From: Methylobacterium gnaphalii
Lineage (GTDB): Bacteria > Pseudomonadota > Alphaproteobacteria > Rhizobiales > Beijerinckiaceae
Reading direction: 5' to 3'
DNA: 64,000 nucleotides
Assembly (NCBI RefSeq): GCF_007992215.1
Contig: NZ_BJZV01000006.1
Span: 62,001-126,000, forward strand
The position numbers were made by a program, and so were the translations under genes. Positions within the stretch are counted from its first letter, which is position 1. The number at the start of each line of letters is the position of its first letter. Below, piece by piece: positions 1 to 64,000 of this stretch. Below the pieces are notes generated by a model, which searched no databases, was not told the origin of the DNA, and saw only the letters and a list, made by a program, of their open reading frames with translations.

Positions 1-614
<614 letters not shown>

Positions 615-652
615 CCCTCGTTTGGCAGCGCCCCGAAGGGGACGCGCTCACG

Positions 653-1015
653 TTATTGTCCATGCACTTGCCCGGACTGGGCGTCCACCATCACTCGCAC
701 GAACTGCCCGTCGCGGCGCAGGGCCGTGAGCACGTAGACGAGCCCGGCCTCCTGCTTGCACAGGGTCGCCCGCTGGATCTCGGCGCGCGGATAGACGTTG
801 CGCGCCGCGCGGATCGCGGTGAGTGGCGGGACAACGCGCTTCTCGGCGACGGATTCGCGCATGTCGGCAGGCGAGAGGCAGCCTTCGATCCGGCCCAGAG
901 GGCGCGTCTTGACCGGCGCCGGTCCCTCGGTCTCCTCGGCGAGCGTGCCAACAGCACCCGTCGCGATCACCGCGACGGCTGAGACGGCAAGCAGCATGGC
1001 AAGCGCGTGATGCAT
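653..1015 (-). CDS. Secreted PepSY-domain protein
   Basis: 120-residue protein with an N-terminal signal peptide (hydrophobic stretch at about residues 4-25) and one PepSY-like domain in the C-terminal half, ending in the typical VMVDAQSGQV pattern. PepSY proteins are small periplasmic domains often encoded beside two-component systems, where they are thought to modulate a peptidase or sensor. The start is the ATG at 1015, which has an AAGGAGG ribosome site about 6 bases upstream; a longer open frame to 1174 lacks one. It is probably co-transcribed with the response regulator. The family call is secure and the exact role is unknown. Confidence 0.85.
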   Translation of the reverse strand: MHHALAMLLAVSAVAVIATGAVGTLAEETEGPAPVKTRPLGRIEGCLSPADMRESVAEKRVVPPLTAIRAARNVYPRAEIQRATLCKQEAGLVYVLTALRRDGQFVRVMVDAQSGQVHGQ

Positions 1016-1219
1016 GGTGCCTCCTTGTCGAACCGAGGCACTGAATGCGTGCTGAATAGCCGCCGCCGTTCGAGATCCGAGATACTTCATGCAATCGCGC
1101 CGCGTCGAAGGCGCCCGCCACCCTGCGCCGGAAACAAGACTGGACATAAGGCCGGCGGATCGGCGCGGTTCCATGCGAAGGCCATGGCATCGCCCACAGG
1201 GTCCGCGAGCCCCGATCGC

Positions 1220-1444
1220 TCAGGCATCTGCGCCGAGGCGCTCGACGAGGCGGGTGAGGTTGGCCTGCAGGGCGAGGCTCGCGAGGTCCTGCAGGTCGAC
1301 ATGATCCAGGGCAGCCTTGCGCAACGCCAGCACCGAGAGGTCGAAGCTGCGCCGCGCGGCGTGAAGCCGCCGGATCACGGCGGCACTCCGGGTCCGGGGC
1401 CGGCCGGAGGGCAGGGCTCTCGCACGGGTGAACAGGCGGGTCAT
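1220..1444 (-). CDS. Small hypothetical protein at the GTA distal end
   Basis: 74-residue, strongly basic N-terminus (many Arg) followed by a Leu-rich amphipathic segment (LSVLALRKAALDHVDLQDLA). No membrane segment and no recognised family. The ATG at 1444 follows a GAGGGAG ribosome site. It lies 53 bases after the coiled-coil protein at 1498-1851 in the same direction, so it is probably the last gene of the GTA-associated minus-strand run. Function unknown. Confidence 0.55.
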   Translation of the reverse strand: MTRLFTRARALPSGRPRTRSAAVIRRLHAARRSFDLSVLALRKAALDHVDLQDLASLALQANLTRLVERLGADA

Positions 1445-1497
1445 GCCGGCTTTCTCCCTCGTCGTGACGGGCGGCTGAGTGACAAGCCGCCGCGCCC

Positions 1498-1851
1498 TCA
1501 TCCCTGGCCACCGAGCCGGACTTCGCCGATCCGGCGCAGGATCTCGTCGAACTTTTCGCGCGAGCGCTCGTCGCTGCGGTCGACCCCGCGTGCGATCTCA
1601 CTGGAGATCCGGGTGAGGTCCTCCAGCACGCGAGTGCGGCTCTCCAGTGCCGCGGCGACGGCGGCGTTGGTCTGCGAGGCCCGCTCCAGGGCGGTGGCCG
1701 TGGTGCCGGTCTCCTCGATCCGGGCCTCCAGCGCGCGCAGGTTCTCGCGGTGCAGGTGCAGGCAGGCGAGGCCGAGCAGCACAGCGACGATCCAGCCGGC
1801 ACCGCCGTCGCTGAAGAGCAGGTGGATGGCCTCCAGGGCGATCTTGTCCAT
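1498..1851 (-). CDS. Membrane-anchored coiled-coil protein in the lysis-like module
   Basis: 117 residues. One transmembrane segment at about residues 17-33 (WIVAVLLGLACLHL), then a long charged helical region (about 34-110) with heptad-like spacing, typical of a coiled coil. The start is the ATG at 1851, preceded by GAGGGAGGG. It sits between a holin-like gene and a small basic protein, next to the phage-type lysozyme. A role in envelope disruption (a spanin- or accessory-holin-like part) is plausible, but this is an inference from position. No lipobox is seen. Confidence 0.6.
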   Translation of the reverse strand: MDKIALEAIHLLFSDGGAGWIVAVLLGLACLHLHRENLRALEARIEETGTTATALERASQTNAAVAAALESRTRVLEDLTRISSEIARGVDRSDERSREKFDEILRRIGEVRLGGQG

Positions 1852-1916
1852 GGCGCCCTCCCTCTCCCCGATCGCCGCACGGGCCGGGATGGTCTCGTGC
1901 GGCACGCTCAGTGACC

Positions 1917-2437
1917 TCAGGTGACCGCCCGGTGCCGGCGCGCGGCGTCGAGAGTGGGCGCGAGGGTGTTGGCGGCATTGGCCCCGCTTCGAGCGGAAGG
2001 CTGCGAAAGATCTTCTCGGCGATGCCGGTGGGTCCGCCCGCCGCCTCGATCAGCCAGGCCGGCGCCTGGTCGAGCGCCCGCTGCACGGCATGGGCGATCA
2101 CGGCGGAGCCAAGAGGGATCGTCAGGCTCTTGCCGCGTACCGCTCCGGCAACGGCGTTGAGCGCGTAGTCGGCGGCGTTGCGCACCAGCCGCTCGACGAG
2201 CGTCGTGGTGACGAGGAAGCGCAACGGACCGGCGATCCGCGCCGCGGCGGCGCCGGCCGCGGTGACGGCGAGCGGCACCAGCACCGTGCTGAGCATCTGC
2301 GCGCCCGCGATGACGGCATCGCCCCAGTTCACGATCGCCTCGGTGGCAGCGGCCTGAGCCGGCGTGCAGCCCGCGGCGACGGCAGCGGGCAGGCCGGCGG
2401 CAATGGCGAGGCCGCGGATGTGATTGGTGACGGGCAT
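1917..2437 (-). pseudogene. Holin-like hydrophobic protein, apparent 1-base frameshift
   Basis: Reads from the ATG at 2437 as a protein with a hydrophobic N-terminus and a second hydrophobic stretch near residues 40-65. At 1982-1985 (a run of C on the plus strand) the frame goes wrong. With one extra base the protein continues ANAANTLAPTLDAARR and stops at 1917, just before the next gene at 1851. As written, the frame instead runs through that gene in the wrong register to 1598. The intact form would have 173 residues. It could be a holin or another small phage membrane protein. The frameshift is inferred from gene layout, not from an alignment. Confidence 0.5.
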
Positions 2438-2479
2438 GGCTGTCTCCTCGATGAGCGGACGATGCGGGGCGAGCGGGGT

Positions 2480-3043
2480 TCAGGTCGGCAGGAGCCGGCG
2501 GATGCGCTGCCGGAGCTCGGCGAGCCGGCCGGACGGCGCGGCGCCCGCCGGTTGGGCGGGTGCGGGCAGGGCGACGGGATGGGCGTCGCCCCGGCGGGCA
2601 CGGGGTGCAGCCTTGGCGTAGGGCGTCACGAACTGGTCGTGCTCGGCCTGCCGTCGCGAGACGACCTCGGGCGGCTTTCGCCAAAGCAGGATGGCTTCGG
2701 CGCAGGCCCGCCGGTCGCCGCAATTGAGCGCGCGCAGGAAGCGCGACCGCTGGAAGCCGCCAATGCCGATGTTGAAGGCGATCGAGATCAGCGCGTCGCG
2801 CTCGTGATCGGCCACCGGCACCGTGATGCAGGTGAGGATCGGCAGGGCGTGCGAGGCGAGGTCGTCGAGGAAGAACGCGTCCGCCTGCGCCTGCGTGATC
2901 ACCTGTCCGAGCATCACACCCCTGGTGTGCCCGTAGCCGATGGTCGGCACGCCGACACTGTCGCGATAGGCCTTGAGCCGCACGCCCTCGCGCGCCTTCA
3001 GCGCCGCGATGCCGAGCGGCGTCATGATCGCGGATGCGGTCAT
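2480..3043 (-). CDS. Phage-type lysozyme (glycoside hydrolase family 24)
   Basis: 187-residue muramidase of the T4-lysozyme/RrrD group. The N-terminal third holds the family signature: catalytic Glu in AREGVRLKAYRD, followed by VGVPTIGYGHT. The mid-region ISIAFNIGIGGFQRSRFL matches the conserved helix that follows. The last ~50 residues are an Ala/Pro/Arg-rich tail. It cleaves peptidoglycan glycan strands, and in a GTA or prophage would serve particle release. The start at 3043 has GGAG about 9 bases upstream. It is the only clear endolysin in the window and lies directly after the tail-fibre-like gene. Confidence 0.92.
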   Translation of the reverse strand: MTASAIMTPLGIAALKAREGVRLKAYRDSVGVPTIGYGHTRGVMLGQVITQAQADAFFLDDLASHALPILTCITVPVADHERDALISIAFNIGIGGFQRSRFLRALNCGDRRACAEAILLWRKPPEVVSRRQAEHDQFVTPYAKAAPRARRGDAHPVALPAPAQPAGAAPSGRLAELRQRIRRLLPT

Positions 3044-3143
3044 GGTCGGTCTCCGTGATGTCGAGGGAAGTCGCTGAGCCGTCGGCCGAAATTTTCGGGC
3101 AACACGACTGCGCTATGCGGGCCTCCCGATCGGGAGGAAGCCG

Positions 3144-3266
3144 ATGACGCCTGAGGACAAGCGCTGGGACCGCGCCGTGTGGTCTCTCGACGCCGCCGCG
3201 GCCGTGATCGTGGCCGGTCTCTGCCTGATGCTGTGCATGCTGGTGTGGCTGCGCTGGGTCGGCTGA
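3144..3266 (+). CDS. 40-residue single-pass membrane protein
   Basis: A very short gene lying opposite to the surrounding GTA genes. It starts at an ATG preceded by GGGAGGAAG with good spacing, has a charged N-terminus (MTPEDKRWDR), then one hydrophobic segment from about residue 16 to 36 ending LRWVG. It stops one base before the DUF2793 gene ends on the other strand, so it fills the gap exactly. I see no family. The ribosome site, clean hydrophobic segment and fit in the gap support expression, but there is no other proof. Confidence 0.5.
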   Translation: MTPEDKRWDRAVWSLDAAAAVIVAGLCLMLCMLVWLRWVG

Positions 3267-4862
3267 TCACGCCATCTGGCGGCCGGCGAAGAGGGAATCG
3301 CCTGCCGCGACGTAGCCATCCGCGCCGGTGAAGCGGACGAAGACCTCGACGGCGTCGCCAGCGGCGAGCGTCAGGGCCGAGGTGAGGCCGAGCGCGGTGA
3401 CGCCATTGACGAGCGCGCCGGTGGCGCAGGCGCGGCCTCGCCCAGCCGGGCTGCCGTTCCGGTAGAATTGAGCTTCGAAGGCGCTCGGCGCATTGCTGCC
3501 GTTCGCCTTGAAGACGACGGCTGCGTCGAACCCGTAGAGGCCGGCTTCGGGCGCCACGAAGCGGTTGCTCCCGGCCGAGAAGGCGCCCTGGTCGTTGCTG
3601 TCGGCGCTGTTGAACTGCACCTTCGTCCAGGCCGCGGCCGGGATGTAGTTGTCGAAATTGGTGGCCGCCGCGAACTTGGCGAAGTTGCTGATCCGGGCCC
3701 AGGCGGCGCCGGTGTGCCACTTTAGGGCTGTCGCGGTGCTGTCGGCATAGAGCTGGCCCAGGGCCAGGCCCGTCGTGGGGGCCGCGGCGAGCGGCGCCAG
3801 CCTTACCGCACCGTTGGCCTCGGCGGAGAAGACCTCGGCGCTGCCCGTGCTGCCGGCCGGCGTGGTTCGGATCGCGACGCGCGTCCCCTGTGCCGCGTCG
3901 GTCCAGGGCTCCGTCGCGAGGAAGGACAACTCGGCCCGCGCCGTCGCAGCATAGCCCGTCGCGCCGTGGCCGAGGGCGGAGACCCGGCCGAGGCTCGCGC
4001 CGCTGGCCAGTGCCGCGGGCGCAGCCGCCGTGCCTCCGGCCGTGCGAAACCTGATCGCGCCCGCCGCGCCCGCTCCAAAGCCGTCCAGCACCAGCCCTGC
4101 CGGCTGTCCGTCGGCGCCGGAGACGCGCAGGGCGGTCTGCAATGGAGCCTCCGGCAGCGCGCCGGCCTGGGCGCTGACCTCGAGCGGCGCCACGATCCGC
4201 GCAAGCGACAATTGTCCGGTCGCAGCCGAGGCCGTGAGCGCCGTGATGAAGCCGGCGCCGTCCGGCGAGACCTTCAGCGAAACGTCGTCCGAGCCGAGGG
4301 TGCCGAACAGCGCCCGTGTCGAGAAGCCGGTCTGGAAGGCTAGCGCGGCATCCCGCGCCGCCGCCTGCTTGTCGAGCGTCAGCCGCAGGTCGCCCGAGCC
4401 GGGGGTGAGGTCGTCCCAGGAGAACAGGGCGGCATCGGATTTCACCGCGAAGCGATTGGTGGCGTCGGGGCTCGTGCCGATGCCGAGCCGCGCCAGGCTC
4501 TGGATGGTGGCGAGACTCGTCTTGAGGCTGTTCCAGGTCGTGCCGTCGAAGACGTAAAGATCGGCCTCGTCGACGAGGTAGGCGAGCCAGCCGGGCCGGG
4601 GCCCGGCGCCGATCCAGACGCCATCCTCGAAGCGCACGACCTGGCCCGACAAGCCGGCCCAGGCCCCGGTCGGGCCGGCCGCAGTGACGAGATAGCGATC
4701 GCCCTCTGCCGGGTCGGCTGGCGGCGCAGACAAGTCCTTGTCGAGACAAGCGAGTTGAACCAGCGCATCGAGGGCGGCGAGCGCCTCGTTGTGCGTGACG
4801 TGCTTCTGCGCCTGGGCCGCCGCGAGCAGCGGCGGGCCGAGACGGGGCGTGGTGTCCGCCAT
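3267..4862 (-). CDS. DUF2793 tail-fibre-like protein with C1q-like C-terminus
   Basis: 531 residues. The N-terminal ~100 residues are a DUF2793 domain (PRLGPPLLAAAQAQKHVTHN, GDRYLV, WVG-type loops), which is found almost only downstream of GTA or phage tail genes in alphaproteobacteria. The middle is low-complexity and Ala/Gly-rich, with beta-helix-like repeats. The last ~135 residues look like a C1q/TNF-type trimeric head (AAAWTKVQFNSADSN, FVAPEAGLYGFDAAV, AGDAVEVFVRF). A trimeric fibre or receptor-binding protein on the tail tip is the likely role. It follows the tail-tip gene by 108 bases on the same strand. Confidence 0.85.
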   Translation of the reverse strand: MADTTPRLGPPLLAAAQAQKHVTHNEALAALDALVQLACLDKDLSAPPADPAEGDRYLVTAAGPTGAWAGLSGQVVRFEDGVWIGAGPRPGWLAYLVDEADLYVFDGTTWNSLKTSLATIQSLARLGIGTSPDATNRFAVKSDAALFSWDDLTPGSGDLRLTLDKQAAARDAALAFQTGFSTRALFGTLGSDDVSLKVSPDGAGFITALTASAATGQLSLARIVAPLEVSAQAGALPEAPLQTALRVSGADGQPAGLVLDGFGAGAAGAIRFRTAGGTAAAPAALASGASLGRVSALGHGATGYAATARAELSFLATEPWTDAAQGTRVAIRTTPAGSTGSAEVFSAEANGAVRLAPLAAAPTTGLALGQLYADSTATALKWHTGAAWARISNFAKFAAATNFDNYIPAAAWTKVQFNSADSNDQGAFSAGSNRFVAPEAGLYGFDAAVVFKANGSNAPSAFEAQFYRNGSPAGRGRACATGALVNGVTALGLTSALTLAAGDAVEVFVRFTGADGYVAAGDSLFAGRQMA

Positions 4863-4970
4863 CGGATGGGCTCCGTGTGGGTGAGGTCGAATGGGTCCAG
4901 GTCGATCTGACGGACCTGCGCGTTCCCTGTCCCCGCGCGGGGACAGGGAATGGACGTCGTTCGAACCCCT

Positions 4971-7900
4971 TCAGGCCGATCTGATTGGCACCCGCACGCG
5001 GGTCGAGGGTCCGCGCCCGGCGATGCCGCCGATCTGGGCGATCGCGGCGTCGATCATCGTCTGGGCACCCCCGAAATCGGCAGCTTCGTCGGCGGTCGCG
5101 TAGAGCGCGTTCGCCATGTCGGCGGAGAGGGTGCGGACGAGGCTGCCGTCGTCGCGATAGAGGTCGAGGGCATAGGCCTCGCTCGCCTCGTCGAGGGGGA
5201 TGTCGGCTGGCTCCCAGGCATCGCCGTCTCGCCGCGACCGGCGGATCCATGTGAAGCGGACGCCCCCCGCCTCGCGCCGCGCCCGCAGGTAGACCGGGCG
5301 CATGGGTCGGAATGCGGCGAGCCCTGCCACCGCCGTGAAGCCGGTCACCGCGGGATCGCCCGGGTCGCGGTCAGCGGGGCCGACACGGTAGGCGAATTCG
5401 CGGCCGGCCTCGTCGAGGCGCTCGACCAGGGGGACCACAGCGCCGTCGTCGAGGCGCACGATCAGCGCGCCGGCCGGCACGGTCCGCGACGCCGCGGCCT
5501 CGCTGCCTGCAAGCCCACGCAGGAGGGTGGTCAAACGGAAGGTGCCGGCGCCGATCAGCTCGGCACAGGCGGCAGACAGGATTTCGGTCGTGCCGTCGGA
5601 GCCGATCAGCGCGAAGGTATTGGCACCGGCCAGCGCCGCACCCTCGTCCACCGAGGCGAAGCCCTCGGCATGCCGAAGCGTGACATCGAGCCTCGCGGCG
5701 CGGTCGAAGCGCCAGAGCGGTCCCGGCGGCAGCGGCGACAGCGTGGACCCGAGGCAGGCCGGGTGCTCGACGAGGCGCTGCACGATAAACGGCGCGCCCA
5801 GACCGGCCGCGCGCCAGACGGCCATCAGGCCGGGCCACGGATCGGCGGCAATGGCGAGGTATTGCAGCGCTCCCGGATCGCCGCGGGTGACGGGCAGGTC
5901 GAGCGCGACCGCGAAGGGCGGGCCGGGCAGAGCCGGCGGTCCGGCACGCGAGCGGGTGTCGGTGGTCAGCGCATTTCCGCCATCTGCCGTCACGACCGGG
6001 GCTCCGGCAGTCTCCACCGCCCGGCCCGAGGGACTGTCGCTGATCCGCGTGATGCGGTGCAGGCTGCCGTCGGGCAGAATCAGCCGGTCGCCCGGCTCCA
6101 GGTCGAGCCGGCGCGGACTGACGGAGAAGCGTGCGGTGTCGCGCGCGGCAAGCGCGGCATCGAGCGCACCCTCCGCCAGGGCTTGCGCGGCACCGCGCCG
6201 GGAGACGATAGCCGCCTCGATGCGGCTCTCGCGCCGGCGCGTGCCGCCCGGGCGCAGGGCAGCGGCGGTGGCACGCCGGTATTCGTCGCTCTCGCCGTCG
6301 CTGAAGCCGATCTCCAGGCTGCGGGGCAGGGCGCCGTCCTCGACGCGGATGTGGCTCAGCGGAGCGCTCCCATTCTGCGGCTCGACGAGATCGGCCACCG
6401 AGAGGGTGATCGGCCGTGCCGCCTGCGGCCCGCGGATCAGCAGCCGCCCTGCCGCCACCGACACGTCGAGGCCGAAGAGCCCGCAGAGACTTTCGAGCAC
6501 GCCGCGCGCCGAGAGCGGTCGGTCGATAACGAAGCCATCGACGAAACCGTCCGCCGCGATCGTCGCCGGCGCGGTGATGCCGAAGGCGGCGAGGATCGCG
6601 GCGATCAACCGGTCGAGTTCCTGGCCCTCGCTCCGTCCTGTGATCCAGTGACCGAGCGCCCAATTGCTGGCATCGGACCAGACCGTGTCGAAGGCTGGGA
6701 AGGCGGGAAACGGCCGCGCGTCCCAGCACCAGACGAAGATGCCCTCCGGGTCGACCATGCGCAGGCCGCTCCCTGGCCAAACCGTATTATGAGCCGGCTC
6801 GAAACCGGTCATGGCCGGGTCGAAACGGGAGAGAATGGCCTCCAGGCCACGAGCCTGGATCAGCGCGTCGCGGCTGCCGCGGGAGAAGGGCGGCAGGGCG
6901 TTCTCCGAGGATTTCGGGTCGGGAAAGGCGTTGGGGCCGTTGGTGCTGCGGTCGACCGCCGCCACGCCGATCTCGGTGAGCCAGATCGGTTTCGAGCCCG
7001 GCACCCAGGCCGTGGTGCGCGTCTCGATCCCGCCGTCGCGCTCGACATGCGGGTTCGACCACCAGGCGACGAGATCCTTCGCCCGGTAGATCCATGGCTT
7101 GCGGTAGGCGCCGTCGCTGATCGGGGTGCGGATCTGGGCCGCGCGGTCGTCGTCGCTCGCATAGTACCAGTCGAAGGCCTCGCCCGCGCCGAGGCGGCTC
7201 TTCAGATAGGCGCGGTCGTAGATCGTGGGGGCCAAAGCCGCGTCAGCATGGGCATCGCCGTCGCGCCAGTCGGAGAGCGGCGGGTAGTAGTCGATGCCGA
7301 CCGCGTCGATCGCCGGATCGGCGAAGAGCGCGTCGAGGGGAAAGCGGATCGTCGCGCCGCCCTCGCGGACATGGGCTCCGTACTCGGTCCAGTCAGCCGC
7401 GTAGACGAGTTTCGCGGAATGCCCGAGGATTGCGCGGACATCCTGTGCGAGCGCGCGAAGCGCCTCGACCGCAGGATAGCCATCTGGGCCGCGCACCCGG
7501 GTCAGGCCCGGCAATTCGCTGCCGATGATGAAGCCGGCGAGACCGCTGGCGCGCAGCAGGCCGGCGTAATGCAGCACCAGCCGGCAGTAGCCCTCGAAGA
7601 AGGCCGCCACCTGGCCCGCAGCCGTGGCGGTCCCGTCCGGGCTGCCGGGCTGATCGGGCGCCGGATCGCAGGTGATGCGCCCGCGCCAGGGAAAGGCCGG
7701 CTGGCTCTGCGTCGGACGATAGGGATCGGGCAGGGCGTTGCCGGCCGGCACGTCCATCATCAGGAACGGGTAGAGCACGGTGCCGAGCCCGCGCCGGTTC
7801 AGCTCCGCCACGAGGCGCACCAGCCCGGCATCCGAGGGCGTACCGCCATAGGCCGGGTTTCCATCGACCAGCGAGACCATGCCCGCCGTGAGCCGGGTCA

Positions 7901-8834
7901 GGCCGGCGACGCTCCACCTGTCGCCAATGGTCGCCTTGGTCAGGCTGTCGACGCGCGGGGCGATCTTGCAGTGTCCGGCGCGCAGGTCGCTGCCGAACCA
8001 GCTCACCACCACCGAGACCCTCTTGAGGTTCGGGCAGAGCGCCTGCAGCGCGTTGAGGGAGGCGAGGACGTCGCTGGCGTGGGAGAGCTGGAAGCGGTTG
8101 GCCGGCCGCGTCGCGCCGAGACCGGCATCGACGCTGACCGGCGTGGGATCGAGGCCGAATTCGGTGGAGCCGGGAATCAGGCAGACCGCCCTGATGTGCC
8201 CCGCGATGCCGTCGACCGGCCGGACCACCTCGAAGGCGAGCTGCGGGATGCGGTTGCCGAAATCGGCGAGCGCCAGCCGCTCGAACACGACGTAGGCCAG
8301 CCCGCGATAGGCAGGCGCGCGATCCGCGCCCTCCTTGGCGACGATGAGCGGGTCCGCCGCCTGGTCGGCGCGGCCGGTATGGACGCGCATCGCTCGCGTG
8401 GTGAGGTCGATCTCGCGGCCATCGGCCCAGACGCGGCGCACGAAGGCGATCTCGCCAGCGCAGATCCCGACCGCGATGTTGGCGTAGTAGCCATAGCTCG
8501 TCGTGACGGTTCTTGAGCCGCCGCCCTTCGCGCCCGAGGACGAGCGCTGCACAAGGGTGTTGGCCACTTCGAGCGGCCGCGTCGCCCAGATCAGCGTACC
8601 GCCGAGGCGGGCGCGGCCGTAGACGCGCGGGATCGGCTCGCCCTCGGTGGAGGTCAGCCCGGCGACGTCGCTGAGGCGCGGCCCCTCGACATAGCGCGTG
8701 CCGCCGCCGAACAACGCGCCGTCGATGAGCGATCCGCCGGCCGCGCCGAGCACCTTGCCCATCGCCGAGCCGATCGGCCCGCCGAAAGCCGTGCCGACCA
8801 CGCCGCCGACCGTGCCCAGGATCAGGGTTGCCAT
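4971..8834 (-). CDS. GTA tail-tip host-specificity protein (RcGTA gp15-like)
   Basis: 1287-residue megatron protein. The N-terminus (MATLILGTVGGVVGTAFGG) is the usual glycine-rich start. Residues ~400-750 form the GTA TIM-barrel-like domain related to glycoside hydrolases (YAADWTEYG, AIDAVGIDYYPPLSDWRDG, KPIWLTEIGV). The C-terminal third resembles phage tail protein domains with fibronectin-like strands. In RcGTA it forms the tail-tip platform that contacts the recipient cell. The ATG at 8834 overlaps the end of the gp14 gene by 13 bases, which suggests translational coupling. The open frame is intact over its full length, unlike several head genes of this cluster. Confidence 0.95.
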   Translation of the reverse strand: MATLILGTVGGVVGTAFGGPIGSAMGKVLGAAGGSLIDGALFGGGTRYVEGPRLSDVAGLTSTEGEPIPRVYGRARLGGTLIWATRPLEVANTLVQRSSSGAKGGGSRTVTTSYGYYANIAVGICAGEIAFVRRVWADGREIDLTTRAMRVHTGRADQAADPLIVAKEGADRAPAYRGLAYVVFERLALADFGNRIPQLAFEVVRPVDGIAGHIRAVCLIPGSTEFGLDPTPVSVDAGLGATRPANRFQLSHASDVLASLNALQALCPNLKRVSVVVSWFGSDLRAGHCKIAPRVDSLTKATIGDRWSVAGLTRLTAGMVSLVDGNPAYGGTPSDAGLVRLVAELNRRGLGTVLYPFLMMDVPAGNALPDPYRPTQSQPAFPWRGRITCDPAPDQPGSPDGTATAAGQVAAFFEGYCRLVLHYAGLLRASGLAGFIIGSELPGLTRVRGPDGYPAVEALRALAQDVRAILGHSAKLVYAADWTEYGAHVREGGATIRFPLDALFADPAIDAVGIDYYPPLSDWRDGDAHADAALAPTIYDRAYLKSRLGAGEAFDWYYASDDDRAAQIRTPISDGAYRKPWIYRAKDLVAWWSNPHVERDGGIETRTTAWVPGSKPIWLTEIGVAAVDRSTNGPNAFPDPKSSENALPPFSRGSRDALIQARGLEAILSRFDPAMTGFEPAHNTVWPGSGLRMVDPEGIFVWCWDARPFPAFPAFDTVWSDASNWALGHWITGRSEGQELDRLIAAILAAFGITAPATIAADGFVDGFVIDRPLSARGVLESLCGLFGLDVSVAAGRLLIRGPQAARPITLSVADLVEPQNGSAPLSHIRVEDGALPRSLEIGFSDGESDEYRRATAAALRPGGTRRRESRIEAAIVSRRGAAQALAEGALDAALAARDTARFSVSPRRLDLEPGDRLILPDGSLHRITRISDSPSGRAVETAGAPVVTADGGNALTTDTRSRAGPPALPGPPFAVALDLPVTRGDPGALQYLAIAADPWPGLMAVWRAAGLGAPFIVQRLVEHPACLGSTLSPLPPGPLWRFDRAARLDVTLRHAEGFASVDEGAALAGANTFALIGSDGTTEILSAACAELIGAGTFRLTTLLRGLAGSEAAASRTVPAGALIVRLDDGAVVPLVERLDEAGREFAYRVGPADRDPGDPAVTGFTAVAGLAAFRPMRPVYLRARREAGGVRFTWIRRSRRDGDAWEPADIPLDEASEAYALDLYRDDGSLVRTLSADMANALYATADEAADFGGAQTMIDAAIAQIGGIAGRGPSTRVRVPIRSA

Positions 8835-9283
8835 GAGGGCGTCTCCGGGAAGCGGAAGACATGCGCGAGGTGCCGCCGCCACCAGGGCGTCAGCGCCACC
8901 TCGGTGACGGCCGCACCGTCATGCGCGTGGATCATCGTGCCCTCGCCCGTCGCGAGGGCGCAGTGCCGGGCCGGCAGATGCGCGTGGAAGGCGAAGAGCA
9001 GGACATCGCCGGCCGCAGGCTCGCTGCCTGCCTCAACCGGCACGAGATGCCGTCGCGCCGCCTCGACCAGCGGGTCGGTGCCGCCGGGCGCGGATTCGGC
9101 CCAGCTCGCCGCATAGGGCGGCGGCGCCTCCGGTTCGGGGCCGAGCACCCCGCGCCAGACGCCGCGCAGGAGGCCGAGGCAATCGCAGCCGACATGCTGG
9201 AGCGACGCCTGATGGCGATAGGGCGTGCCGATCCAGGCGCGGGCTTCGGCGACCAGGGCACGGGCGAGATCGGGTGGCGACAT
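8822..9283 (-). CDS. NlpC/P60 cell-wall peptidase (RcGTA gp14-like)
   Basis: 153-residue peptidase of the GTA/phage tail NlpC/P60 group. The nucleophile is Cys35 in the GCDCLGL motif, and His107 (ARHCAL) fits the catalytic histidine. AGDVLLF is the conserved strand before it. It sits inside the tail tip and is thought to open the recipient peptidoglycan during DNA delivery. It lies between the hub and megatron genes as in RcGTA. Both motifs are present, so the enzyme looks active. Confidence 0.94.
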   Translation of the reverse strand: MSPPDLARALVAEARAWIGTPYRHQASLQHVGCDCLGLLRGVWRGVLGPEPEAPPPYAASWAESAPGGTDPLVEAARRHLVPVEAGSEPAAGDVLLFAFHAHLPARHCALATGEGTMIHAHDGAAVTEVALTPWWRRHLAHVFRFPETPSWQP

Positions 9284-9343
9284 GCGGCTCTCTCATCTGA
9301 AGCGCACAAAGCCCTCTCCCCTCCATGGGGAGGGTTCACCGGG

Positions 9344-10237
9344 TCACCGGAACAGGCTTCCGCCATCGAGCGCGGTGCTCGATCCCGGCGCCGGGCGGAT
9401 GACGAAGTCGTTGCCGGGCATATGCGGAAAGCCCTGGAAGTTCAGGCTGTTCGCGATCTTCTCGCGGCAGGTCGCGAAGCGCTTGTCGCAGCCGGCCGTG
9501 AGCGTGAAGGCATCGCCGGGGCTGATCGCGCGGGCCGGCGGCTGCCAGAGATCGAGGGTGACAGTGGTGCCGGATCGGCCGTGCGCCCGTAGATCCGCGT
9601 CGAGGCTGGCATTGGCGCCCGACATCCAGCGCAGGCGCCCGGCCGCGAACCAGCATTCAGCGAAAGCGCCGCCGAGGCCGACGGCCAGCCGGCTCGGACC
9701 GGCCAGCGCCAGCACGGTCCCGCTGGTCCGCCAGCGCGGATCGGCGAGATCGATGCCGCAGCGGGGCTCGCCGAGTTCGGCGTCACAGGTGGCGCGGTAG
9801 AGACGGCCTTGCTCGACGTCGAGCGCCTGCATCAGCCCGCGCAGTTCCGCCACGAAGGCCGTGCCGGCGCGACGGATCTCGCCGAGGGTGGCGACGTCGA
9901 GGAGCAGCCGCGCCTCGGGCGCGCTCCAATCGACCAGCCAGGTCTCGACGCTCGCCCCGTCATAGAGCCCGGCCGCGATATCGTCGGGCGCGATGCCGGC
10001 GGAACTCAGCGCGCCCGCGACGTCCCCGCCGCCCACGGCGAAGCCGAGCTCGGCGCTCGCTTCCGCCGCTTCGAGGCCGCTGCCGGCGGCGTAGGTCAGG
10101 CCGTCGAGGGTGAGGTCGCGGTCGTGGTCGGTGAAGCCGAGCGCGACGCCGTCGCGGCGGGTCAGTGACCAGCAATGGCAGAGCGTCGTTGCGCCCTCCG
10201 CGAGGCGCGCGGCGAGAGCGGCGGGCATTTCTCGCAT
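9344..10237 (-). CDS. Tail hub protein, DUF2163 (RcGTA gp13-like)
   Basis: 297 residues. N-terminal DUF2163 domain (TTLCHCWSLTRRDGVALGFTDHDRDL) and the C-terminal cysteine-bearing FAD/DUF2163-C motif (TAGCDKRFATCREKI, NSLNFQGFPHMPGND). In RcGTA the Cys-rich C-terminus binds an iron-sulfur cluster in the tail hub; the three Cys in CDKRFATC plus an upstream CDAELGEPRC pattern fit that. Order hub then peptidase then megatron is conserved. A short intergenic hairpin (CCCTCTCCCC with its complement) lies just after the gene. Confidence 0.94.
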   Translation of the reverse strand: MREMPAALAARLAEGATTLCHCWSLTRRDGVALGFTDHDRDLTLDGLTYAAGSGLEAAEASAELGFAVGGGDVAGALSSAGIAPDDIAAGLYDGASVETWLVDWSAPEARLLLDVATLGEIRRAGTAFVAELRGLMQALDVEQGRLYRATCDAELGEPRCGIDLADPRWRTSGTVLALAGPSRLAVGLGGAFAECWFAAGRLRWMSGANASLDADLRAHGRSGTTVTLDLWQPPARAISPGDAFTLTAGCDKRFATCREKIANSLNFQGFPHMPGNDFVIRPAPGSSTALDGGSLFR

Positions 10238-10262
10238 CGGGGGCTCCGGGTTGCGTGAGGCC

Positions 10263-10382
10263 CAACCATCCCCCTCATCCTGAGGTGCTGCGCAGCAGCC
10301 TCGAAGGAGGCCTTCAGAAATCGCGCGATCGCTGGAGCCCTCCTTCGAGGCTCCGCTGCGCTGCGCACCTCAGGATTAGGGC
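10263..10382. repeat. Intergenic palindromic repeat between gp12 and gp13
   Basis: Long inverted repeat. The left arm, at about 10270-10310, reads TCATCCTGAGGTGCTGCGC onward. The right arm at about 10339-10381 is its imperfect reverse complement, ending GCGCACCTCAGGATTAGGG, with a ~27-base loop. This type of CTCATCCTGAGG element is widespread between genes of Hyphomicrobiales. A second, degraded copy lies at 20219-20345 and a fragment near 12258-12280. It could act as a structured RNA between tail genes. Confidence 0.8.
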
Positions 10383-10416
10383 GGTGGGTGGGACGGGTTG
10401 TGCGCAGCGCGTGGCG

Positions 10417-11058
10417 CTACGGCACGATCTCGACGAGCGGCACCTTCGGGATCTCGCCGGCGGTGAAGGCGGCGAGGTCGATGACGAGGTCGTCGGTGTC
10501 GAAGCGGACCGGCACGTCGAACGCGTAGCCGGCTGTGATCGCCGCGCCCGGCGCCGGCACGGCAGGGGCGGCGAAGGTGACAAGCCCGGTCGTGACATCG
10601 CAAGCGAACGCGTTGGAGGGCAGCTCGATGCCGTTCACCGCAACCCGCACGCTGCCGGCCACCGGCTTGGTGATGGCGCGGCGATAGGGGGCAGGACCGT
10701 TGCCGTAGGTCTTGGCAAGGGCGAAGGCGGCCGTGCTGCCGTCGCCGGTGGCGATGGGTTGGTCCGTGGGCGCGGGCGCGCGGCTCGGTGGGCCGGAGCG
10801 CCAGTCGACCCGGTCGCGGTAGCGAAAGCCGTAGAGGCGCCCGCGCCGCTCCTCGAAGAAGGCGAGCACGGCGTGCAACGCGTCGAGCGTGCGGATGCCG
10901 AGGCCGGCATCGTAGCGCCGCCGGGAATCCGCCCAGCGGCTGTTGCGGTGCTCGCGCCCTGAGGCCAGCGCGACGATCTCGGTGAGCTGGCTCGGGCCGC
11001 CACTGCCGCGAAGCGCCACGTCGAGGGGAAAGCAGACCTCGTGGAAGTCGCAGGGCAT
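10417..11058 (-). CDS. Distal tail protein, DUF2460 (RcGTA gp12-like)
   Basis: 213 residues. It matches the DUF2460 family along its length: MPCDFHEVCFPLDVALRG at the start, SGREHRNSRW, RRYDAGLGIRTLDAL, FFEERRGRLYGFRYRDRVDW, and the closing AGEIPKVPLVEIVP. It forms the distal ring of the tail tube joining tape measure to hub in RcGTA. It is complete, with the expected neighbours on both sides (tape measure upstream, hub downstream). Confidence 0.94.
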   Translation of the reverse strand: MPCDFHEVCFPLDVALRGSGGPSQLTEIVALASGREHRNSRWADSRRRYDAGLGIRTLDALHAVLAFFEERRGRLYGFRYRDRVDWRSGPPSRAPAPTDQPIATGDGSTAAFALAKTYGNGPAPYRRAITKPVAGSVRVAVNGIELPSNAFACDVTTGLVTFAAPAVPAPGAAITAGYAFDVPVRFDTDDLVIDLAAFTAGEIPKVPLVEIVP

Positions 11059-11103
11059 GTTGGGTCCTCGGAAGCGCGGGGTGGAGCGGGCGGGTCTGGA
11101 GGC

Positions 11104-11679
11104 TCACAACGCCCTGCGGCCCCGCGCCACCGCCCGGGCCAGGCTCGCGGCGACCTGTGCTTCGGACCTGCGAAAGCTCTCGGCATCGGGCGTGGCGATG
11201 CTGACGTTGATCGAGACCGGGCGCTCGCCGGAGGAGGCCACGCCGAGGCGGCCGTCGCTGCCGCGCCGGAGGGGGAGGATCGCCTCGGGGCCGGCCTCGC
11301 CCATCAGGCCGGTCCCGCCCTGCATCGGAAAATAGGTTGGCGCGGCGACGATGCCGCCGCTGGCGAAGGGCTTGACCCGGCCGGCCGCGATCACACCGCC
11401 CCGGGCGAAGGCGCTGGCAGCCGCCTCCCCGGCGCCGCCGAGGAGGCCTTTGACCAGGCTTGCCAGCCCCTTGCTGACCGGCGTCAGCGCCGCCTTGAGG
11501 GCGATGCTCGACAGCTTGGTGGCGAGCGTGCCGAGCACGCCGTCGAGCTGGCGCCCGGCATTGAGATTGGTGGCGAGGGCGCACGACAGGCTCTGCCCGA
11601 AGCGTCTGGACAGCCGGTCGAGGGTTTCGAGCTGCCGCGCCCGGCTCGCATTGGCGCGGTCGAGGTCGGTATCGGCCAT
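11104..11679 (-). CDS. Short tape measure protein (RcGTA gp11-like)
   Basis: 191 residues, short for a phage tape measure but right for GTAs, whose tails are short. The N-terminal half is helical. The middle is Gly/Ala-rich with a hydrophobic segment (GLASLVKGLLGGAGEAAASAFARGG), followed by the family block FASGGIVAAPTYFPMQGGTGLMGEAGPEAILPL (given here as a landmark; about residues 105-138). It sets tail length and may form the DNA channel. It lies 8 bases after the chaperone gene. Confidence 0.9.
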   Translation of the reverse strand: MADTDLDRANASRARQLETLDRLSRRFGQSLSCALATNLNAGRQLDGVLGTLATKLSSIALKAALTPVSKGLASLVKGLLGGAGEAAASAFARGGVIAAGRVKPFASGGIVAAPTYFPMQGGTGLMGEAGPEAILPLRRGSDGRLGVASSGERPVSINVSIATPDAESFRRSEAQVAASLARAVARGRRAL

Positions 11680-11686
11680 GGTGCAC

Positions 11687-11884
11687 TCACGGATCAGGGA
11701 AGGCGGCGAGCAGGCGGTCGAGATCGGCCCGGCTGGCGGCGGGCGTGCCTCTCACACCGGAGGAGGCGGCGAGTTCGCGCGGCGTGGCGGCCCAGAAGGC
11801 TTGAGGAGTCCAGCGCAGGGCGTGCAGCCCGAGCGCCAGGGCATCGTCCCACGGAAAGGCGAAGGCGGCGGCCTCCGAGGTCAC
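11687..11884 (-). CDS. Phage tail assembly chaperone (RcGTA gp10.1-like)
   Basis: 65-residue protein. FPWDDALALGLHALRWTPQAFWAATPRELAA-type sequence (residues 10-40) is characteristic of the rcc01693-like tail assembly chaperone: hydrophobic helix, LRW, then TP.E.. It sits between gp10 and the tape measure, which is the fixed GTA position, and its start overlaps the end of gp10 by 4 bases. In phages this chaperone pair is often joined by a programmed frameshift; here two overlapping genes do the job. Confidence 0.88.
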   Translation of the reverse strand: MTSEAAAFAFPWDDALALGLHALRWTPQAFWAATPRELAASSGVRGTPAASRADLDRLLAAFPDP

Positions 11885-12228
11885 GCCCTCCGTGGCACGC
11901 GAGGGTCCGGCGGCATCTCCGCCTCGCCGAAAGCGGCAACCAGGGCTTCGCCGACGGCCGCCGCCACCGCGGCGAAATCGCCGGCCAGCGGCAGCCGGGC
12001 GACCGCCGCGTCGTCGAGATCGTGCCCGCCGCCGCGTAAGGCTGCACCGAGCAGGGTGATGACGTCGCGGGTCGAGAGCCGGCCGGTCGAGGAACGCTTG
12101 GCGAGACCGACCACGTCGCCGGCCTGAAAGGCGTCCTCCAGCTCGGCCAGCGCGCCGAGGGTGAGGCAGAGCGTGTAGCGCTCTCCGCCGAAGACGAGCG
12201 GCACCTCGCCGCGTCTGCGATTGGGCAT
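11881..12228 (-). CDS. GTA family protein, tail chaperone (RcGTA gp10-like)
   Basis: 115 residues. The core LVFGGERYTLCLTLGALAELE is the hallmark of the GTA gp10 family (beta-hairpin then a helix with E.F), followed by STRDVITLLGAALRGGG. The ATG at 12228 has GGAGCC upstream; a longer frame to 12264 has no better site. It lies 78 bases from the tail tube gene and overlaps gp10.1. The predicted role is in tail assembly around the tape measure. Confidence 0.9.
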   Translation of the reverse strand: MPNRRRGEVPLVFGGERYTLCLTLGALAELEDAFQAGDVVGLAKRSSTGRLSTRDVITLLGAALRGGGHDLDDAAVARLPLAGDFAAVAAAVGEALVAAFGEAEMPPDPRVPRRA

Positions 12229-12306
12229 GGGGGCTCCGGATTCTTTGGAAAATCCCACCTGCATCTCAGGATGAGGGGATTTGGGTAGGACGAGGGTGTG
12301 ATCGGC

Positions 12307-12717
12307 TCAGAGCGCCGTGAAGCCGAGCGGCCCGGCGGAATCGAGCGCCATGTCGAAGGTGACTTCGCCGGCATGGTCGCCCCGGTATTCGAGGCTGGTG
12401 ATCTGGAAGAGGCCCTCGATGGTGCCGAAGGACGGCACCACGACCTGGTAGGCGTCGATCGCGCCATCGAAGAAGGCTTGGCGCAGCCGGGCATCAGAGG
12501 CGCCATCGCGAAAAACGCCGGAGCCTGAGATCGAGGCGCGGCGCATGCCGGCGCCGGCCAGCAGCTCGCGCCAGCGCCCGGCGGAATCCGCGTTGGTCAC
12601 GTCGACGGCCTCGGCGTTGAAGGCGATCTGCCGGGCGCGCAGGCCGGCCACCGCGACGTATCCGCCGGCACCGTCGCTGGCCCGGATAAGCAGGTCCTTG
12701 CCTTTCTGGGCGGTCAT
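12307..12717 (-). CDS. Major tail tube protein (RcGTA gp9-like)
   Basis: 136 residues. Matches the phage major tail protein TP901-1/GTA gp9 group: MTAQKGKDLLIR start, NAEAVDVTNADSAGRWRELL, SISGSGVFRD, and a closing beta-rich half. It forms hexameric rings of the tail tube. The gene is complete. A palindromic repeat (12757-12844) separates it from the upstream tail terminator gene. Confidence 0.93.
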   Translation of the reverse strand: MTAQKGKDLLIRASDGAGGYVAVAGLRARQIAFNAEAVDVTNADSAGRWRELLAGAGMRRASISGSGVFRDGASDARLRQAFFDGAIDAYQVVVPSFGTIEGLFQITSLEYRGDHAGEVTFDMALDSAGPLGFTAL

Positions 12718-12756
12718 GATGGGCTCCAGGATTCTCGATTGCGATCAAACACCTCC

Positions 12757-12844
12757 CCCGTCATTGCGCGCGCAGCGAAGCAATCCAGGGCAGCATCGAT
12801 CGCGGTGGCCTGGATGGCGTCGGCTTCGCCTCGCAATGGCGGCG
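12757..12844. repeat. Intergenic inverted repeat between gp8 and gp9
   Basis: The left arm CGTCATTGCGCGCGCAGCGA(AGCAATCCAGG) begins near 12759. The right arm CCTGGATGGCGTCGGCTTCG(CCTCGCAATGGCGG) lies near 12809-12842. The arms are imperfect reverse complements with a ~20-base loop. This CATTGCGAG...AAGCAATCCAGG element is a familiar interspersed repeat of Hyphomicrobiales chromosomes and belongs to a different family from the 10263 repeat. Confidence 0.75.
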
Positions 12845-12848
12845 AGAT

Positions 12849-13264
12849 TCAATGGGCGATGGCATCGGTGACGGCGGTCAGCCTCACCGTGGCCCGGATC
12901 TCGCCGGTGGCCTCGTCACGGTGGGTGGCATGGCATCGAGGCGCAGCCAGCCCAGAGCGTGGCCGTCGAGCGTGAGCCCGGCTCCGTCGACGAGCGCGGC
13001 GATGCGCTCGGCGGCGTCGAGGGCGGTGCGGGTCGAGCCGCGCTTGCCGAACACGGTGAGAGCGAGGCTGATCCGGTATCGCCTTGCGCCGTCGACGGAA
13101 TCGTCGCGGGCCTCGGCGTCGCCGAACACGGCGTAGAGCGGCACGGCGCCCGGCGGAGGCTCGTCGGAGAGGCGCAGCGCGCCGCCCATGGCCTCCGCGA
13201 GGATCGCGTCGCCGCCGAGTGCGGCGAGGATGGCGGCGCGCAGGGGAAGCAGGGGGCTCGTCAT
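12849..13264 (-). pseudogene. Tail terminator, DUF3168 (RcGTA gp8-like), frameshifted near the C-terminus
   Basis: The first ~110 residues read as a DUF3168 tail terminator (LRAAILAALGGDAILAEAMGG, VPLYAVFGDAEARD, YRISLALTVFGKRGS, ALDAAERIAALVDG). Near 12926-12932 the frame breaks. As written it ends MPPTVTRPPARSGPR, while one added base gives THRDEATGEIRATVRLTAVT, the expected final beta-strands, stopping at 12849. The intact form would have 138 residues. The missing strands are part of the hexameric ring fold, so the truncated product is unlikely to work. A sequencing deletion is the alternative. Confidence 0.8.
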
Positions 13265-13602
13265 GCCGCCTCTCCCGGTGAGATTTCCTCGACCTCGCAG
13301 ACGAGGTCGCGGCGGCCGCCATCCGGGTCGGCGGCGGAGCGGATGGCGAAGCGGCGCGGGCCTGCGGCGAGGCGCATCTCGGGGGACACCCCCGCGCGCC
13401 AGCGCAGGGCGAGGCGATAGACGACAGCCGCATCCCCGCGGCCGTTGCGTCGCCGTGCGTCGGTCTCAGCGCGTTCGAGTGAGCCCCAGACCACGGGCCC
13501 GGCCACGTAGCGGCGCAGGCTGCCGCCGAACCCGTCCGGCGCGTCGAGAGGCATTTCGAGCACGAAGCGTCGCCGCCGCGCGCCGATGGGCGTGTGGGTC
13601 AT
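13261..13602 (-). CDS. Head closure / head-tail adaptor (RcGTA gp7-like)
   Basis: 113 residues of the SPP1 gp16 / phage head-tail adaptor family: GARRRRFVLEMPLDAPDGFGG, VVWGSLERAETDARR, YRLALRWRAGVSPEMRL, FAIRSAADPDGGRRDLVCEVEE. The start is the ATG at 13602; an upstream extension to 13680 is Pro/Arg-rich and is not expected. Its end overlaps the tail terminator start by 4 bases. It closes the capsid portal and docks the tail. Confidence 0.9.
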   Translation of the reverse strand: MTHTPIGARRRRFVLEMPLDAPDGFGGSLRRYVAGPVVWGSLERAETDARRRNGRGDAAVVYRLALRWRAGVSPEMRLAAGPRRFAIRSAADPDGGRRDLVCEVEEISPGEAA

Positions 13603-13738
13603 GGGGAACGTTCCGATGGTGGAAGGCGGGCCTCGTCCCCGCCCGGGGGCGCCGCCGCGCGCTGCGCCGGCCCGCTCCACGGCGGTTTGGCGCGGGCGAG
13701 GAAAAGGCGGCGCGCAGGGGGCCGGGCGTCCGGAGCGT

Positions 13739-14311
13739 TTAGAGGTGCATCAGCCAATGCTGCGCCACGAGTTCGGCGACGGCCGGCGGCGGTGCGAGCA
13801 GGTTGTCGGGGGTCGCATCTCCCCGGTTCTCGAACCAGTCGGCGACGAGCATGCGGATCGCCTGGGCGAGCGGGGCCGGAACGGGTGGCCCGTCGCCGCC
13901 GCAGCCGGCGGTGACCTCGATCAGGGCGGCCTTGCGCAGCAGCAGCGGCACGGCCGGGTCGACGCGCAGGCAGGGCGCCTCCCATGGGTCGGGGCCGACG
14001 CGCAGCAGGCCGGTGTCGATCTCCTCGACCACCGCATCCGCGCCGACGATCCCGGCCCGCACGACCGACAGAAGTGGGCTGAGCGGCAGCGGCAGCACGC
14101 CGCCGGCCGGCCAGGCGGTGAGCATCAGCCGGTAGCGGGCCGGCCGCACGAGCCGGCGCGTCGCCGCCTCGATGCTGGCGCGGGCTGCGGTGATGAGGCC
14201 AGTGATCAGGGCATCCTCGCCGCTCTCGTCATCGTCGAGCCGCAAGTAGCCGCGCATCTCGGTGAGGCTCACCGGCTCGACGCCGAGATCCGCGACGCGT
14301 ATCGGGGTCAT
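13739..14311 (-). CDS. Head-tail connector (RcGTA gp6-like)
   Basis: 190 residues of the phage gp6-like connector family: VEPVSLTEMRGYLRLDDDESGEDALITGLITAARASIEAATRR is the typical opening (residues 12-54), with a C-terminal helical part (AIRMLVADWFENRGDAT). It bridges portal and head closure rings. In RcGTA it follows the capsid gene directly; here 2.9 kb of unrelated genes, two of them proteases on the opposite strand, lie between. Only 28 bases separate its start from the divergent protease start. Confidence 0.92.
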   Translation of the reverse strand: MTPIRVADLGVEPVSLTEMRGYLRLDDDESGEDALITGLITAARASIEAATRRLVRPARYRLMLTAWPAGGVLPLPLSPLLSVVRAGIVGADAVVEEIDTGLLRVGPDPWEAPCLRVDPAVPLLLRKAALIEVTAGCGGDGPPVPAPLAQAIRMLVADWFENRGDATPDNLLAPPPAVAELVAQHWLMHL

Positions 14312-14339
14312 GCTTCACCTCCCGCAGAGATGGTGTTCG

Positions 14340-15092
14340 ATGCACAGGGCGCGACACGGCGTGGGCCGGCTTGCCAGCTTCGTATTGCTGGCGTTTTGCG
14401 GCCTCGGTCTCGGCTCCGCCGCTGCCATCACGGGCGGCCGCGACGCGCCGCATTCGGCCGAGGCGCGCTCCGCCGTGATGGTGCTCACCTCGAAGGGCGG
14501 CGCCTGCACCGGCGTCGTGGTGGCGCGCGATGCGGTGCTCACGGCCGGCCATTGCGTGCAGGGCTTCGCCGAGAACCGCGTTCATTTTCGCGACGAGGCC
14601 GGCAAGCCCGTTCTGCTCGATGTCGCGGCCCGTGCGGTCCATCCGGGCTACGACGCGGACGCGATTCGCGGCCGCACGCGCTCGATCGATCTCGCCCTTG
14701 TGCGCGCGCGTGAGCCCCTGCCCGCCCGATTCGTGCCGACGGCCTTGAGCGATGCGATGCCCGGCCAGGGCCAGTCCCTCACCTTCGGCGGCTACGGCGC
14801 GGTGCGCGGCGACGATTTCCGCTCCACCGGCACATTCCGTCTGGTCGATCTGCCGGTGGTCGAGCCGCACGGGCCGAGCCGCATCCTGGTCTGGCTGCAC
14901 GCGGCCCGGGCCGGCGGCTGCAACGGCGATTCCGGTGGGCCGATCTCGGACGGCAGCGGGGTGCTCGCCGTCGCGGCCTGGGTGCAGAAGGTCTGCGGCG
15001 GCCTCACGCAAGGCGTGCTAGTCGGGCCGCAGCGCGCCTGGATCGACCGGACCCTGGCGGGCTGGGGCAGCGCCGCGCGTTGGTCACACTGA
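14340..15092 (+). CDS. Secreted trypsin-like serine protease A
   Basis: 250-residue S1-family (chymotrypsin fold) protease. A signal peptide covers about residues 8-28, then an ITGGRDAP mature start. The catalytic triad is complete: His71 (LTAGHC), Asp117 (SIDLALV), Ser198 (GDSGGP). Cys pairs around the His and Ser fit family disulfides. I chose the ATG at 14340 since it precedes the signal peptide. It lies inside the GTA cluster on the opposite strand, 110 bases before a second, different protease of the same family. Confidence 0.92.
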   Translation: MHRARHGVGRLASFVLLAFCGLGLGSAAAITGGRDAPHSAEARSAVMVLTSKGGACTGVVVARDAVLTAGHCVQGFAENRVHFRDEAGKPVLLDVAARAVHPGYDADAIRGRTRSIDLALVRAREPLPARFVPTALSDAMPGQGQSLTFGGYGAVRGDDFRSTGTFRLVDLPVVEPHGPSRILVWLHAARAGGCNGDSGGPISDGSGVLAVAAWVQKVCGGLTQGVLVGPQRAWIDRTLAGWGSAARWSH

Positions 15093-15201
15093 GCGCCGCA
15101 GGCCATCTTCGCCAGGGAACTCCAGCTTGGCCAGGGCATTGGCTTCGGCTAGCCTGGACGTCCGAAGGTTTCGAGGCGCGCCGGGCGCTGGAGACAACAC
15201 C

Positions 15202-16047
15202 ATGGCCGCAGGTCCCGTCCGTGCCGCGATTGCCGGCGCCGTTCTCGGGCTCGTTCCTCTCTCAGCCCAGGCCGTGGTGCAGGGTCAGGTCAGCCGCGAT
15301 CCCGACGGGTTGCGCGCCTCGGTGGTGCGTATCGAGAGCACGACCGGCGAGATCTGCTCCGGCACGCTGATCGCGCAGGATCTCGTCCTCACCGCCGCGC
15401 ATTGCGTGCAGCATCAGGCCGGATACAGCGTCGTGGTGGTCGATCCCTCCTTCAGGCAGCGGCGCATCCCGGCCCTGGCGGCGACAACCCATCCCGATTT
15501 CGTGCCCGGCACCTCGCCGGAGGATCAGCCCGGCATCGACCTGGCGATGCTGAAGCTCGCCCAGCCCGTCGGCCCCGGCTTCCGCCCCCTCGATCCGAGC
15601 GGCAACGGCTCCATCGATTCCGGCGAGGGCGTCGACATCGCCGGCTTCGGCGTGGTGGCCGAGAACAAGCGCGGCACCGCGCGCACCCTGCGCACGGCCC
15701 GCCTCGTCTCGATCGGCTCGCTCCAGGTCGCCAACCGGGTCACGGTGGTCACCGACGCGCGCCGCCTCGCCGAGACGGCCGGCGCCGGTGCCTGCCTCGG
15801 CGATTCCGGCGGGCCGATCCTGCGCAACGGCCGCATGGTCGGCGTGGTGAGCTGGTCGAGCGGCGCCATGCGCCAGGACAAGCGCGCCCGCACCGCCTGC
15901 GGCGGCTTCACCGCCGTCACGCCCACCGGCGAGCATGCGAGCTGGATCCGGGCCCGCGCCTCGCAGCTCGAGGCGATGCAGGCCTCCGCGACCGAGGTCC
16001 GCCCGGTGGAATGGGCGGCGAAGCCCGGCCGCCGCCGCGCGCGCTGA
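15202..16047 (+). CDS. Secreted trypsin-like serine protease B
   Basis: 281 residues with a signal peptide (about 1-25, ending SAQA). S1-family triad complete: His in LTAAHC, Asp in GIDLAMLKLA, Ser in LGDSGGPI. A Cys near the C-terminus (RTACGGF) fits the family. The C-terminal ~40 residues are an extra Arg/Ala-rich tail. It shares fold and motifs with protease A but is clearly diverged, so the pair is either an old duplication or two acquisitions. The ATG at 15202 sits right at the start of the signal peptide. Confidence 0.92.
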   Translation: MAAGPVRAAIAGAVLGLVPLSAQAVVQGQVSRDPDGLRASVVRIESTTGEICSGTLIAQDLVLTAAHCVQHQAGYSVVVVDPSFRQRRIPALAATTHPDFVPGTSPEDQPGIDLAMLKLAQPVGPGFRPLDPSGNGSIDSGEGVDIAGFGVVAENKRGTARTLRTARLVSIGSLQVANRVTVVTDARRLAETAGAGACLGDSGGPILRNGRMVGVVSWSSGAMRQDKRARTACGGFTAVTPTGEHASWIRARASQLEAMQASATEVRPVEWAAKPGRRRAR

Positions 16048-16122
16048 GCGTCACGCGCCGGTCCCGGCTGGATCGCTTCGGCCTCGCCCTGCACCGACGG
16101 GCGAGACGGGAACCCGATCCCG

Positions 16123-16698
16123 TCAGCCGGAAGCCGGGCGAAATGCCGGTTCGGCCAGATGCGCGGCGTGCTCGCGCAGGTCGTCCGGCCATGCCGTGAT
16201 CGCCGCCGCGAAGCCTTTCGCATCGCCTGCATAGAGCGCCCGCGCCGCATCCTCGTAGCCGGGCCGGTCGCCGGCGGCCGTCGCCATGAAGCGGTCTGCG
16301 GCTTCCTGGGCGCGCCGCCGCTCCTCCGGACCCGAATCGGCACGGCGCGCCTCCTCGACGAGCCGGCGCAGGGCCACCGAGGCTCCGCCCGGCTGAGCGC
16401 CGAGCCAGTCCCAGTGGCGCGGCAGCAGCGTCACCTCGCGGGCGACGACGCCGAGCTTCGGCCGGCCCGGCCCCCGCGCCGGTGGCTCCGGCGCCGCGAG
16501 CCGAGCCCGCAGCTCGGCCTCCGATCCGCGCAGGTCGGCATCGACCGTGCGTCCCGTGGCGTCATCGAAGACGAGGACCTGGGCGCTCACATCCTCCGCG
16601 AGCAGCGCCTTCACCGTGACGAAGACGTCGCCCGGCGCTCCGCGCGCCAGGCGGTTGCCGCCATGAAAGGCCGTGTAGATCCGTTCGTCCCTGGCCAT
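16123..16698 (-). CDS. DUF2239 family protein
   Basis: 191 residues. Matches the DUF2239 family throughout: YTAFHGGNRLARGAPGDV at the start, VLVFDDATGRTVDADLRG, then a basic PARGPGRPKLGVVAREVTLLPRHWDWL block (about residues 85-112) and an all-helical C-terminal half with two similar parts. The basic GRPKLGV piece looks like an AT-hook and suggests nucleic-acid binding. Function is unknown. The ATG at 16698 has AGGAGG upstream. An inverted repeat 23 bases upstream may be its operator. Confidence 0.8.
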   Translation of the reverse strand: MARDERIYTAFHGGNRLARGAPGDVFVTVKALLAEDVSAQVLVFDDATGRTVDADLRGSEAELRARLAAPEPPARGPGRPKLGVVAREVTLLPRHWDWLGAQPGGASVALRRLVEEARRADSGPEERRRAQEAADRFMATAAGDRPGYEDAARALYAGDAKGFAAAITAWPDDLREHAAHLAEPAFRPASG

Positions 16699-16720
16699 CG
16701 CCGCCTCCTGTCTGACGGCT

Positions 16721-16765
16721 ATTTTACCCGGATCAATCACGGAATCAATATCATCCGGATAAAAT
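16721..16765. promoter_or_regulatory. Inverted repeat upstream of the DUF2239 gene
   Basis: ATTTTACCCGGAT (16721-16733) and ATCCGGATAAAAT (16753-16765) are reverse complements with one mismatch, separated by 19 bases. It stands in an AT-rich spacer between divergent genes (DUF2239 to the left, small membrane protein to the right). It looks like a paired operator for a dimeric regulator that I cannot name. Confidence 0.55.
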
Positions 16766-16882
16766 ATGAAAGTCAGTTATCATACAGTATGCCACCAAAA
16801 TACTTCGCGTCGGATACGGAGATCGCAGTACCCAAGCAGAAAAAATTCCGGTCATTGATCAAATCGTAATCAGTAAAGCGCC

Positions 16883-17164
16883 ATGTTCATGCTGGCTTTC
16901 ACTGAGTTCGCTGCCATGAGCAAATGGGTTCCCGCCGTCGCCTCGATCGGGCTGATCTGCATCATGGTGCTGCCGACGCCGGGCGTGCTCGGGATCACGA
17001 TCGGCACCTGCTGCCTTCTCGCCATCATCATTTCGGCCAGCCTCATCCTGTTCGAGCGTGTCCTCGACACGGTGGCGAAGCCGGTGGCTGACGCATTTCG
17101 CCGGGTCGTGAAGGGTAAGAAGCGCTCCGTCCATGCCGCCTCCCTCGTGACGCGCAAGCGATAG
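16883..17164 (+). CDS. Small membrane protein
   Basis: Up to 93 residues; the ATG at 16916 would give 82. Two hydrophobic segments (about residues 15-33 and 37-58: WVPAVASIGLICIMVL and ITIGTCCLLAIIISASLILF), then a basic tail (RRVVKGKKR...RKR). No family recognised. It is on the plus strand between the capsid and the DUF2239 gene, after ~140 bases of AT-rich sequence unlike the rest of the window. The ribosome site is weak for both starts. Confidence 0.5.
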   Translation: MFMLAFTEFAAMSKWVPAVASIGLICIMVLPTPGVLGITIGTCCLLAIIISASLILFERVLDTVAKPVADAFRRVVKGKKRSVHAASLVTRKR

Positions 17165-17185
17165 CGGCCTGCGCGCCAGCCGAGG

Positions 17186-18456
17186 TCAGGCGAACTTCAG
17201 AAGCTTGATCGCGTCGAAATCCTGCACGCCGCCACCGACGCGCTTGGTCGTGTAGAACAGCACGTAGGGCTTGGCGGAGTAGGGATCGCGAAGCGTCCGC
17301 AGCCCGGTCCTGTCGACCACGAGATAGCCGCGCTTGAAATCGCCGAAGGCGATCGAGAGGCTGCCCGAGCCGATATCGGGCATCGCCTCGGCCTCCGCGA
17401 CGGGGAAGACCATCAGCGTCGCGGCGCGGTCGGCCGCGCTCGGCGGCTGCCAAAGGTAGTTGCCGTCGGCATCCTTGAACTTGCGGATCGTGCTCTGCAC
17501 GCGGCGGTTCAGGACGAAGGTGGCGTTCTGGCGGTAGCCGGCGCGCAGGGCATAGATCAGGTCGAACAGCACGTCGGCCGGGTTGCTCGCCGGGAAGGCC
17601 GAGGCCGTGCCGGTGCCGAGGAAGCCGATCTTGCCGGGCGCCCAAGACGCGTTGGCCACGGTGTCGTAGGCGAGGAAGCCGTGCGGCCGGCCGATGCCGT
17701 TGCCGGTGACGAAGGCCGTGCTCTCCTGCTCGGCGAAGACGTCCTCCACCTCGGCCGAGAGCCAGGCATCGATGTCGACCACCGCGTCGTCGAGCAGCGT
17801 CTGCGTCGCCGCCGGCATGGCGTAGAGCTCCATGGCCGGGAAGCTGAGCTCCGAGAGGTTCGGCGCGTCGGTCTGCGGCCGCGCCGCCGTCTCCGCCACC
17901 CAGCCGGCGGCCGGGCCGGTGGGCGAGAAGGCGCGCTTGTAGAGGCCGCCGGAGATGGTCTGCACCGTCGCCAGCGCCCGGATCGGCGAGATCTGCGCGA
18001 GGCGCCGCAGCACCTCGCGCTCGATCGTCGCCGGCACGAGGTAGCCGCCATCCGGCCCGGAGCCGGCCGAGAGCGCCTTCTCCTCGAGCCGCTTCAGTCC
18101 CGTGCTCTCGCCGGCCCGAACATAGAGATCGAAGGCAGCCTTATGCTCGGTGCCCGCGATGTCGCGCGGCCCCCGTCGGAGCCGGCGAGCGGCGGCCGGG
18201 CGCGGTCGAGGCTGATCCGGTCGAGCCGGAACCTGGCCTCGTCGAGGGCCGTGTCGATCCGGGCGAGCTTCTCCTCGGTGAGCACGTCGGCCGAGAGCCG
18301 GGTCTCGATCTCGCCGAGCCGGGTGTCGTTGGCCTCCTTGAAGGCCTCGAAGGCGCGCGCGAAACCCTCGAGCGCCGCATCGACGGCGCCGGTGGCGGCC
18401 TTGTGCTCGGTGAGCGGAGAGGCGGACTTGGTCTCGATGGGGCTGTGTGCGGTCAT
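17186..18456 (-). pseudogene. HK97-type major capsid protein (RcGTA gp5-like), frameshifted
   Basis: The N-terminal ~97 residues start at the ATG at 18456 (helical scaffold-like delta domain, EGFARAFEAFKEANDTRLGE), then the frame breaks in a run of five C at 18170-18174 on the plus strand. Restoring a sixth gives GGPRDIAGTEHKAAFDLYVR and the whole mature capsid domain (GGYLVPATIERE, PRAGW-type loop, IDAWLSAEVEDVFAEQE, AFVTGNGIGRPHGFL, FGDFKRGYLVVDR) to the stop at 17186, 423 residues. The site is a homopolymer, so a read error or a real null are both possible. The ATG overlaps the protease stop by 4 bases. Confidence 0.88.
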
Positions 18457-18946
18457 GCAATCCTCGACGGTTGACGGTGATCGTGAATGCAGGCGCGCAT
18501 GCGCTGCGCCTGGCTTCGGAGACGGCCGGCGAGATCGGTCGATGCCTGCGTCAGCATGCGCGCGCCGGGCTGGAGCGGGAAGGTCACCAGCGAGACCTCC
18601 CAGAGATCGACCGCGACGAGCCGTCGCCCGCCGCGCTCGGGCATCGCCCTCACCACGCGAAACCCGATGGAGAGACCGTCGAGACGCCCTCGCGCATCAG
18701 CGCGTCGACCTCGCGAGCCCGCTGCACGGCGAGATTCAACCGCCCCTCGACGCGAAGCCCCCGCGCATCCTCGACGAGCGAGAGCCAGCGCCCGATCGGC
18801 TCGGCCGGATCGTGCTGCCAGAGCATCCGCACCCCGGCCGCGCCCCGCCGGGCGACGCTCGCAGCGAAGGCGCCTGCCACCACCGTGTCGCGGCCGAGAT
18901 CAGGCACGCCGAACACACTGGCAAAGCCGGCAAAAAGACCGTCCAC
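18453..18946 (-). pseudogene. HK97-type prohead protease (RcGTA gp4-like), frameshifted
   Basis: Starts at the GTG at 18946 after a GGAGGT ribosome site. It reads FAGFASVFGVPDLGRDTVVAGAF and LWQHDPAEPIGRW, the S78-like protease motif with its catalytic His. After DALMREGV the frame breaks near 18682-18687 and stops at 18650. One added C gives LDGLSIGFRVVRA, the conserved block with the catalytic Ser, and continues VDLWEVSLVTFPLQPGA to a stop at 18453 overlapping the capsid start. The intact form would have 164 residues. As written, the Ser-containing half is lost. Confidence 0.85.
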
Positions 18947-19020
18947 TGGGACACCTCCGGTGATGCAGAGTGCCGGGCGCCGTCATGGCACGGCAGCGAA
19001 AAGGCGACGGGCGCGCGGGC

Positions 19021-20184
19021 TCAGTCCCCGCCTTCCGCCATGGCGGCCGGATATCCTGCCGCCTGGCGCTTCTCGGCCAATGTGAGGAAATCCGCGTTCG
19101 CCACGCGCCGCCACAGCGATTCCCGCTCGACGGCGAGCGCCTCGATGGCATCGAGGTCGGGCTCCAGCCGGGCCGGGCCAAGGGCCGGCTCGAGCCAGGT
19201 GGCGATGGCGGCCGCGGTGCGACGCACGAGCGGCACGATGGTCTGGCGGTAGAAGGCGCGGTTCGCCTCGGCGTAATTGGCGTGGGTGTTGTCGCCCGGC
19301 AGGCCGAGCAGCAGGGGCGGCACGCCGAAGGCCAGCGCGATCTCGCGGGCGGCCGAGGCCTTGGCCTCCACGAAATCCATCTCCTTCGGCGACAAGGCCA
19401 GCGGCCGCCAGTCGAGGCCGCCGTCGAGGAGCAGCGGGCGGCCGGCATTGCCGGCACCCTGGTAGTTCGCCTCCAGCTCGTTCTTTAGCCGGCTGAATTG
19501 TGCCTCGCTCAGCGCCGCGCCGGTCGAGGGTGCGAAGACCAAGGCGCCGGAGGGGCGGGCAGCGTTGTCGAGCAGCGCCTTGTGCCAGGCGCCGGCCGCG
19601 TTGTGGATGTCGAGGGAGACGGCCGCCGCCTCCATCGGCGAGAGACCGTAATGGTCGTCGAGCGGGTTGAACTGCGCGAGATGCAGGATCGGCGGAAGCG
19701 GACCGGTCTGCTCGTAGCGGATGCTGCGCCCGCCCGCGCTGTACAGGTAGGCGCCGATCCAGCCATCGGGGCCAGGGACGGCGCGCATCCGGTCGGGGCG
19801 AAGGCAGAACAGCTCACGCGGAACGCCCTCGAGGCCGACGGCTTCGAGATAGGCGTTTCCCGACACCATCAGATGCCCGTAGACGCCCTCCAGGAAGCCC
19901 GCGCCGCCCTCGCGCGGGTTCGGCCGGGCCAGCAGCGCGAGCAGCGGATGCGCGTCGCTGCCGCCGTCGAGCGTGAGCGGCAGCGTGGCCGCCGCCTCGG
20001 CGACGAGACGCACGCAGCGGTGGGCCACGGCGTTGCGGGCATAGCCCTCGCGGGCGAAGGCCACGGGCTCGCGGGCGGACCAGACCGGCCGGCCCTCGCC
20101 GTAGAAGGCCACCGTCGCGGGGGCGGCCTTGGTGGCCGGCGCGTAGCCGGCCGCGCGGGCGAGGCGGTTCAGGAGGTTGGGCAT
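19021..20184 (-). CDS. Phage portal protein, HK97 family (RcGTA gp3-like)
   Basis: 387 residues forming the dodecameric DNA-entry ring at the capsid vertex. Family landmarks: VAHRCVRLVAEAAATLPL, HPLLALLARPNPREGGAGFLEG, YLEAVGLEGVPRELFCLRPDRM, IRYEQTG...ILHLAQFNPLDDHYGLSP, and the C-terminal PPLLLGLPGDNTHANYAEANRAFYRQTIVPL region. Complete. It lies between large terminase and protease as expected. RcGTA's small gene 3.5 has no counterpart in the 74-base gap that follows. Confidence 0.95.
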   Translation of the reverse strand: MPNLLNRLARAAGYAPATKAAPATVAFYGEGRPVWSAREPVAFAREGYARNAVAHRCVRLVAEAAATLPLTLDGGSDAHPLLALLARPNPREGGAGFLEGVYGHLMVSGNAYLEAVGLEGVPRELFCLRPDRMRAVPGPDGWIGAYLYSAGGRSIRYEQTGPLPPILHLAQFNPLDDHYGLSPMEAAAVSLDIHNAAGAWHKALLDNAARPSGALVFAPSTGAALSEAQFSRLKNELEANYQGAGNAGRPLLLDGGLDWRPLALSPKEMDFVEAKASAAREIALAFGVPPLLLGLPGDNTHANYAEANRAFYRQTIVPLVRRTAAAIATWLEPALGPARLEPDLDAIEALAVERESLWRRVANADFLTLAEKRQAAGYPAAMAEGGD

Positions 20185-20218
20185 CTGACCTCGCTTCTGC
20201 TGCGTCCACCCGACCGGC

Positions 20219-20345
20219 TCTTCCTGATCTGCCGCGAAGCAGCCTCGCAGCCGGAGGCCAGGAATCGCCGAGACGTCCGGAGCCCTCCCGCGAGAGCGAC
20301 GCCCCGCGCCGCCACCGGATGAGGGGGCCGGGTGGGATTACCATT
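20219..20345. repeat. Degraded copy of the gp12/gp13 palindromic repeat
   Basis: Aligns by eye with the 10263-10382 element: TCTTCCTGATCTGCCGCGAA corresponds to TCATCCTGAGGTGCTGCGCA, followed in the same order by AGCAGCCTCG, GGAGGCC, AATCGC and GGAGCCCTCC in both. The right arm ends with CACCGGATGAGGGGG. It fills the spacer between terminase and portal genes. The divergence suggests an old insertion. Confidence 0.55.
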
Positions 20346-20360
20346 CGGGGCTGGCCTGCC

Positions 20361-21719
20361 TCACAACACCCGCACGCGCGGCTCGGCCTGGGGCGTCAGC
20401 ATGAGATGCGTCAGCGCCCAGACCAGGGCATCGAGCCGATCGGGCGAGGCGCCGGTGGAGAGGCCGCCGGGGCCGAAATCGCAGAGTTCGTCCTCCAAGG
20501 CCGGCAGGGCGCCGACATGGTGGACGCGGCCCCTGGCGTAGAGCAGCGAGACCGGCTCGGCCCGCAGATACTTTCCGCGCGTGGCGCGCACCGGGGTGAC
20601 GGGCACCGAGGGGTCGACCTCGGCCATCACCGAGGTGACCATCTCGCCGCCCTGGTTCACCTCGACGACGAGGGCGTCGGCGCGCAGCCTGTGATAGAGC
20701 GCCAGAGCCGCCCGCGCCCAGCGTTCCGGCGGGGCCTGCCCCAGCGTGGCGTCGGCGATCACATAGGCCGTGCCGTCGGAGGCGAGCCCGGCGGCGACGA
20801 TGCCGCAGGCATCGGCTCCGGCACGGGAGGAGGCTGGCGGATCGACCGCCACCACCAGCCGCACCAGGACCGGCGCGGCGGCCACACGGGCCGCCTCGAT
20901 GGCCTCGCGGGTCCAGAGGGCGTCGGCCCGGTCCTCGATCAGCTCACCGTCGAGTTCCTGCCGGCCGAGGCGGGTGCCGGCATAGCGGCCGACCACCGTC
21001 TCCAGAAAATGCGGCGCCAGGTTGTGCGCGTTGTCGGCCGTGCGGGCGCGGGTGACGGCGGTGCGCGGATCGTCGAGCAGCCGGCGCAGCAGCGGGACCG
21101 GCCGCGGCGTCGTGGTGACCAGGCCGCGCGGATGCGTGCCGAGGCGCAGGCCGAACTGGATCATGTCGAAGGCGGTCTCGGCGTAGCGCCATTTCGCCAC
21201 CTCGTCGGACCAGGCCGCCCCGAATTGAGGCCCGCGCAGGGAATCCGGCTCCTCCGCCGAGAAGGCGAGGGCGACCGCGCCGTTGGCGAAGGTGAGCCGG
21301 CGCCGCGAGGGCTGCCAGAGCGGCCGCGCCCCGCCGAGACAGGGCAGCGCGAGCAGGCCCGAGGGCCCCTCGATCATCACGTCGCGCACGTCGGCATAGG
21401 TCTCGCCGACGAGGGCGATGCGCCCGACCGGCTCCGGCGTCAGACCGGGATCGCCATGGGCAAGCCCGCGCACCCATTCCGCGCCGGCCCGCGTCTTGCC
21501 CGCGCCGCGCCCGCCGATGAAGGCCCAGGTCGTCCAGTCGCCGGGCGGCGGAAGCTGGTCGTCGCGGGCGAGCTGCAGCCAGTCATCGGCGAGCGCCGCC
21601 AGATGCTCGGGCGGCAGGCTCTCCAGGAAGGCCGTCAGCGTGCCGGCCTGCCGCGAACGCCTCATAGCGTCGCGCGAGATCCGCGCGGAGGGCGGCGAGA
21701 TCCTGCCAGCGCTCTCCAT
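20361..21719 (-). CDS. Large terminase / DNA-packaging ATPase (RcGTA gp2-like)
   Basis: 452 residues. N-terminal ATPase: Walker A GGRGAGKT at about residues 69-76, Walker B-like acidic pair in AAWSDEVAKW. The C-terminal RNase H-like nuclease is visible as VVAVDPPASSRAGADACGIV (first Asp) and LVVEVNQGGEMV (second acid). It fills the capsid with donor DNA; the headful action of the GTA form packages random chromosome pieces. Complete and without frameshift. It starts 22 bases after the small terminase gene. Confidence 0.95.
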   Translation of the reverse strand: MESAGRISPPSARISRDAMRRSRQAGTLTAFLESLPPEHLAALADDWLQLARDDQLPPPGDWTTWAFIGGRGAGKTRAGAEWVRGLAHGDPGLTPEPVGRIALVGETYADVRDVMIEGPSGLLALPCLGGARPLWQPSRRRLTFANGAVALAFSAEEPDSLRGPQFGAAWSDEVAKWRYAETAFDMIQFGLRLGTHPRGLVTTTPRPVPLLRRLLDDPRTAVTRARTADNAHNLAPHFLETVVGRYAGTRLGRQELDGELIEDRADALWTREAIEAARVAAAPVLVRLVVAVDPPASSRAGADACGIVAAGLASDGTAYVIADATLGQAPPERWARAALALYHRLRADALVVEVNQGGEMVTSVMAEVDPSVPVTPVRATRGKYLRAEPVSLLYARGRVHHVGALPALEDELCDFGPGGLSTGASPDRLDALVWALTHLMLTPQAEPRVRVL

Positions 21720-21740
21720 CCGCGTCTCCGTCGGGGTCGG

Positions 21741-22274
21741 TTAAGCGTGGGCCGAGAGGTCGTCGAGGAGGCGCTTGAGGCCACCGAGGTCGCGCAGGAG
21801 CCGCGCGGTGTCGTCGGCCGGGCCGGCGCTGCGCAACTTGTCGTCGAAGGCCGCGATCTGGCGGGCGATGTGGTAGCGCAGGGCCGCGTCGAGATCGGCG
21901 AGGTCCGGTGCCCCCGCCGGCAGCGGCCGCGTCGCGGGGGCCCTCACCGCCGTGAGCCCGCAGGCCAGCATCAGGACGCCGGTCTCGTCGCGCTTCACCC
22001 CCATCGCCTCGGCGAGGTCGCCCGGATCGAGGTCGCCGCGCCCGAGTAGCCGGGCGGCCGCCGCCACGCGCCGCTTCGTCCAGTAGCGCGGATTGGTCTC
22101 GAGCCGGGAGGCGCGTGTCCAGGGCCGGATGCGCGCCTGGCTGTTCCAGAGACGCACGGTCGCGACGGGGACGCCCGTCTGCGCGGCGATGGCCACCATG
22201 CTGAGATCGCTGTCTTCCAGCAGGGCCAGGACGCCTTGGCGCGTCTCCGGCGTGTGCGGGCTCCGGAATGCCAT
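21741..22274 (-). CDS. Small terminase-like protein (RcGTA gp1-like)
   Basis: 177 residues. An N-terminal helix-turn-helix of the terminase small-subunit type (TRQGVLALLEDSDLSMVAIAAQTGVPVATVRLWN, about residues 12-45) and a second, helical half. First gene of the cluster in the direction of transcription and directly upstream of the large terminase, which supports the role despite the weak conservation of this subunit in GTAs. It would recognise or regulate packaging. The spacer upstream carries a LexA-like box. Confidence 0.82.
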   Translation of the reverse strand: MAFRSPHTPETRQGVLALLEDSDLSMVAIAAQTGVPVATVRLWNSQARIRPWTRASRLETNPRYWTKRRVAAAARLLGRGDLDPGDLAEAMGVKRDETGVLMLACGLTAVRAPATRPLPAGAPDLADLDAALRYHIARQIAAFDDKLRSAGPADDTARLLRDLGGLKRLLDDLSAHA

Positions 22275-22308
22275 CGCCGCCCCCGCCGTCTCGTCACACC
22301 TCTGGAAC

Positions 22309-22323
22309 GTTCACTGTTTGTAC
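22309..22323. promoter_or_regulatory. LexA-like box (one mismatch) upstream of the GTA cluster
   Basis: GTTC-N7-GTAC, against the alphaproteobacterial SOS consensus GTTC-N7-GTTC. It stands 35-50 bases upstream of the first GTA gene, where a promoter for the minus-strand cluster would be expected. The left half lies inside the palindrome GAACGTTC. Only one mismatch, but such a motif also occurs by chance. Confidence 0.35.
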
Positions 22324-22609
22324 TCAAGCAGCGTCGCGCTGTCAATCGCAAAATTCCTATCGAAGGAATTTATTGTGAGATGAGGGGATGCAGAGGAAAA
22401 GCGGCGGACCGGAACCCGTAGCGCGAAACGCGGCTCGGTCCGCCACCCGTTCGGCTTCGCCGTGACGAAACCGGAGCGGTGTCCTTTAAGAGCGCCCGCA
22501 GGCCTCGGCTGCAATGGGTAGAAAGTACGCCTTCGAAAGGAGCACGCCGATGGTTGCTGCCGGCGAGCGGGGGCAGCCCGGTGCTGAGCGTCATCCATCG
22601 TACAGTTCG

Positions 22610-22634
22610 GGAAATTTCTCCTCAGCGCCGCGTT
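22610..22634 (+). promoter_or_regulatory. Candidate EcfG-type promoter
   Basis: GGAAA, 16 bases, CGTT, against the general-stress-response consensus GGAAC-N16/17-CGTT. It ends 27 bases before the start codon of the small secreted protein at 22662, which is a suitable distance. One mismatch in the -35 element. Confidence 0.45.
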
Positions 22635-22661
22635 CGTTTGTATTCCCCTACAGGAGACACG

Positions 22662-22940
22662 ATGAACACGATCCGACTCGCCCTTCTGGGTGGCTTGATG
22701 CTCGCTTCCCCGGCGATCGCGCAGCCCGCGACGGCTCCGGGCGCGGGGCAGCCGGCCTCCCGTCCCGTCACCGGCGGGCAGAACAACACCGGCAACGACC
22801 GAGACGCCGTCGTGCCGCGCGGCTCCACCGGCGCCGACACCTACCAGTCAAATTCCTCCGCGGCCGGCAACGCCGCCCAGCCGGAGCGCGCCGTGCCGCA
22901 GGGCAGCGGTGGCGCGAGCGGCAGCGGATCGTCCCAGTAA
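22662..22940 (+). CDS. Small secreted Ser/Gly/Asn-rich protein
   Basis: 92 residues. Signal peptide at residues 1-20 (ALLGGLMLASPAIAQ), then a low-complexity polar chain rich in Gly, Ser, Ala, Asn and Pro with no Cys and no predicted fold. The ATG at 22662 follows AGGAGA. A possible EcfG promoter upstream suggests a stress-induced envelope or extracellular protein, an inference only. An inverted repeat after the stop probably ends the transcript. Confidence 0.75.
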   Translation: MNTIRLALLGGLMLASPAIAQPATAPGAGQPASRPVTGGQNNTGNDRDAVVPRGSTGADTYQSNSSAAGNAAQPERAVPQGSGGASGSGSSQ

Positions 22941-22951
22941 GGCGCGTCCCG

Positions 22952-22979
22952 AGGCCGCCCGGCACCGGCTGGGCGGCCT
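22952..22979 (+). terminator. Hairpin downstream of the small secreted protein
   Basis: AGGCCGCCC and GGGCGGCCT form a perfect 9-bp stem with a 10-base loop, 11 bases after the stop. No T-run follows, so it may be a weak terminator or a 3' stabilising hairpin. Confidence 0.45.
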
Positions 22980-23287
22980 GCCGCAGGATGGGCCTCCCCG
23001 ACGTCAGGGATAGACGAACGGGTCGAGACCCCGGCCTTCCCGGTGATCGACTGCCGCGCGCAGTCGCCCCCTCCATTCCGACCCCTCTGCCATGCCGACC
23101 GGCCCCGGACGCTCAAGGCCGCTGCCCGGCCAGCCGGGCTGCGTGCGGCGCGGCACATCGCTCCGGTAACCGGGATGCGAGGCTCGCGAACATGAACGGA
23201 AGCCGACAGACGATCTCACCGCCCGTTCAAGAGGACGTGGCTAGGGTCGCTGGGCTCAGAGATCCCTCGAAGGGAAGTTACGACGCC
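22980..23287. other. Intergenic stretch, no gene recognised
   Basis: About 300 bases with normal GC and no convincing reading frame, ribosome site or repeat. An upstream ATG at 23192 could extend the next gene by 32 residues, but it lacks a ribosome site. Confidence 0.4.
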
Positions 23288-23503
23288 ATGGAAACCGAAG
23301 CCCTTGAACGGCCCGCCGATCTCGCTGTCTGGCCTGCTCTCACCGAGAGTGCCGCGCAGATGGTCTCCACGCATTACGCGAGTCTGCGCGAGGCGCTCGC
23401 CGCCGCGGCCCGCGTCCTGGCCGATTCGTCCCGGCAGCCCTGGATCATCACCGAGGACGGCGAGATGCTCGCCCCAACCGCCATCCGCGGCTATCTGAAC
23501 TGA
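23288..23503 (+). CDS. Hypothetical protein, 71 residues
   Basis: Starts METEALERPADLAVW and ends EDGEMLAPTAIRGYLN. Acidic, mostly helical by composition, with no signal peptide or membrane segment. It is followed by a strong terminator, which supports it being a transcribed single gene. The start is uncertain: an ATG at 23192 is in frame. No family recognised. Confidence 0.5.
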   Translation: METEALERPADLAVWPALTESAAQMVSTHYASLREALAAAARVLADSSRQPWIITEDGEMLAPTAIRGYLN

Positions 23504-23574
23504 GTAATTCATCCGCACGCATCGAATCGTGCACCGGCCCGTTCGCGCCCATCGGGGCTGCGTCGGCATCCCAA

Positions 23575-23599
23575 GGCCGCCCATCGAGGCGGCCTTTTT
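23575..23599 (+). terminator. Rho-independent terminator
   Basis: GGCCGCC and GGCGGCC pair perfectly around a 6-base loop and are followed by TTTTT. It ends the transcript of the 71-residue gene. Confidence 0.85.
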
Positions 23600-24072
23600 G
23601 CTGTCGATCGCGCGGCTATGCTGCCAATTGTGAAGCGGCGGTGAGACGCCAAGAACTGACCAAATCTTCTCCCGCGTAGCCCAATGTGGTGTTGTCGCAG
23701 GGATCTTATCGAACTATTGAATAGTTAATCTGGCCGAATCAGTCGACGCCCTATTCCGGGCGAGTTCTGTCGTGAAGAAGGCGAGTGAGTTTCTGCAGAA
23801 CCTTGCGGATATGCTCGCGAACCTGCGCGTCTTTATCCGAAGAGACCTTAACAGTATTTTCTCTTAGGGTCCGCTCCTCTTCAGGCACGACATGGGTACT
23901 CCTCTGCTAAAAAGGCTGAGTACTCGACTTAGCGGATATCCAATTCAACATTCATACCACATATTAGATCAACAATACAGTGAAGATTGCAGCGGTCCAC
24001 CCTCAAGCTTGTGGTTTACTGCGTACTCACGGGCCGAAATGGCTGTCCTGGCCGTCAGCCTAGGAGAGGAAA
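23600..24072. other. AT-richer intergenic stretch
   Basis: About 470 bases with lower GC than the surroundings (for example 23700-23960). No open frame with a ribosome site was found. The AGGAGAGGAA just before 24073 is the ribosome site of the next gene. It could be old mobile DNA or a promoter region; I see no element ends. Confidence 0.4.
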
Positions 24073-24288
24073 GTGTTGGCGCGATATTATTTCGACTTGG
24101 ATGACGGGCAAACGATCATCCGCGACGAGGATGGCGTCATTGCCGACAACTTCGCTCAAGCCGTTGAGCAGGCCCGTCGCGCCGTCGAAGAGATGCGCGC
24201 CAGCGGGGAGCTTCCCGAGACGACCGATGGCTGGTTCCTCATCATCCGCGACGAGGATGGCGACGAGCTGAAGCGCGTTCAGCTTTGA
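24073..24288 (+). CDS. DUF6894 family protein (copy 1)
   Basis: 71-residue protein with the family pattern: ARYYFDLDDGQTIIRDEDGV near the start (aromatic-F-D-hydrophobic-D/N-G, then D-x-x-G), a central helix (AVEQARRAVEEM) and a final beta pair (WFLIIRDEDGDELKRV). Start at GTG 24073 (a TTG at 24076 is an alternative) behind AGGAGAGGAA. DUF6894 proteins are small, often multi-copy in Methylobacterium-like genomes, and have no known function. A second copy follows 345 bases later. Confidence 0.78.
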   Translation: MLARYYFDLDDGQTIIRDEDGVIADNFAQAVEQARRAVEEMRASGELPETTDGWFLIIRDEDGDELKRVQL

Positions 24289-24632
24289 CGCCGTGACGGT
24301 CGCCCGATGCCGCCGCCAAGCGCGGCCCAAGACTGGAGCCTGTATGCGTCTCGACGCCAAAACCGCACGGGAATCAGCGGGTTGCAGGTCTTCCGTCCGT
24401 GCCCCGAGATCCACGTCCCGTAGGTCGATATCGATGTAAGCGACGGACGGCGAACCTTCAGAGACGCCACCGGCAAAGTCATCCGTGAAGCCTCGCTCTC
24501 GCGACGGAGCAACGGGCGGATGAGAGAACGCTTTCGAACCTTTGCTTTGCGCGCAATCCGGAATGCATTAAGTATCCAATCCGACCGCCGGCAACGAAGC
24601 TTGCGGCAACCCAAGGCGGAAACCTGGGCGCG
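24289..24632. other. Spacer between the two DUF6894 genes
   Basis: 344 bases with no recognisable gene. Open frames here have no ribosome site and no family features. It may hold the promoter of copy 2. Confidence 0.4.
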
Positions 24633-24863
24633 ATGGGGCGGTTTTTCTTCGATATTTACGATGGCGTCGAGCTACGCGACGATGTCGGCCGCGACATGGA
24701 GGACGGCGCGATCCTGCGCGCCGAAGCGCTCAAGGCCGTGACCCATCTCGCTGCAGCCGAAGCGGAAGATGCAAGAGAGACGACGCTCGTTCTGACAGTG
24801 CGGGACGAGGGGGGTAACCGTCGGCTGAAGGTGCGTCTGGTGTGTCAGGTCGAGGAGTTCTAG
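24633..24863 (+). CDS. DUF6894 family protein (copy 2)
   Basis: 76 residues. The same layout as copy 1: GRFFFDIYDGVELRDDVGRD, a helix (EALKAVTHLAAAEAED) and a closing TLVLTVRDEGGNRRLKVRLV. It shares the fold pattern but only part of the sequence, so the pair is an old tandem duplication. Cytoplasmic; function unknown. Confidence 0.78.
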   Translation: MGRFFFDIYDGVELRDDVGRDMEDGAILRAEALKAVTHLAAAEAEDARETTLVLTVRDEGGNRRLKVRLVCQVEEF

Positions 24864-25188
24864 CCGCCTCCTTCCCGAGCTCCATCAGAACCATATCCAG
24901 GAGAGTTCGAAGGCGGAAACTGCCTTTCCTCCCGAGGATGGACCGAGCCTCCTGGCAGAGAGCCGTGACACCCCCGAGAGCGCAGTGATCGTCCGGCACG
25001 TACAACCTCGATCGATAGTCCCATTCTTAAGCAGGCTAGTTCTTCTTTTCCGGAGGCGTCCAGCAGCCTTCGGTTGAATGTCCGCAACTGTACAGTTCCA
25101 GGGCGATCACCTCGCTAGCCGCGCCGTCATGGCGAGGCGAAGAGCCGGTGCAGGCGCTCCCATCATGTGGCGGCCCCGAGCGGAGACA
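24864..25188. other. Intergenic stretch between convergent genes
   Basis: 325 bases between the ends of the second DUF6894 gene and the antiporter gene. I see no convincing gene or terminator hairpin. Confidence 0.4.
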
Positions 25189-27153
25189 TCACAGAAACCG
25201 GTCTGTGCCCTCATCGTGCTGATGTCTCAGTTCAGGGGTTCCCCTGACGGGTCCCGTTGTCTTGTCCGATCCGAAGCGGCTTTCGGTCCGGGCCGAATCG
25301 ATGAACAGGCGGGCCTCGCCCTCTCTGATGCCGAGACTGCGCAAGGCGTAGAGCGACATGCCGAGCGACAATTCCCGCTCTCCCATCAGGACAAGCCCCA
25401 CCCGATCCTCCTCGAGCCGCAGCCGCTCGGCTTCACTGTGGGTGCGCACCACCGTGTCGATCGCCGGGTTCAACGCGCGTGCGGCCTCCACGAGCCGGTG
25501 GGCCTGATGCGGATCGGGCGTGGCGATCACGAGCAGATGCGCCTCCCGGATGCCGGCCGCTTCGAGAATCCCGGGCGCCGTTGCGTTCCCGAAGACCGCC
25601 GGAATGCCGGCTGCGCGCAGATCCAGCACGCGACGCCGGTCGCGCTCCACCACCACAAAGGGCAGATCCCAGGCCTGCAGCGTCGCGCCGATACTGCTGC
25701 CCACGCGCCCGTAGCCGACGATCACGACGTGGTTGCGTCTGCGCGACGTCTCGGACGAGGCGGCCGCGTCGGCCGCGCCTCGGCCCTTGAAAGGCGCAGC
25801 AAGGCCCGGATGCCTGGCGACAACCTGCTTCATCTGCGCCGCGAGGGCGAAGAACAGCGGGTTTAACGTGATCGAGAGCAGGGCGCCTCCCAGGATCAGA
25901 TTGCGCCCCTCTTCCGGCAGCAGTTTCAGAGAGAGGCCGAGCGTCACCAGGATGAAGGAGAATTCGCCGATCTGGGCCAGGCTCGCGGCGATGGTCAACG
26001 CCGTGCCGATCGGGTGCCGGAAGGCGACGACGATCGCCACGGCGGCGAGTGACTTGCCGATCATGATCACGCCGAGCACCGCGAGGACCGAGAGCGGCTC
26101 GCGCAGGAGAATGCTCGGATCGAACAGCATGCCGATCGAGACGAAGAACAGGACCGCGAAGGCGTCTTGGAGCGGCAGGGAATCGGCTGCGGCCTGATGG
26201 CTGAGATCCGACTCGGCGAGCACCATTCCCGCGAAGAAGGCCCCGAGCGCGAAGGAGACGCCGAACAGCTCCGCCGAGCCGAAGGCGATCCCCAGCGCCA
26301 TGGCCAGAACCGCGAGGGTGAACAGCTCACGCGAGCCGGTCCGCGCCGCCTGATCCAGCAACCAGGGGATGACGCGGCGTCCGGCAACCAGCATCAGGCC
26401 GGCGAAAAGCCCGACTTTGGCGAGCGTCAAAACGACGGTGAGCAGCAGGCTCCCGGCATAGCCGGGCCCGACCAGATGCCCGATGAAGGCGTTGACGGTG
26501 CCGGCCGTCGTGTGGGTGGTAGCCTTCGCTTCGCCGCCGAGGGAGGGCGCGATCGCCGGCAGGACGACGAGCGCGAGCACCATCGCCAGATCCTCGACGA
26601 TGAGCCAGCCCACGGCGATGCGCCCGTCATCGGTGTCGAGCAGACCGCGCTCCTCCAGGGCCCGCAACAGCACCACGGTGCTCGCGACCGACAGCGCGAG
26701 GCCGAAGACCAGTCCCTGGCCGAGGCTCCACCCCCACGCCGCGGCAAGGCCGACGCCCATGGCCGTTGCCGCCACGATCTGCACGACGGCCCCCGGCAAG
26801 GCGATCGCGCGCACGGCCATGAGGTCCTTGAAGGAGAAGTGCAGACCGACGCCGAACATCAGGAGGATGACGCCGATCTCCGCCAGCTGGCCCGTGAGAT
26901 TGCTGTCTCCGACAAATCCCGGCGTGTACGGCCCGAGGAGAACGCCCGCGAGCAGATAGCCGACCAGGGGAGGCAGCCTGAGACGCTGCGCGAGCATTCC
27001 GCAGACGAAAGCGAGCGTCAGGCCGACAGCGATGATGGCGATCAGTTCGGTCGCATGCGGCAAGGGATCGTGGCCTTCGGAAACGGACGGGGTGTTCGCA
27101 ACAATGATCTTAGACGCAGGCGGCCGGGAGACAGATCCCGGCGGGAGCGCCAT
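25189..27153 (-). CDS. YbaL-like cation:proton antiporter (CPA2) with RCK domain
   Basis: 654 residues. About residues 35-420 are the CPA2 membrane domain of some 12-13 helices (LPPLVGYLLAGVLLGPYTPG, LMFGVGLHFSFKDL, SVASTVVLLRALEERGLL, GWLIVEDLAMVLALVVLPA, FALGAFFAGMVLAES). About 455-575 is a TrkA-N/RCK Rossmann domain with VVIVGYGRVGSSIGATL. It exchanges K+ or Na+ for H+ at the inner membrane, with NAD(H) or a similar ligand on the RCK domain. It is monocistronic with ~0.9 kb of non-coding sequence upstream. The start is uncertain: the first ~30 residues are not conserved-looking. Confidence 0.93.
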   Translation of the reverse strand: MALPPGSVSRPPASKIIVANTPSVSEGHDPLPHATELIAIIAVGLTLAFVCGMLAQRLRLPPLVGYLLAGVLLGPYTPGFVGDSNLTGQLAEIGVILLMFGVGLHFSFKDLMAVRAIALPGAVVQIVAATAMGVGLAAAWGWSLGQGLVFGLALSVASTVVLLRALEERGLLDTDDGRIAVGWLIVEDLAMVLALVVLPAIAPSLGGEAKATTHTTAGTVNAFIGHLVGPGYAGSLLLTVVLTLAKVGLFAGLMLVAGRRVIPWLLDQAARTGSRELFTLAVLAMALGIAFGSAELFGVSFALGAFFAGMVLAESDLSHQAAADSLPLQDAFAVLFFVSIGMLFDPSILLREPLSVLAVLGVIMIGKSLAAVAIVVAFRHPIGTALTIAASLAQIGEFSFILVTLGLSLKLLPEEGRNLILGGALLSITLNPLFFALAAQMKQVVARHPGLAAPFKGRGAADAAASSETSRRRNHVVIVGYGRVGSSIGATLQAWDLPFVVVERDRRRVLDLRAAGIPAVFGNATAPGILEAAGIREAHLLVIATPDPHQAHRLVEAARALNPAIDTVVRTHSEAERLRLEEDRVGLVLMGERELSLGMSLYALRSLGIREGEARLFIDSARTESRFGSDKTTGPVRGTPELRHQHDEGTDRFL

Positions 27154-28045
27154 GCGGCCTCAGCGCAGCCGAACGGGCGAGGCAGGCAGGGGCGAGCGGA
27201 AGCCGCCGACGCCACGGCCGTCGGGAGGCCGCCAGACGCGGTCGTCCCGGGCGCAAAGGCTGCGACGCATCCTGGCCCGGGAGGCATGGCCCGCGCCGGG
27301 GTGACCGGGGCAGCCTCGTCCGGCCGGCTCGCGAGACCTCGCGGCCCTCCACCGATGCGGGCGGCCCGGATGCTGGGACCTGCGGGGAGGGCATGTTCGA
27401 CGAGGCGGGCTGCGCGGCCTTCCCGACGCGCGTGCGGTTCCCTGCCTAAGCGGGGAGCGGCGATGCGGCGGGCCGGCTGGAGCCTTACCCGCCCTTTGCG
27501 CTGGCAGACGGCTCGGATGAGTCTGCCTCATCCACGAGCCCGCGCCGTTGGGGTCTGGCCTTGCACCCTGCACGCCGGAGAGGGGGAAACGTTCAGCTGA
27601 GAGCTCCCGTGACGTCGACGAAGCCTTGCGCCCCCGTTGCCAGGCAGGCCTCGAGCAGCAGGCAGAGTCCGCCAAGGAGCACGACCCCGGTCGCGGCTCG
27701 CACGAGATCTCTCGTGCGAACGGGCGGCCTGGCCGGCCGGCCGGCGAGCGAGCTTCGCGCTCTGCGAGCATGCGAGGAGGTGCGGTGCATGGGGCGACTC
27801 CGCAGCGGAAGGTGTCGTTTTGTGAACGCTCCCTGGTTGAGCCTTCATCCCGGCGCGCGCCGCTTGCCGACCTTGCCTGTGCGCTGTCGCACAAGGTTTG
27901 AGGGGAAAAGAGATTTCGCCCTGCTCGTTGTCGACGATGACTGAGCTTGGACTGTTCTTCAGGCCGAGGCAGGCCCTCACGAGGCCCCACCATTCCGCAA
28001 AGACCGATCGGGCCGGAGCCGGGACAATCGCCGCTGCCCCGCGGC
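27154..28045. other. Long spacer, mostly non-coding
   Basis: About 890 bases between two minus-strand genes. Open frames on both strands are Arg/Ala/Pro-rich and look like by-products of high GC. Only the 65-residue frame at 27593-27790 has a hydrophobic segment and is listed separately at low confidence. Confidence 0.45.
27593..27790 (-). CDS. Possible small membrane or lipoprotein-like protein
   Basis: 65-residue frame. A basic N-terminus, then a hydrophobic stretch VVLLGGLCLLLEAC (about residues 37-50) with a lipobox-like LLEAC, and a short polar end. An internal GTG would give a more typical signal length. No ribosome site is convincing. It could be a real small envelope protein or chance. 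Confidence 0.25.
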   Translation of the reverse strand: MHRTSSHARRARSSLAGRPARPPVRTRDLVRAATGVVLLGGLCLLLEACLATGAQGFVDVTGALS

Positions 28046-28705
28046 TCAATGCTGGACGAAGCCGGCCGCCATGTTGATGGCGAGGGCCAGGATGCTGGTG
28101 TTGAAGAAATACGCGTAGATCGTCTGCACCGTCGCGATGCGGCGCATGCGCTTCGAGGTGATGTCGGTGTCGGAGGTCTGCGACGTCGCGCCGATCGTCA
28201 CGGAGAAGTACAGGAAGTCCCAGAAATCAGGGTTCGCGTCGCCGTTAAAGTCCAGCCCGCCGCGGCTGCCGCCCTTCTCGTCCGAGCCGTAATAGACATG
28301 GGCGTAGTGGATCGTGAAGACGATCTGCACGAAGACCCAGGTGCAGACCATCGTCGCGGCGGCCAGGGCGAGATGGGCCGCCTTGTAGCCGTCATGCTCC
28401 TGCTGGCCGAAGACCAGCATGGCGACGGAGCCGATGCTCGCGGCCGCGGCCAGGATGGCGAAGAGCGAGATCACCGGCGCGCTGTCGTCGAGGCGCGAGG
28501 CCTCGCGGCGCAGGGCGTCGGGTGTGCCGTCGGCGGCGTTCCAGGTCACCATGGTCGTGTAAACCACGACAGCGGCGCACCAGCCGAGGAGCAGGCGCGT
28601 CCAGATCGAGGCGAAGGGCAGGGCCGCCGTCAGCACGAGCGCGACGAGGATCGCGCCGAGGAGGCGCGGGCGCATCCAGAAGGCCCGAAACGGGTTCACG
28701 GACAT
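28046..28705 (-). CDS. DUF1345 integral membrane protein
   Basis: 219 residues, five to six membrane segments. The DUF1345 block is clear: VFVQIVFTIHYAHVYY (about 128-143), then FWDFLYFSVTIGATSQTSDTDITSKRMRRIATVQTIYAYFFNT (about 164-205), which resembles an ion-channel pore loop in its TIGATSQTSD part. Function unproven; inner membrane. The ATG at 28705 is the family start. It is preceded by a BrnA-like gene in the same direction 38 bases away. Confidence 0.88.
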   Translation of the reverse strand: MSVNPFRAFWMRPRLLGAILVALVLTAALPFASIWTRLLLGWCAAVVVYTTMVTWNAADGTPDALRREASRLDDSAPVISLFAILAAAASIGSVAMLVFGQQEHDGYKAAHLALAAATMVCTWVFVQIVFTIHYAHVYYGSDEKGGSRGGLDFNGDANPDFWDFLYFSVTIGATSQTSDTDITSKRMRRIATVQTIYAYFFNTSILALAINMAAGFVQH

Positions 28706-28743
28706 GCGGCGCTCCCCGCCTCGGGCAGGCCGGGCCGCCTCGC

Positions 28744-28974
28744 TCAGGACAACCCGGCCGCCTCGCGGAGCGCGGCGTTGAGGCGATCCTGCCAGCCCGG
28801 CCCGTCGGCCTGGAAGTGTTCCAGCACGTCGCGATCGATGCGCAGCGAGACCTGCTCGCGCGCCCCCGGAATGACCGGCCCCTTCGCCACGGATGCGGCC
28901 TCGACCGGCTTCGTGGTGGTCTTCTTGAAGGCCGCCTCCGCCGCGTCGCGGGCGCTCATCGTCGATCGTGCCAT
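28744..28974 (-). CDS. BrnA-like antitoxin (orphan)
   Basis: 76 residues. The C-terminal half REQVSLRIDRDVLEHFQADGPGWQDRLNAALREAAG is the BrnA ribbon-helix-helix (beta strand VSLRID, then GxGWQxRxNxxLR). BrnA neutralises the BrnT RNase and represses its own operon. No BrnT gene (a ~90-residue toxin normally just upstream) is present: the 245 bases upstream hold no such frame. It may be a solitary regulator, perhaps controlling DUF1345 downstream. Confidence 0.8.
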   Translation of the reverse strand: MARSTMSARDAAEAAFKKTTTKPVEAASVAKGPVIPGAREQVSLRIDRDVLEHFQADGPGWQDRLNAALREAAGLS

Positions 28975-29220
28975 GGCTCTCGCTCTCCGCCGGCCGGAGG
29001 ATCCGCCGGCCCGTCCCGCTCGTTGCCGTATCGATGCGCCGAGCCGCGCGTCCGCGCAATGGGGCACGCCGACATCCCGTTCCCGCCGCGCAGTGGGGTG
29101 ATGACAGGAAATCAGAGGATCGAAGCGATCGCGGCGATCGATGTCGTGCCTGCCCCTGGTGTTGAGGGGGCAAGCCGTGTTTCAAGCAGCCTGCAACAAG
29201 AGACGTGAGGGAGCGAAACC

Positions 29221-29529
29221 TTGAAGAGATTCTGGATGGCGGCCGTTGTCGGGCTCGCCACGATTGTTCCGGCCCTGGCACAGCCCTATGGCGGGCGGGA
29301 CTACGGCTACGACAGACGCGATTACGACCGCGACTACCGTGACCGCGGTTACAATGACCGCGACTACCGCGGACGCGAGCGCAACCGCGGCGACTATGCC
29401 TTCGACGAGCGCGAGTACCTGCGCTGCAACCCCGATGTCCGCCGCGCCATCGTGAACGGGCAGGTGACCTCCGGCCTCGCCCATTACCGCACCTTCGGAC
29501 GCCGCGAGAACAGACGCCTGAGCTGCTGA
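29221..29529 (+). CDS. Secreted Tyr/Asp/Arg-repeat protein with TTG start
   Basis: 102 residues. Signal peptide at residues 1-20 (MAAVVGLATIVPALA). Then ~35 residues of a YDRxDYDRDYRDRGY-type repeat very rich in Tyr, Asp and Arg, and a C-terminal domain with two Cys (YLRCNPDVRRAIVNGQVTSGLAHYRTFGRRENRRLSC), probably a disulfide. The TTG at 29221 has GAGGGAG upstream; an ATG at 29236 would cut the signal. Envelope or surface protein, function unknown. Confidence 0.75.
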   Translation: MKRFWMAAVVGLATIVPALAQPYGGRDYGYDRRDYDRDYRDRGYNDRDYRGRERNRGDYAFDEREYLRCNPDVRRAIVNGQVTSGLAHYRTFGRRENRRLSC

Positions 29530-29694
29530 CCGGGGCCCGTTCCGGGACATGGCCGCCGCCGGGGCGGCCGACGATGCGGCCCGCCCGGCTCTCGCCGGAC
29601 GGGCCGCAGCCGCTATGGGCCGCAGCCTCGCCGGTTGACGGCGGCGCGGGTGCCTGCCATCGCGAGACGACGCGCGAGACAGTGCCAGGGCGCC

Positions 29695-30405
29695 ATGACC
29701 GACCTCTTCGAGACGATCCGCCGGACCCTCGTGCCGATCCACAAGGAGGGCTACCCCTTCATCCTGATCGGCATCGTGCTCACGGTGCTGCTCGGCTACT
29801 TCGCCCAGGCCTTCTTCTGGATCTTCCTGATCCTGACGCTCTGGGTCTGCTACTTCTTCCGCGATCCCGAGCGGGTGGTGCCCTCCGGCGAGGGCCTCGT
29901 CATCGCCCCGGCCGACGGGCGCGTGAACCTGATCTCCACCGTGGTGCCGCCGCCCGAGCTCGACCTCTCGCACGAGCCGATGCTGCGCATCTCGGTCTTC
30001 ATGAACGTGTTCGACTGCCACGTGAACCGCGTGCCGGTGACCGGCCGGATCGGCCAGATCCACTACACGCCCGGGCTCTTCCTCAACGCCGAGCTCGACA
30101 AGGCCAGCGACGACAACGAGCGCAACGGCCTCGTCATCGAGACGATCCACAAGGGCGTGCCGCTGCGCGTCGGCGTGGTGCAGATCGCCGGGCTGGTGGC
30201 GCGGCGCATCGTCGGCTTCGTCTCGGCGGGCGACACGCTTCAGACCGGCGAGCGCTTCGGCCTGATCCGCTTCGGCTCGCGGGTGGACGTCTACCTGCCG
30301 ACCACCGCCCGCGTGCTGGTTGGACTCGGCCAGAAGTCGGTGGCCGGCGAGACGGTGCTCGCTGATCTCGGGGGCGGCCCGGAGCGGGCGTTCCGCCGTA
30401 TCTGA
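29695..30405 (+). CDS. psd: Phosphatidylserine decarboxylase (short, PSD-A type)
   Basis: 236 residues, makes phosphatidylethanolamine from phosphatidylserine at the inner membrane. Two N-terminal membrane helices (about 20-55), then the family block [61 protein letters not shown]. The self-cleavage site that yields the pyruvoyl group is Ser in [11 protein letters not shown] near the C-terminus. Followed after 22 bases by pssA, which makes its substrate, so the two form a phospholipid operon. The ATG at 29695 gives the usual length. Confidence 0.96.
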
Positions 30406-30427
30406 GCGCCGAGCGGACGGAGGCGAC

Positions 30428-31255
30428 ATGGACGATCTTTTCCCGCCCTTCGCGCCGGATGCGAACGAACCCCGGCGGCGGCGGTTCAAGCCGATTCCGT
30501 TCCGGATGATCGCGCCGAACATGATCACGCTGCTCGCGCTCTGCCTCGGGCTGACCGCGATCCGGCTGGCCTTCGAGGGGCGATTCGAGCCGGCCGTGAT
30601 CTCGGTGGTGGTGGCGGCGGTCCTCGACGGGATCGACGGGCGCGTGGCGCGCCTGCTCAAGGGCACCTCGCGCTTCGGCGCCGAGCTCGACTCGTTGGCC
30701 GACTTCGTGAATTTCGGCTGCGCGCCGGCCCTGATCCTCTACGGATTCGCGCTCCACCACCTGAAATCGGTCGGCTGGATCGTGGCGCTCGTCTTCGCCA
30801 TCGCCATGGCGCTGAGGCTCGCCCGCTTCAACGCGATGCTCGACGATCCGAACCGGCCCGAATGGAAGAAGGACTTCTTCGTCGGCATGCCGGCACCGGC
30901 CGGCGCGCTCACCGGCATGCTGCCACTCTACCTGCACTTCCTCGGCCTGACCTTCGAGCGCTGGGCCGCGCCGGTGCTGCTCGTCTACGTCCTGTGCATC
31001 GCCCTCCTCGTGGTCTCCACCGTGCCGACCTTCTCCGGCAAGACCTGGGGCAAGCGCGTGCCGCGCGAGCACGTGCTGCCGATCTTCCTCGTCCTCGTCG
31101 TGGTGTTCGGCCTGGTGATCAGCTTCCCCTTCGAGACGATGGTGACGCTGGCGGTCGTCTACCTCCTCGCCCTCCCGGTCGGCGCGATGCAGTACCGCCG
31201 CCGCGTGAAACTGGAGGCGGCTGCGCCAACGCTGAACGAGACCCACGAGCCCTGA
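30428..31255 (+). CDS. pssA: CDP-diacylglycerol-serine O-phosphatidyltransferase
   Basis: 275 residues, type II PssA, multi-pass. The CDP-alcohol phosphotransferase motif is complete: DGIDGRVARLLKGTSRFGAELDSLADF (about residues 57-83; D-G-x2-A-R-x8-G-x3-D-x3-D). The rest has some seven membrane segments (MITLLALCLGLTAIRL, IVALVFAIAMALRLARF, FLVLVVVFGLVISFPF). It condenses CDP-diacylglycerol and serine into phosphatidylserine for the decarboxylase encoded just upstream. The ATG at 30428 gives the usual family length. Confidence 0.96.
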   Translation: MDDLFPPFAPDANEPRRRRFKPIPFRMIAPNMITLLALCLGLTAIRLAFEGRFEPAVISVVVAAVLDGIDGRVARLLKGTSRFGAELDSLADFVNFGCAPALILYGFALHHLKSVGWIVALVFAIAMALRLARFNAMLDDPNRPEWKKDFFVGMPAPAGALTGMLPLYLHFLGLTFERWAAPVLLVYVLCIALLVVSTVPTFSGKTWGKRVPREHVLPIFLVLVVVFGLVISFPFETMVTLAVVYLLALPVGAMQYRRRVKLEAAAPTLNETHEP

Positions 31256-31289
31256 CCCCTTCCCGGGCAGGGTGGGACGGTGCGATCGC

Positions 31290-32063
31290 TCAACCCCGCC
31301 GCGCCACCACGAAGAGGCGTGGAAAGCGCAGCAGCACCCGCCCGTCGCGCCGCCGCGGATAGGCCTCTTCCAGCGCCGCCTCGTAGGCCGCGAGGAAGCC
31401 GGCCCGCATGTCGTGGTCGAGCGGTGCCAGGAAGGGCCTCAGGCCCGTCGCCTGGAGCCAGGCGACGATCGCAGCTGCATCGGCCAGTGGGTGGACATAG
31501 GTCGTCTCCCAGGCGTCAACGCTGCAATTGGCCTCCCGCAACCAGTCGTAATAGGCCGCTGCCGGCGGGATCCGCTCGCGCATCGACTCGGCATCGCCGA
31601 TCAAGTCGCTCCAAGGTCCGTCGGCCGCCACCCTGCGCATCAGAGCATGCGAGGGTTCGTTGAGGTTGTTGGGCACCTGGAACGCGAGGCAGCCGCCAGG
31701 CCGAAGCAGGCGCGCGAGCCGCGGGACCAGGGTCTCATGGTCGGGCAGCCATTGCAGCACGGCGTTGGAGAAAATCAGGTCCGGCGGATGGTGCGGCGCG
31801 TAGTCGCGAAGGTCGGCCTGCACGAAGTCGACGCGCGGCAAGGTGCTCCGAGCCTGGGCGAGCATGTCCGGTGCGCTGTCGATCCCGGTGATGCGGGCCT
31901 TCGGGAAGCGCGCGGCGAGCAGTGCGGTCGAATTGCCCGGGCCGCAGCCGAGATCGCAGACTGAAACGCCCTGGTCGAGCGGCACGCGGGCCAGGAGGTC
32001 GGCGGCTGGCCGGGTCCGCTCCGCGGCGAAGCGCAGGTACTGCGCGGCGTTCCAATCCGACAT
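31290..32063 (-). CDS. tam: Trans-aconitate 2-methyltransferase-like SAM enzyme
   Basis: 257 residues. SAM-binding motif [13 protein letters not shown] (about 35-46), acidic D in [45 protein letters not shown], and YYDWLR further on, which together match the Tam family. It methylates trans-aconitate to detoxify an inhibitor of aconitase; some relatives act on other acids. Start ATG at 32063. Convergent with pssA. Confidence 0.88.
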
Positions 32064-32198
32064 GCCGCCCTCACCCACGCGGTGCCTGAATTTCGACCGA
32101 GGGATGCAATCGATCGTGGAAAGTCGAGCCCAGCCGCTTGGCATGCCCGCATCCTGCAATAGCCTGACTGCCGGACTCGCAAATTCAGGAGACGACGA

Positions 32199-32627
32199 AT
32201 GTTGGAGGAATTCAAGAAGTTCGCTCTGCGCGGCAACGTCGTCGATCTCGCGGTCGGCGTGATCATCGGCGCGGCCTTCGGCGCCATCGTCACCTCGCTC
32301 GTACAGGACATCATCATGCCGATCATCGGCGCGGTGACAGGCGGCCTCGACTTCTCGAACTACTATGTCGCGCTGTCATCCAAGGTAACTCCGGGCCTCG
32401 CCTACGGCGATGCCAAGAAGCTCGGTGCGGTGGTCGGCTACGGCCAGTTCCTGACGCTCGCGGTGAATTTCACGATCGTCGCCTTCGTGCTCTTCATGGT
32501 GATCCGGGCCATGAACAAGCTGAAGACCAAGGAGGAGGCCAAGCCCGAGGCCGTTGCCGAGGTCCCGGCCGATGTGAAGCTGCTCACGGAAATCCGCGAC
32601 ATCCTCGCCGTGCGCACAAAGATTTGA
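32199..32627 (+). CDS. mscL: Large-conductance mechanosensitive channel
   Basis: 142 residues, pentameric osmotic-shock channel. [31 protein letters not shown] is the conserved N-helix and TM1 with the Gly-rich gate. [25 protein letters not shown] is TM2, and the C-terminal helix ([11 protein letters not shown]) closes it. Length and motifs are standard. Ends 11 bases from the convergent NepR-like gene. Confidence 0.97.
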
Positions 32628-32638
32628 GCCCCACGGCC

Positions 32639-32905
32639 TCAGCCGGTTTGGAGCGGCGGCTTCAATGTGGGTCCGAAGGCTTCGACAATCTGGTCGAGCG
32701 CCTGACCCACGGCCTCAGTGCCCTCCTCGTGCGTCTTGAGGCGGGTCTCAAGCCGTTCGATCTGAGGCACAAATTCGTGTGGTACGCCTGCCTCGTCACC
32801 GAGGAAGCGCGGCTTGCCATCGCCAACTGTGTAGATCGTACGAAGCTGTTGGCCGAGATGATCACGCACCGGTTCTGGCAGGCTCGTATCGCTGTCGTCG
32901 TTCAT
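32639..32905 (-). CDS. NepR-like protein with inserted loop
   Basis: 88 residues. Residues ~10-24 (PVRDHLGQQLRTIY) match the first helix of NepR anti-sigma factors (x-R-x-x-L-G-x-x-L-R-x-x-Y). Residues ~36-50 (GVPHEFVPQIERLETRL) resemble the second helix, but a ~12-residue loop (VGDGKPRFLGDE) lies between and a helical tail follows. NepR binds and blocks EcfG sigma factors until phosphorylated PhyR takes it away. It is 0.8 kb from the sigma factor below. Family membership is by eye from one helix and a partial second. Start ATG at 32905. Confidence 0.55.
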   Translation of the reverse strand: MNDDSDTSLPEPVRDHLGQQLRTIYTVGDGKPRFLGDEAGVPHEFVPQIERLETRLKTHEEGTEAVGQALDQIVEAFGPTLKPPLQTG

Positions 32906-33012
32906 AGGTCGTTCGCACCTTGCATCTCTCAGGCAAATCAACGGGCGAACGGATCAAACGTTGCCGAAACGAGGTGAAAACTGTCGAGCAGTGAACGCTG
33001 CAACGGTCATTC

Positions 33013-33047
33013 TATGAAAAAGGCTCCGGCACGAGGTGCCGGAGCCT
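33013..33047 (-). terminator. Rho-independent terminator of the DUF1236 gene
   Basis: GGCTCCGGCAC and GTGCCGGAGCC form an 11-bp stem with a 3-base loop. On the minus strand TTTTT follows. It lies ~37 bases past the DUF1236 stop. Confidence 0.88.
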
Positions 33048-33083
33048 GTTCTCGACGAGTCGAATAAACTCGTCAGCGTGGGA

Positions 33084-33497
33084 TCAATTGATCACTTCGA
33101 TAATGTGGCCGCGGGTATCGACGAGGACCGGCGTATCGTTCACGACGGTGTAGCGGGTGCCGCGTGCGACGCGGTACTCGCTCGGCACATCGTAGTAGGT
33201 CACGCCGGAGCGGGGCAGCTCGGCACCCACAGCGACGCGGCCATTATAGTCGTAGGAGCGAACGTTGCGCTCACGCACGTAGGAGCGAAAGCGCGGGCGA
33301 TCGTCGACGCCGAGAATGCCGCCGACCGTGCCGGTCGCAGCGCCGACGGCACCGCCAACCACGGCACCGATTGGCCCGCCGACATCGGCGCCTTCCTGCG
33401 CGCCGCGCTCAGCGCCGCGAATGGTGCCTTGCGCCTGCGCAGCCATCGGCAGCGCCAACGCGATGGTGGTCACAGCGAGAAGAGTCTTGAGTTTCAT
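33084..33497 (-). CDS. Secreted DUF1236 protein
   Basis: 137 residues. Signal peptide 1-22 (LAVTTIALALPMAAQAQ). A Gly/Ala-rich stretch with repeated GG.VG..G like a Gly-zipper (about 35-60). Then a DUF1236 domain (RSGVTYYDVPSEYRV...YTVVNDTPVLVDTRGHIIEVI). Envelope protein, common and multi-copy in Hyphomicrobiales, role unknown. Start ATG at 33497. It is separated from the sigma-factor gene by a terminator, so it has its own promoter in the ~90 bases between. Confidence 0.88.
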   Translation of the reverse strand: MKLKTLLAVTTIALALPMAAQAQGTIRGAERGAQEGADVGGPIGAVVGGAVGAATGTVGGILGVDDRPRFRSYVRERNVRSYDYNGRVAVGAELPRSGVTYYDVPSEYRVARGTRYTVVNDTPVLVDTRGHIIEVIN

Positions 33498-33585
33498 GGG
33501 ACGCGTCTCCGTTTCCGATTTCTCGCAACGCAGCGAGCGTTGCGGACACGGCCCGGTAACTCCGCGACTCCGAAAAGGGATGCAT

Positions 33586-33617
33586 CGAAAAATAAAAAGA
33601 GCCGATTCTTTTCGGCT
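33586..33617 (-). terminator. Rho-independent terminator of the sigma-factor gene
   Basis: On the minus strand AGCCGA and TCGGCT pair around a 6-base loop and are followed by CTTTTTATTTTT. It sits about 110 bases after the stop of the NepR-EcfG gene. Confidence 0.85.
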
Positions 33618-33729
33618 AAGCCTCTCGCTCAGAACAGAATTTTTCAAGCCTAGTGATGGGCATAAGATCCGCTTCACGGCTGCCGGCATCGCTTCGGTGA
33701 GCCCGTTCCGGCTCTCCTACAGGGAGAGT

Positions 33730-34476
33730 TCAGGCTTCCTTTGGCATCGCCGATTGGATGAACCGGTCGGAGCCGAGGTCTTCCTCGTCGTAGCCGAGCA
33801 GCTCGGCGAGGCGGCCACGGGCGCGGCTGACGCGGCTCTTCACCGTGCCGACCTTGCATCCCATGATCGTCGCGGCCTCCTCGTAGGACACGCCTTCGGC
33901 ACCCACGAGCACCAGCGCCTCGCGCTGGTCCGGCGGCAGCTTGGCCAGCGCTGACTGGAGGTCCTCTACGTCGAGCCGGTCTCCCTGGTGCGGGGCGGTG
34001 GCGAGGCGCGCCGCGTAGGAACCATCCTGGTCCTCGACCTCGCGCACGCGTTTGCGGTGGTCCGAGTAGAAGATGTTGCGAAGGATCGTGAATAGCCAGG
34101 CATTCAGGTTGGTGCCGGGCTGGAAGCGGGCGCGGTGCTGCCAGCCCTTCATCAGCGTGTCCTGGACGAGGTCGTCCGAACGAGCCGGGTTCGAGGTCAG
34201 AGAGAGCGCGAAGGCGCGAAGTGAGGGCACGGCCGCGAGCAGGCCGTTGCGGAAATCGGGATCGACGCGCTCGCCCTGCGCCTTCAGCGCGGCCTCGAGC
34301 TTCGTGATGAGATCGGCGAAGCGGGCGGTGACCGCATCCGGTGTTTCGATCGACTCGTAGACGGTGCGCAGCTGGTCGCCGAGATGCGTACGGATGCTCG
34401 CAGAGAGGTTCGGACGCCCTTCGGCGCCGTCCTCCGCGGGACGATCGAGGGTATCGGCGGTCTCGTTGCGGCTCAT
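33730..34476 (-). CDS. EcfG-type sigma factor with fused N-terminal NepR-like domain
   Basis: 248 residues, ~65 longer than usual EcfG proteins. Residues 28-43 (IRTHLGDQLRTVYES) and 47-64 (DAVTARFADLITKLEAAL) follow the two-helix pattern of the anti-sigma factor NepR. Residues ~75-140 are sigma region 2 (LLAAVPSLRAFALSL, DDLVQDTLMKGW, LNAWLFTILRNIFYSDHRK) and ~168-225 region 4 (LPPDQREALVLVGAEGVSYEEAA, GTVKSRVSRARGRL). EcfG drives the alphaproteobacterial general stress response. The two parts are in one frame with no internal stop. An ATG inside the linker is not seen, so a separate sigma product would need a non-ATG start. Confidence 0.85.
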   Translation of the reverse strand: MSRNETADTLDRPAEDGAEGRPNLSASIRTHLGDQLRTVYESIETPDAVTARFADLITKLEAALKAQGERVDPDFRNGLLAAVPSLRAFALSLTSNPARSDDLVQDTLMKGWQHRARFQPGTNLNAWLFTILRNIFYSDHRKRVREVEDQDGSYAARLATAPHQGDRLDVEDLQSALAKLPPDQREALVLVGAEGVSYEEAATIMGCKVGTVKSRVSRARGRLAELLGYDEEDLGSDRFIQSAMPKEA

Positions 34477-34657
34477 GATGCGATAAGCGTGCTTCGATCG
34501 GTGAATGTCGGGCGGCCCCAGCACCATCCCTACGCAGACGCCGTGACTGTATCGTATCGCGAAGGCGGGCGCACCCCGAGGAGCGAGCATGCCGGCCCGG
34601 CTATGATCGCTATCAGACCTTTTTCCGACCGGCGTGTCCCGCCCGCATCCGGATGGC

Positions 34658-35476
34658 TCAATTGCAGCCGCAGGGCAGGGCAACCTGGACGGGGCGGCGT
34701 CCCGGCCGCAGCAGACGCACGGCGCCGTCCTTGAACGCCACAGTGTCGCCGCGGGCAAGCTCGGTCCAGGTCTCATCGCGGGTGAGCGCCCGGGTCGCGA
34801 TCATGGTGACCACGTCGGTCTCGGTCGTCTCCTGCGCGAAGTCGACGCGCCAATCCTCGTCGACCAGCGTTGCGGTGCCGAATGGCGCGCAGCGGGTGAG
34901 GTAGCAAAGCCGTTTGCCGCAATGGGCGTAGAGTACCCGGCTGTCCGAGAGGAGCATGTTGAAGACGCCGAGCGTGCCCAGGTCGCGGCACAGCTCGGCC
35001 ACGAAGGTGTCGAGTTGCGCCGGTCGAGGCGGCTTCGGCCAGCGCTCCTGGAGCTGCGACATGATCCAGCAGAAGGCGTGCTCGCTGTCCGTCGAACCGA
35101 CCGGCTCGAAGCGGCCGAGGGGCCGCCGCTTGATGCCCTTGAGCTGGCCGTTATGCGCGAAAGTCCAGCGCCGCCCCCACAGCTCGCGGCTGAAGGGATG
35201 TGTGTTCTCCAAGCTGACCCGGCCGCGATTGGCCTTGCGGACGTGCGCGACAACGATGCGGCTCTTGATCGCGTAGCGGCGCAGAAGCTTGGCGAGTTCC
35301 GACTGCGCGCTCGGATCGGGATCGTGGAACGAGCGGCAGCCGCGGCCGCCCTCGTAGAAGGTGATGCCCCAGCCGTCGGCATGCGGCCCGGTCTCGCCGC
35401 CGCGCTTGGCTAGGCCGGCGAAGGAGAAGCGGATGTCAGTGGGCACATTGGCGCTCATGCCGAGCAGTTCGCACAT
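34658..35476 (-). CDS. Class II glutamine amidotransferase (YafJ-like)
   Basis: 272 residues. Cys2 right after the initiator Met (MCELLGMSANVPTD) is the N-terminal nucleophile. GPHADGWGITFYEG, VVAHVRKANRGRVSLENTHPF, WTFAHNGQLKG and GSTDSEHAF are the family's glutamine-binding and active-site blocks. It hydrolyses glutamine to ammonia, possibly for an unknown acceptor; no synthase domain is attached. Cytoplasmic. It lies upstream of the sigma factor on the same strand with a 181-base gap. Confidence 0.92.
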   Translation of the reverse strand: MCELLGMSANVPTDIRFSFAGLAKRGGETGPHADGWGITFYEGGRGCRSFHDPDPSAQSELAKLLRRYAIKSRIVVAHVRKANRGRVSLENTHPFSRELWGRRWTFAHNGQLKGIKRRPLGRFEPVGSTDSEHAFCWIMSQLQERWPKPPRPAQLDTFVAELCRDLGTLGVFNMLLSDSRVLYAHCGKRLCYLTRCAPFGTATLVDEDWRVDFAQETTETDVVTMIATRALTRDETWTELARGDTVAFKDGAVRLLRPGRRPVQVALPCGCN

Positions 35477-35577
35477 GGGCTTTCGAGATCAGCTCGTGTC
35501 GCGCGCCGCGAACGCGGCTGTCGATTGCCCCTTGATGTAGGACAGGCGAAGCGGACTTGGGAAGCGGGGAGCAGCCC

Positions 35578-36696
35578 TCACCGCGCGGGAAACAGCCTGC
35601 GCGCCAGAGGGATCAGTCCGACAGCCATGCCGGCGACGCCGACGAGCGTCAGGGCGTCGGTCAGCGTAATCTTGAACGAGCCGCGCATCGCGGGCGTCAC
35701 GAACCAGTAGACGGCGAGGACCTGCACCCCTAGCGCCAGTGCCGCCACGACACGGGTGCGGTACTCGCCGGGCTTCAGGGTCACCGCTGCCGCGAGGAGG
35801 ACGACCACTCCGGCGAAGGCGGCGAGCACCAGCCCCTCGCCGACGAGGCGCGCGCCGTACCAGAGTGTGGCCTCGGGCGAGCCGAGCACCAGCGCCTGCA
35901 CGAGATGCATCACCGCCCATATCGCGAGCAGAACGGCGAGTGGTGTGAGCCGATCGAGCCGGCGTCGCGAGGGACCGACATCCGGCGGGGCAACCAGGAT
36001 CGCCGCGCTCAGCGCCAGCGCGCTCCAGCCCGCGAGCAGCACCAACCCTGCGAGGCTTGAATGAAACCGTGCGAACACCGCCATGACCAGATCGGCTGCC
36101 GCGAGCGTCCCACAGACGATGTGCAGCCCGAGGCCGAGGATGGCGCGTCCGTCGTCGATGCGGCCAGCCTTGCCCCAGGGTTCGCCGCCGCGCCGCGCGA
36201 ACATCATAGATAGGCCGATCCAGATCAAGAACACGAGGGTGAGGCGCAGGATCAGGAACGGCGTGGTAAACCAGATCGCGGCGAGCGGCGTCTCAGGCGG
36301 GGCTCCAGTTGCCCAGGGATAGAGATCTGGCAGGACAGCCAGGATTGGCAGCGCGAGCAGCGCCGCAACCGGCATCAGGCCGAGCAACCAGCGCAGGGTC
36401 TCAAGCAGGGCCGTCTCAGGCTGGGGCCGCCAGGCATCGGCCCGCTCGACCATGATCGCCACAGGAAGCGCCCCCACGGGCAAGGCGAGCAGGCAGAGCC
36501 AGGCCGGCAAGTAGGAGACTGCTAGCCGATGCCAGCCGCCCAGCAGCAGGGCGAGGCCGAAGGCCACCGCGCCGATGCCGAGCCCGGCGGCGCTGCGCCT
36601 GGCCGGGGCGAGCAGGAAGGCGCGCGCGGTTCGGGGCAGCGCGACCTCCTCCCTACGGCCGGCCTCGTCCCGCGATGGGTCCCACGGGAGGCTCAT
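35578..36696 (-). CDS. ActF-like subunit of Alternative Complex III
   Basis: 372 residues, about ten membrane helices. Landmarks of ActF: WFTTPFLILRLTLVFLIWIGLSMMF (about 140-165), FHSSLAGLVLLAGWSALALSA, and LLAIWAVMHLVQALVLGSPEATLWYGARL (matches the FWAYIxFSQFxLxWxxNxPEExxWY pattern with several changes). ActF is a membrane arm of the quinol:cytochrome c oxidoreductase ACIII. The gene is coupled to the ActCD gene by an ATGA overlap. No ActA, ActB or ActE gene is in the window. The N-terminus is Arg-rich and not conserved. Confidence 0.72.
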   Translation of the reverse strand: MSLPWDPSRDEAGRREEVALPRTARAFLLAPARRSAAGLGIGAVAFGLALLLGGWHRLAVSYLPAWLCLLALPVGALPVAIMVERADAWRPQPETALLETLRWLLGLMPVAALLALPILAVLPDLYPWATGAPPETPLAAIWFTTPFLILRLTLVFLIWIGLSMMFARRGGEPWGKAGRIDDGRAILGLGLHIVCGTLAAADLVMAVFARFHSSLAGLVLLAGWSALALSAAILVAPPDVGPSRRRLDRLTPLAVLLAIWAVMHLVQALVLGSPEATLWYGARLVGEGLVLAAFAGVVVLLAAAVTLKPGEYRTRVVAALALGVQVLAVYWFVTPAMRGSFKITLTDALTLVGVAGMAVGLIPLARRLFPAR

Positions 36697-38570
36697 CAGG
36701 CGACTTTCCGGATCGTCAGCGGCCGGCCGTCCGCCGCGGGCAGAGCCATCAGCCGCTGCTCGATGCGCTCGGCCTCGCCTGGCTCGCCGCCGACCCGCGC
36801 CGTCAGCACGAAGCTACTGCGTCCGGCCTGCCAGACATCAGCATCCCTGGGCTGACGCCGGCCCCGCGCCGCAAGGAGCGCCGCCAAAGCCGCAAGTGTG
36901 CCTGCGGTCAGCGCTGCCATCAGACTCGGAAGGACGAGGGAGGGCCAGGCGCCCCAGGGTGCAGCGCCGGCCGCCAGCGGGATTGCAGTGAGGCAGACCG
37001 CCAGAACGCCGCATCCGCCGAGAAGCGCGCCGGCCAGTGCGGTGAGTCGAATCGGGGTGACGGCCGGTCGCAAGACCTCGAGAGCCTCCGGGATCGGCAC
37101 CGGGCCCAGCGCGTCGAGACGCAGGCTGCGGTCGCGTGCCCGTAGTACACTGGCCGCGGCGGCGAGCGTCCTGGCGGAGGCGAACTCGGCCGCAACAAAC
37201 CGGACTCCGGCAGAGGACAAAATCCCTGGGTCCGGGATTTTCGGTGGCGGGGCGGTGAGTGCTCCCACTGGATTGTGAGCGAGGACAAGCGCACGCATCT
37301 GCGCGATCGAGACGATCGGCAGCGTCTGCAGAACGAGGATCAGTCCGGTCAAGAACAGGGCGACAGAGCCCGCGAGAGCGGCGATGCCTGCGATATCGGC
37401 TGCGGGCGGGACCAGTGCGGACGCGTCCCGGAGCGTGACGGCGAGACCCATCGCGCGGTCGGCATAGGCGCCGACGGCAACGAGCGTGCCGACCACGGCG
37501 ACGGCCAGACCCGAGCGGCGCAAGCGCGGCAGCCAGAAGAGCTGTGGCGGCAGCAACCCGCAGGCGACCACCGTCCAAAAGGCCGGGGCGAGGTCGCCGT
37601 GGAAGCCCCGCGCCACGGTGTCCCGCGCCGCCGCCTCGCCATGCAGCAGTACCGCCAGGATGGTGGTAGCGTGGCAATACAGGCTGGAGAGGCCGAGGAC
37701 GAGGATCAGCCTGGCCAAGATGTCGAGATGGCGGCGGGTAATCAGGCCGCAGAGCCCGTGCGTCGCGCGGATCACAACGACCGCGGCGGCGCTCGCTCCA
37801 ACCCCGGAGAGCACGGCGTCGACGAGAAAGGTGACCGGCAGGAGCGTGTCCTGCCGTCCCGGCGCCGCCGTGGCTGCCTGCATGACCGAGGCGCCTACCT
37901 GCAACGCGATGGCGAGCAGGGCACCGAGCAGCGCCGTAGAGCGATGCGCCTCCTCCCAGAGTCGCCATTGCAGGGCCGAGCCGCGCCAGCCACCCGCCAG
38001 CCAGCCGTAGAACCGGGAGGCGCCAGGTTCGTGCAGGATCGCGAGATCGGGCAACAGGCCGATGAGCCAATGGCTGGCGCAGACCACGACGAGGCTAGCG
38101 GTGCCAGCCACCTGCCAGGAGGCGGCCGATCCGAAGGGCGGAGACAGGCCGATACCGTCCATCCACGGCGCCGCCGGTGCACCGGCGCAGAACCCAGCGG
38201 CGATGGCGGCGAGCAGCGCCACCGTCTCGGTGATGCGGCCCACCGCACAGCGCCACTCGACACCTGCAAGCAGCAGTACGGCCGAGACCAGCAGACTTCC
38301 TTCCGCGATTCCGATCCAGCCCTCGTAGCTCGCCACGGCGACGAGCGCGCCCTGCTCGGCCGACCTCGGGACGAGGGCGCAGACAGCCGCCAGCGCCCCG
38401 CAGGCCCCGGCTGCGATCAGCCAGCGTCGCCGCCCGGCCCGCGGCGCGAGCACGATGTCCGTGACGATGCGGGCGACGCTCTCGACACTCTCGCCCGGCG
38501 CGACGATCCGCTCGCCATAGAGACTCTCGGGCAGGGGCGTGAGAACCTTGGGGAACGCTTTCGCCGTCAC
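36696..38570 (-). CDS. ActC-ActD fusion (NrfD/PsrC-like plus DUF3341), ACIII-like
   Basis: 624 residues. The first ~430 follow NrfD/PsrC-type ActC: IAEGSLLVSAVLLLAGVEWR, ASHWLIGLLPDLAILHE, FYGWLAGGWRGSALQWRLWEEAH, LLPVTFLVDAVLSGVGA. Residues ~450-624 are a DUF3341 ActD (GVRFVAAEFASARTLAAAASVLRA, two membrane helices, SSFVLTARVGGEPGEAERIEQRL). In working ACIII these are separate subunits; here they are one chain. The HSIVS-type loop of ActC is not recognisable (GASVMQAAT at the place). The gene heads a two-gene unit with ActF. Confidence 0.72.
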   Translation of the reverse strand: MTAKAFPKVLTPLPESLYGERIVAPGESVESVARIVTDIVLAPRAGRRRWLIAAGACGALAAVCALVPRSAEQGALVAVASYEGWIGIAEGSLLVSAVLLLAGVEWRCAVGRITETVALLAAIAAGFCAGAPAAPWMDGIGLSPPFGSAASWQVAGTASLVVVCASHWLIGLLPDLAILHEPGASRFYGWLAGGWRGSALQWRLWEEAHRSTALLGALLAIALQVGASVMQAATAAPGRQDTLLPVTFLVDAVLSGVGASAAAVVVIRATHGLCGLITRRHLDILARLILVLGLSSLYCHATTILAVLLHGEAAARDTVARGFHGDLAPAFWTVVACGLLPPQLFWLPRLRRSGLAVAVVGTLVAVGAYADRAMGLAVTLRDASALVPPAADIAGIAALAGSVALFLTGLILVLQTLPIVSIAQMRALVLAHNPVGALTAPPPKIPDPGILSSAGVRFVAAEFASARTLAAAASVLRARDRSLRLDALGPVPIPEALEVLRPAVTPIRLTALAGALLGGCGVLAVCLTAIPLAAGAAPWGAWPSLVLPSLMAALTAGTLAALAALLAARGRRQPRDADVWQAGRSSFVLTARVGGEPGEAERIEQRLMALPAADGRPLTIRKVA

Positions 38571-39340
38571 GATGCCGAAATCCGCGACTGCCGGTGACGT
38601 ACTCGCTCACTCATCGCCGATCGCCCGCTCCCCTCGACGACACTTCGGTTCCTCCATGGGCCGTGCCAGCTTTTCGCTGGCACCCTAGCGGGATCGCCAG
38701 CATTCGGAAAACCGAGGGCATCCGCGCGATAGCGCAAGGGCCTAGAAGCGTCACACGCGTGGGTAACGGACCATGGGCGAAGCCACTGCCGATCCGCTCG
38801 CACGCTATGAGCGGTTCTTCGCTCGCCCCTCGCCGGCGAGCCCGACTTGGAGGAGATGGCTTCACTCTAAGCCTCGGCTTTCATCGCGGCGACGTCCACG
38901 GGCGTGATGGCCAGCCGGAATGACGATCGGATCCAGGGCGATGCGGATGCACGGCATCGACACCGTGCTGATCGACTGGATCGCGCCCTATGCCACGGAA
39001 GCCAAGCCGGACACGGACATCGCCTTACCGTCGGCCCTCTCGGCCAAGTCCTCGACGGATAGCCCCCGGGTGTTCGGCTGATGACCGGCGACGAGCTCGC
39101 GCTGCTGAGGGAGTACGGGAACGTCTGAGGATGTGCCGCGCCGCACCTGTCGAGTGCATCCCCAGCCTCTCCATGCCCCGCAATCCGACGCGTCTTCGCG
39201 GAAAATAGCTGGAGCTTCAGGCGGTTCGTTTCGTACGGCCTCGCTGGAGAACCGGTTTCCACTTTTGCGCATCATGCTCTAAGCCCGCTCGTGCATGAGA
39301 CGCATCGAGCCCCGCCATCGCAGCCCCGTGCGGCCCGTCG
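38571..39340. other. Intergenic stretch between divergent act and ABC-like genes
   Basis: 770 bases that hold the promoters of two divergent genes. Two tiny plus-strand frames at 38941-39081 (46 residues) and 39081-39128 overlap by ATGA but have only weak ribosome sites. The first contains GIDTVLIDWIAPYATEAKP and may be a gene remnant. Nothing else is recognised. Confidence 0.4.
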
Positions 39341-41941
39341 ATGGAGCGTGATCCGATCCTGTTCGGTTGGCGCTCGGCGCCGCGGGCGCACGCCCTGGCC
39401 GTGGCGCTCGGCGTCGGGCTCGGTACCCCGCTCGCCCTGTTCGCGCTGCTCTGCCTGCGCGACCTGATCGACCTTCTCGTACCGGGAGCCTCCGAGCCGC
39501 GGCGCTTCCTGGCGCTGGCCCTGCCGCTTCCCGGCCATCCACCGGCAGTGCTTCCGATCGCCTCCGGCTTGCCCATGAGCGGGCATGGGCTGCTGCTCGC
39601 GGCGTTGCTCGGGCTCGCCGTCGCGGCTCTGGCCTTCGCCGGGCTCGGCTGGCTGGTTGCCCGCGTCTGCTTCTCCGCCCAGGCTCGGGCAGCATCGCGC
39701 CTGCGCGCCACGGCCGTCGATGCGATCCTGCGCGCTCCGCCTGGCGCCCGCGAGGACGTACGCGCCTTGCCCGGCCTGACAGGGTCGGCGCTCGCCGGAT
39801 TGCCTGCTGCCGGCATCCTGGTGCCGGCTATGACGCTCGCCGCCGTGCTGCTGGCGCTCGCCACCGCTGCGCTCGTTGCGGCGCGCCTCGTCCCGGCGAT
39901 GGCGATCGGCCTCCTTGCCGTCGGCCTCGCCCGCGCTCTTCAGATCCGACGCGGACTCGAACGCACCAGCCTGCGTCAGCAGGAACAGGCGGCGGTGGAG
40001 GCCGGGCTCGGTGACCTGATCCTGCGGATGCCCGCCGTGCGCGCGCACGGCTCGGCGATGTTCGAGCGGCGTCGGCTCGGCCTGCGCGCTCGCGCCACGC
40101 ACGGCACCCTGGCCCGGGCCGAGGCCGCGCTGGCCTACGCACGCGCGCCGGCTCTCGCCCTGGTCGTGCTGCTCCCCGCGATCTTCGTGGCGACGGCCCT
40201 CTGGCACGGCCCGGGCGCGCCTGAGGGGGCCGAGCCCACCATGCCTGGCGCGCTCGCTGCGGCGGCGGCCGCCTTCGTGCTCGCAGCGGCCATGATCGCG
40301 GCGTTCGTGCGGCTGTGGTTCCTCAGGATGGAAACCGCGCCGACCTATCAGAGACTGGCGCAAGCCCTCGACGGACTCGCCGACAAGCGGACCGCCCCGC
40401 ATCGCGCAGCCGCCTTCCCGACCTCGGGCCCACTGATCGCCACCGATGCAGGTGCCTACGATCCGGCGAGCGGTGAGCGGCTCACAGGCCTCGACGCGGT
40501 GCTGCCGATGCCAGCCCATATCGCCATTGTCGGCGAGCGCGGCAGCGGGGTGCAGGCGCTCGCAGCGCTGCTCGCCGGCCAGATCGAGCCGAGCGTCGGC
40601 GCGATCACCTATGGTGGGGTCGACTTGCGCAGCCTCGACCCGGTCGAGCGCGCCCACCGCATCGCCTTCGCTGGCTCGGAGGCGATCCTGATCGAGGGCA
40701 CGCTGAAGCAGAACCTGCTCTACGGCGCGCGGATCGACGAGCGTGAGGCGCTCGGCGAACAGGGCCGCATCGCGCTCCTCAAGCTCTCGGGTCTCGATGC
40801 CCTGATCTACGCGCGGGGCCTGGAGGGCACCATCGACCCCGACGCCGAACCGGCAACGGCGCAGGCCATCGTCGCAGCCCGCGCGGCGGTGCGCGAGGCT
40901 CTCGCCGCGCAGGGCATGGCCCGGCTCGTCGAGCCGTTCGATCCGGCCCTCTACAACCATCAGGCGACGGTAGGCGAGAACATCCTGTTCGGTGAGGCGG
41001 TGGGCGCCACCTTCTCGCAGGAGCGGCTTGCCGGCCACCCCTACCTGCGTGCGGTGCTGGAGGCGGAAGGCCTGACCCGCAGCTTCATCGAGATGGGTCT
41101 CGCCATCGCACGCTCCACTGTGGAGATCTTTTCCGACCTGCCCGACGACCACCCGCTTTTCGACGGCTTCTCGCTGTTTCCGGCGCGCGAGCGCGGCTTC
41201 TTCGAAGATCTGATCGCCCGCCAGCCCGACGGGCGCAGTTGGCGCCGCGGCCCCGCCGGTGCACGCGACCGCGAGCGGCTGATCGGCCTCGCCCTGCGCT
41301 ACAGCGAGACGCGTCACCGCTTCGGACTGATCGATCCGGAGCTAGAGGAGCGGATCGTCGGCGCCCGTGCGTCCTTCGCGCGGCTAATGCCCCCGAAATT
41401 CAAGGACAAGATCGATCTCTACGATCCTGCCCGCGTCACTGCCGCGGCGAGCCTCGAGGAGAACGTGCTGTTCGGCCGCATTACCCAGGGCGAGGCGGGT
41501 GCCGAGCAGCGCGTGCGCGCCCTCATTCGCCAGGTGCTCGCCGACCAGGGGTTGGAGCCCGCCGTCTACCGGCTCGGGCTCGCCAGCCGCGTTGCGTCGA
41601 GCGGTCCAGGCACGGCTGTGGCTCGGCGGCAGGGCCTCACCGAGGGCGGCATCGGCCCGCGCGACCGGGTCGCCATCGACCTCGTGCGCTGCCTCGTACG
41701 CCGGCCCGACATCCTGGTGGTTGGCCTGCTGCCGGACGAGCGAAAGTCGGAGGAGATCGCCGCGCGGATCATGCGCCTGCGCATGATCCGGCAGAATCTA
41801 GGCCTGATTGTTTGCCTGCCCGACGCCGAGACCCTGAGCCGCCTGCCCCCCTTCGACGCGGTGCTCACCGTCGCGCGCAACGCCGCGACGCTGGCGAGCA
41901 GCAGCCCCGCTGACCAACCTGCGCCTTCGCACGCAGCGTAA
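39341..41941 (+). CDS. ABC exporter-like protein with degenerate nucleotide-binding domain
   Basis: 866 residues. The N-terminal ~340 are an ABC-exporter membrane domain (GVGLGTPLALFALLCLRDLIDLL, LGLAVAALAFAGLGWLVARV, AFVLAAAMIAAFVRLWFL). The following NBD has a Walker A written GERGSGVQAL: the invariant Lys-Ser/Thr is missing. The Q-loop-like motif occurs three times (LKQNLLYGA, TVGENILFGEA, SLEENVLFGRI at about 461, 549 and 709), with a ~230-residue insertion between copies. No LSGGQ signature is visible, while RDRVAIDLVRCLVRRPDILVV recalls the Walker B region. Likely a non-hydrolysing relative. The start could lie slightly elsewhere. Confidence 0.75.
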   Translation: MERDPILFGWRSAPRAHALAVALGVGLGTPLALFALLCLRDLIDLLVPGASEPRRFLALALPLPGHPPAVLPIASGLPMSGHGLLLAALLGLAVAALAFAGLGWLVARVCFSAQARAASRLRATAVDAILRAPPGAREDVRALPGLTGSALAGLPAAGILVPAMTLAAVLLALATAALVAARLVPAMAIGLLAVGLARALQIRRGLERTSLRQQEQAAVEAGLGDLILRMPAVRAHGSAMFERRRLGLRARATHGTLARAEAALAYARAPALALVVLLPAIFVATALWHGPGAPEGAEPTMPGALAAAAAAFVLAAAMIAAFVRLWFLRMETAPTYQRLAQALDGLADKRTAPHRAAAFPTSGPLIATDAGAYDPASGERLTGLDAVLPMPAHIAIVGERGSGVQALAALLAGQIEPSVGAITYGGVDLRSLDPVERAHRIAFAGSEAILIEGTLKQNLLYGARIDEREALGEQGRIALLKLSGLDALIYARGLEGTIDPDAEPATAQAIVAARAAVREALAAQGMARLVEPFDPALYNHQATVGENILFGEAVGATFSQERLAGHPYLRAVLEAEGLTRSFIEMGLAIARSTVEIFSDLPDDHPLFDGFSLFPARERGFFEDLIARQPDGRSWRRGPAGARDRERLIGLALRYSETRHRFGLIDPELEERIVGARASFARLMPPKFKDKIDLYDPARVTAAASLEENVLFGRITQGEAGAEQRVRALIRQVLADQGLEPAVYRLGLASRVASSGPGTAVARRQGLTEGGIGPRDRVAIDLVRCLVRRPDILVVGLLPDERKSEEIAARIMRLRMIRQNLGLIVCLPDAETLSRLPPFDAVLTVARNAATLASSSPADQPAPSHAA

Positions 41942-41980
41942 GATTCCGTTTCGACGACCGCGATCGGACTGAGTAGGCTT

Positions 41981-42190
41981 TCAGCGCCTGTCTCGGGACG
42001 GGTCGACGTGCAGGAAGCTGCGCTCGCCGGTCGCCGCCTCGGCAATGAGCTGGATCGTATCGAGCAGCTCAGCCATGGACTTGGTCCCGGCCGGCCGGAA
42101 TTGAGCATCCGCCGTGACGCTGCGCTTGGCCGTGCGGCCGGCGGCCACCTGCGCCTCGCTGAGTGCGTCGAAATCCCGGTGGCGAGCCAT
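41981..42190 (-). CDS. Small hypothetical protein
   Basis: 69 residues (MARHRDFDALSEAQVAAGRTAKR start), polar, no membrane segment. A clear GAGAGGAAAGG ribosome site precedes the ATG at 42190. It ends 39 bases from the convergent ABC-like gene. No family recognised. Confidence 0.6.
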   Translation of the reverse strand: MARHRDFDALSEAQVAAGRTAKRSVTADAQFRPAGTKSMAELLDTIQLIAEAATGERSFLHVDPSRDRR

Positions 42191-42420
42191 GGCCTTTCCT
42201 CTCGACTGTCGGTGAGGGGCCAGCGTGATCGAGTTATGGTTGACAGATGGTTAACGCACGGCTGCGGCGTGTGAATTGTCAACTCAATCGGCTGTGCAGC
42301 ATGCGAGGGCGGCGCACCTTTCCCGAGAAGTGGAGAAGGGATGCCGCCGACGGAGCCTGCAGCATCCGTCATGTTCTTCTGGCCAATGGACGGAGATGGC
42401 GCTGAGGCAGGTTGGAGGGC

Positions 42421-42768
42421 CTACACGAAGAAGCCCGCCAGCATGATTGCCAGCGGGCCCAAGTCGAAGGGTTGGGACTCCGGATCAGGGGTGACCCCAG
42501 CCGGCATGGACCGTGGGCCGTCATATGCGCTGATCGGAAACCCCGACCAGCGGGGCCCGTGACGGCGAACTGCCACCCACGAATTCTGCTCCCTGCCGTC
42601 GCGGCCATCCATGACATGGATCAGGATCGCGCCACGAAAGCCAGCCCGGCCGAACGGCTCCGGGAAGCGGTGAGCAGTGCCGGCTAGCGGCAGCAGCCAA
42701 AACAAGAAACCCGCCTCGGCATCTCTGCCGGGCGGGTCAGTTGGGGAGGAGACGTCCATGAGCGTCAT
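42421..42768 (-). CDS. Possible hypothetical protein with C-terminal membrane tail
   Basis: 115-residue frame, ending in LGPLAIMLAGFFV (a possible short membrane tail) with a mixed, protein-like composition (RGAILIHVMDGRDGREQNSWVAV). No family and no good ribosome site. An alternative start is three codons downstream. It could be real or a by-product. Confidence 0.35.
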   Translation of the reverse strand: MTLMDVSSPTDPPGRDAEAGFLFWLLPLAGTAHRFPEPFGRAGFRGAILIHVMDGRDGREQNSWVAVRRHGPRWSGFPISAYDGPRSMPAGVTPDPESQPFDLGPLAIMLAGFFV

Positions 42769-43046
42769 CTCGCCAAGCGCTAGGGAATAGGATTGTTCAA
42801 ATCAGCAGTGCTTCGTACCGTTTCGGACACGATCTATATGAGCAAAAACTGATGATATTAGGAAAAATCGCCCGCACATACCGACGAGATCAATATCTGT
42901 AAGTTCGAAGATTTGATCGCAGAGAAAGTGGCGACCGCGCTCGTGCACGATGGATCTGACCATCTGCTCGCCTAAGCCGTACCCTGGATCAGCTGTCGCG
43001 ACGCGCGGCGACACACTTCCGATCGGCCGCGTTCCGCCAAACGAAA
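42769..43046. other. Spacer before the tRNA-His terminator
   Basis: About 280 bases, AT-richer near 42790-42930. No gene recognised. Confidence 0.4.
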
Positions 43047-43073
43047 AAGGGGCTGGCGCCCGCGCCAACCCCT
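43046..43073 (-). terminator. Terminator of tRNA-His
   Basis: GGGGCTGGCGC and GCGCCAACCCC form a G-C-rich stem around a short loop. On the minus strand TTTTT follows. It begins 22 bases past the tRNA 3' end. Confidence 0.85.
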
Positions 43074-43094
43074 TAAATCATCAGTCGAAAGACA

Positions 43095-43171
43095 TGGTAC
43101 CACCGCCCCGGCTCGAACGGGGGACCTCTTGATCCACAATCAAGCGCTCTAACCAACTGAGCTACGGCGGC
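43095..43171 (-). tRNA. tRNA-His (GTG)
   Basis: 77 bases including an encoded CCA. Acceptor GCCGCCG with CGGTGGT (a G-T pair inside), D-arm AGCTCAGTTGGTTAGAGC, anticodon loop with GTG, T-loop GTTCGAGCC. Position 73 is A and the base before G1 is T, so the extra G-1 typical of tRNA-His is not encoded. This is the known alphaproteobacterial form. Confidence 0.97.
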
Positions 43172-43278
43172 ACAGTGGCTGCGGTGTATCGAAGGGATCG
43201 GCGCTTTACAAGCGGATCCGCACACTCGATGCGCGGATGGTGACCGAGCGCGCGTGGCGAGCATGGCACGGCCCTCGG

Positions 43279-43644
43279 CTACTCTCCGGGATGAAGCGTC
43301 TGGCGGCTCCAGCGGGACTGCAGCCAGGCGAAGATCCAGGCCGCGGCGACGCCGAGGCCGGCCGCCATCGCCTTCACCAGAAAATCCGGTACGCGGCCGT
43401 GGCGGCTTGCCGTGAAAACTTGGCCGACCTCCAACCCTGCTGCGACGGCGACGCCCACCGCGAGGGCGAGCAGGCGGTGGCGCGGATAGCCGACGGCGAA
43501 GAGAAAGCCGAGCAGCGCGTAGGCCAGCGCCCGCTCAAGATTCGCATTGTCGACGATGACCGGACGCAGGCCGATCGGCGCAAGCGTCACGATGACGAGC
43601 GCAGCGACGAGCATCCAGGCCATCAGGCGCGCGAGCTTGTGCAT
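43279..43644 (-). CDS. VanZ-like membrane protein
   Basis: 121 residues, four membrane helices (about 7-25, 37-53, 58-76, 90-108). LERALAYALLGFLFAVGYP and GLEVGQVFTASRHGRVPDFLVKAMAAGLGVAA carry the VanZ-family motif (E-x-x-Q x6 R x2 D x4 N/K). VanZ homologues are small membrane proteins of unclear role outside teicoplanin resistance. Single gene. Confidence 0.85.
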   Translation of the reverse strand: MHKLARLMAWMLVAALVIVTLAPIGLRPVIVDNANLERALAYALLGFLFAVGYPRHRLLALAVGVAVAAGLEVGQVFTASRHGRVPDFLVKAMAAGLGVAAAWIFAWLQSRWSRQTLHPGE

Positions 43645-43720
43645 GGGATGCGTCGTCGCTCGGGTGGCTGGCTTCGGTCAAGTGTGACACGGCACTGGCC
43701 TCATGACGCCGAGGGAATGA

Positions 43721-44182
43721 TTAAGAAATCTGCCTACCGATACCGGAGGTCGCGCCCCGAGGCTCATGTCGGACGACGATCCGATGCGCCGTCATGCCCA
43801 GGAGCATCGCTGCCACGAAGACCGCAGCTGGCAGTGCGCCGGTGGAGAGCGCCGCCACCGCCGGACCGGGACAGAAGCCTGACAGGCCCCAGCCGATCCC
43901 GAACAGGGCCGAGCCGGCAATCAGGGGTCGGTCGATCCGACGACCCGCCGGGATCTGGAAGGTCTCGGCCAGAGCCGGCCGCGGGAGCCGGCGCACGAGC
44001 TGATAGCCGAGGGCCGAAACCGTCACGGCCCCGCCGAGCACGAAGACCAGACTCGGATCCCACGCACCCCCGACGTCGAGGAAGCCGCGCACGCGGGCAG
44101 GGTCGAGCATGCCCGACAGGGCCAGGCCCAGGCCGAAGATCAAGCCGAGCCCGAGGGCTGTGATCATGCGCACCGGCATCAT
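43721..44182 (-). CDS. YedE-type sulfur transporter half, DUF6691
   Basis: 153 residues, four membrane segments. GLIFGLGLALSGMLDPARVRGFLD, FVLGGAVTVSALGYQL and ALFGIGWGLSGFCPGPAVAAL show the YeeE/YedE pattern with its Cys in GFCPGP, used by the thiosulfate carrier TsuA-like proteins. The start (ATG at 44182) overlaps the end of the other half by 4 bases. The two short halves together equal one full YeeE/YedE transporter. Confidence 0.88.
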   Translation of the reverse strand: MMPVRMITALGLGLIFGLGLALSGMLDPARVRGFLDVGGAWDPSLVFVLGGAVTVSALGYQLVRRLPRPALAETFQIPAGRRIDRPLIAGSALFGIGWGLSGFCPGPAVAALSTGALPAAVFVAAMLLGMTAHRIVVRHEPRGATSGIGRQIS

Positions 44183-44610
44183 GATCCAGACCACCAGGGC
44201 ATGCTGATGCGCGTGAGCGCCGTCGTGAACATCCCGGCGAACACGAAGGTGAGCACGGCTGCGATCGAGCGGGGCGACAGTCGTGCCAGCCCGGCAACGC
44301 CGTGCCCGCTGGTGCAGCCCGAGCCGAGCCGCGTCCCGAAACCGACGAGCAACCCGGCGAGAGCGAGCACCGGCAGCGAGGCGACGATCCGCATCTCGGG
44401 CCAGGCGCCGGCAATGCCCGCATAGGCCGGCGGTCCGAGCACGAGACCGGCGACGAAAGCAGCATCGACCCAGCGGCGCTCGCCCCGGTCCGTGCCGAGG
44501 CCGGCGACCAGTCCGCTGACCCCGGCGATGCGGCCGTGCAGGAGCAGCATCAGCGCCACCGACAGTCCGATCAGGGCGCCGCCGGCCAGGGAGGCCCAGT
44601 AGGAACTCAC
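44179..44610 (-). CDS. YeeE/YedE family sulfur transporter half
   Basis: 143 residues, four membrane segments. GGALIGLSVALMLLLHGRIAGVSGLV, LVGFGTRLGSGCTSGHGVAGLARLSPRS is the signature with the conserved Cys in GSGCTSGHG. Imports thiosulfate or a related sulfur compound. The start is the GTG at 44610 after GGAGGAGAGG, overlapping the sulfurtransferase stop. Middle gene of a three-gene operon. Confidence 0.9.
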   Translation of the reverse strand: MSSYWASLAGGALIGLSVALMLLLHGRIAGVSGLVAGLGTDRGERRWVDAAFVAGLVLGPPAYAGIAGAWPEMRIVASLPVLALAGLLVGFGTRLGSGCTSGHGVAGLARLSPRSIAAVLTFVFAGMFTTALTRISMPWWSGS

Positions 44611-45044
44611 ACCTCTCCTCCGCCATGGGCATCGAGCCAGCGCGCCGCGCCGGAGAGGTCGATGCCGAGCCGCGCGCCGTAATCGAGCAACTCCTCCCGG
44701 CCGAGATTGCCGGCGAGCACCTCGCCGATCGCCCAAAGCGTCAGCGAGCGGGTGCCGCTCCGGCAATGCGCGACGACAGGGCCAGGGGCAGCCAGCACTG
44801 CCTCGCGGAAGCGGTCGACATCCTCGCGGCTCAAGCTAGGGCCTGTGACCGGGATGTGGAGATATGAGAGGCCAGCCGCCTCGGCGGCAGCGGCTTCTGC
44901 CTGCGTGCCGAGCTGTCCAGCCTCCTCGCCGTCAGGGCGGTTGTTGATGAGAAGCGTCGTGCCGGTCTCGCCGAGGGCTGCGATCTCTGCCTCGCTCGGC
45001 TGATGCGCGACCGAGAGCTTGTCGTTGACGGGCGTGATCTTCAT
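44607..45044 (-). CDS. TIGR01244-type sulfurtransferase / DUF442 phosphatase-like protein
   Basis: 145 residues. PTP-like active loop HCRSGTRSLTLW (C-x5-R) at about residues 94-105, with VNDKLSVAHQPSEAEIAALGETG at the front, typical of the small TIGR01244/Blh N-domain group linked to sulfide metabolism. First gene of the operon with two YedE halves, pointing to uptake and handling of reduced sulfur. The AT-rich spacer upstream (45100-45180) probably holds promoter and operator. Confidence 0.88.
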   Translation of the reverse strand: MKITPVNDKLSVAHQPSEAEIAALGETGTTLLINNRPDGEEAGQLGTQAEAAAAEAAGLSYLHIPVTGPSLSREDVDRFREAVLAAPGPVVAHCRSGTRSLTLWAIGEVLAGNLGREELLDYGARLGIDLSGAARWLDAHGGGEV

Positions 45045-45315
45045 GGGCGGTCTCCTACCGGCGCAGACCCGGCATCCTCTGTCGCGTATCGCGTGAGACG
45101 CCGTGAAACAAGGCTTTCAAATTGGAAGTTATCCTCGAAATATTCATTTAAAACAATAAGTTAGTATAATAACCCCACGAAGACGTTGACCTCCTCAAGG
45201 GGCTGCCACGGCACTGAGGGGCAGCCGGCCTCGCTCAAATGAGAAACTAGGCAGGGCGATGGCCTCGCCCGTTTTTACGAGCGGCAAGAATGGGTCGGGC
45301 CAATCCCGGCGGGGT

Positions 45316-47082
45316 TCAGGCGGCCACCGGCAGCCTGATCTCCGCTGTGGTGCCGGTGCCGACGTGGCTGTCGAGCCGCAGGCTTCCCCCCGCCTGCGTC
45401 GCGAAGCGCTCGACCAGCGAGAGGCCGAGGCCGGAGCCCTTACCGGATTCCTTGGTGGTGAAGAACGGCTCGGTGGCACGCTTCAGCATCTCCGCATCCA
45501 TGCCGCGGCCGGTATCCTTCACCGACAGGACGATGGTGTTCCCCTCTTCCCGCACGGAGATGTGGACGCGCCCACCTCCAGCCATGGCGTCGCGCGCGTT
45601 GACGACGAGGTTGAGCAGGGCCGTCTCCAACTCGGTCGGATCGACCCGGACCGGGCGCAGGCCCCGGGGCGCATCCAGCGTGATTCTGATCTTGGAGCCG
45701 ACCGCCTGGCCGAGGAGGTCGAGCACCCCGACCACCAGATCCGAGACCGGGACGACGACCGGCGCTTCGTCCTCCTGGCGGTGGGCGAAGGCGAGCAGCC
45801 GCCGCGTCAAGGCTACGCCTCGCTCGGCTCCCTGAGACGCACTCTTCACGTAGCCGTCGACCCGTTCGATATCCTCGGGTCTGCGGCCGGTCAGGCGCTT
45901 GGTGGCGAGTTCGAGGTTCACGAGCACGACGTTGAGCAGGTTGTTGAAGTCGTGCGCGATGCCCCCGGTGAGTTGACCGAGCGCCTCCATCTTCTGGGCC
46001 TGCCGCAGAGCCGATTCCGCCTCGACGCGCTGATGCTCCTCGGCGAGCAGCAGCGCCTGCATCGCCGCCTCGTCCCGCGACTTCACCAGCGCCATGCGGG
46101 CCACGGAGAACAACAACAGCGTGGCGATGGCGGCGATGATGAGGTTGATCAGGACCTGGCTGCGCCAGGGCGCCAGCACGTTGTCCACGGCGAAGCCCAC
46201 CTCGACATAGACCGGGTAACCGTCCACCTTGCGGAAGCCCGAGATCCGCCGCGCGCCGTCGAGCGGCGAGACGTAGTCGATCGTACCATCGGCGAGGTGC
46301 CGGATGCCGGCCTCGCTGGCCGCGGCGGTGGTGATGGGGCCGAGCGCGCCCGTTTGCTCGGGATCGATCGAGGGGCGGCCGGGAATGGGTGGGATCTGCG
46401 CCAACACGCGGGTATCGGCGCGGATCAGGGCAACACGGTCACTCTGGTTAAGGGCGAGAGTGCGGTAGAACTCCTCGAAATATTGCTGCGAGATCGCGAT
46501 CACGAGCGCGCCGTGGGTTGCGCCGGGAATGTCGTGGCGGCCGCGTGAGGTGAGAAGGACGGTCTTGCCGGAGATCCGGCTCCTGACCGGCAGACCGATC
46601 ACTAAGCCGTCACGACCCTGGAGCAATCCCGGTCGGTCGCGGTTGGCTGCAGTCGCGTTCTGGATGTATTCGCGATCCCCGACATAAGTCTTGGGCACCG
46701 GGAAGTAGCGGCTATGCGCGATGGCCGCGCCATCCGCGTCAACGATGGTGATGCCGTCGACGGAGCGCATGTCCCTGTCGATGGTGGAGAGGTATTCGTG
46801 CAGCAGCTTCTCCTGGAACTGCCCCTCCGTGTGCAGCAGGTGCTCCTCGATCCGGCTGAAGGCGGCGTTGTAGCCGTCGAAGGTCGCCGCAGCCTGCTGC
46901 GCCAGCAGTTCCGCCATGCGGGTGGTACGGTTCGTTGCATTGTCGAGTAACAGGGCCCGGCTCTGCAGCGTCACGAAGGCGAAGACGGCCGTCGGGACAA
47001 TGAGAGACAGCACGAGCAGAAGTCTCAGGAGGCCCATGGCACTCCTGAGACGTCGAAAGGACCCTCCCAGGCCTTCGAGCAT
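45316..47082 (-). CDS. Sensor histidine kinase with extracytoplasmic Cache-like domain
   Basis: 588 residues. TM1 at about 18-40, a ~270-residue periplasmic double-Cache-like domain (DGITIVDADGAAIAHS, YVGDREYIQN, SGFRKVDGYPVYVEVGF), TM2 at about 310-335. The kinase core follows: H-box LGQLTGGIAHDFNNLLNVV, N-box LLNLVVNARDAM, G1 VKDTGRGM, F FFTTKE, G2 GKGSGLGLS. The GIAHDFNN type often pairs with a receiver; none is attached or adjacent, so the partner is elsewhere. Complete. Confidence 0.94.
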   Translation of the reverse strand: MLEGLGGSFRRLRSAMGLLRLLLVLSLIVPTAVFAFVTLQSRALLLDNATNRTTRMAELLAQQAAATFDGYNAAFSRIEEHLLHTEGQFQEKLLHEYLSTIDRDMRSVDGITIVDADGAAIAHSRYFPVPKTYVGDREYIQNATAANRDRPGLLQGRDGLVIGLPVRSRISGKTVLLTSRGRHDIPGATHGALVIAISQQYFEEFYRTLALNQSDRVALIRADTRVLAQIPPIPGRPSIDPEQTGALGPITTAAASEAGIRHLADGTIDYVSPLDGARRISGFRKVDGYPVYVEVGFAVDNVLAPWRSQVLINLIIAAIATLLLFSVARMALVKSRDEAAMQALLLAEEHQRVEAESALRQAQKMEALGQLTGGIAHDFNNLLNVVLVNLELATKRLTGRRPEDIERVDGYVKSASQGAERGVALTRRLLAFAHRQEDEAPVVVPVSDLVVGVLDLLGQAVGSKIRITLDAPRGLRPVRVDPTELETALLNLVVNARDAMAGGGRVHISVREEGNTIVLSVKDTGRGMDAEMLKRATEPFFTTKESGKGSGLGLSLVERFATQAGGSLRLDSHVGTGTTAEIRLPVAA

Positions 47083-47217
47083 CTGATGTCCCGCTCGTTC
47101 AAGCTGATTCGCGCCCGATCATCCTGAGAAGATCGAGGATCAGCAAGTCGTTAGGCCGGAAATCGAACAGGCGATGCAAGAATACAGCGCCGCACAGGTT
47201 GCAGACGATTTTCGAGG

Positions 47218-48222
47218 TCAACGAACACGTTTCAGAAAATCATCGTAGAGACGGAAAACAGCGTTGCCGTCCTCGAAATGCGGGAAGGCGCCCGTCGGCA
47301 AGCGATGGACTGTCCAGTTGCGCCGGGAGACGGCCTCGCCAACCCGGTCGTAATCGGTGAAGTCACCGCGCGACCCACGCAGCATCCAGACCGGCAGGCG
47401 CAGATCCGCATAGAGGCGGCTGACGTCAGTCGGGAAGAGGTAGCCCGAGAGGAAAGAGAACGGCGCGTATTCGGCACCGGGCTGACGCGCCGAGAGCTGG
47501 TCGTACTCGAACAGGCCCTCGTCGATATCTTGCGAGCCCCAGGTGCGCTCCAGGAAGTAGCGCATGCTCGGCCGGCTCACGAGGGCGTCGAAGAGCGGCC
47601 GCCTCCAGAGCGGGAAGCTGGCGATCTCGCGCGCCAGCGGGCGTCGGCGGTCGCCGCCTGCGGGGCCGTCGCCGGAGAGGCGCTCATCGAACCCGACGGG
47701 GCTGATCATGCCGAGGCTGGCATAGTCCGCAGGCCGCTCCACGGCGGCACGGGCGAGATAGGCGCATGGCAGTGACAGCGCGATGGCGTCGATCGCCGCT
47801 CCGCCGTGCCGGCCGCGGATCTCCTGCGCGATCGCGTGGATCGCATCCGTCATCAGGTGTGGGGTGTAGGCGCGGTCCGAGCGCTCCGAGAAGCCGAAGC
47901 CCGGCAGGTCGAGGGCATAGACCGGACGGCTCTTCCGGTAATGCTCGTAGAGCGGCCTTACCTCGTAGGCACTGGCCGCGGCATTGACCGAGTGGATCAG
48001 AAGCAGCGGCACGCCGGCCCGCTCGTCACAGGCGTAGAAGTTCACCGCACCAGCCCGCGTCCGTAACACCCGGCGGCGGCCGGGCAGCGCCGGAGGCAGC
48101 GGCACATGCCCTCGGCCAAGATGGCTCCAGGCGATCCATGCACCGGCAGTGGCCAACGGCAGCAGGGCGAGCGTCTTGGCCCTGTGCCTACGGGCGGGGC
48201 GGCGGTCTGGATGAAAGATCAT
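47218..48222 (-). CDS. Alpha/beta hydrolase
   Basis: 334 residues. One N-terminal hydrophobic segment (LALLPLATAGAWIAW) may anchor it in the membrane. The alpha/beta core: LLLIHSVNAAASAYEVRPL (oxyanion region), VYALDLPGFGFSER, then the elbow as IALSLPCAYLAR, not the usual GxSxG, an acid near GSRGDFTDYD, and His in FPHFED. The changed elbow makes specificity uncertain. Lies 14 bases before the DUF4174 gene on the same strand, downstream of it. Confidence 0.82.
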   Translation of the reverse strand: MIFHPDRRPARRHRAKTLALLPLATAGAWIAWSHLGRGHVPLPPALPGRRRVLRTRAGAVNFYACDERAGVPLLLIHSVNAAASAYEVRPLYEHYRKSRPVYALDLPGFGFSERSDRAYTPHLMTDAIHAIAQEIRGRHGGAAIDAIALSLPCAYLARAAVERPADYASLGMISPVGFDERLSGDGPAGGDRRRPLAREIASFPLWRRPLFDALVSRPSMRYFLERTWGSQDIDEGLFEYDQLSARQPGAEYAPFSFLSGYLFPTDVSRLYADLRLPVWMLRGSRGDFTDYDRVGEAVSRRNWTVHRLPTGAFPHFEDGNAVFRLYDDFLKRVR

Positions 48223-48235
48223 GCGGGCCTTCTCC

Positions 48236-48652
48236 TTAGCGCCGTTTCATCTCGTCGCGCCGCATCGGCATGGCGTCGATGGTCGCGAACAGGGTTTGGG
48301 GTGGGATCGGCTCCGCAGAGGAGAGCTTCGGGCCGCCATCCTTGCCGACCAGCACGGCGCGAAAGGCGCCCTCGGACAAACCGAGCCGCTGCCGCAAGGC
48401 CGCGGCCTGTTTGCCCGAGCCGACAGCCTCGATCACGACGAGATCCCGCTCCTTCACGCCACCGCGCGCCGAGGCCAGCGCCTCACGCTGGGCCCGCAGC
48501 CGGGCATCGTCCGCCTCGGGGGCCGCGATGACGAGGACACGCGACGTCCAGAGATGCGCGGCCAGCGGATCGTCACTCGCGGCCACCGCCGAACCGGCAG
48601 TTGCCGTCGCGATGAGAGCAGCCCCCGCGAGGTTTCCGATCCGGCCTACCAT
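48236..48652 (-). CDS. Secreted DUF4174 protein
   Basis: 138 residues. Signal peptide about 1-24. DUF4174 pattern: RVLVIAAPEADDARLRAQREAL, VIEAVGSGKQAAALRQRLGL, FRAVLVGKDGGPKL, LFATIDAMPMRRDEM. The domain has a thioredoxin-like layout without the CxxC pair. Periplasmic; role unknown. ATG at 48652. Probably one operon with the hydrolase after it. Confidence 0.85.
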   Translation of the reverse strand: MVGRIGNLAGAALIATATAGSAVAASDDPLAAHLWTSRVLVIAAPEADDARLRAQREALASARGGVKERDLVVIEAVGSGKQAAALRQRLGLSEGAFRAVLVGKDGGPKLSSAEPIPPQTLFATIDAMPMRRDEMKRR

Positions 48653-48983
48653 ATCGTCGTCTCCCGCCGCCCAGACTACGCTGTGCCGGCCTCGAACCGG
48701 CCAGCTGTCCCGCTCGACAACGTTCTTAAGTTTGTTCGGATCGCAGCAAGGACGTCGCAGCCTGACGATTTGTCCGAGATCACGGTCTCTGGAACAGCCG
48801 GAAATCAACGCGCCAATGGATTAAAATAATTCACCGGACGTAAGGCTGCAAAAGATAAGATTTGGGCTTCGTCTACGCGCTATCGGCGAAAAGGCTTCTT
48901 TGTTTCCCGCGAAGACTTTGCTTGAGGCAGCGTGGCGCTATCTTGCCTCTGGCGCGGGCAGTGACCCACATATGAGGATACGG
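48653..48983. other. Spacer between divergent genes
   Basis: 330 bases with promoters for the DUF4174 operon and the poly-His gene. No gene or repeat seen. Confidence 0.4.
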
Positions 48984-49166
48984 ATGTCCACACGGCTTCT
49001 CGGCGGCCTCGCCGCTCTCGTCCTGACTGCCGGTCTGCAGATCGGATCGGTACAGGCCGCTCCCTTGACGACGGGTGCCGGTCATTCGGGTCCGGACGAC
49101 ACGACCCTCGTGCACAGCATCCGGCACCGTCATCACCACCACCATCATCACCATCACCACCGCTGA
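48984..49166 (+). CDS. Secreted protein with natural C-terminal poly-histidine tail
   Basis: 60 residues. Signal peptide about 1-25 (LLGGLAALVLTAGLQIGSVQA), a short polar middle (GAGHSGPDDTTLVHSI) and an end of HRHHHHHHHHHHR. An uninterrupted ten-His run would bind Ni2+, Zn2+ or Cu2+ in the periplasm. Start ATG 48984 with GAGGAT upstream; an in-frame ATG at 48972 is possible. Confidence 0.75.
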   Translation: MSTRLLGGLAALVLTAGLQIGSVQAAPLTTGAGHSGPDDTTLVHSIRHRHHHHHHHHHHR

Positions 49167-49173
49167 GGTGGCG

Positions 49174-49207
49174 AGCACGGGGAGGGGCCTTCCGGGCCTT
49201 TCCCCGT
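49174..49207. terminator. Hairpin between convergent genes
   Basis: ACGGGGAGGGGCC and GGCCTTTCCCCGT pair over 13 positions (two G-T). It lies just after the poly-His gene and just before the end of the ABC-F gene, so may end both transcripts. Confidence 0.55.
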
Positions 49208-49220
49208 TGCGGTGAGACGG

Positions 49221-51092
49221 TCAGGCAGAGGCGCCCTCGATCTCACCGCTCAGTTCCAGCCACTCCTCCTCGGCGCGGGCCAGGGCAGTTGCCGCGTCGG
49301 AGCGCATCTTCGCCAATTCGCCGGCCTTGGCCGCGTCCTTGAGGAAGGCCGTGCCGTCGCCGAGCGCCGCATCGATCTTCGCGATGGCGGTCGAGAGCTT
49401 CTCCATCCGCGCCTCGGTGGCTTCGAGTCGCTTGCGCAGCGGCGCCAGCGCAGCGCGCCGCTCCACCGCCGAACGCCGAGCCTCCGCCTGCCGGCCGCCG
49501 CTGCTCTCCGAAGCACGATCGTTGTCACGCTCCGGACCGGCCAACACGAGGCGGCGATAGTCGTCCATATCGCCGTCATAGGCCTTTACCGAGCCGTCGC
49601 CGACGATCCAGAGTCGGTCAGCGCAGGCTTCGACCAGGAAGCGGTCGTGGCTGACCAGGATCACGGCACCCTCGTAATCGTTGATCGCCTCGACGAGGGC
49701 TTGGCGGCTCTCGATGTCGAGATGGTTCGTCGGCTCATCGAGGATGAGGAGATGCGGCCCCTCGAAGGCCGCAAGCCCCATCAGCAGCCGCGCCTTCTCG
49801 CCGCCGGAGAGCTGGCCCACCGGCGTATCGGCTTTGGAGGCCGGAAAGCCGAGTCGTGCGGCAGCCGAGCGGACGTGCGCCTCGGGCGCATCCTTCATCA
49901 GGTCGCGGACATGGGCGACGGCGCTCTCGGCCGGGCGTAGCTCGTCGAGCTGATGCTGAGCAAAATACGCCACCTGCATCTTGGAGGAGCGGCGCATCTC
50001 GCCCGAGAGTGGTGGTAGCCGGCCACCGATCAGCTTGCAGAAGGTCGACTTGCCGTTGCCGTTGGCGCCAAGCAGCGCCACCCGATCATCCGGTGCGAGG
50101 CTGAGATTGAGACCCTTCAGCACGATGCGCTCACCGTAGCCGGCCTGTACCCGCTCCATGGCAACGATGGGGGGCGAGAGCGGCCGCTTCGGGCTCGGCA
50201 AATGGATAACCGGGACATCGTCTTCGAGCAGAGCCGCGATCGGCTCCATCTTGGCGAGCCGCTTCATGCGCGATTGCGCCTGCCGGGCCTTGGTGGCCTT
50301 GGCCTTGAAGCGGTCGACGAAGCTCTGCAGATGGGCCCGCTCGGCGTCCTGCTTCGCCTTGGCCTTGGCCTGCAAGACGCGCTTTTCGGAGAGCTGCCGG
50401 GCAAAGCTGGTGTAACCGCCCCGGTAGATCGTCAGCTTGCCCCGGTCGAGATGCAGGATGTGATCGACGCACTCGTCGAGCAGGTCACGGTCGTGGCTGA
50501 TGATGATGGCGGTGCGCGGGTACTTTTCGAGATAGTCGTAGAGCCAGATCGTGCCCTCGATATCGAGATAGTTCGTCGGCTCATCGAGCAGCAGCAGATC
50601 GGGCTCGGAGAACAGCACCGCCGCGAGCGCCACGCGCATGCGCCAGCCGCCGGAGAAGTCGGCACAGGGACGTGCCTGTGCCGCTGCATCGAAGCCGAGC
50701 CCGTGCAGGATTGCTGCCGCGCGGGCCGGGGCGGAATGCGCGCCGATATCGACGAGCCGCGTCTCGATCTCGGCACGGCGCAACCCATCGGCATGCTCAG
50801 CCTCGGCCATCAGCCGGGCACGCTCGGTGTCCGCGGCGAGCACAACCTCGTGCAGCGTCTCCGGCCCGGCCGGCGCTTCCTGTGCTACGGCGCCGATCCG
50901 CATGCCCTTCGGCATCGACACGGCTTTGCCGTCGACCGGCAGCTCGCCGAGGATCGCGCGAAACAGGGTTGTCTTGCCTGCGCCGTTGCGGCCGACAAGT
51001 CCGACACGCGCACCGTCGGGGATTGCAAAGGTTGCCGCATCGAGGATCAGGCGTTCGCCGATGCGGTAGGAGAGGTCGTTAACGCGCAGCAT
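49221..51092 (-). CDS. ABC-F ATPase (YheS/Uup-like)
   Basis: 623 residues, soluble, two NBDs: Walker A GRNGAGKT and GANGNGKS; signatures FSGGWRMR and LSGGEKAR; Walker B DLLLLDEPTNYLD and HLLILDEPTNHLD. The linker (about 220-300) carries the Arg/Lys-rich P-site tRNA interaction motif with long helices, and the C-terminal ~90 residues are a coiled coil. ABC-F proteins act on the ribosome rather than in transport. The frame allows a GTG 6 bases earlier; I used the ATG at 51092. Confidence 0.95.
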   Translation of the reverse strand: MLRVNDLSYRIGERLILDAATFAIPDGARVGLVGRNGAGKTTLFRAILGELPVDGKAVSMPKGMRIGAVAQEAPAGPETLHEVVLAADTERARLMAEAEHADGLRRAEIETRLVDIGAHSAPARAAAILHGLGFDAAAQARPCADFSGGWRMRVALAAVLFSEPDLLLLDEPTNYLDIEGTIWLYDYLEKYPRTAIIISHDRDLLDECVDHILHLDRGKLTIYRGGYTSFARQLSEKRVLQAKAKAKQDAERAHLQSFVDRFKAKATKARQAQSRMKRLAKMEPIAALLEDDVPVIHLPSPKRPLSPPIVAMERVQAGYGERIVLKGLNLSLAPDDRVALLGANGNGKSTFCKLIGGRLPPLSGEMRRSSKMQVAYFAQHQLDELRPAESAVAHVRDLMKDAPEAHVRSAAARLGFPASKADTPVGQLSGGEKARLLMGLAAFEGPHLLILDEPTNHLDIESRQALVEAINDYEGAVILVSHDRFLVEACADRLWIVGDGSVKAYDGDMDDYRRLVLAGPERDNDRASESSGGRQAEARRSAVERRAALAPLRKRLEATEARMEKLSTAIAKIDAALGDGTAFLKDAAKAGELAKMRSDAATALARAEEEWLELSGEIEGASA

Positions 51093-51216
51093 GGGCACGT
51101 TCTGAGCGGCACCGGCCTCCTGTGCAAGACAGGATGCGCTTGGCCTGCGTCACAGCGAACCGGCAGCCGCAAATTCGGGCGCAGCTCTGGCGACGATCTG
51201 GACAGATTGCATCTGA

Positions 51217-51231
51217 GAACATATCAAGAAC
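51217..51231. promoter_or_regulatory. Candidate LexA (SOS) box
   Basis: GAAC-ATATCAA-GAAC, an exact match to the alphaproteobacterial GAAC-N7-GAAC operator. Lies 25 bases upstream of the ATG at 51256 and 125 bases upstream of the ABC-F gene on the other strand. Confidence 0.55.
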
Positions 51232-51255
51232 ATCGAATCAAGCATCGAGGGTAGC

Positions 51256-51543
51256 ATGCAGATCGCAGACCTGTGGACGGAGGGCTCCCAGCCGGTTCGC
51301 GCGCGCGGCCGGGCATCGTCGCGGACACCGGCTGATCTTGCCCGCCGTCTCGGAGCACGCTCGGTGCATTTCGACCTGCTGGAGCAGGACCGCGACAGCT
51401 GGGGCTGGGCCCTGCGGAACGCCTATGGCGAGGAGGTCGCACGCTCGCATGTCGCCTATCCGAGCCGCGTCCAGGCTTCGGCCGCTGCGGTGGCCTTCTC
51501 CCGCCTCGTTGCGGAGGCTGGGCGTCAGGTCGGCGGGCGCTGA
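51256..51543 (+). CDS. Small hypothetical protein under a possible LexA box
   Basis: 95 residues. A short basic N-terminal part, then VHFDLLEQDRDSWGWALRNAYGEEVARS and YPSRVQASAAAVAFSRLVAEAG, a beta-beta-beta-alpha pattern reminiscent of small DUF1508/YegP-like domains (D-x-x-W-x-W-x-L-R-N/D-x-x-G). Not an exact family match. The start is the ATG at 51256. LexA control, if real, would tie it to DNA damage. Confidence 0.65.
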   Translation: MQIADLWTEGSQPVRARGRASSRTPADLARRLGARSVHFDLLEQDRDSWGWALRNAYGEEVARSHVAYPSRVQASAAAVAFSRLVAEAGRQVGGR

Positions 51544-51603
51544 CGCCTGGCATCGCTTGCGAACCGGCCTGCGGCGCACGATGTTGCTGGGTGAGGGAGC
51601 GTC

Positions 51604-52650
51604 ATGGCTGCACAGGTTGCGGCCCGAAAGCGATTGCGCGTGATGCCCCCGCTCTCCATCCTCGATCTCGCCTTCGTGCCAGAAGGTTCCGGGCCGGCAG
51701 ATGCCTTGCGCAACAGCCTCGACCTGGCACGCCATGCCGAGCGACTTGGCTACCGGCGGTTCTGGCTCGCCGAGCACCACAACATGATCGGCATCGCCAG
51801 CGCAGCGACCTCGGTGGTGATCGGCCACGTCGCAGCCGGCACCAAGACGATCCGCGTCGGGGCCGGTGGGATCATGCTGCCGAACCATGCCCCGCTCGTT
51901 ATCGCCGAGCAGTTCGGCACGCTGGCAACGCTGCATCCCGGCCGGATCGATCTCGGCCTCGGCCGCGCCCCCGGAACCGACCGCCAGACGATGCGGGCGC
52001 TGCGCCGCTCCTTCGAGGGAGCCGATACCTTCCCGCAGGACGTGCTCGAGCTGCAGTCCCTGTTGGGACCGGCACGGCCGGGCCAGGCCATTCAGGCGGT
52101 GCCCGGCACGGGCACCAACGTGCCGCTCTGGATCCTCGGGTCGAGCCTCTACGGGGCACAGCTCGCAGCGGCGCTGGGGTTGCCCTACGCCTTCGCCTCG
52201 CATTTCGCGCCCGATGCGCTGCTGCCGGCGCTGGCAGCCTACCGCTCGCAGTTCCGCCCCTCAGCGCAGTTGGACAAGCCCTATGCCATGGTCGGCGTGA
52301 ATGTCGTCGCGGCCGAAACCGACGAGGCGGCGCGCCGGCTGTTCACCTCGCCGCAGCAGAATTTCACCAACATCATCCGGGGCACGCGCGGCCTGCTACG
52401 ACCTCCGATCGACGACATCGACGCCTATTGGTCGCCGGCTGAGAAGCTGCACGTCTCGCAGATGCTGTCACGCTCCCTGGTGGGATCGCCGGAGACGATC
52501 CGGTCGAGCCTCGATCGCCTGATCGACGAGACCGGCGCCGACGAGCTGATGGTAGCCTCCGCCATCCACGACCACGGGGCGCGGCTGCGCTCCCATGAAA
52601 TCCTGGCCGAGGTGCATGGCGGGAGCGGTGCACTGCGCGACGTGGCCTGA
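51604..52650 (+). CDS. LLM-class flavin-dependent oxidoreductase (luciferase-like)
   Basis: 348 residues, TIM-barrel F420/FMN monooxygenase group without attached reductase. [73 protein letters not shown] (about 48-107), [14 protein letters not shown] match the MsnO8/YhbW-type family along its length. Uses reduced flavin from a separate reductase. Substrate unknown. Single gene. Confidence 0.93.
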
Positions 52651-52888
52651 CACTCCGGCAACCGATCGGGTGTGGGTTATGTCTCCGCCGGAGGCGATCG
52701 CCCGCGCCGACGCCTTGACCGTAAACCACCGGAACGCCACGATCGAATCGGCCCTCAGGCCGTCGACGCCCGCGTGAGAGGCGTCCTGCCGCTCTGCGGC
52801 ACCTGAGGTCGCCGTCGCATCGACTTCGCGGTCCCGTGCCCGCTCGATCGTGCTACGGCGTAGCGGCGTCGGGCAGGGGGGTTAGGCA

Positions 52889-53581
52889 GTGTCGAGCGGC
52901 CGGCTGGCGACTATTCCGTTCTTCAAAGAACCGGAAATCGATCTCACCCCCTACGAGACCCGCTGCCATTGGCGCCGGTTCGACGAGAACGAGGTGCTGG
53001 TCGATTACGACGACATCTCCACCGACGTGTACTTCCTCGCCACCGGCGAGGTGCGCATCCTCAACCGGACCCAATCCGGCAAAGAGGTGATCCTCGGCGA
53101 GATGCGCGGCGGCGCTTTCTTCGGCGAGCTGTCGGCGATCGACGGGGTCGGACGCTCGGCCAATGTCACGGCGCTCACCCGCGGCGAGGTCTGCGTCGTG
53201 CCGGCCAATGTCTTCCGCCAGATCGTTTTCGCTTCCGAGGCGATCGCCGACCGGCTGTTCCGGCTACTCGCCAAGCGCGTGCGCGAGCTGAACACCCGCC
53301 TCATGGAACACGCGCTGCTCGACCTGCGCCATCGGCTCTATTCGGAGTTGCTGCGCCTCTCGGTGCCGCGCGCTGGCCACGACGGTGAGCGCGTCGTCAC
53401 GCCGCCGCCCTATCACCACGTCCTCGCGGCCCGCATCGGCTGCCGCCGCGAGCAGGTGACGCGTGAGTTCACCGTGATGGCGGGCGAGGGGCTGATCGAT
53501 CGCACCCGCGGTGCCCTCGTCCTGCGCCGGCCGGACATACTGGAAGCCCGCGTCGCCGAAGCTCTTCGCGAAGACGGTTGA
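52889..53581 (+). CDS. Crp/Fnr-family regulator
   Basis: 230 residues. A cNMP-binding fold (residues ~10-125: ISTDVYFLATGEVRIL, GGAFFGELSAIDGVGRSANVTAL, with the GELSxxxxxxRSA phosphate-binding-like core) and a Crp-type wHTH (about 150-215: VLAARIGCRREQVTREFTVMAGEGLI). No Cys cluster as in FNR, so a cyclic nucleotide or other small ligand is likely. The start is a GTG at 52889. It lies 38 bases upstream of the polyamine-type transporter operon. Confidence 0.93.
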   Translation: MSSGRLATIPFFKEPEIDLTPYETRCHWRRFDENEVLVDYDDISTDVYFLATGEVRILNRTQSGKEVILGEMRGGAFFGELSAIDGVGRSANVTALTRGEVCVVPANVFRQIVFASEAIADRLFRLLAKRVRELNTRLMEHALLDLRHRLYSELLRLSVPRAGHDGERVVTPPPYHHVLAARIGCRREQVTREFTVMAGEGLIDRTRGALVLRRPDILEARVAEALREDG

Positions 53582-53619
53582 GCCTCGGCTCAGCGGCAAG
53601 ACGTGCAGTCAGCCCTCAG

Positions 53620-54714
53620 GTGCAGTTTCCTTCTCTGACCCCGACCGACCCGCTCCTGCGCATCGACCGCGTCACCAAGCGGTTCGGCGCGCATCGGGCC
53701 GTCGATGACGTGTCGCTCGACCTCGCTGCCGGCGAATTCCTCTGCCTGCTCGGCCCCTCTGGCTGCGGAAAGAGCACCCTGCTGCGGCTGATCGCCGGGT
53801 TCGAAACACCGGATGCCGGCGCGATCATGCTCGGTGGTGAGGATCTCGCCCGCCAGCCGCCGCACCGGCGGCCGGTGAACATGATGTTCCAGTCCTATGC
53901 GCTGTTTCCGCATATGAGCGTGGCTCAGAACCTTGCCTATGGGCTGCAAGGGCTCGGCCTCTCCCGCGTCGAAATTACAGAGCGCGTGCAGCGGCTGCTG
54001 CGGCTCGTGAAGCTTGAAGGCTTCGAGGCGCGGCGCCCGGATAAACTCTCCGGCGGCCAGCGCCAGCGGGTCGCGCTTGCCCGGGCACTGGCCCGCGAGC
54101 CGCGCCTTCTCCTTCTCGATGAGCCTCTGGGCGCCCTCGACCGGGCCCTGCGCGAGGAGACACAAGGAGAGCTGCGTGCCATCCAGCGCCGGCTCGGCAC
54201 CAGCTTTGTCGTTGTCACCCACGATCCAGAAGAGGCGATGGCGCTGGCCGACCGCATCGTCGTGATGGACCGCGGGCGCATCTTGCAGGCGGGACCGGCT
54301 CGCGACCTTTACGAGCACCCGGCAACCCGCTTTGTCGCCGGTTTGCTCGGCGACGTGAACCTGATCGCCGGCACGCTCGGGCTGGAGGATGGTGCGACGC
54401 GGGGCGTCCACACCGCTTTCGGCTGCCTGCGCGCCTTGCCTTCGCTGGCCCTGGCCGACGCCGCGGCCGGGACGGCTGTCGTGATAGCCCTGCGGCCCGA
54501 GCGGCTGCAGCTCGGCACCGGCGATAATACGCTCTCGGGCACGCTCGTCGATGCTGCCTATCTCGGCGATCGAGTCCGGCGGCAGATCCGCATGACGGAT
54601 GGGACGATGCTGCGCGCCAGCGCGAGCCTGCCGGGAAATCCCGGCGACGCCGGCATCGGTCAGTCCATCAGTCTCGGCTTCGCACCTGACGCCGCCTGGA
54701 TCCTGCCGGCATGA
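53620..54714 (+). CDS. Spermidine/putrescine-type ABC transporter ATPase (PotA-like)
   Basis: 364 residues. Walker A LLGPSGCGKST, Q-loop FQSYALFPHM, signature LSGGQRQR, Walker B LLLLDEPLGALD, H-loop VVTHD. The C-terminal ~110 residues form a TOBE domain (VIALRPERLQL) as in PotA/FbpC. Powers import of a polyamine or similar cation. The start is uncertain: GTG 53620 is most likely; TTG 53578 overlaps the regulator stop. Followed by two permeases with 4-base overlaps. Confidence 0.93.
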   Translation: MQFPSLTPTDPLLRIDRVTKRFGAHRAVDDVSLDLAAGEFLCLLGPSGCGKSTLLRLIAGFETPDAGAIMLGGEDLARQPPHRRPVNMMFQSYALFPHMSVAQNLAYGLQGLGLSRVEITERVQRLLRLVKLEGFEARRPDKLSGGQRQRVALARALAREPRLLLLDEPLGALDRALREETQGELRAIQRRLGTSFVVVTHDPEEAMALADRIVVMDRGRILQAGPARDLYEHPATRFVAGLLGDVNLIAGTLGLEDGATRGVHTAFGCLRALPSLALADAAAGTAVVIALRPERLQLGTGDNTLSGTLVDAAYLGDRVRRQIRMTDGTMLRASASLPGNPGDAGIGQSISLGFAPDAAWILPA

Positions 54715-55625
54715 GCGTCTCGACGGCACGTCCGCTCGGGCGCTGGCTGGTGCGGGCGCTGCCGCTCATCTGGCTTGCCCTGTTCTTCTTGGTGCCCTTC
54801 GTCATCACCCTGAAGATCAGCTTCTCGACCCCGGCGACGGCCCAGCCGCCCTACCTCCCGGTGATCGACTGGAGCAATGGCCTGCAGGGCTGGCGCGAGT
54901 TCTTCTACGCGCTCGATCTTACCAACTATCAGATGCTCGCCGCCGATTCCCTTTACTGGGAGGCGACGTTGTCCTCGCTGGTCTATGCGGCAGCCGCCAC
55001 GGCAGTCCTGGTCCTGATCGGCACGCCGATGGCGCTTGCCATGGCGCGTGCTCGTCCAGGCCTGCAGCCCATCCTCGTGGCGATGGTGGTGGTGCCGTTC
55101 TGGACGAGCTTCCTGATCCGCGTCTATGCCTGGATCGCGATCCTCAAGCCCGAAGGCCTGCTCAACGCCACGCTGCTGAAGCTCGGCCTCATCGCGCAGC
55201 CGCTCGAGATCCTGAACACGCCGCTCGCGGTGATCATCGGACTTACCTACGCCTACCTGCCCTTCCTCGTGCTGCCCCTCTACGCCGTGCTGAGTCGGCT
55301 CGACCCGGCCCTACCGGAGGCCGCGGCCGATCTCGGCGCCTCCCGCATGCGCATCTTCTGCACGGTGACGTTGCCGCTGGCGATGCCAGGGCTCGTGGCC
55401 GGAGCGCTGCTCTGCTTCATCCCGATGGTCGGCGAATTCATCATCCCAGACCTGCTCGGCGGCTCGGAAACGCTGATGCTCGGCCGCATGCTCTGGATCG
55501 AGTTCTTCTCCAATCGCGACTGGCCGATCGCCTCGGCGGTGGCAGTGCTGCTGCTCATCCTGATCGTCGGCCCGGTCGTGATGTTTCGAGGAGCCGAAGA
55601 GAGGAGGGAGGAGGCGCTGCGATGA
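54711..55625 (+). CDS. ABC transporter permease (PotB-like)
   Basis: 304 residues, six helices. Begins RPLGRWLVRALPLIWLALFFLVPFVITLKISFS. EAA loop at LPEAAADLGASRMRIFCTVTLPLAMPG (about 203-229) contacts the ATPase. ATG overlaps the ATPase stop by 4 bases. Inner membrane partner of the PotC-like gene. Confidence 0.94.
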   Translation: MSVSTARPLGRWLVRALPLIWLALFFLVPFVITLKISFSTPATAQPPYLPVIDWSNGLQGWREFFYALDLTNYQMLAADSLYWEATLSSLVYAAAATAVLVLIGTPMALAMARARPGLQPILVAMVVVPFWTSFLIRVYAWIAILKPEGLLNATLLKLGLIAQPLEILNTPLAVIIGLTYAYLPFLVLPLYAVLSRLDPALPEAAADLGASRMRIFCTVTLPLAMPGLVAGALLCFIPMVGEFIIPDLLGGSETLMLGRMLWIEFFSNRDWPIASAVAVLLLILIVGPVVMFRGAEERREEALR

Positions 55626-56404
55626 CCGCCTTCAACCGCCTCGCCCTGACGTTGGGTCTCGGCTTTCTCTACGCGCCCATCGCCGTGCTCGTCGTCTACT
55701 CATTCAACGACTCGAGGCTGGTCACGGTCTGGAGCGGGTTCTCCACGCGCTGGTATGGCGTGCTCTTCAACGATGGGCCGCTGCTCGCCTCTGCGCTCGC
55801 CTCGCTGAAGGTAGCGGCGCTGTCGGCGACCATTGCCGCAACGCTCGGCACGCTGGCCGCGCTGGCGCTCGACCGGCATGGACGCTTCACCGGTCGGGGC
55901 GCCTTCACCGGGCTCCTCTACGCGCCGATGGTGATGCCCGAGGTGATCACCGGACTGTCGTTGCTGCTACTCTTCGTCGGTATCGAGATGGAGCGCGGCA
56001 TCCCGACCATCGTGATCGCACATGCCACCTTCGGCACCGGCTTCGTCGCGGTGGTGGTCGGCGCGAGGCTGAAGGGGCTCGATCGCTCGTTGGAAGAAGC
56101 CGCCGCTGATCTCGGAGCCGGCCCGATCCGCGTGTTCTTCACGGTGACGCTGCCGCTGCTTGCGCCCTCGCTGGCGGCCGGGTTCCTGCTCGCCTTCACG
56201 CTCTCACTCGATGACCTCGTCATCGCGAGCTTCGTCTCCGGTCCGGGAGCGACTACGCTGCCGATGCGGCTCTACAGCCAAGTCCGACTCGGCGTGAATC
56301 CAGAGATCAATGCAGCTTCGACGCTGCTCGTGGCCGCCGTCAGCCTCGTGGTGCTCTGCGCGTCCTGGCTAAGCGCCCGCAAGGGCGGCACGACGGCAGT
56401 CTGA
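55622..56404 (+). CDS. ABC transporter permease (PotC-like)
   Basis: 260 residues, six helices; starts FLYAPIAVLVVYSFNDSRLVTVWSGFSTRWY, typical of PotC. EAA loop LEEAAADLGAGPIRVFFTVTLPLLAPS. The ATG at 55622 overlaps the PotB stop. It ends the operon before a strong terminator. No PotD/PotF binding-protein gene lies in the window, so it must be encoded elsewhere or shared. Confidence 0.94.
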   Translation: MTAFNRLALTLGLGFLYAPIAVLVVYSFNDSRLVTVWSGFSTRWYGVLFNDGPLLASALASLKVAALSATIAATLGTLAALALDRHGRFTGRGAFTGLLYAPMVMPEVITGLSLLLLFVGIEMERGIPTIVIAHATFGTGFVAVVVGARLKGLDRSLEEAAADLGAGPIRVFFTVTLPLLAPSLAAGFLLAFTLSLDDLVIASFVSGPGATTLPMRLYSQVRLGVNPEINAASTLLVAAVSLVVLCASWLSARKGGTTAV

Positions 56405-56409
56405 CGAAA

Positions 56410-56438
56410 AAAGCCGCGGGCGAAAAACCCGCGGCTTT
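56410..56438. terminator. Terminator after the polyamine-type transporter operon
   Basis: AAAGCCGCGGG and CCCGCGGCTTT are a perfect 11-bp stem around CGAAAAA. The A/T ends give a short T-run in either direction, so it may serve the DUF3309 gene too. Confidence 0.85.
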
Positions 56439-56478
56439 GGTTAAGAAATGCTTCACGTGAAACATTGGCGCTGGGCGC

Positions 56479-56628
56479 TCAGATACGTCCCGTCAGCAGC
56501 AGCACGATCAACACGATGAGCAGGATGCCGCCTAGACCGAACCCAGGGCCGCGATAGGCACCACCGCCGAGGAAGTTACCACCTCCGAACAGCAGCAGAA
56601 TCAGGATGATGAGGATAATGGTGACCAT
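56479..56628 (-). CDS. DUF3309 small membrane protein
   Basis: 49 residues: MVTIILIILILLLFGGG, a Gly-rich YRGPGFGLGG turn, then ILLIVLIVLLLTGRI. This is the DUF3309 pattern, two hydrophobic arms around a Gly loop. Short hydrophobic inner-membrane proteins, often stress-induced. Start ATG at 56628. A possible EcfG promoter lies 50-75 bases upstream. Confidence 0.85.
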   Translation of the reverse strand: MVTIILIILILLLFGGGNFLGGGAYRGPGFGLGGILLIVLIVLLLTGRI

Positions 56629-56678
56629 CGACGGGCGCTCCGGGCGCTCAGGCACCGTCGCCTGAGCTAGACCGTTCA

Positions 56679-56704
56679 AACGTCGCGGTGTCGTGAAACG
56701 TTCA
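56679..56704 (-). promoter_or_regulatory. Candidate EcfG-type promoter of the DUF3309 gene
   Basis: On the minus strand TGAAC, 17 bases, CGTT: one mismatch from GGAAC-N16/17-CGTT. About 50 bases from the start codon. Confidence 0.4.
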
Positions 56705-56731
56705 CGTCGATCAACACAGATTTTCCGATGC

Positions 56732-57775
56732 TTACGCCTCGGCCCGCCAGTCGGGCAGCGTTCCGCCTGTGTCGGCAGCGAGCCAATCCGGCGTCGGCAA
56801 GCCCTTCTCCCTTAAGAAGGAGGGATTAAACAGCTTCGACGCGTAACGTGCGGCGCCGTCGCAGAGGATCGTCACGATGGTGTGACCAGGTCCCAGGTGA
56901 CGCGCCAACCGGATAGCGCCGGCGACGTTGATGCCCGATGAGCCGCCGAGGCTGAGCCCTTCCTCCTGCATGAGTTGGAAGACCTGGGCCACCGCCTCTG
57001 TATCTGGAATGCGGAACGAGACGTCCGGCTTGAACCCTTCGAGGTTCTTGGTAACGCGACCCTGGCCGATCCCTTCGGTGATCGAGGAGCCCTCGGCCTT
57101 GAGCGTGCCGGTCGTGTAATAGGCATGCAGAGCCGAGCCGTCGGGATCGGACAGGGCGATCGTCACACCAGGCTTTTTGGCACGCAGGGCCTCGGCGATG
57201 CCGGCGAGGGTGCCGCCCGTGCCACAGGCGCAGACGAAGCCGTCCACCGCGCCATCGGTCTGCTCGAAGATCTCCGGGCCGGTATGCTCCACATGCGCCC
57301 GGCGATTGGCGACATTGTCGAACTGGTCCGCGAAGAACGCGCCTGCCGGTTCTGTAGCCGCGAGCTTCTCGGCGAGCCGGCGTGCGGCGTGCACGTAGTT
57401 ATTGGGGTTTGCGAAGGGCACTGCCGGCACCTCGACGAGGCGGGCGCCTGCGAGGCGCAGCGTCTCCTTCTTCTCGGCCGACTGGGTCTCCGGGATGACG
57501 ATGACCGTGCGGTAGCCCCGCACAGCGGCCACCAGGGCCAGCCCGATCCCGGTATTGCCGGCCGTGCCCTCGACAATGGTGCCACCGGGTCGGATCAGCC
57601 CCTTCGCCTCGGCATCCTGCACGATCGAGAGCGCCGCTCGGTCCTTCACCGAAAGGCCGGGATTCAGGAACTCGGCCTTGCCGAGGATGGTGCAGCCCGT
57701 CTCCTCGGAGGCACGGGCGAGCCGGATCAACGGAGTGTTGCCGATCGCGGCGAGGACATTGGATTTCGTCTGCAT
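56732..57775 (-). CDS. cysK: Cysteine synthase A
   Basis: 347 residues, PLP-dependent O-acetylserine sulfhydrylase. PLP Lys in NPGLSVKDRAALSIV (about 45), substrate loop EGTAGNTGIGLALVA, phosphate-binding Gly loop CGTGGTLAG, and LSLGGSSGINVAGAIRLA near the end. Makes cysteine from O-acetylserine and sulfide. Somewhat longer than E. coli CysK because of an extended C-terminus (LPTPDWLAAD). ATG at 57775; an upstream in-frame start at 57835 is less likely. Confidence 0.95.
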   Translation of the reverse strand: MQTKSNVLAAIGNTPLIRLARASEETGCTILGKAEFLNPGLSVKDRAALSIVQDAEAKGLIRPGGTIVEGTAGNTGIGLALVAAVRGYRTVIVIPETQSAEKKETLRLAGARLVEVPAVPFANPNNYVHAARRLAEKLAATEPAGAFFADQFDNVANRRAHVEHTGPEIFEQTDGAVDGFVCACGTGGTLAGIAEALRAKKPGVTIALSDPDGSALHAYYTTGTLKAEGSSITEGIGQGRVTKNLEGFKPDVSFRIPDTEAVAQVFQLMQEEGLSLGGSSGINVAGAIRLARHLGPGHTIVTILCDGAARYASKLFNPSFLREKGLPTPDWLAADTGGTLPDWRAEA

Positions 57776-58040
57776 GGCAGCCGGTTTAAGCGCGGCCCGC
57801 TCGCTTGGCGAGAGGACCGGTTTTCTAGCGGGCACTGGGCTTGGAAGACGCTCAACCGACCGGGCAGAACGACGATGGAATTCTCGACGCCCCTTATTTT
57901 GAGGTGCCGCGTCCAGCAGGCTCGGAGCACCCTCACGGCTGATCCAACGAGGACTGTTCGATTGGCTCAGGGATCAGAGTGCTTCGCAGCCATGCAAAGA
58001 GCGGTCGCGCGGCACCTCGGCATACGGATCGTTGTGCTAC

Positions 58041-59663
58041 TCAGCTCCGCAGCCCCGGCGCCTCCTGACCAGTCCGCGCAACATACTCGGTGTACCCGCC
58101 GCCATATTGGTAGATGCCCTCGGGCGTGAGTTCCAGCAGGCGGTTCGAGAGCGCAGCGAGGAAGTGCCGGTCGTGGCTCACGAAGAGCATGGTGCCCTCA
58201 TAGTTCGAGAGCGCCGTGATCAGCATCTCCTTGGTGGCGATGTCGAGGTGGTTGGTGGGCTCGTCGAGTACCAGAAAATTCGGCGGATCGTAGAGCATCT
58301 TGGCCATCACCAACCGGGCCTTCTCGCCACCTGACAGCACCCGGCAGCGCTTCTCCACGTCGTCACCCGAGAAGCCGAAGGCGCCTGCGAGCGCGCGCAG
58401 CGAGCCCTGGCCGGCTTGAGGGAAGCTCGATTCCAGATCCTCGAAGATGGTGAGATCGCCGTCGAGCAGGTCCATCGCGTGCTGCGCGAAATAGCCGAGC
58501 TTCACGCTGCCGCCGACCGTGACCGTGCCGGCATCGGGCGTGGCCGTGCCGGTGACGAGCTTCAAAAGGGTCGACTTGCCGGCGCCGTTGATACCCATCA
58601 CGCACCAGCGCTCACGCCTCCGGATCGAGAAATCGAGCCCCTCGTAGATCCGGCGGCTGCCGTAGCTCTTGTGCACGTTCTTGATCATGACGACGTCGTC
58701 GCCGGAGCGCGGTGCGAGCTGGAACTCGAAGGCGATGCTCTGCCGGCGCTTCGGGGGCTCTACCCGCTCGATCTTGTCGAGCTTCTTCACCCGGCTCTGC
58801 ACCTGCGCGGCGTGAGACGCGCGGGCCTTGAACCGCTCGATGAACTTGATCTCCTTCGCCAGCATCGCCTGCTGACGCTCGAACTGCGCCTGCTGTTGGC
58901 TCTCGTTCTGTGCACGCTGCTGCTCGTAGAAGGCATAGTCGCCCGAATAGGTGGTGAGCTGACCGCCGTCGATCTCGATGACCTTGCCCACGATGCGGTT
59001 CATGAACTCGCGATCGTGCGAGGTCATCAGCAGGGCACCGTCGTAATTCTTCAGGAAGTCCTCGAGCCAGATCAGGCTTTCGAGATCGAGATGGTTCGAC
59101 GGCTCGTCGAGAAGCATCACGTCGGGGTTCATCAGCAGGATGCGGGCGAGCGCCACGCGCATCTTCCAGCCGCCCGAAAGCTTGCCGACGTCGCCGTCCA
59201 TCATCTCCTGGGAGAAGCCGAGACCGGAGAGCACCTCATAGGCCTTGCCCTCCAGGGCGTAGCCACCGAGCTCCTCGAAGCGCGACTGAATCTCGCCGTA
59301 GCGCTCGATGATGGCCTCCATCTCGTCGGCCTTGTCGGGGTCGGCGAGATCGGCCTCGACGCGCTTCAGTTCGGCGGCAACATCGCTCACCGCGCCGGCA
59401 CCGGCCATCACCTCAGAGACCACGGAGCGGCCGGCCATCTCGCCGACATCCTGGCTGAAGTAGCCGATCGTGGTGCCGCGCTCGGCCGCGACCTGACCCT
59501 CGTCCGGCTCCTCCTGGCCGGTGAGCAACCGAAACAGCGTGGTCTTGCCGGCCCCGTTCGGCCCGACGAGCCCGGCCTTCTCACCCTTCTGCAGGGCGGC
59601 CGAGGCCTCGATGAAGACGATCTGCCGGCCGTTCTGCTTGCCGACCTTGTCGAGGCGTATCAT
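58041..59663 (-). CDS. ABC-F ATPase (YbiT-like)
   Basis: 540 residues. Two NBDs: Walker A GPNGAGKT and GINGAGKS; signatures LSGGWKMR and LSGGEKAR; Walker B VMLLDEPSNHLD and FLVLDEPTNHLD. Linker (about 240-300) rich in Gln and Lys/Arg (QQQAQFERQQAMLAKEIKFIERFKARASHAAQVQSR). Shorter, without C-terminal coiled coil, unlike the ABC-F at 49221. Ribosome-associated translation factor. Start ATG at 59663. Confidence 0.95.
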   Translation of the reverse strand: MIRLDKVGKQNGRQIVFIEASAALQKGEKAGLVGPNGAGKTTLFRLLTGQEEPDEGQVAAERGTTIGYFSQDVGEMAGRSVVSEVMAGAGAVSDVAAELKRVEADLADPDKADEMEAIIERYGEIQSRFEELGGYALEGKAYEVLSGLGFSQEMMDGDVGKLSGGWKMRVALARILLMNPDVMLLDEPSNHLDLESLIWLEDFLKNYDGALLMTSHDREFMNRIVGKVIEIDGGQLTTYSGDYAFYEQQRAQNESQQQAQFERQQAMLAKEIKFIERFKARASHAAQVQSRVKKLDKIERVEPPKRRQSIAFEFQLAPRSGDDVVMIKNVHKSYGSRRIYEGLDFSIRRRERWCVMGINGAGKSTLLKLVTGTATPDAGTVTVGGSVKLGYFAQHAMDLLDGDLTIFEDLESSFPQAGQGSLRALAGAFGFSGDDVEKRCRVLSGGEKARLVMAKMLYDPPNFLVLDEPTNHLDIATKEMLITALSNYEGTMLFVSHDRHFLAALSNRLLELTPEGIYQYGGGYTEYVARTGQEAPGLRS

Positions 59664-59731
59664 GCCGTCCGCGATTGCTTTGGGGGAGTTGGCGCGGACT
59701 TACGGCATGGCTCGGTGGAGCGGAAGGGGCG

Positions 59732-59947
59732 TTAACCGTCGAGGTAGCCTGACTTGCGCAGCTCGGTCGCCACGGCTTCGAAATACGGCTCGCCGGCTGA
59801 GAGCAGGCTGATGGAGGGCACCGGATCATCCTCGTCGACGATCCGGTTCGCTGTCTTATGAGACGGTGGCGTGGCAAGACCCGCCGTACCGATTCCCAGA
59901 AATCCTACTGCTGTGAGAACCACTTCACTGACCGAAATCATGGCCAT
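59732..59947 (-). CDS. Small secreted or membrane-anchored hypothetical protein
   Basis: 71 residues: a hydrophobic N-terminus (VVLTAVGFLGIGTAGLA, signal-like), then polar HKTANRIVDEDDPVPS and a helical end (PYFEAVATELRKSGYLDG). ATG at 59947 behind GGAGG, with a second ATG two codons on. No family recognised. Confidence 0.6.
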   Translation of the reverse strand: MAMISVSEVVLTAVGFLGIGTAGLATPPSHKTANRIVDEDDPVPSISLLSAGEPYFEAVATELRKSGYLDG

Positions 59948-60222
59948 GCGTCCTCCGCGGCACCACGATGGGCCGCGGAAAACAGGCGCTAACGCAATTG
60001 TAACGATTGTGCGACGAAGCGTGCCGGATCGCAGAAATATTCAGCTCCGGGCAAGCTTTGACGGTCCAGTGTGGTGAGTGCGCGACGGATACCGTGACCT
60101 CGTTGCATCGCACCCAAAACCAGTACTGGTTTCCGGGATCGTGATGCGCGAGCGTGGCAGCCTGACGCCGCGCGACCCGCTACACACCCCGCTCCCGATT
60201 CCTTCGCAAAGCGTCCGATCTC

Positions 60223-60303
60223 ATGACGGTCATCGTTCTCGTCCTCGCCGGCAACCTGGCCCTCGCCGGCCTCTTCTCCCTCGTCGCCGTCGCCTTCGAC
60301 TGA
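60223..60303 (+). CDS. Possible 26-residue membrane microprotein
   Basis: MTVIVLVLAGNLALAGLFSL onward, a single hydrophobic helix ending VAVAFD, then TGA. All 26 residues fit one membrane segment with clear codon bias (third position C). The ribosome site is poor (no purine-rich run just upstream). Real small proteins of this kind exist in alphaproteobacteria, but the evidence is limited to composition. Confidence 0.3.
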   Translation: MTVIVLVLAGNLALAGLFSLVAVAFD

Positions 60304-60372
60304 CCTTTCATCGCGCACGCTCGCGACGTCGCGGGACATCCGTCGACAAACGCCTTATCGGCATGACGAGAA

Positions 60373-60412
60373 AGGCCGCCCGATCCCTGGATCGCGGCGG
60401 CCTTCGCTGTTC
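60373..60412 (-). terminator. Hairpin downstream of the NepR-like gene
   Basis: AAGGCCGCC-CGATCC and GGATCG-CGGCGGCCTT pair with a small loop and one bulge. On the minus strand TTTC follows. About 20 bases after the NepR stop. Confidence 0.6.
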
Positions 60413-60431
60413 TGGCGCGAGGGCCGCGCGA

Positions 60432-60620
60432 TCAGCGAGGCGGCGTCTGGAGCTTGGCCAGCAGCATCTCAAGCCGCTCGCTGACCGGCTCAGCGAGGGT
60501 GGCGGCGTAGTGCGAGCGTAACGTTTTGCCGAGGTGGCGGCGGGTTCCGGCGGTGAGGGGTGGGACGTCGTTACGGTGCGGCAGCGTCTCGGTCCTCGCA
60601 TCGAGCTGGATCTTGGCCAT
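60432..60620 (-). CDS. NepR-family anti-sigma factor paralogue
   Basis: 62 residues. The core TRRHLGKTLRSHYAATLAEPVSERLEMLLAKLQ (residues ~26-58) follows NepR: helix 1 with L-G-x-x-L-R-x-x-Y, the E-P-V turn and helix 2 with R-x-x-x-L-L-x-x-L. NepR holds EcfG until phospho-PhyR displaces it. Start ATG at 60620 with GGGGAG upstream. No PhyR or EcfG gene is adjacent, so it is an orphan copy. TTAA motifs upstream resemble CtrA half-sites. Confidence 0.75.
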   Translation of the reverse strand: MAKIQLDARTETLPHRNDVPPLTAGTRRHLGKTLRSHYAATLAEPVSERLEMLLAKLQTPPR

Positions 60621-60872
60621 GAAACCACTCCCCGCGCGACGCGACCGGCTGCGTCCACGGGCCGATCCTGCGGCCAGCTGGTTAAGAAGGCTTTTACGAC
60701 AAATGCCATCGATCTCTGTCGTTAAGACGCCCGGCACATCAGCGGCGGCGTGACAGGAGGCGAGGCCACAGGGGCACCTCGGAACATCATCCGTGACCTC
60801 GACGTCCCGCCCTTACGGCGCCGACGAGAATCCTGCGTTCGGCACGACAGCCAGCCTGCACCGCTTGCTTCG

Positions 60873-60887
60873 GTAAACCGTCGTTAA
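60873..60887. promoter_or_regulatory. CtrA-like box upstream of the outer-membrane protein gene
   Basis: GTAA-N7-TTAA, one mismatch from the CtrA consensus TTAA-N7-TTAA. It ends 23 bases before the ATG at 60911. Low certainty. Confidence 0.3.
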
Positions 60888-60910
60888 GCATGCTGCGACA
60901 CAATCGAGGC

Positions 60911-61804
60911 ATGGCGACGTCCTCCTTCCCTTCTCGCTCAGCCGTTTGGTTCGGGTTGGCCCTGGCGCTCGCCTCGGGTCTCGGACAGGCCTGGGCGGCC
61001 GATCTGCCGTTGCGTTCCACGCTGCCGCCGATGGTGGAGCTGCCTCCGGCGCCTCCGGTGCCGGTCTGGAGCGGGTTCCACGTCGATCTCGACGGCGGCT
61101 ACACGCGCACCGGCAGCCAGAACCTTCGCACCACCGGTACCAATGCGCTGGAGCAGATGCTGATCGACGTCGGCAACGTCGGCCGGGTCAACATGCCGTC
61201 GAGCTCCTTCGTGCTGCGCGGCGGCTTCGGCTACGACCTGCAGCCGGTGGCGGGCTCGGGCCTCGTACTCGGCCTCGTGACGGATGCGCTCTACACCGAG
61301 CAGCAGCGCGACCGCACCGCGGCCTTCTCGTTCGGCGGCAACGACATCAGCCTTGCGGCGCACCAATCGCTCGACTTCCTCGGCACCCTGCGCGGCCGGC
61401 TCGGCTACGGGCTCGGCCCCGTGCTGGTCTATGGCACCGGCGGTCTCGCCTACGGCCAGGTCAGCCTCTCGGCCCAGACCTCGATCTCCGGGCCGGCCTA
61501 TACCGGGATCTATGACGGCGGCAGCTATCGCGGCATCGAGACCGGCTACGTCTATGGCGGCGGCATCGAGTGGATGGCGCCCAGCAGCCTGATGCCGGAC
61601 CTCGTTGGACCAGGCCAGCTCGCCTTCAAAGCCGAGTACCTGCGCTACGATCTCGGCAGGCGTACCGTTGCCGTGAACGGGATGGGCGCGGTCTTCGGCC
61701 CCGGCGGTCCGGGCGCGATCGGCCACACGGCGAACGCGGCGTTTCGGAGCGAAGGCCAGCTCATCACCGCCGGTCTGACCTACCGCTTCTCTGGGGCGAA
61801 CTAA
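60911..61804 (+). CDS. Outer-membrane beta-barrel protein (Omp25/31-like)
   Basis: 297 residues. Signal peptide about 1-30 (ALALASGLGQAWA then ADLPLR). PVWSGFHVDLDGGYTRTG is the typical porin-family opening. Alternating strands follow (SFVLRGGFGYDLQ, DFLGTLRGRLGYGLGPVLVYGTGGLAYGQVSL, FKAEYLRYDLG), and it ends TAGLTYRFSGAN with the final aromatic near the C-terminus. Fits eight-stranded OMP_b-brl proteins abundant in Hyphomicrobiales. The ATG at 60911 is used; 60890 is in frame. Confidence 0.92.
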   Translation: MATSSFPSRSAVWFGLALALASGLGQAWAADLPLRSTLPPMVELPPAPPVPVWSGFHVDLDGGYTRTGSQNLRTTGTNALEQMLIDVGNVGRVNMPSSSFVLRGGFGYDLQPVAGSGLVLGLVTDALYTEQQRDRTAAFSFGGNDISLAAHQSLDFLGTLRGRLGYGLGPVLVYGTGGLAYGQVSLSAQTSISGPAYTGIYDGGSYRGIETGYVYGGGIEWMAPSSLMPDLVGPGQLAFKAEYLRYDLGRRTVAVNGMGAVFGPGGPGAIGHTANAAFRSEGQLITAGLTYRFSGAN

Positions 61805-62015
61805 GGCGAAGCCACCTCTCGATCCCTGGAACTCTCCCGCGGGGTCCCCTGGCATGGGCATTTCAGGACAATGCCCAGGGTTGGGGTGGGATGAAGACGG
61901 TGCAAGGAGCCCGTCTTCTCGGCCGCATCGCCAACTCGCCCCTTCACGCCGCACCTGCATTCGGCTCTAAGCGGCAACGGCCGCATTCTCGCGGTAACAC
62001 GCCTCGGAGGGCGCA

Positions 62016-63326
62016 ATTTTCAGCGACGGCTGGTCTACGGGGCTCGGACTGCTGGCGGTCCTGGTGCTGGTTCTCGCCAACGGCTTCTTCGTCGCGGCGG
62101 AGTTCTCCCTCGTCGCGGTGCGGCGGTCCCGCGTGGCGGAACTCGTCAACGAGAAACGGCTCAACGCGACCGCCCTGCAGCGGGCGACCGACCGGCTCGA
62201 CGCGCATCTCGCCGCGACGCAACTCGGCATCACCATCTCCTCCCTGGCGCTGGGTTGGATCGGCGAGCCGGCGCTCGCCCACCTGATCGAGCCGCTCTTC
62301 TTCTTCCTTCCCGAGAAATTCGCCGGCATCGGCGCGCATACGCTGGCGGTGACGGTGGCCTTCGTGGTGATCACCGCCCTTCACATCGTGCTCGGCGAAC
62401 TGGCGCCGAAGAGCCTCGCGCTCCAGCGTAGCGAGCGCACGGCGCTGGCGATCGTGCGGCCGCTCTCGCTGTTCCTTCTGGTCTTCCGCCCCGCCATCAT
62501 GTTCCTCAACGGTCTCGGCAACGGCGTGCTGCGGTTGATGGGCCTGCAGCCGGGTTCGGGCGAGGAGAACCTGCCCTCGCCCGCCGAGCTGAGCCTTCTC
62601 GTCTCCGCGAGTCAGGAAGCCGGCTTCCTGCACGAGGCACAGGAGGATGCGGTCGCCCGCATCCTGGCGCTCGGCGACCGGCGCATCCGCGAGATCGTCA
62701 CCCCGAGGAACGAGGTCGACTGGGTCGATCTCGACGACGACAAGGACGAGATCGTCAAGGCGATCCGCGAGTGCCGCCACGAACAGATCGTGGTGAGCCG
62801 CGGCCAGATCGACGACGTGGTCGGCGTATTGAGGAAGCAGGACCTGCTCGATCAACTCCTCGACGGCCGGCCGCTCAAGGTGGAAGCGGCGATGCGCGAG
62901 CCGATCGTGGTGCACGAGGGGCTCGCCATTCTCAGGGTCCTGGAGGCCTTCCGCACCAAGCCGGTGCGCATGGCGATCGTTGTCGACGAATATGGCAGCC
63001 TGGAGGGCATCGTCACCCAAACGGACCTGCTCGAAGCCATGGCCGGCGAGATCCCCGAGCCTGGGGAGGAGGCCATGGTGATCGAGCGTGAGGACGGGTC
63101 GCTGCTCATGGACGGCATGATGCCGGCGGGCGAGGCCTTCGACCGTCTCGGCTTCTCGGACCGCCCGCGTTCGGGCGAGTTCTCGACGCTGGCCGGCTTC
63201 GTCATCGTCGAACTCGGCCGCATCCCGGCCGAGGGCGACGCCGTCGACGCCCAAGGCTGGCGCCTCGAGGTGATCGACATGGACGGCCGGCGCATCGACA
63301 AGGTACTGGCGCAGCGGGTGCAGTAG
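62016..63326 (+). CDS. CorC/HlyC-CNNM transporter-like protein, apparent ATT start
   Basis: 436 residues. N-terminal DUF21/CNNM domain with four helices (LAVLVLVLANGFFVAAEFSLVAV, ITISSLALGWIGEPALA, LHIVLGELAPKSLAL). A CBS pair (about 210-330: RIREIVTPRNEVDWVDL, RMAIVVDEYGSLEGIVTQTDLLEAMAGEI). C-terminal CorC_HlyC domain (SGEFSTLAGFVIVELGRIP). Mg2+/Co2+ efflux-type. Standard starts fall only inside TM1 (GTG 62064). The ATT at 62016 follows GGAGGG closely and gives a full TM1, after a stop at 61995. Confidence 0.88.
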   Translation: MFSDGWSTGLGLLAVLVLVLANGFFVAAEFSLVAVRRSRVAELVNEKRLNATALQRATDRLDAHLAATQLGITISSLALGWIGEPALAHLIEPLFFFLPEKFAGIGAHTLAVTVAFVVITALHIVLGELAPKSLALQRSERTALAIVRPLSLFLLVFRPAIMFLNGLGNGVLRLMGLQPGSGEENLPSPAELSLLVSASQEAGFLHEAQEDAVARILALGDRRIREIVTPRNEVDWVDLDDDKDEIVKAIRECRHEQIVVSRGQIDDVVGVLRKQDLLDQLLDGRPLKVEAAMREPIVVHEGLAILRVLEAFRTKPVRMAIVVDEYGSLEGIVTQTDLLEAMAGEIPEPGEEAMVIEREDGSLLMDGMMPAGEAFDRLGFSDRPRSGEFSTLAGFVIVELGRIPAEGDAVDAQGWRLEVIDMDGRRIDKVLAQRVQ

Positions 63327-63491
63327 CAGTTTTCCCACAGACCCCGCAGCGGCTGGCGGCGCAGAGGCCGCGCGCTGGCCCACGCGCGTAAGAAACAGGC
63401 CCAACCCTGGTGGCAGGCCGCACGGGAGCTTCCTATCCTGCCGCCGCGCCGGCCGCCAAAAGCTGGCGAGAGACGAGGTCAGAGGTTCGCC

Positions 63492-64000
63492 GTGTCCGTC
63501 GCCGCCATGTCCCGCGCCCCGAACCGCGCGCAAACGGTCTTCCCGGTGCTGGTGGCGGCAAGCGTCTGCCATCTGCTGAACGACATGCTGCAGGCCCTGT
63601 TGCCGGCCGTCTATCCGATCCTTCAGGGCAGCTTCGATCTCAGCTTCGCGCAGGTCGGCTGCCTGACCTTCGTCTATCAGATGACCGCCTCGATCCTGCA
63701 GCCCTTCATCGGGCACTTCACCGACAGGCGGCCGATGCCGTACTCGCTGCCGTTCGGCATGGCCTCGTCGATGGCGGGATTGCTGACGCTCGCCTACGCG
63801 CCCAATTTCGCACTGCTGCTCGTCGGCGGCATGCTGCTGGGCATCGGCTCCTCGATCTTCCATCCGGAATCCTCGCGCATCGCGCGGCTGGCCTCGGGTG
63901 GATCGCACGGGCTGGCCCAGTCGCTGTTCCAGGTCGGCGGCAATCTGGGCTCGGCGCTGGGTCCGCTCGCCGCCGCCTTCATTGTGCTGCCACGCGGGCA
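63492..64000 (+). CDS. MFS transporter, fosmidomycin-resistance (Fsr) type, 3' end outside window
   Basis: The visible ~170 residues give the first five helices: VLVAASVCHLLNDMLQALLPAVYPIL, LTFVYQMTASILQPFIGHFTDRRPMPYSLP (about 55-84, the MFS A-motif region), GMLLGIGSSIFHPESSRIARLASGGSHGLAQSLFQVGGNLGSALGPL. The HLLND and IFHPE motifs are typical of the Fsr drug-efflux group. GTG at 63492 or ATG at 63507. Continues past base 64000. Confidence 0.9.
   Translation, partial: MSVAAMSRAPNRAQTVFPVLVAASVCHLLNDMLQALLPAVYPILQGSFDLSFAQVGCLTFVYQMTASILQPFIGHFTDRRPMPYSLPFGMASSMAGLLTLAYAPNFALLLVGGMLLGIGSSIFHPESSRIARLASGGSHGLAQSLFQVGGNLGSALGPLAAAFIVLPRG

Follow-up and report, generated by a model that had tools for sequence, protein, structure and literature searches.

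The window, i.e., the whole 64,000-nucleotide stretch of Methylobacterium gnaphalii DNA that was analysed, carries on its minus strand a gene (33730..34476) that runs in one frame from ATG to TGA, encodes a protein of 248 amino acids and is identified below, by its conservation pattern, as an ecfG1 orthologue. The protein consists of a NepR-like extension (residues 21–66; 34279..34416), delimited with PF18557, a NepR profile, predicted helices and dN/dS; a linker between the extension and sigma region 2 (residues 67–73; 34258..34278), taken from an alignment of 81 orthologues in which G68, E69 and P73 are invariant; sigma region 2 of EcfG type (residues 74–145; 34042..34257); and sigma region 4 (residues 171–227; 33796..33966). 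Pfam places sigma-70 region 2 at residues 84–145 (2.5e-14) and region 4_2 at residues 172–223 (1.2e-18), while the NCBIfam model PRK12547 is matched with 236.6 bits against a cut-off of 219, indicating an EcfG-type sigma2 with sigma4. The closest relative of the core (residues 73–230) in the PDB is the Bartonella RpoE of 5UXX (7.4e-53), which supports both regions.

The ATG at 34476 (codon 1) matches the start of the orthologues in the alignment. When ATG, GTG and TTG were looked for, codons 2–82 contained none, and up to codon 109 the only further ones are GTG83 and ATG109, both within sigma region 2, so that a start after about residue 65 would leave no intact sigma factor. Such a late start, with the NepR-like part untranslated, had been raised by the sequence-only reading of this DNA; unless a non-canonical start codon is used, the absence of start codons from codons 2–82 rules it out, and we give it next to no probability, given also that full-length EcfG1 and a form shorter by only 14 residues are the ones seen in vivo in M. 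extorquens AM1 (PMC4814048). The Methylorubrum copies have a further ATG near residue 14, which corresponds to the start of the short AM1 isoform; the window gene lacks it.

Copies that are 81–96% identical and align nearly end to end were found in 80 Methylobacterium and Methylorubrum records, which include a few metagenome bins named to family level alone, and such a copy was the best match in each of 25 genomes of the genus searched. EcfG1 is reported as the sole EcfG conserved in all Methylobacterium species (PMC4814048); because the window gene is conserved genus-wide, as only EcfG1 is according to that 2016 study, its product is, judged by this pattern, EcfG1, the principal sigma factor of the general stress response in Methylobacterium. 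On the same basis it would be the orthologue of sigma-EcfG1 (ECF15) of M. extorquens AM1, which likewise combines a NepR-like extension of ~55 residues with an EcfG core. The ecfG1 gene of AM1 is reported to be without an EcfG-type promoter (PMC4814048), and similarly the motif GGAAC-N16/17-BGTT was found upstream of ecfG1 in 0 of 80 loci.

The extension is a NepR-like domain under selection

PF18557 (NepR) matches residues 30–63 of EcfG1 with 17.3 bits (E 0.0037), under its curated cut-off of 25.7. As this match is weak alone, the relatives were used as a further test: 39 of 42 EcfG1 orthologues gave a NepR match in Pfam (best E 2.1e-9), and a profile that drew exclusively on stand-alone NepRs gave more than 10 bits for all 78 orthologous extensions. 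Their median was 40.6 bits, whereas none of 825 shuffled controls exceeded 7.4 bits. Since the orthologues score far over the shuffles, a chance resemblance is ruled out. The extension is a NepR-like domain and its in-frame fusion to the sigma factor is real, as the sequence-only reading had proposed from the uninterrupted frame.

Two NepR-pattern helices had also been guessed from the letters, and AlphaFold2, run with 42 close orthologues and a second time with 7 more distant sequences added, predicts two helices in the extension (26–42 and 46–66) that are the same in both models. The monomer models (pTM 0.43) agree on the sigma domains and leave the extension unplaced, with pLDDT in the second model of ~58–64 for residues 21–50 and ~80 for residues 51–70; Foldseek searches with both models confirmed the ECF core alone. 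The modelled layout of sigma2 and sigma4 differs from that of NepR-bound 5UXX, with a TM of ~0.31 on the length of a model whose pTM is 0.43, and the models neither support nor refute binding of the extension in cis.

Over the 81 EcfG1 orthologues, dN/dS was 0.41 and 0.27 in the two helices, 1.1 in the loop between them, 0.66 in the N-terminal tail and 0.04–0.06 in the sigma domains. Residues L36, R37, Y40, R52, F53, L56, L60, E61 and L64 are invariant, and most of the invariant residues of the extension lie at positions common to stand-alone NepRs. The extension is in use: purifying selection acts on its helices, while the loop is free to vary; an invariant NepR core joined by a freely evolving loop fits a working binding surface, not a relic. 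This difference in selection between helices and loop is new here.

A free-standing relative of the extension downstream of ecfG1

A gene encoding, when read from its ATG, an 88-aa protein (32639..32905, minus strand) was recognised with the extension profile as a free-standing relative of the EcfG1 extension. Pfam gave no significant match on the 88-aa protein; the EcfG1-extension profile scored above 10 bits in 60 of 60 orthologues (median 22) and the stand-alone NepR profile in 28 of the 60. In 60 of 80 loci the gene sits downstream of ecfG1, at a distance of 0.65–3.5 kb; in the Methylorubrum clade it is absent from this place and present elsewhere in the genome (e.g., G188 and G265). It occurs as a single copy in 98 of 99 genomes of the genus, has a dN/dS of 0.35, and is found outside the genus in genera g32, g36 and g41. 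In AM1, three NepR homologues have been studied. The motif GGAAC-N16/17-BGTT was found upstream of the 88-aa gene in 0 of 60 loci, and looser GAAC matches between ecfG1 and the 88-aa gene occurred in only 12 loci, 11 of them in one clade and just after ecfG. We infer that the 88-aa gene belongs to the same regulatory set as ecfG1, and its product may act in trans as the counterpart to the fused domain. The presence of this relative of the extension in 98 of 99 genomes is new here.

Between the two genes lies a further small protein gene (33084–33497, minus strand) with a signal-peptide-like start and a glycine-rich stretch, flanked by terminator-like hairpins at 33617–33600 and 33047–33021.

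Other EcfG, PhyR and NepR genes of the genome

The genome searched (4.78 Mb, 120 contigs) encodes four more fused EcfGs, on contigs C4, C8, C9 and C44, as well as an unfused EcfG on C13 with its own nepR just upstream and another unfused EcfG on C64. PhyR (C11:148379, minus strand, 86.6 bits) and NepR (C11:148844, plus strand, 54.4 bits) are divergent neighbours, and there were no ecfG matches on C11, the contig of phyR and the main nepR; in AM1, too, the canonical phyR and nepR lie away from ecfG. The window itself holds a stand-alone NepR paralogue of 62 aa (60432–60620, minus strand; PF18557, 21 bits).

Elsewhere in the genome, at G000:C12:61642-62148 (minus strand; L019/L196), one protein combines a NepR motif (PF18557, 3.4e-4) with the receiver domain of response regulators (PF00072, 2.8e-11) in a fusion, and the stand-alone-NepR profile gives 37.6 bits for this protein. 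Some 84 of the 99 Methylobacterium genomes contain a match to the NepR-receiver fusion that starts at residue 1–2. No earlier description of it was found in the literature searched, and this genus-wide fusion is new here.

Spread and origin of the fusion

The survey for the same fusion suggested by the sequence-only reading found it across the Methylobacterium relatives. Among the matches listed for 298 genomes of the family, in which the extension was reached without a stop, fusions occur in at least genera g1, g32 and g36 of 43, with room for rarer cases beyond those matches. A class-wide sample of 335 genomes from outside the genus gave 0 NepR-EcfG fusions at the threshold used, in line with a restriction to Methylobacteriaceae; this distribution of the fusion is new here. 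Among 297 genomes of the order, the matches outside the family that had NepR and sigma factor in one frame had a stop codon between the two and so represent neighbouring nepR and ecfG genes; L171 is the single, doubtful exception.

That locus (G566:C101) reads as a fused NepR-EcfG. It comes from an incomplete genome of a different family in the order and is located close to the end of its contig. In the tree of the sigma core it groups with Methylobacterium paralogues, which points to transfer or contamination; for this reason, and given the contig end, we dropped it as a separate origin of the fusion.

Nearly all of the unfused loci fetched from the family have nepR as the gene directly upstream of ecfG, usually in another frame. 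Most relatives thus keep an unfused nepR next to ecfG on its upstream side, the layout that gives rise to a fusion, and the fusion probably arose from neighbours in one operon. Loci with nepR, a stop codon and ecfG in one frame were 13 from other families and L176, all chosen for their in-frame match, while nepR was in a frame other than that of ecfG in 16 of 16 family loci not chosen in this way, and in L006. The former arrangement is suggestive of a fusion in which the stop codon of nepR was lost; given the latter, a frameshift is equally possible.

The sigma-core tree requires 3–4 changes of fusion state, with its deep branches poorly resolved. L007, an unfused EcfG of this genome, is nested among fused EcfGs in that tree, on long branches; its position suggests loss of the extension, although the long branches make this unsure.

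Discussion

A NepR-like extension of ~55 residues on M. extorquens EcfGs, confined to Methylobacteriaceae, is described by Francez-Charlot et al. (2016, PLoS ONE, PMC4814048), who cite Francez-Charlot et al. (PNAS 2009) for it. The sequence-only reading knew of no description of such an architecture; that is wrong, as it had already been published for the M. extorquens AM1 EcfGs. By that citation its record goes back to 2009, and the find is therefore no novelty.

In vitro, only EcfG1 without its extension bound NepR, and in two-hybrid assays with NepR only truncated EcfG1 and, weakly, truncated EcfG5 did so (PMC4814048). Because EcfG1 binds only when truncated, its face for NepR is probably masked in cis by the extension. 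Full-length EcfG1 complemented the sextuple mutant and both isoforms interacted with NepR in vivo in AM1 (PMC4814048), so any masking must be incomplete. The idea that the sigma factor is self-silenced therefore stands in part: the binding data suggest blocking in cis, whereas silencing may not be strict, in view of the complementation by the full-length protein and of EcfG2, which bears an extension and behaves as constitutively active (PMC4814048). For the other two ideas of that reading, direct switching by PhyR and the holding of other sigma factors, evidence turned up neither for nor against.

Based on these data and on homology, the explanation that we consider best, with about an even chance of being right, is that the NepR-derived helices mask the protein's own sigma2 and sigma4 as a weak built-in competitor of NepR. 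The two helices would fold back onto their own sigma2 and sigma4 and shield the surface recognised by free NepR; the fused domain would thus keep EcfG1 partly closed and lower its affinity for NepR, and RNA polymerase or phosphorylated PhyR might open it. With inhibition this weak, a smaller or a different input than in the canonical NepR/EcfG pair would be enough for release. The best-supported element, resting on the published binding data, is that the extension weakens NepR binding; perhaps it weakens binding of RNA polymerase too. Against this explanation stand the constitutive behaviour of EcfG2 with its extension and the AlphaFold2 models, whose extension is unplaced and whose layout is unlike 5UXX.

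The conserved NepR core positions would also fit if the extension were a docking site for phosphorylated PhyR, which would bind it and open a cis-silenced sigma factor without free NepR. We hold this to be unlikely: no interaction of PhyR with the extension was found in the accessible literature, AM1 EcfG1 is controlled through free NepR, and the extension-bearing EcfG2 looks constitutive (PMC4814048). A broader form, a single-chain partner switch with silencing in cis, direct binding of phosphorylated PhyR and the 88-aa protein as a trans competitor tuning the same site, seems less probable still, direct PhyR control of EcfG1 as such being possible. About as improbable as the docking site is a role mainly in stability, core RNA polymerase contact or dimerisation, with the change in NepR binding as a side effect; post-transcriptional control of EcfG3 levels (PMC4814048) and the greater variability of the extension relative to the sigma core (dN/dS 0.3–0.4 against 0.05) would agree with it, but it is the positions typical of NepR proteins themselves that are conserved. 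Finally, the weak Pfam score of the window copy and the unfused L007 within the fused group, by which the extension can be lost, would suit a fused nepR without remaining activity. With both helices constrained around a neutral loop in 81 orthologues and the extension kept in the EcfG1 of 80 of 80 records, this is very unlikely.

Both modules of EcfG1 are homologous to those of the canonical Bartonella pair RpoE-NepR (5UXX), which are two proteins from an operon, whereas EcfG1 is one chain. ECF36, ECF41 and IutY/ECF243 share the idea of a built-in regulator; unlike in EcfG1, their regulators belong to other families, none of them NepR (PMC8999054).

The 2016 study raised the question of the role of the extension and of PhyR control over those EcfGs that do not bind NepR; it infers that EcfG2, too, should be under PhyR, by a route not known to it (PMC4814048). 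The fusion in EcfG1, though not itself new, marks that question, and the 88-aa relative beside ecfG1, which almost all genomes of the genus encode once, provides a specific partner that can be put to the test.

Follow-up and report, generated by a model that had tools for sequence, protein, structure and literature searches.

Alternative Complex III (ACIII, ActABCDEF) is known from the reference structures of Rhodothermus marinus (6f0k), Roseiflexus (6lod), Chloroflexus (8k9e) and Flavobacterium (6btm). In regard to its membrane part, the subunits ActC and ActF were argued to contain proton half-channels (PMC5928083). A quinone site is ascribed to all NrfD-like subunits analysed except ActF (PMC8076601). 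PsrC, DmsC, NrfD and QrcD, members of the NrfD/PsrC-like fold family, serve as anchors of redox enzymes and have such a site, while ActF, the known NrfD-like subunit without it, adjoins the quinone-binding ActC in ACIII. The coupling between quinol oxidation and ion movement is unsettled for ACIII as for the wider NrfD family, and the authors of a study on a relative, QrcABCD, favour a redox loop in which nothing is pumped (PMC13059093).

The gene pair described here, actCD and actF, lies in a window (the whole stretch of DNA analysed) of 64,000 nucleotides from Methylobacterium gnaphalii, and its products share the fold family of these subunits. Like ACIII, the pair has the ActC, ActD and ActF folds and the corresponding gene order, and it descends from a complete ACIII-cox cluster. 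Unlike ACIII, its locus is devoid of actA, actB, actE and cox genes, ActC and ActD form one chain, the quinol pocket is erased and the cytoplasmic loops of ActF are newly invariant. The pair also differs from the redox-enzyme anchors in having neither the quinone site nor a redox partner in the operon, and from the ActC-ActF arrangement of ACIII in that both of its subunits are without the site.

The gene pair and its surroundings

The features of the locus, in positions of the window, are as follows:

34658-35476, minus strand: class-II glutamine amidotransferase gene (Pfam GATase_4, E 5e-105), flanking the pair
35578-36696, minus strand: actF, second NrfD-like subunit, 372 aa, ATG start
36139-36198, minus strand: ActF cytoplasmic loop 2, invariant, aa 167-186, ARRGGEPWGKAGRIDDGRA
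36385-36447, minus strand: ActF cytoplasmic loop 1, invariant, aa 84-104, ERADAWRPQPETALLETLR
36696-38570, minus strand: actCD, 624 aa, GTG start, intact reading frame, with an ActC (NrfD-like) domain at about aa 19-433 and an ActD (former DUF3341) domain at aa 458-623
38124-38189, minus strand: shortened ActC TMH3-TMH4 segment, the expected site of the His139 quinol loop, aa 128-149
39341-41941, plus strand: gene of a divergent ABC-like protein, 866 aa, flanking the pair

The stop codon of actCD and the start codon of actF overlap by one base. The preliminary description had read ActC and ActD as fused in one protein, and the intact frame indeed matches both in phmmer and Foldseek, and ActD in Pfam. 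The Pfam family ActD (PF11821) covers aa 458-605 (E 6e-7) with 29.6 bits, or 31.9 bits in a second search, above the gathering cut-off of 25.7, and phmmer aligned aa 75-428 with the ActC chains of solved ACIII structures (8k9e_C, E 3e-39; 6f0k_C, E 4e-35) and aa 458-574 with 6lod_D. The Pfam family NrfD (PF03916) found no match in ActCD; within the genome, it matches the canonical ActC only. A monomeric AlphaFold2 model of ActCD, obtained from 15 orthologues (pTM 0.81, with a low-confidence stretch at aa 131-146), was matched by Foldseek to ActC chains (E 3e-16, TM-score 0.77 by target length) and, in a separate match, to ActD chains (TM 0.77 by target length). Both phmmer and Foldseek thus place the protein in the NrfD/PsrC fold with two four-helix bundles, as in ActC.

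ActF gave no relevant match in Pfam, NCBIfam or PDB sequences, those of ActF structures included. It was identified by synteny and homology to the ActF of complete loci, by the conservation of its loops, and by a monomeric AlphaFold2 model of modest confidence (pLDDT 71) that Foldseek matched to ActF chains (E 2e-7, TM 0.72 by query length). Comparison of the two models with ACIII structures, as suggested in the preliminary description, hence finds the membrane subunits ActC, ActD and ActF with the right folds.

Both flanking genes are syntenic anchors, present in complete as well as in reduced loci; the glutamine amidotransferase is used as an anchor only, with no claim of a functional partnership. 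The ABC-like neighbour appears degenerate (ABC_tran 20.7 bits; an apparent Walker A, GERGSGVQALA, without the lysine). It is unlikely to be an obligate partner of the pair, since 109 of the 111 genomes of the genus have its gene (E<=1e-60), with or without actCDF. The surroundings also contain an EcfG-type sigma factor gene (33730-34776, minus strand) whose N-terminal extension resembles NepR (16 bits in Pfam, under the cut-off), and NepR/sigma (anti-sigma/sigma) fusions are already known for Methylobacteriaceae (PMC4814048). An MscL mechanosensitive channel gene is found at 32199-32627 (plus strand, Pfam E 7e-45). Control by the EcfG general-stress sigma factor was discarded, as the 400 bases preceding actCD contain no GAAC-N16/17-[CG]GTT site in any of 15 reduced loci. 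A phage origin was likewise rejected, viral contigs having given no relative.

Complete clusters and the reduced locus

In sister species, the fused actCD is part of a complete cluster, actA-actB-actCD-actE-actF-coxB-coxA-coxC, located mostly at the site of the window, between the ABC-like gene and the genes for the glutamine amidotransferase and EcfG. Such clusters are the direct relatives of the pair (e.g. L035, L036, L037 and L049, and at the shared site also L042 and L135); the complete clusters L096-L101 are without the flanking anchor genes. In the complete loci examined, the CXXCH-bearing actE lies between actCD and actF. In a search of the order (397 genomes) and the class (385), full-length fused ActCD turned up in this genus alone, and no record of a fused ActCD or of an orphan ActCDF was found in open-access papers. 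As judged from these arrangements, the fusion is older than the reduction: since it occurs in complete clusters of sister species it is not a sign of decay, and since it belongs to a complete complex it predates the loss of subunits.

The reduced form, with actCD and actF only, is present in 21 of the 111 genomes of the genus, including that of the window. Named members are Methylorubrum thiocyanatum, M. rhodesianum, M. aminovorans, M. rhodinum, M. suomiense, M. salsuginis, M. podarium and M. zatmanii, and Methylobacterium brachythecii and M. haplocladii; start codons of the relatives' reading frames were set by rule. Across the 21 genomes, the identity of ActF to that of the window is 59-88%, compared to 54% or less in all other genomes of the genus. 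In each of the 21 loci actCD adjoins actF, and actA, actB, actE and the cox genes are gone, with no relics detected by tblastn; the preliminary description had noted the absence of ActA, ActB and ActE nearby, and the cox genes can now be added. Genes were lost upstream of, between and downstream of actCD and actF, and all the genes lost encode cofactor-bearing subunits, except coxC, which codes for another part of the oxidase that disappeared. Neither the iron-sulfur/molybdo-like ActB nor the c-type cytochromes ActA and ActE are therefore encoded alongside the pair.

The ActCD proteins of reduced loci form one clade (SH-aLRT 99), and so do the neighbouring genes of these loci (support 100). 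A single reduction in the ancestor of one Methylobacterium/Methylorubrum clade, followed by vertical inheritance, explains both trees most simply. At different sites, a solitary ActF-like gene was observed in genome G035 (L132, 9024-9950) and a pair of ActE-like and ActF-like genes in G080 (L133, 8552-9994), in both cases without ActB, ActCD or cox; here an ACIII cluster may have been partly reduced a second time, independently.

A complete, unfused ACIII (actA, actB, actC, actD, actE, actF and coxB-coxA-coxC) is located on contig C4 of the window's genome; its ActB has 966 aa, and its ActC and ActD are encoded by two genes. Identity between this ActC and the window's ActCD is only about 31%, and for that reason the window's unit is not a simple duplicate. 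Duplication of a local complete ACIII, which the preliminary description had named as the case that would overturn its reading, is rejected: the other set of the genome is distant and unfused, and it includes a C, D and F of its own.

The genome search for ActB and ActE that the preliminary description had proposed thus found them on C4, yet a canonical ActB elsewhere in the genome is a feature of only 12 of the 21 reduced-locus genomes, the window's among them. The remaining nine whole genomes, those of M. brachythecii and M. rhodinum among them, have no ActB at E below 1e-20, and fused-type ActB was found in no reduced-locus genome. The 12 genomes would leave room for the pair to serve the canonical ACIII, or an unlinked ActB, in an accessory or assembly role. 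We consider this very improbable, given that the canonical cluster already encodes a C, D and F, that the unit is present under similar constraint in genomes without ActB, and that degeneration affected the side turned towards ActB.

Quinol pocket, selection and shifted conservation

The quinol-pocket residues and the roles of ion-path residues are taken from R. marinus (PMC5928083). W82, I86, P136, H139, L166 and D169 are kept in all 21 complete-locus ActCD proteins, whereas a residue alignment shows Trp82 and His139 lost in all 20 full-length reduced ones. The loop between TMH3 and TMH4 is wholly deleted in 16 of these 20 proteins and mostly deleted in three, which belong to the window's group, confirming the missing conserved ActC loop of the preliminary description. 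M. haplocladii (G076) takes an intermediate position: part of the loop is present, H139 is replaced by Pro, and D169 is kept. Positions adjacent to the deletion (e.g. D169 in some rows) depend on the alignment, whereas the loss of H139 and of the loop does not. The P-side pocket of ActC (Trp82, His139, Asp169) is in this sense absent from the reduced proteins. Asp253 of the pocket is Met in all 21 complete fused-type ActCD proteins, so the complete Methylobacterium enzyme, too, differs from that of R. marinus at this site.

Since all reduced-locus proteins have lost the pocket, the quinone handling suggested in the preliminary description finds no support. Quinone could conceivably still be handled at an altered site, for example by a quinone sensor, as all NrfD-like proteins described, except ActF, are predicted quinone binders (PMC8076601), and as G076 retains Asp169 and part of the loop. 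Such a role appears improbable nonetheless, considering the general loss of His139 and Trp82, with the loop absent or, in the window's group, largely deleted, and the position equivalent to His139 being essential in PsrC and DmsC mutants (PMC8076601).

In regard to selection, omega was estimated with the codon model GY+F3X4 in IQ-TREE, on small sets of 3-6 sequences. For ActCD it was 0.091-0.169 in five reduced subsets and 0.055 and 0.075 in two complete subsets, meaning that ActCD evolves somewhat faster in reduced loci, with omega about doubled. For ActF, the values were 0.049-0.079 in reduced and 0.091 and 0.076 in complete subsets. Fixing omega at 1, with kappa at its fitted value, worsened the fit of the reduced sets by 119-355 lnL units. 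By these codon comparisons, ActCD and ActF are intact and under purifying selection in the reduced clade. A decaying relic without function would agree with the disappearance of every catalytic partner, with the missing active site and with the raised omega of ActCD, but it is hardly credible where reading frames are intact in 21 species, neutrality is strongly rejected, the excision is clean and ActF is better conserved than in complete loci. The word remnant, used in the preliminary description, is hence right historically and misleading functionally, with omega of 0.05-0.17 and 21 species with intact genes.

Furthermore, conservation was redistributed within the proteins. Topology was assigned from positive charges and by homology to ACIII, in which the two termini face the cytoplasm (PMC5928083). 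Mean pairwise identity in ActF cytoplasmic loops is 0.91 in reduced and 0.48 in complete loci, where these loops are variable and the quinol pocket is kept; in periplasmic loops it is 0.57 and 0.66, and in TM segments 0.77 and 0.62, respectively. When the loop mask was shifted circularly, the excess of the cytoplasmic loops was reached in only 3 of 337 cases. Loop 1 of ActF (mean identity 98% in the 21 reduced loci, 49% in complete ones) and loop 2 (95% and 44%) are the clearest instances. ActCD exhibits a weaker shift in the same direction, with cytoplasmic values of 0.67 in reduced vs 0.63 in complete loci and periplasmic values of 0.59 vs 0.75. On the assigned topology, the conserved surface, formerly periplasmic, now lies on the cytoplasmic side, and the change is greatest in ActF. 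Together with selection, this re-patterning indicates that an ACIII-derived membrane unit without redox subunits was repurposed, as the preliminary description had supposed, and a repurposed module stands well ahead of the relic and accessory-subunit readings.

The remaining ion path and the role of the pair

The proposed proton path survives only in part. R114, R119 and D191 of the cytoplasmic half-channel of ActC are kept in all 20 reduced proteins, and R308 of ActF (R283 in the window) in all reduced proteins. On the other hand, Y323 of ActC is His and E301 of ActF is Ala in all reduced proteins, and the window's sub-clade has lost the acids E326 and E338 of the periplasmic half-channel of ActC and has Ala at D358 of ActF. 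With several ion-path residues changed, a continuous proton path is not assured.

Strong selection in 21 species, after the loss of the redox partners and of the pocket, suggests a new job in the membrane. We think it rather probable that the pair is the ion-translocation half of ACIII, kept by selection without its redox function and re-wired to the cytoplasm as a redox-independent conduit, probably for protons. ActCD and ActF would keep a dimer of the ActC-ActF type in the membrane. Its cytoplasmic face, made of ActF loops 1-4 and the ActD domain, may have exchanged the redox arm for a soluble partner or ligand, whose binding could gate or drive the remaining polar path, resulting in an ion conduit controlled from the cytoplasm. 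Somewhat more tentatively, at close to even chances, the NrfD-fold ActC-ActF pair can be regarded as a redox-independent, cytoplasmically gated membrane device, be it an ion conduit or a receptor.

It is also possible, with a lower but appreciable probability, that the dimer conducts nothing and serves as a sensor or scaffold, anchoring or signalling to a cytoplasmic protein via the invariant ActF loops. Conservation peaks in these soluble loops and not in the membrane, the window's sub-clade has lost several of the half-channel acids, and with the path residues changed a function in structure or sensing alone agrees with the data just as well. Against it speak the retained ActC and ActF residues named above and the TM segments of ActF, which are better conserved than in complete loci. 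Between the two, we infer an ion conduit and favour it moderately over the sensor or scaffold.

The reduced unit is carried by culturable species of Methylorubrum and Methylobacterium, in which the membrane half of ACIII is naturally isolated. Ion movement by the pair would support the view that NrfD-like subunits contain a genuine transport module; if it moves none, the pair would represent a respiratory scaffold turned to another use.

Follow-up and report, generated by a model that had tools for sequence, protein, structure and literature searches.

A single uninterrupted gene in the window (the 64,000-nucleotide stretch of Methylobacterium gnaphalii DNA analyzed here) encodes a protein with the modeled fold of a type IV ABC exporter, in which every catalytic ATPase motif has been lost and a Q-loop-to-helix segment of the nucleotide-binding domain (NBD) is present three times (Table 1). 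The gene is conserved and under purifying selection, and its branch is a derived part of a larger alphaproteobacterial family that shares the repeat insert. The best reading is that the protein would serve envelope-glycan work as a pseudo-ABC scaffold or regulator; in its most specific form, to which we would give about an even chance, this reading has it as a dimeric membrane scaffold that would bind partners through the triplicated NBD surface and would not hydrolyze ATP. ABC proteins are well studied, and a dead copy is normally explained either by decay or by its being half of a heterodimer. In this case a widespread family under generic ABC annotation has the segment linking NBD and membrane duplicated, the Mg-site residues altered as a group, the ATPase residues lost repeatedly and a cyclic-nucleotide sensor encoded alongside, and it offers a direct way to test if a second messenger or the binding of a partner can take the place of ATP in driving an ABC fold.

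Fold, motif remnants and internal repeats

The frame is open from its ATG through 866 codons to the stop, as the first-pass annotation of this DNA had stated, and that annotation's description of the product as ABC exporter-like is upheld by structure prediction. The AlphaFold2 model of the 866 amino acid protein (pLDDT 82.9, pTM 0.74, with 37 family sequences as input) has a membrane domain followed by one ABC-fold NBD and matches type IV exporters over its whole length, with the PDB alignment starting at residue 1–2. Domain order and both domain folds are the same as in the ABCB/MsbA-like type IV exporters (TmrAB, TM287/288, CydDC and the ComA NBD), from which the protein differs by an insert of ∼270 amino acids (two extra Q-loop/helix copies) and by its lost catalytic motifs. 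The best NBD match is ComA (Z 20.5, rmsd 3.6, 227 of 240 residues), and since this match spans residues 359–860 of the model there is one NBD, interrupted by the insert. The model of a "core" member of the wider family (discussed below) with GSGKE/NEAT-type motifs aligns even more closely with the ComA NBD (Z 29.8, rmsd 1.7, 237 of 239 residues) across model residues 342–876, so there too the insert interrupts a complete NBD. Sequence models recognize the window protein poorly: Pfam ABC_tran scores 20.7 bits, below its gathering cut-off of 25, and the best NCBIfam model, CydC, reaches 51 bits against a cut-off of 329. Identity with CydC or another named exporter was rejected because these scores are far under the cut-offs.

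None of the exporter consensus elements (Walker A GxxGxGK[S/T], LSGGQ, Walker B D-E and the H-loop His) is present. Loss of the P-loop Lys and Ser/Thr and absence of LSGGQ had been noticed in the first pass and both hold, the P-loop reading GERGSGVQ (residues 398–405) and the stretch equivalent to the signature LTEGGIGPRDRV; in addition, the Walker B Asp and catalytic Glu (the remnant is PDILVVGLLPDE) and the switch His are missing. Ordinary exporters of the same genome have GK[S/T] intact. The losses predict, although they do not prove, that the protein does not bind ATP.

The three Q-loop-like repeats, first seen as the motifs NLLYG (residues 458–462), ENILFG (546–551) and ENVLFG (707–712), do align with one another as profiles, all three within one NBD. 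In profile–profile comparison with hhalign for the window subfamily, repeats 1 and 3 match with 97% probability (E 6e-11), 2 and 3 with 96% (E 2e-9) and 1 and 2 with 51% (E 1.5e-4), while non-repeat control segments give E values of 0.14–0.41. For the wider family the three repeat pairs give 93% (E 3e-7), 98% (E 5e-13) and 92% (E 8e-7), with controls at E of at least 0.07. Each segment is modeled as a short strand, the ENLLFG helix and then further helices. The original description needs one small amendment, in that motif 1 belongs to the stretch from Q-loop to helix that any NBD has and only repeats 2 and 3 are extra, both carried by the insert, which lies ahead of the signature.

Table 1. 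Features of the pseudo-ABC exporter gene (positions in the window; residues of the encoded protein).
Feature	Residues	Position	Strand	Basis or remark
Pseudo-ABC exporter gene		39341..41941	+	Open frame; AlphaFold2 model; ABC exporter matches
Transmembrane domain (TMD), type IV exporter fold	1–355	39341..40405	+	Model helices; PDB alignment; 54% mean identity to orthologs
Walker A remnant GERGSGVQ	398–405	40532..40555	+	V and Q in place of Lys and Ser/Thr
Repeat 1: Q-loop strand, NLLYG (40712–40726), helices	441–527	40661..40921	+	hhalign; model
Repeat 2: ENILFG (40976–40993) and extra helical bundle	528–687	40922..41401	+	hhalign; 76% mean identity to orthologs
Repeat 3: ENVLFG (41459–41476)	688–750	41402..41590	+	hhalign
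Signature (LSGGQ) remnant LTEGGIGPRDRV	766–777	41636..41671	+	
Walker B remnant PDILVVGLLPDE	789–800	41705..41740	+	Both acids lost (Asp, catalytic Glu)
H-loop remnant LIVCLPD	822–828	41804..41824	+	Switch His lost

Conservation and the wider family

Homologs with a normal Walker A, which would have made this a single decayed copy, were not found in the window subfamily: the Lys is kept in none of 56 aligned members, drawn from Methylobacterium and from further genera in the family, its place being taken by A (31), S (9), G (7), V (3), P (3), T, R or I. All Methylobacterium genomes in the relatives set have the gene, and other genera of the family carry a full-length gene (36–46% identical), usually in a genome that also holds a second copy, of core type. 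The gene is under purifying selection, with omega at 0.12–0.17 in comparison with the closest species and at 0.34–0.46 for more distant ones; these values are rough, since the DNA is GC-rich and the counting method simple. In the C-terminal half of the NBD omega climbs to 0.4–0.8 at larger distances, and some of the NBD may therefore be drifting. Mean identity to orthologs is highest in repeat 2, and lowest in the TMD and the C-terminal half of the NBD (55%), a pattern that points to constraint on the insert and not on the ATPase site. A single decayed copy is rejected by this conservation across Methylobacteriaceae and by the selection.

Another reading is that the gene is a decaying pseudogene or a reading-frame artefact of GC-rich DNA. 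In its favor are the lost Walker motifs, the long antisense open frames that overlap the gene and one ortholog (L071) that is split across two frames, but it is contradicted by an intact frame and purifying selection throughout a bacterial family and by the confident model fold, and we regard it as extremely improbable. One such antisense frame (39272–41317, minus strand, 681 amino acids) has no independent support and is taken as a by-product of the GC-rich coding sequence. In L071 (7176–9764) and in a second ortholog, L036, the N-terminal frame is shifted or odd, through either a real disruption or an assembly error.

Relatives were found, with a profile of core members, in 132 of 385 genomes sampled from the class, mostly as one full-length copy of ∼900 amino acids; a phylum-wide sample outside the Alphaproteobacteria yielded a single TMD fragment, and other members there are possible. 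Core paralogs occur in Rhizobium etli (pRetIE4803a), Sinorhizobium meliloti (pSymB), Ruegeria and Azospirillum, and are annotated only as ABC transporter ATP-binding, permease or transmembrane-domain proteins. They have the same repeat insert as the window branch and similar lengths; the window protein is 30–44% identical to them over about residues 477–800, whereas the TMD has diverged between window branch and core (17% identity). In the tree, whose root is for drawing only, the window branch forms a single clade, well supported and on a long branch, separate from the core branches, and it is a derived branch of this larger family.

Unlike the window branch, core members often keep the Lys, Glu or His. 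Among 61 non-redundant sequences of the wider family, whose motif counts are not independent because of shared ancestry, the Walker A Lys is kept in 27 and lost in 34, and only one has GK followed by S/T; that member has the Walker B D. Those that keep the Lys commonly combine Walker A GxxGSGK[E/D] with N or S in Walker B: E or D follows the Lys in 23 of 27, N or S replaces the Walker B Asp in 23, and both changes are found in 21, while the catalytic Glu is retained in 20 and the His in 13. Both changed residues normally serve the Mg ion in ABC ATPases, and it is unusual that the two are changed together in most Lys-keeping members. Judged from these motifs, distant members with Lys, Glu, His and LSxxQ may bind ATP or hydrolyze it slowly. 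The first pass spoke of an "ATPase-dead family with internal repetition", a description that holds up well for the window branch, with the qualification that many distant relatives keep these residues. Pfam and NCBIfam scans gave no model specific to the repeat-insert family, and the literature searched held no paper on it. The fold is already known; what is not described in that literature is the combination of a triplicated segment, changed Mg-site residues, repeated loss of ATPase residues and linkage to a cyclic-nucleotide-binding (CNB) gene.

In 83 of 92 core locus records (62 of 71 when duplicate-fetched loci are removed) this gene, which encodes a small CNB protein, lies within 700 bases on the downstream side of the core member, and of the nine loci where it is not found downstream eight are Methylobacterium core paralogs and one is another. 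In two loci (L054 and L117) the CNB domain is fused into the same chain as the ABC part. Apparent fusions in L041 and L047 were rejected because the CNB match is in a different frame from the ABC gene, and they were counted as adjacent. Also recurrent around core loci, divergent or upstream, are GT28-like and GT4 glycosyltransferases, a histidine phosphatase and an Opp-like importer, along with a deacetylase-like protein that has no Pfam match and, in some, an adenylate/guanylate cyclase. In L131, L135, L137 and other core loci the pseudo-ABC and CNB genes are divergent from the GT28-like/GT4, histidine phosphatase, deacetylase-like and Opp-like importer genes; no paper on this conserved cluster was found in the literature searched. 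Two S. meliloti tags, smb20804 and smb20805, are mentioned in connection with capsule in PMC5539429, but they could not be tied to the pseudo-ABC locus.

The CNB gene is absent at the window locus and from the window branch as a whole except for the divergent member L169 (5156–7807), in which R replaces the Walker A Lys and a CNB-like gene still follows downstream; this member is a possible intermediate. A different neighbor, a metallo-beta-lactamase (MBL)-fold hydrolase gene, adjoins the pseudo-ABC gene in 37 of 44 related loci (19 of 20 in other genera and 18 of 24 in Methylobacterium); in Methylobacterium the two are usually separated by an L,D-transpeptidase gene. The window locus belongs to the seven that lack an adjoining MBL gene. 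In the lineage of the window and three related loci (L006–L008) the MBL/L,D-transpeptidase pair is not beside the pseudo-ABC gene; in the window genome (G000) the two genes are together on contig C1, at 75–77 kb.

Possible role and alternatives

The ancestor is likely to have belonged to an unnamed, large alphaproteobacterial family of half-transporters whose NBD was split between Q-loop and signature by the two-copy insert. With the CNB gene directly downstream (fused in two cases) and usually glycosyltransferases alongside, the likeliest role of core proteins is as membrane components that respond to cyclic nucleotides within an envelope-glycan system; this glycan link comes from the core members and not from the window branch. 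In Methylobacteriaceae the window branch would have lost its ATPase residues and the CNB gene while keeping the insert and an adjacent MBL-fold hydrolase gene. The exporter dimer would be retained as a membrane body in which NBD ATP turnover has ceased, the triplicated segment could serve as a partner-binding surface (the partner in core members being probably the CNB protein), and a partner or second messenger, not ATP, would determine which state the membrane domain, or a partner envelope enzyme, is in. A role as regulator or structural membrane protein, suggested in the first pass, is plausible. The window locus itself counts against the scaffold reading, having neither the CNB nor the MBL gene.

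The protein could instead be the dead half of a heterodimeric ABC exporter whose normal half-transporter partner is encoded elsewhere. Such exporters often have a dead or degenerate half, one example being described in PMC12038006. The TMD and NBD folds match TmrAB, TM287/288 and MsRv1273c/72c, and ordinary exporters with intact GK[S/T], noted above, are encoded in the same genome. In heterodimers with a degenerate site (MsRv1273c/72c, TmrAB, TAP, BmrCD), which resemble the window protein in their impaired NBD and exporter fold, impairment is confined to one site, there is an active partner, usually encoded alongside, and the Walker A lysine and ATP binding are usually retained in the degenerate half. 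The window protein, in contrast, has lost every motif, and no partner exporter is adjacent in the window or at orthologous loci, although a distant partner is possible; the TMD, moreover, diverges fastest, which argues against an obligate TMD partner. A heterodimeric half seems unlikely. The idea that the core is a working, rewired ATPase, in which the Mg-site roles are exchanged between E/D after the Lys and N/S in Walker B, and whose site later died in the window branch to leave the membrane domain as a passive flippase or channel, draws on the 27 Lys-keeping sequences and their concerted changes, with the catalytic Glu retained in most. However, the 34 losses of the Lys imply that turnover is dispensable in many lineages, E or D beside the bound phosphates may block nucleotide instead, and the co-occurrence is explicable by shared ancestry, the sole hint of coupling being the GKS member with D; this explanation is doubtful. 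The scaffold reading of the window protein could be widened, quite tentatively, to a class-wide system in which an ABC exporter body was turned into a cyclic-nucleotide-responsive, non-hydrolyzing membrane switch for envelope-glycan synthesis, with the triplicated helical NBD subdomain as its platform, and in which the window branch would be a fully ATP-independent form tied to the MBL-fold hydrolase.

A possible parallel for a link between an ABC exporter and cyclic-nucleotide binding, as in the fused core members, is HetC of Nostoc (PMC10986499). HetC is a peptidase-containing ABC exporter for which the portion of that paper available to us reports no repeat insert, and the window protein differs from it also in having no CNB domain.

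Genes upstream in the window

On the minus strand at 35578–38570 lie genes for an ActCD fusion and ActF of alternative complex III, orphan-looking, with no adjacent ActB. An ActB homolog (45% identity) is found elsewhere in the window genome (contig C4, 21–24 kb), and in many related Methylobacterium loci ActB sits between ActCD and the ABC gene. The divergent arrangement of the pseudo-ABC gene and the ActCD unit described in the first pass is correct for this lineage, but the synteny is found in only part of the genus, and the co-occurrence with ActCD-ActF that was proposed as a check fails outside it, with Act genes at none of the 20 other-genus loci. A functional unit was rejected for these reasons; the link is just a lineage-specific one of neighborhood. 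Beyond the Act genes, a single 348 amino acid frame (33730–34776, minus strand) contains an ECF sigma factor (residues 171–339) preceded by a weak NepR-like stretch (residues 130–163, below the cut-off), and it is possibly a NepR-sigma fusion or just an over-long frame.
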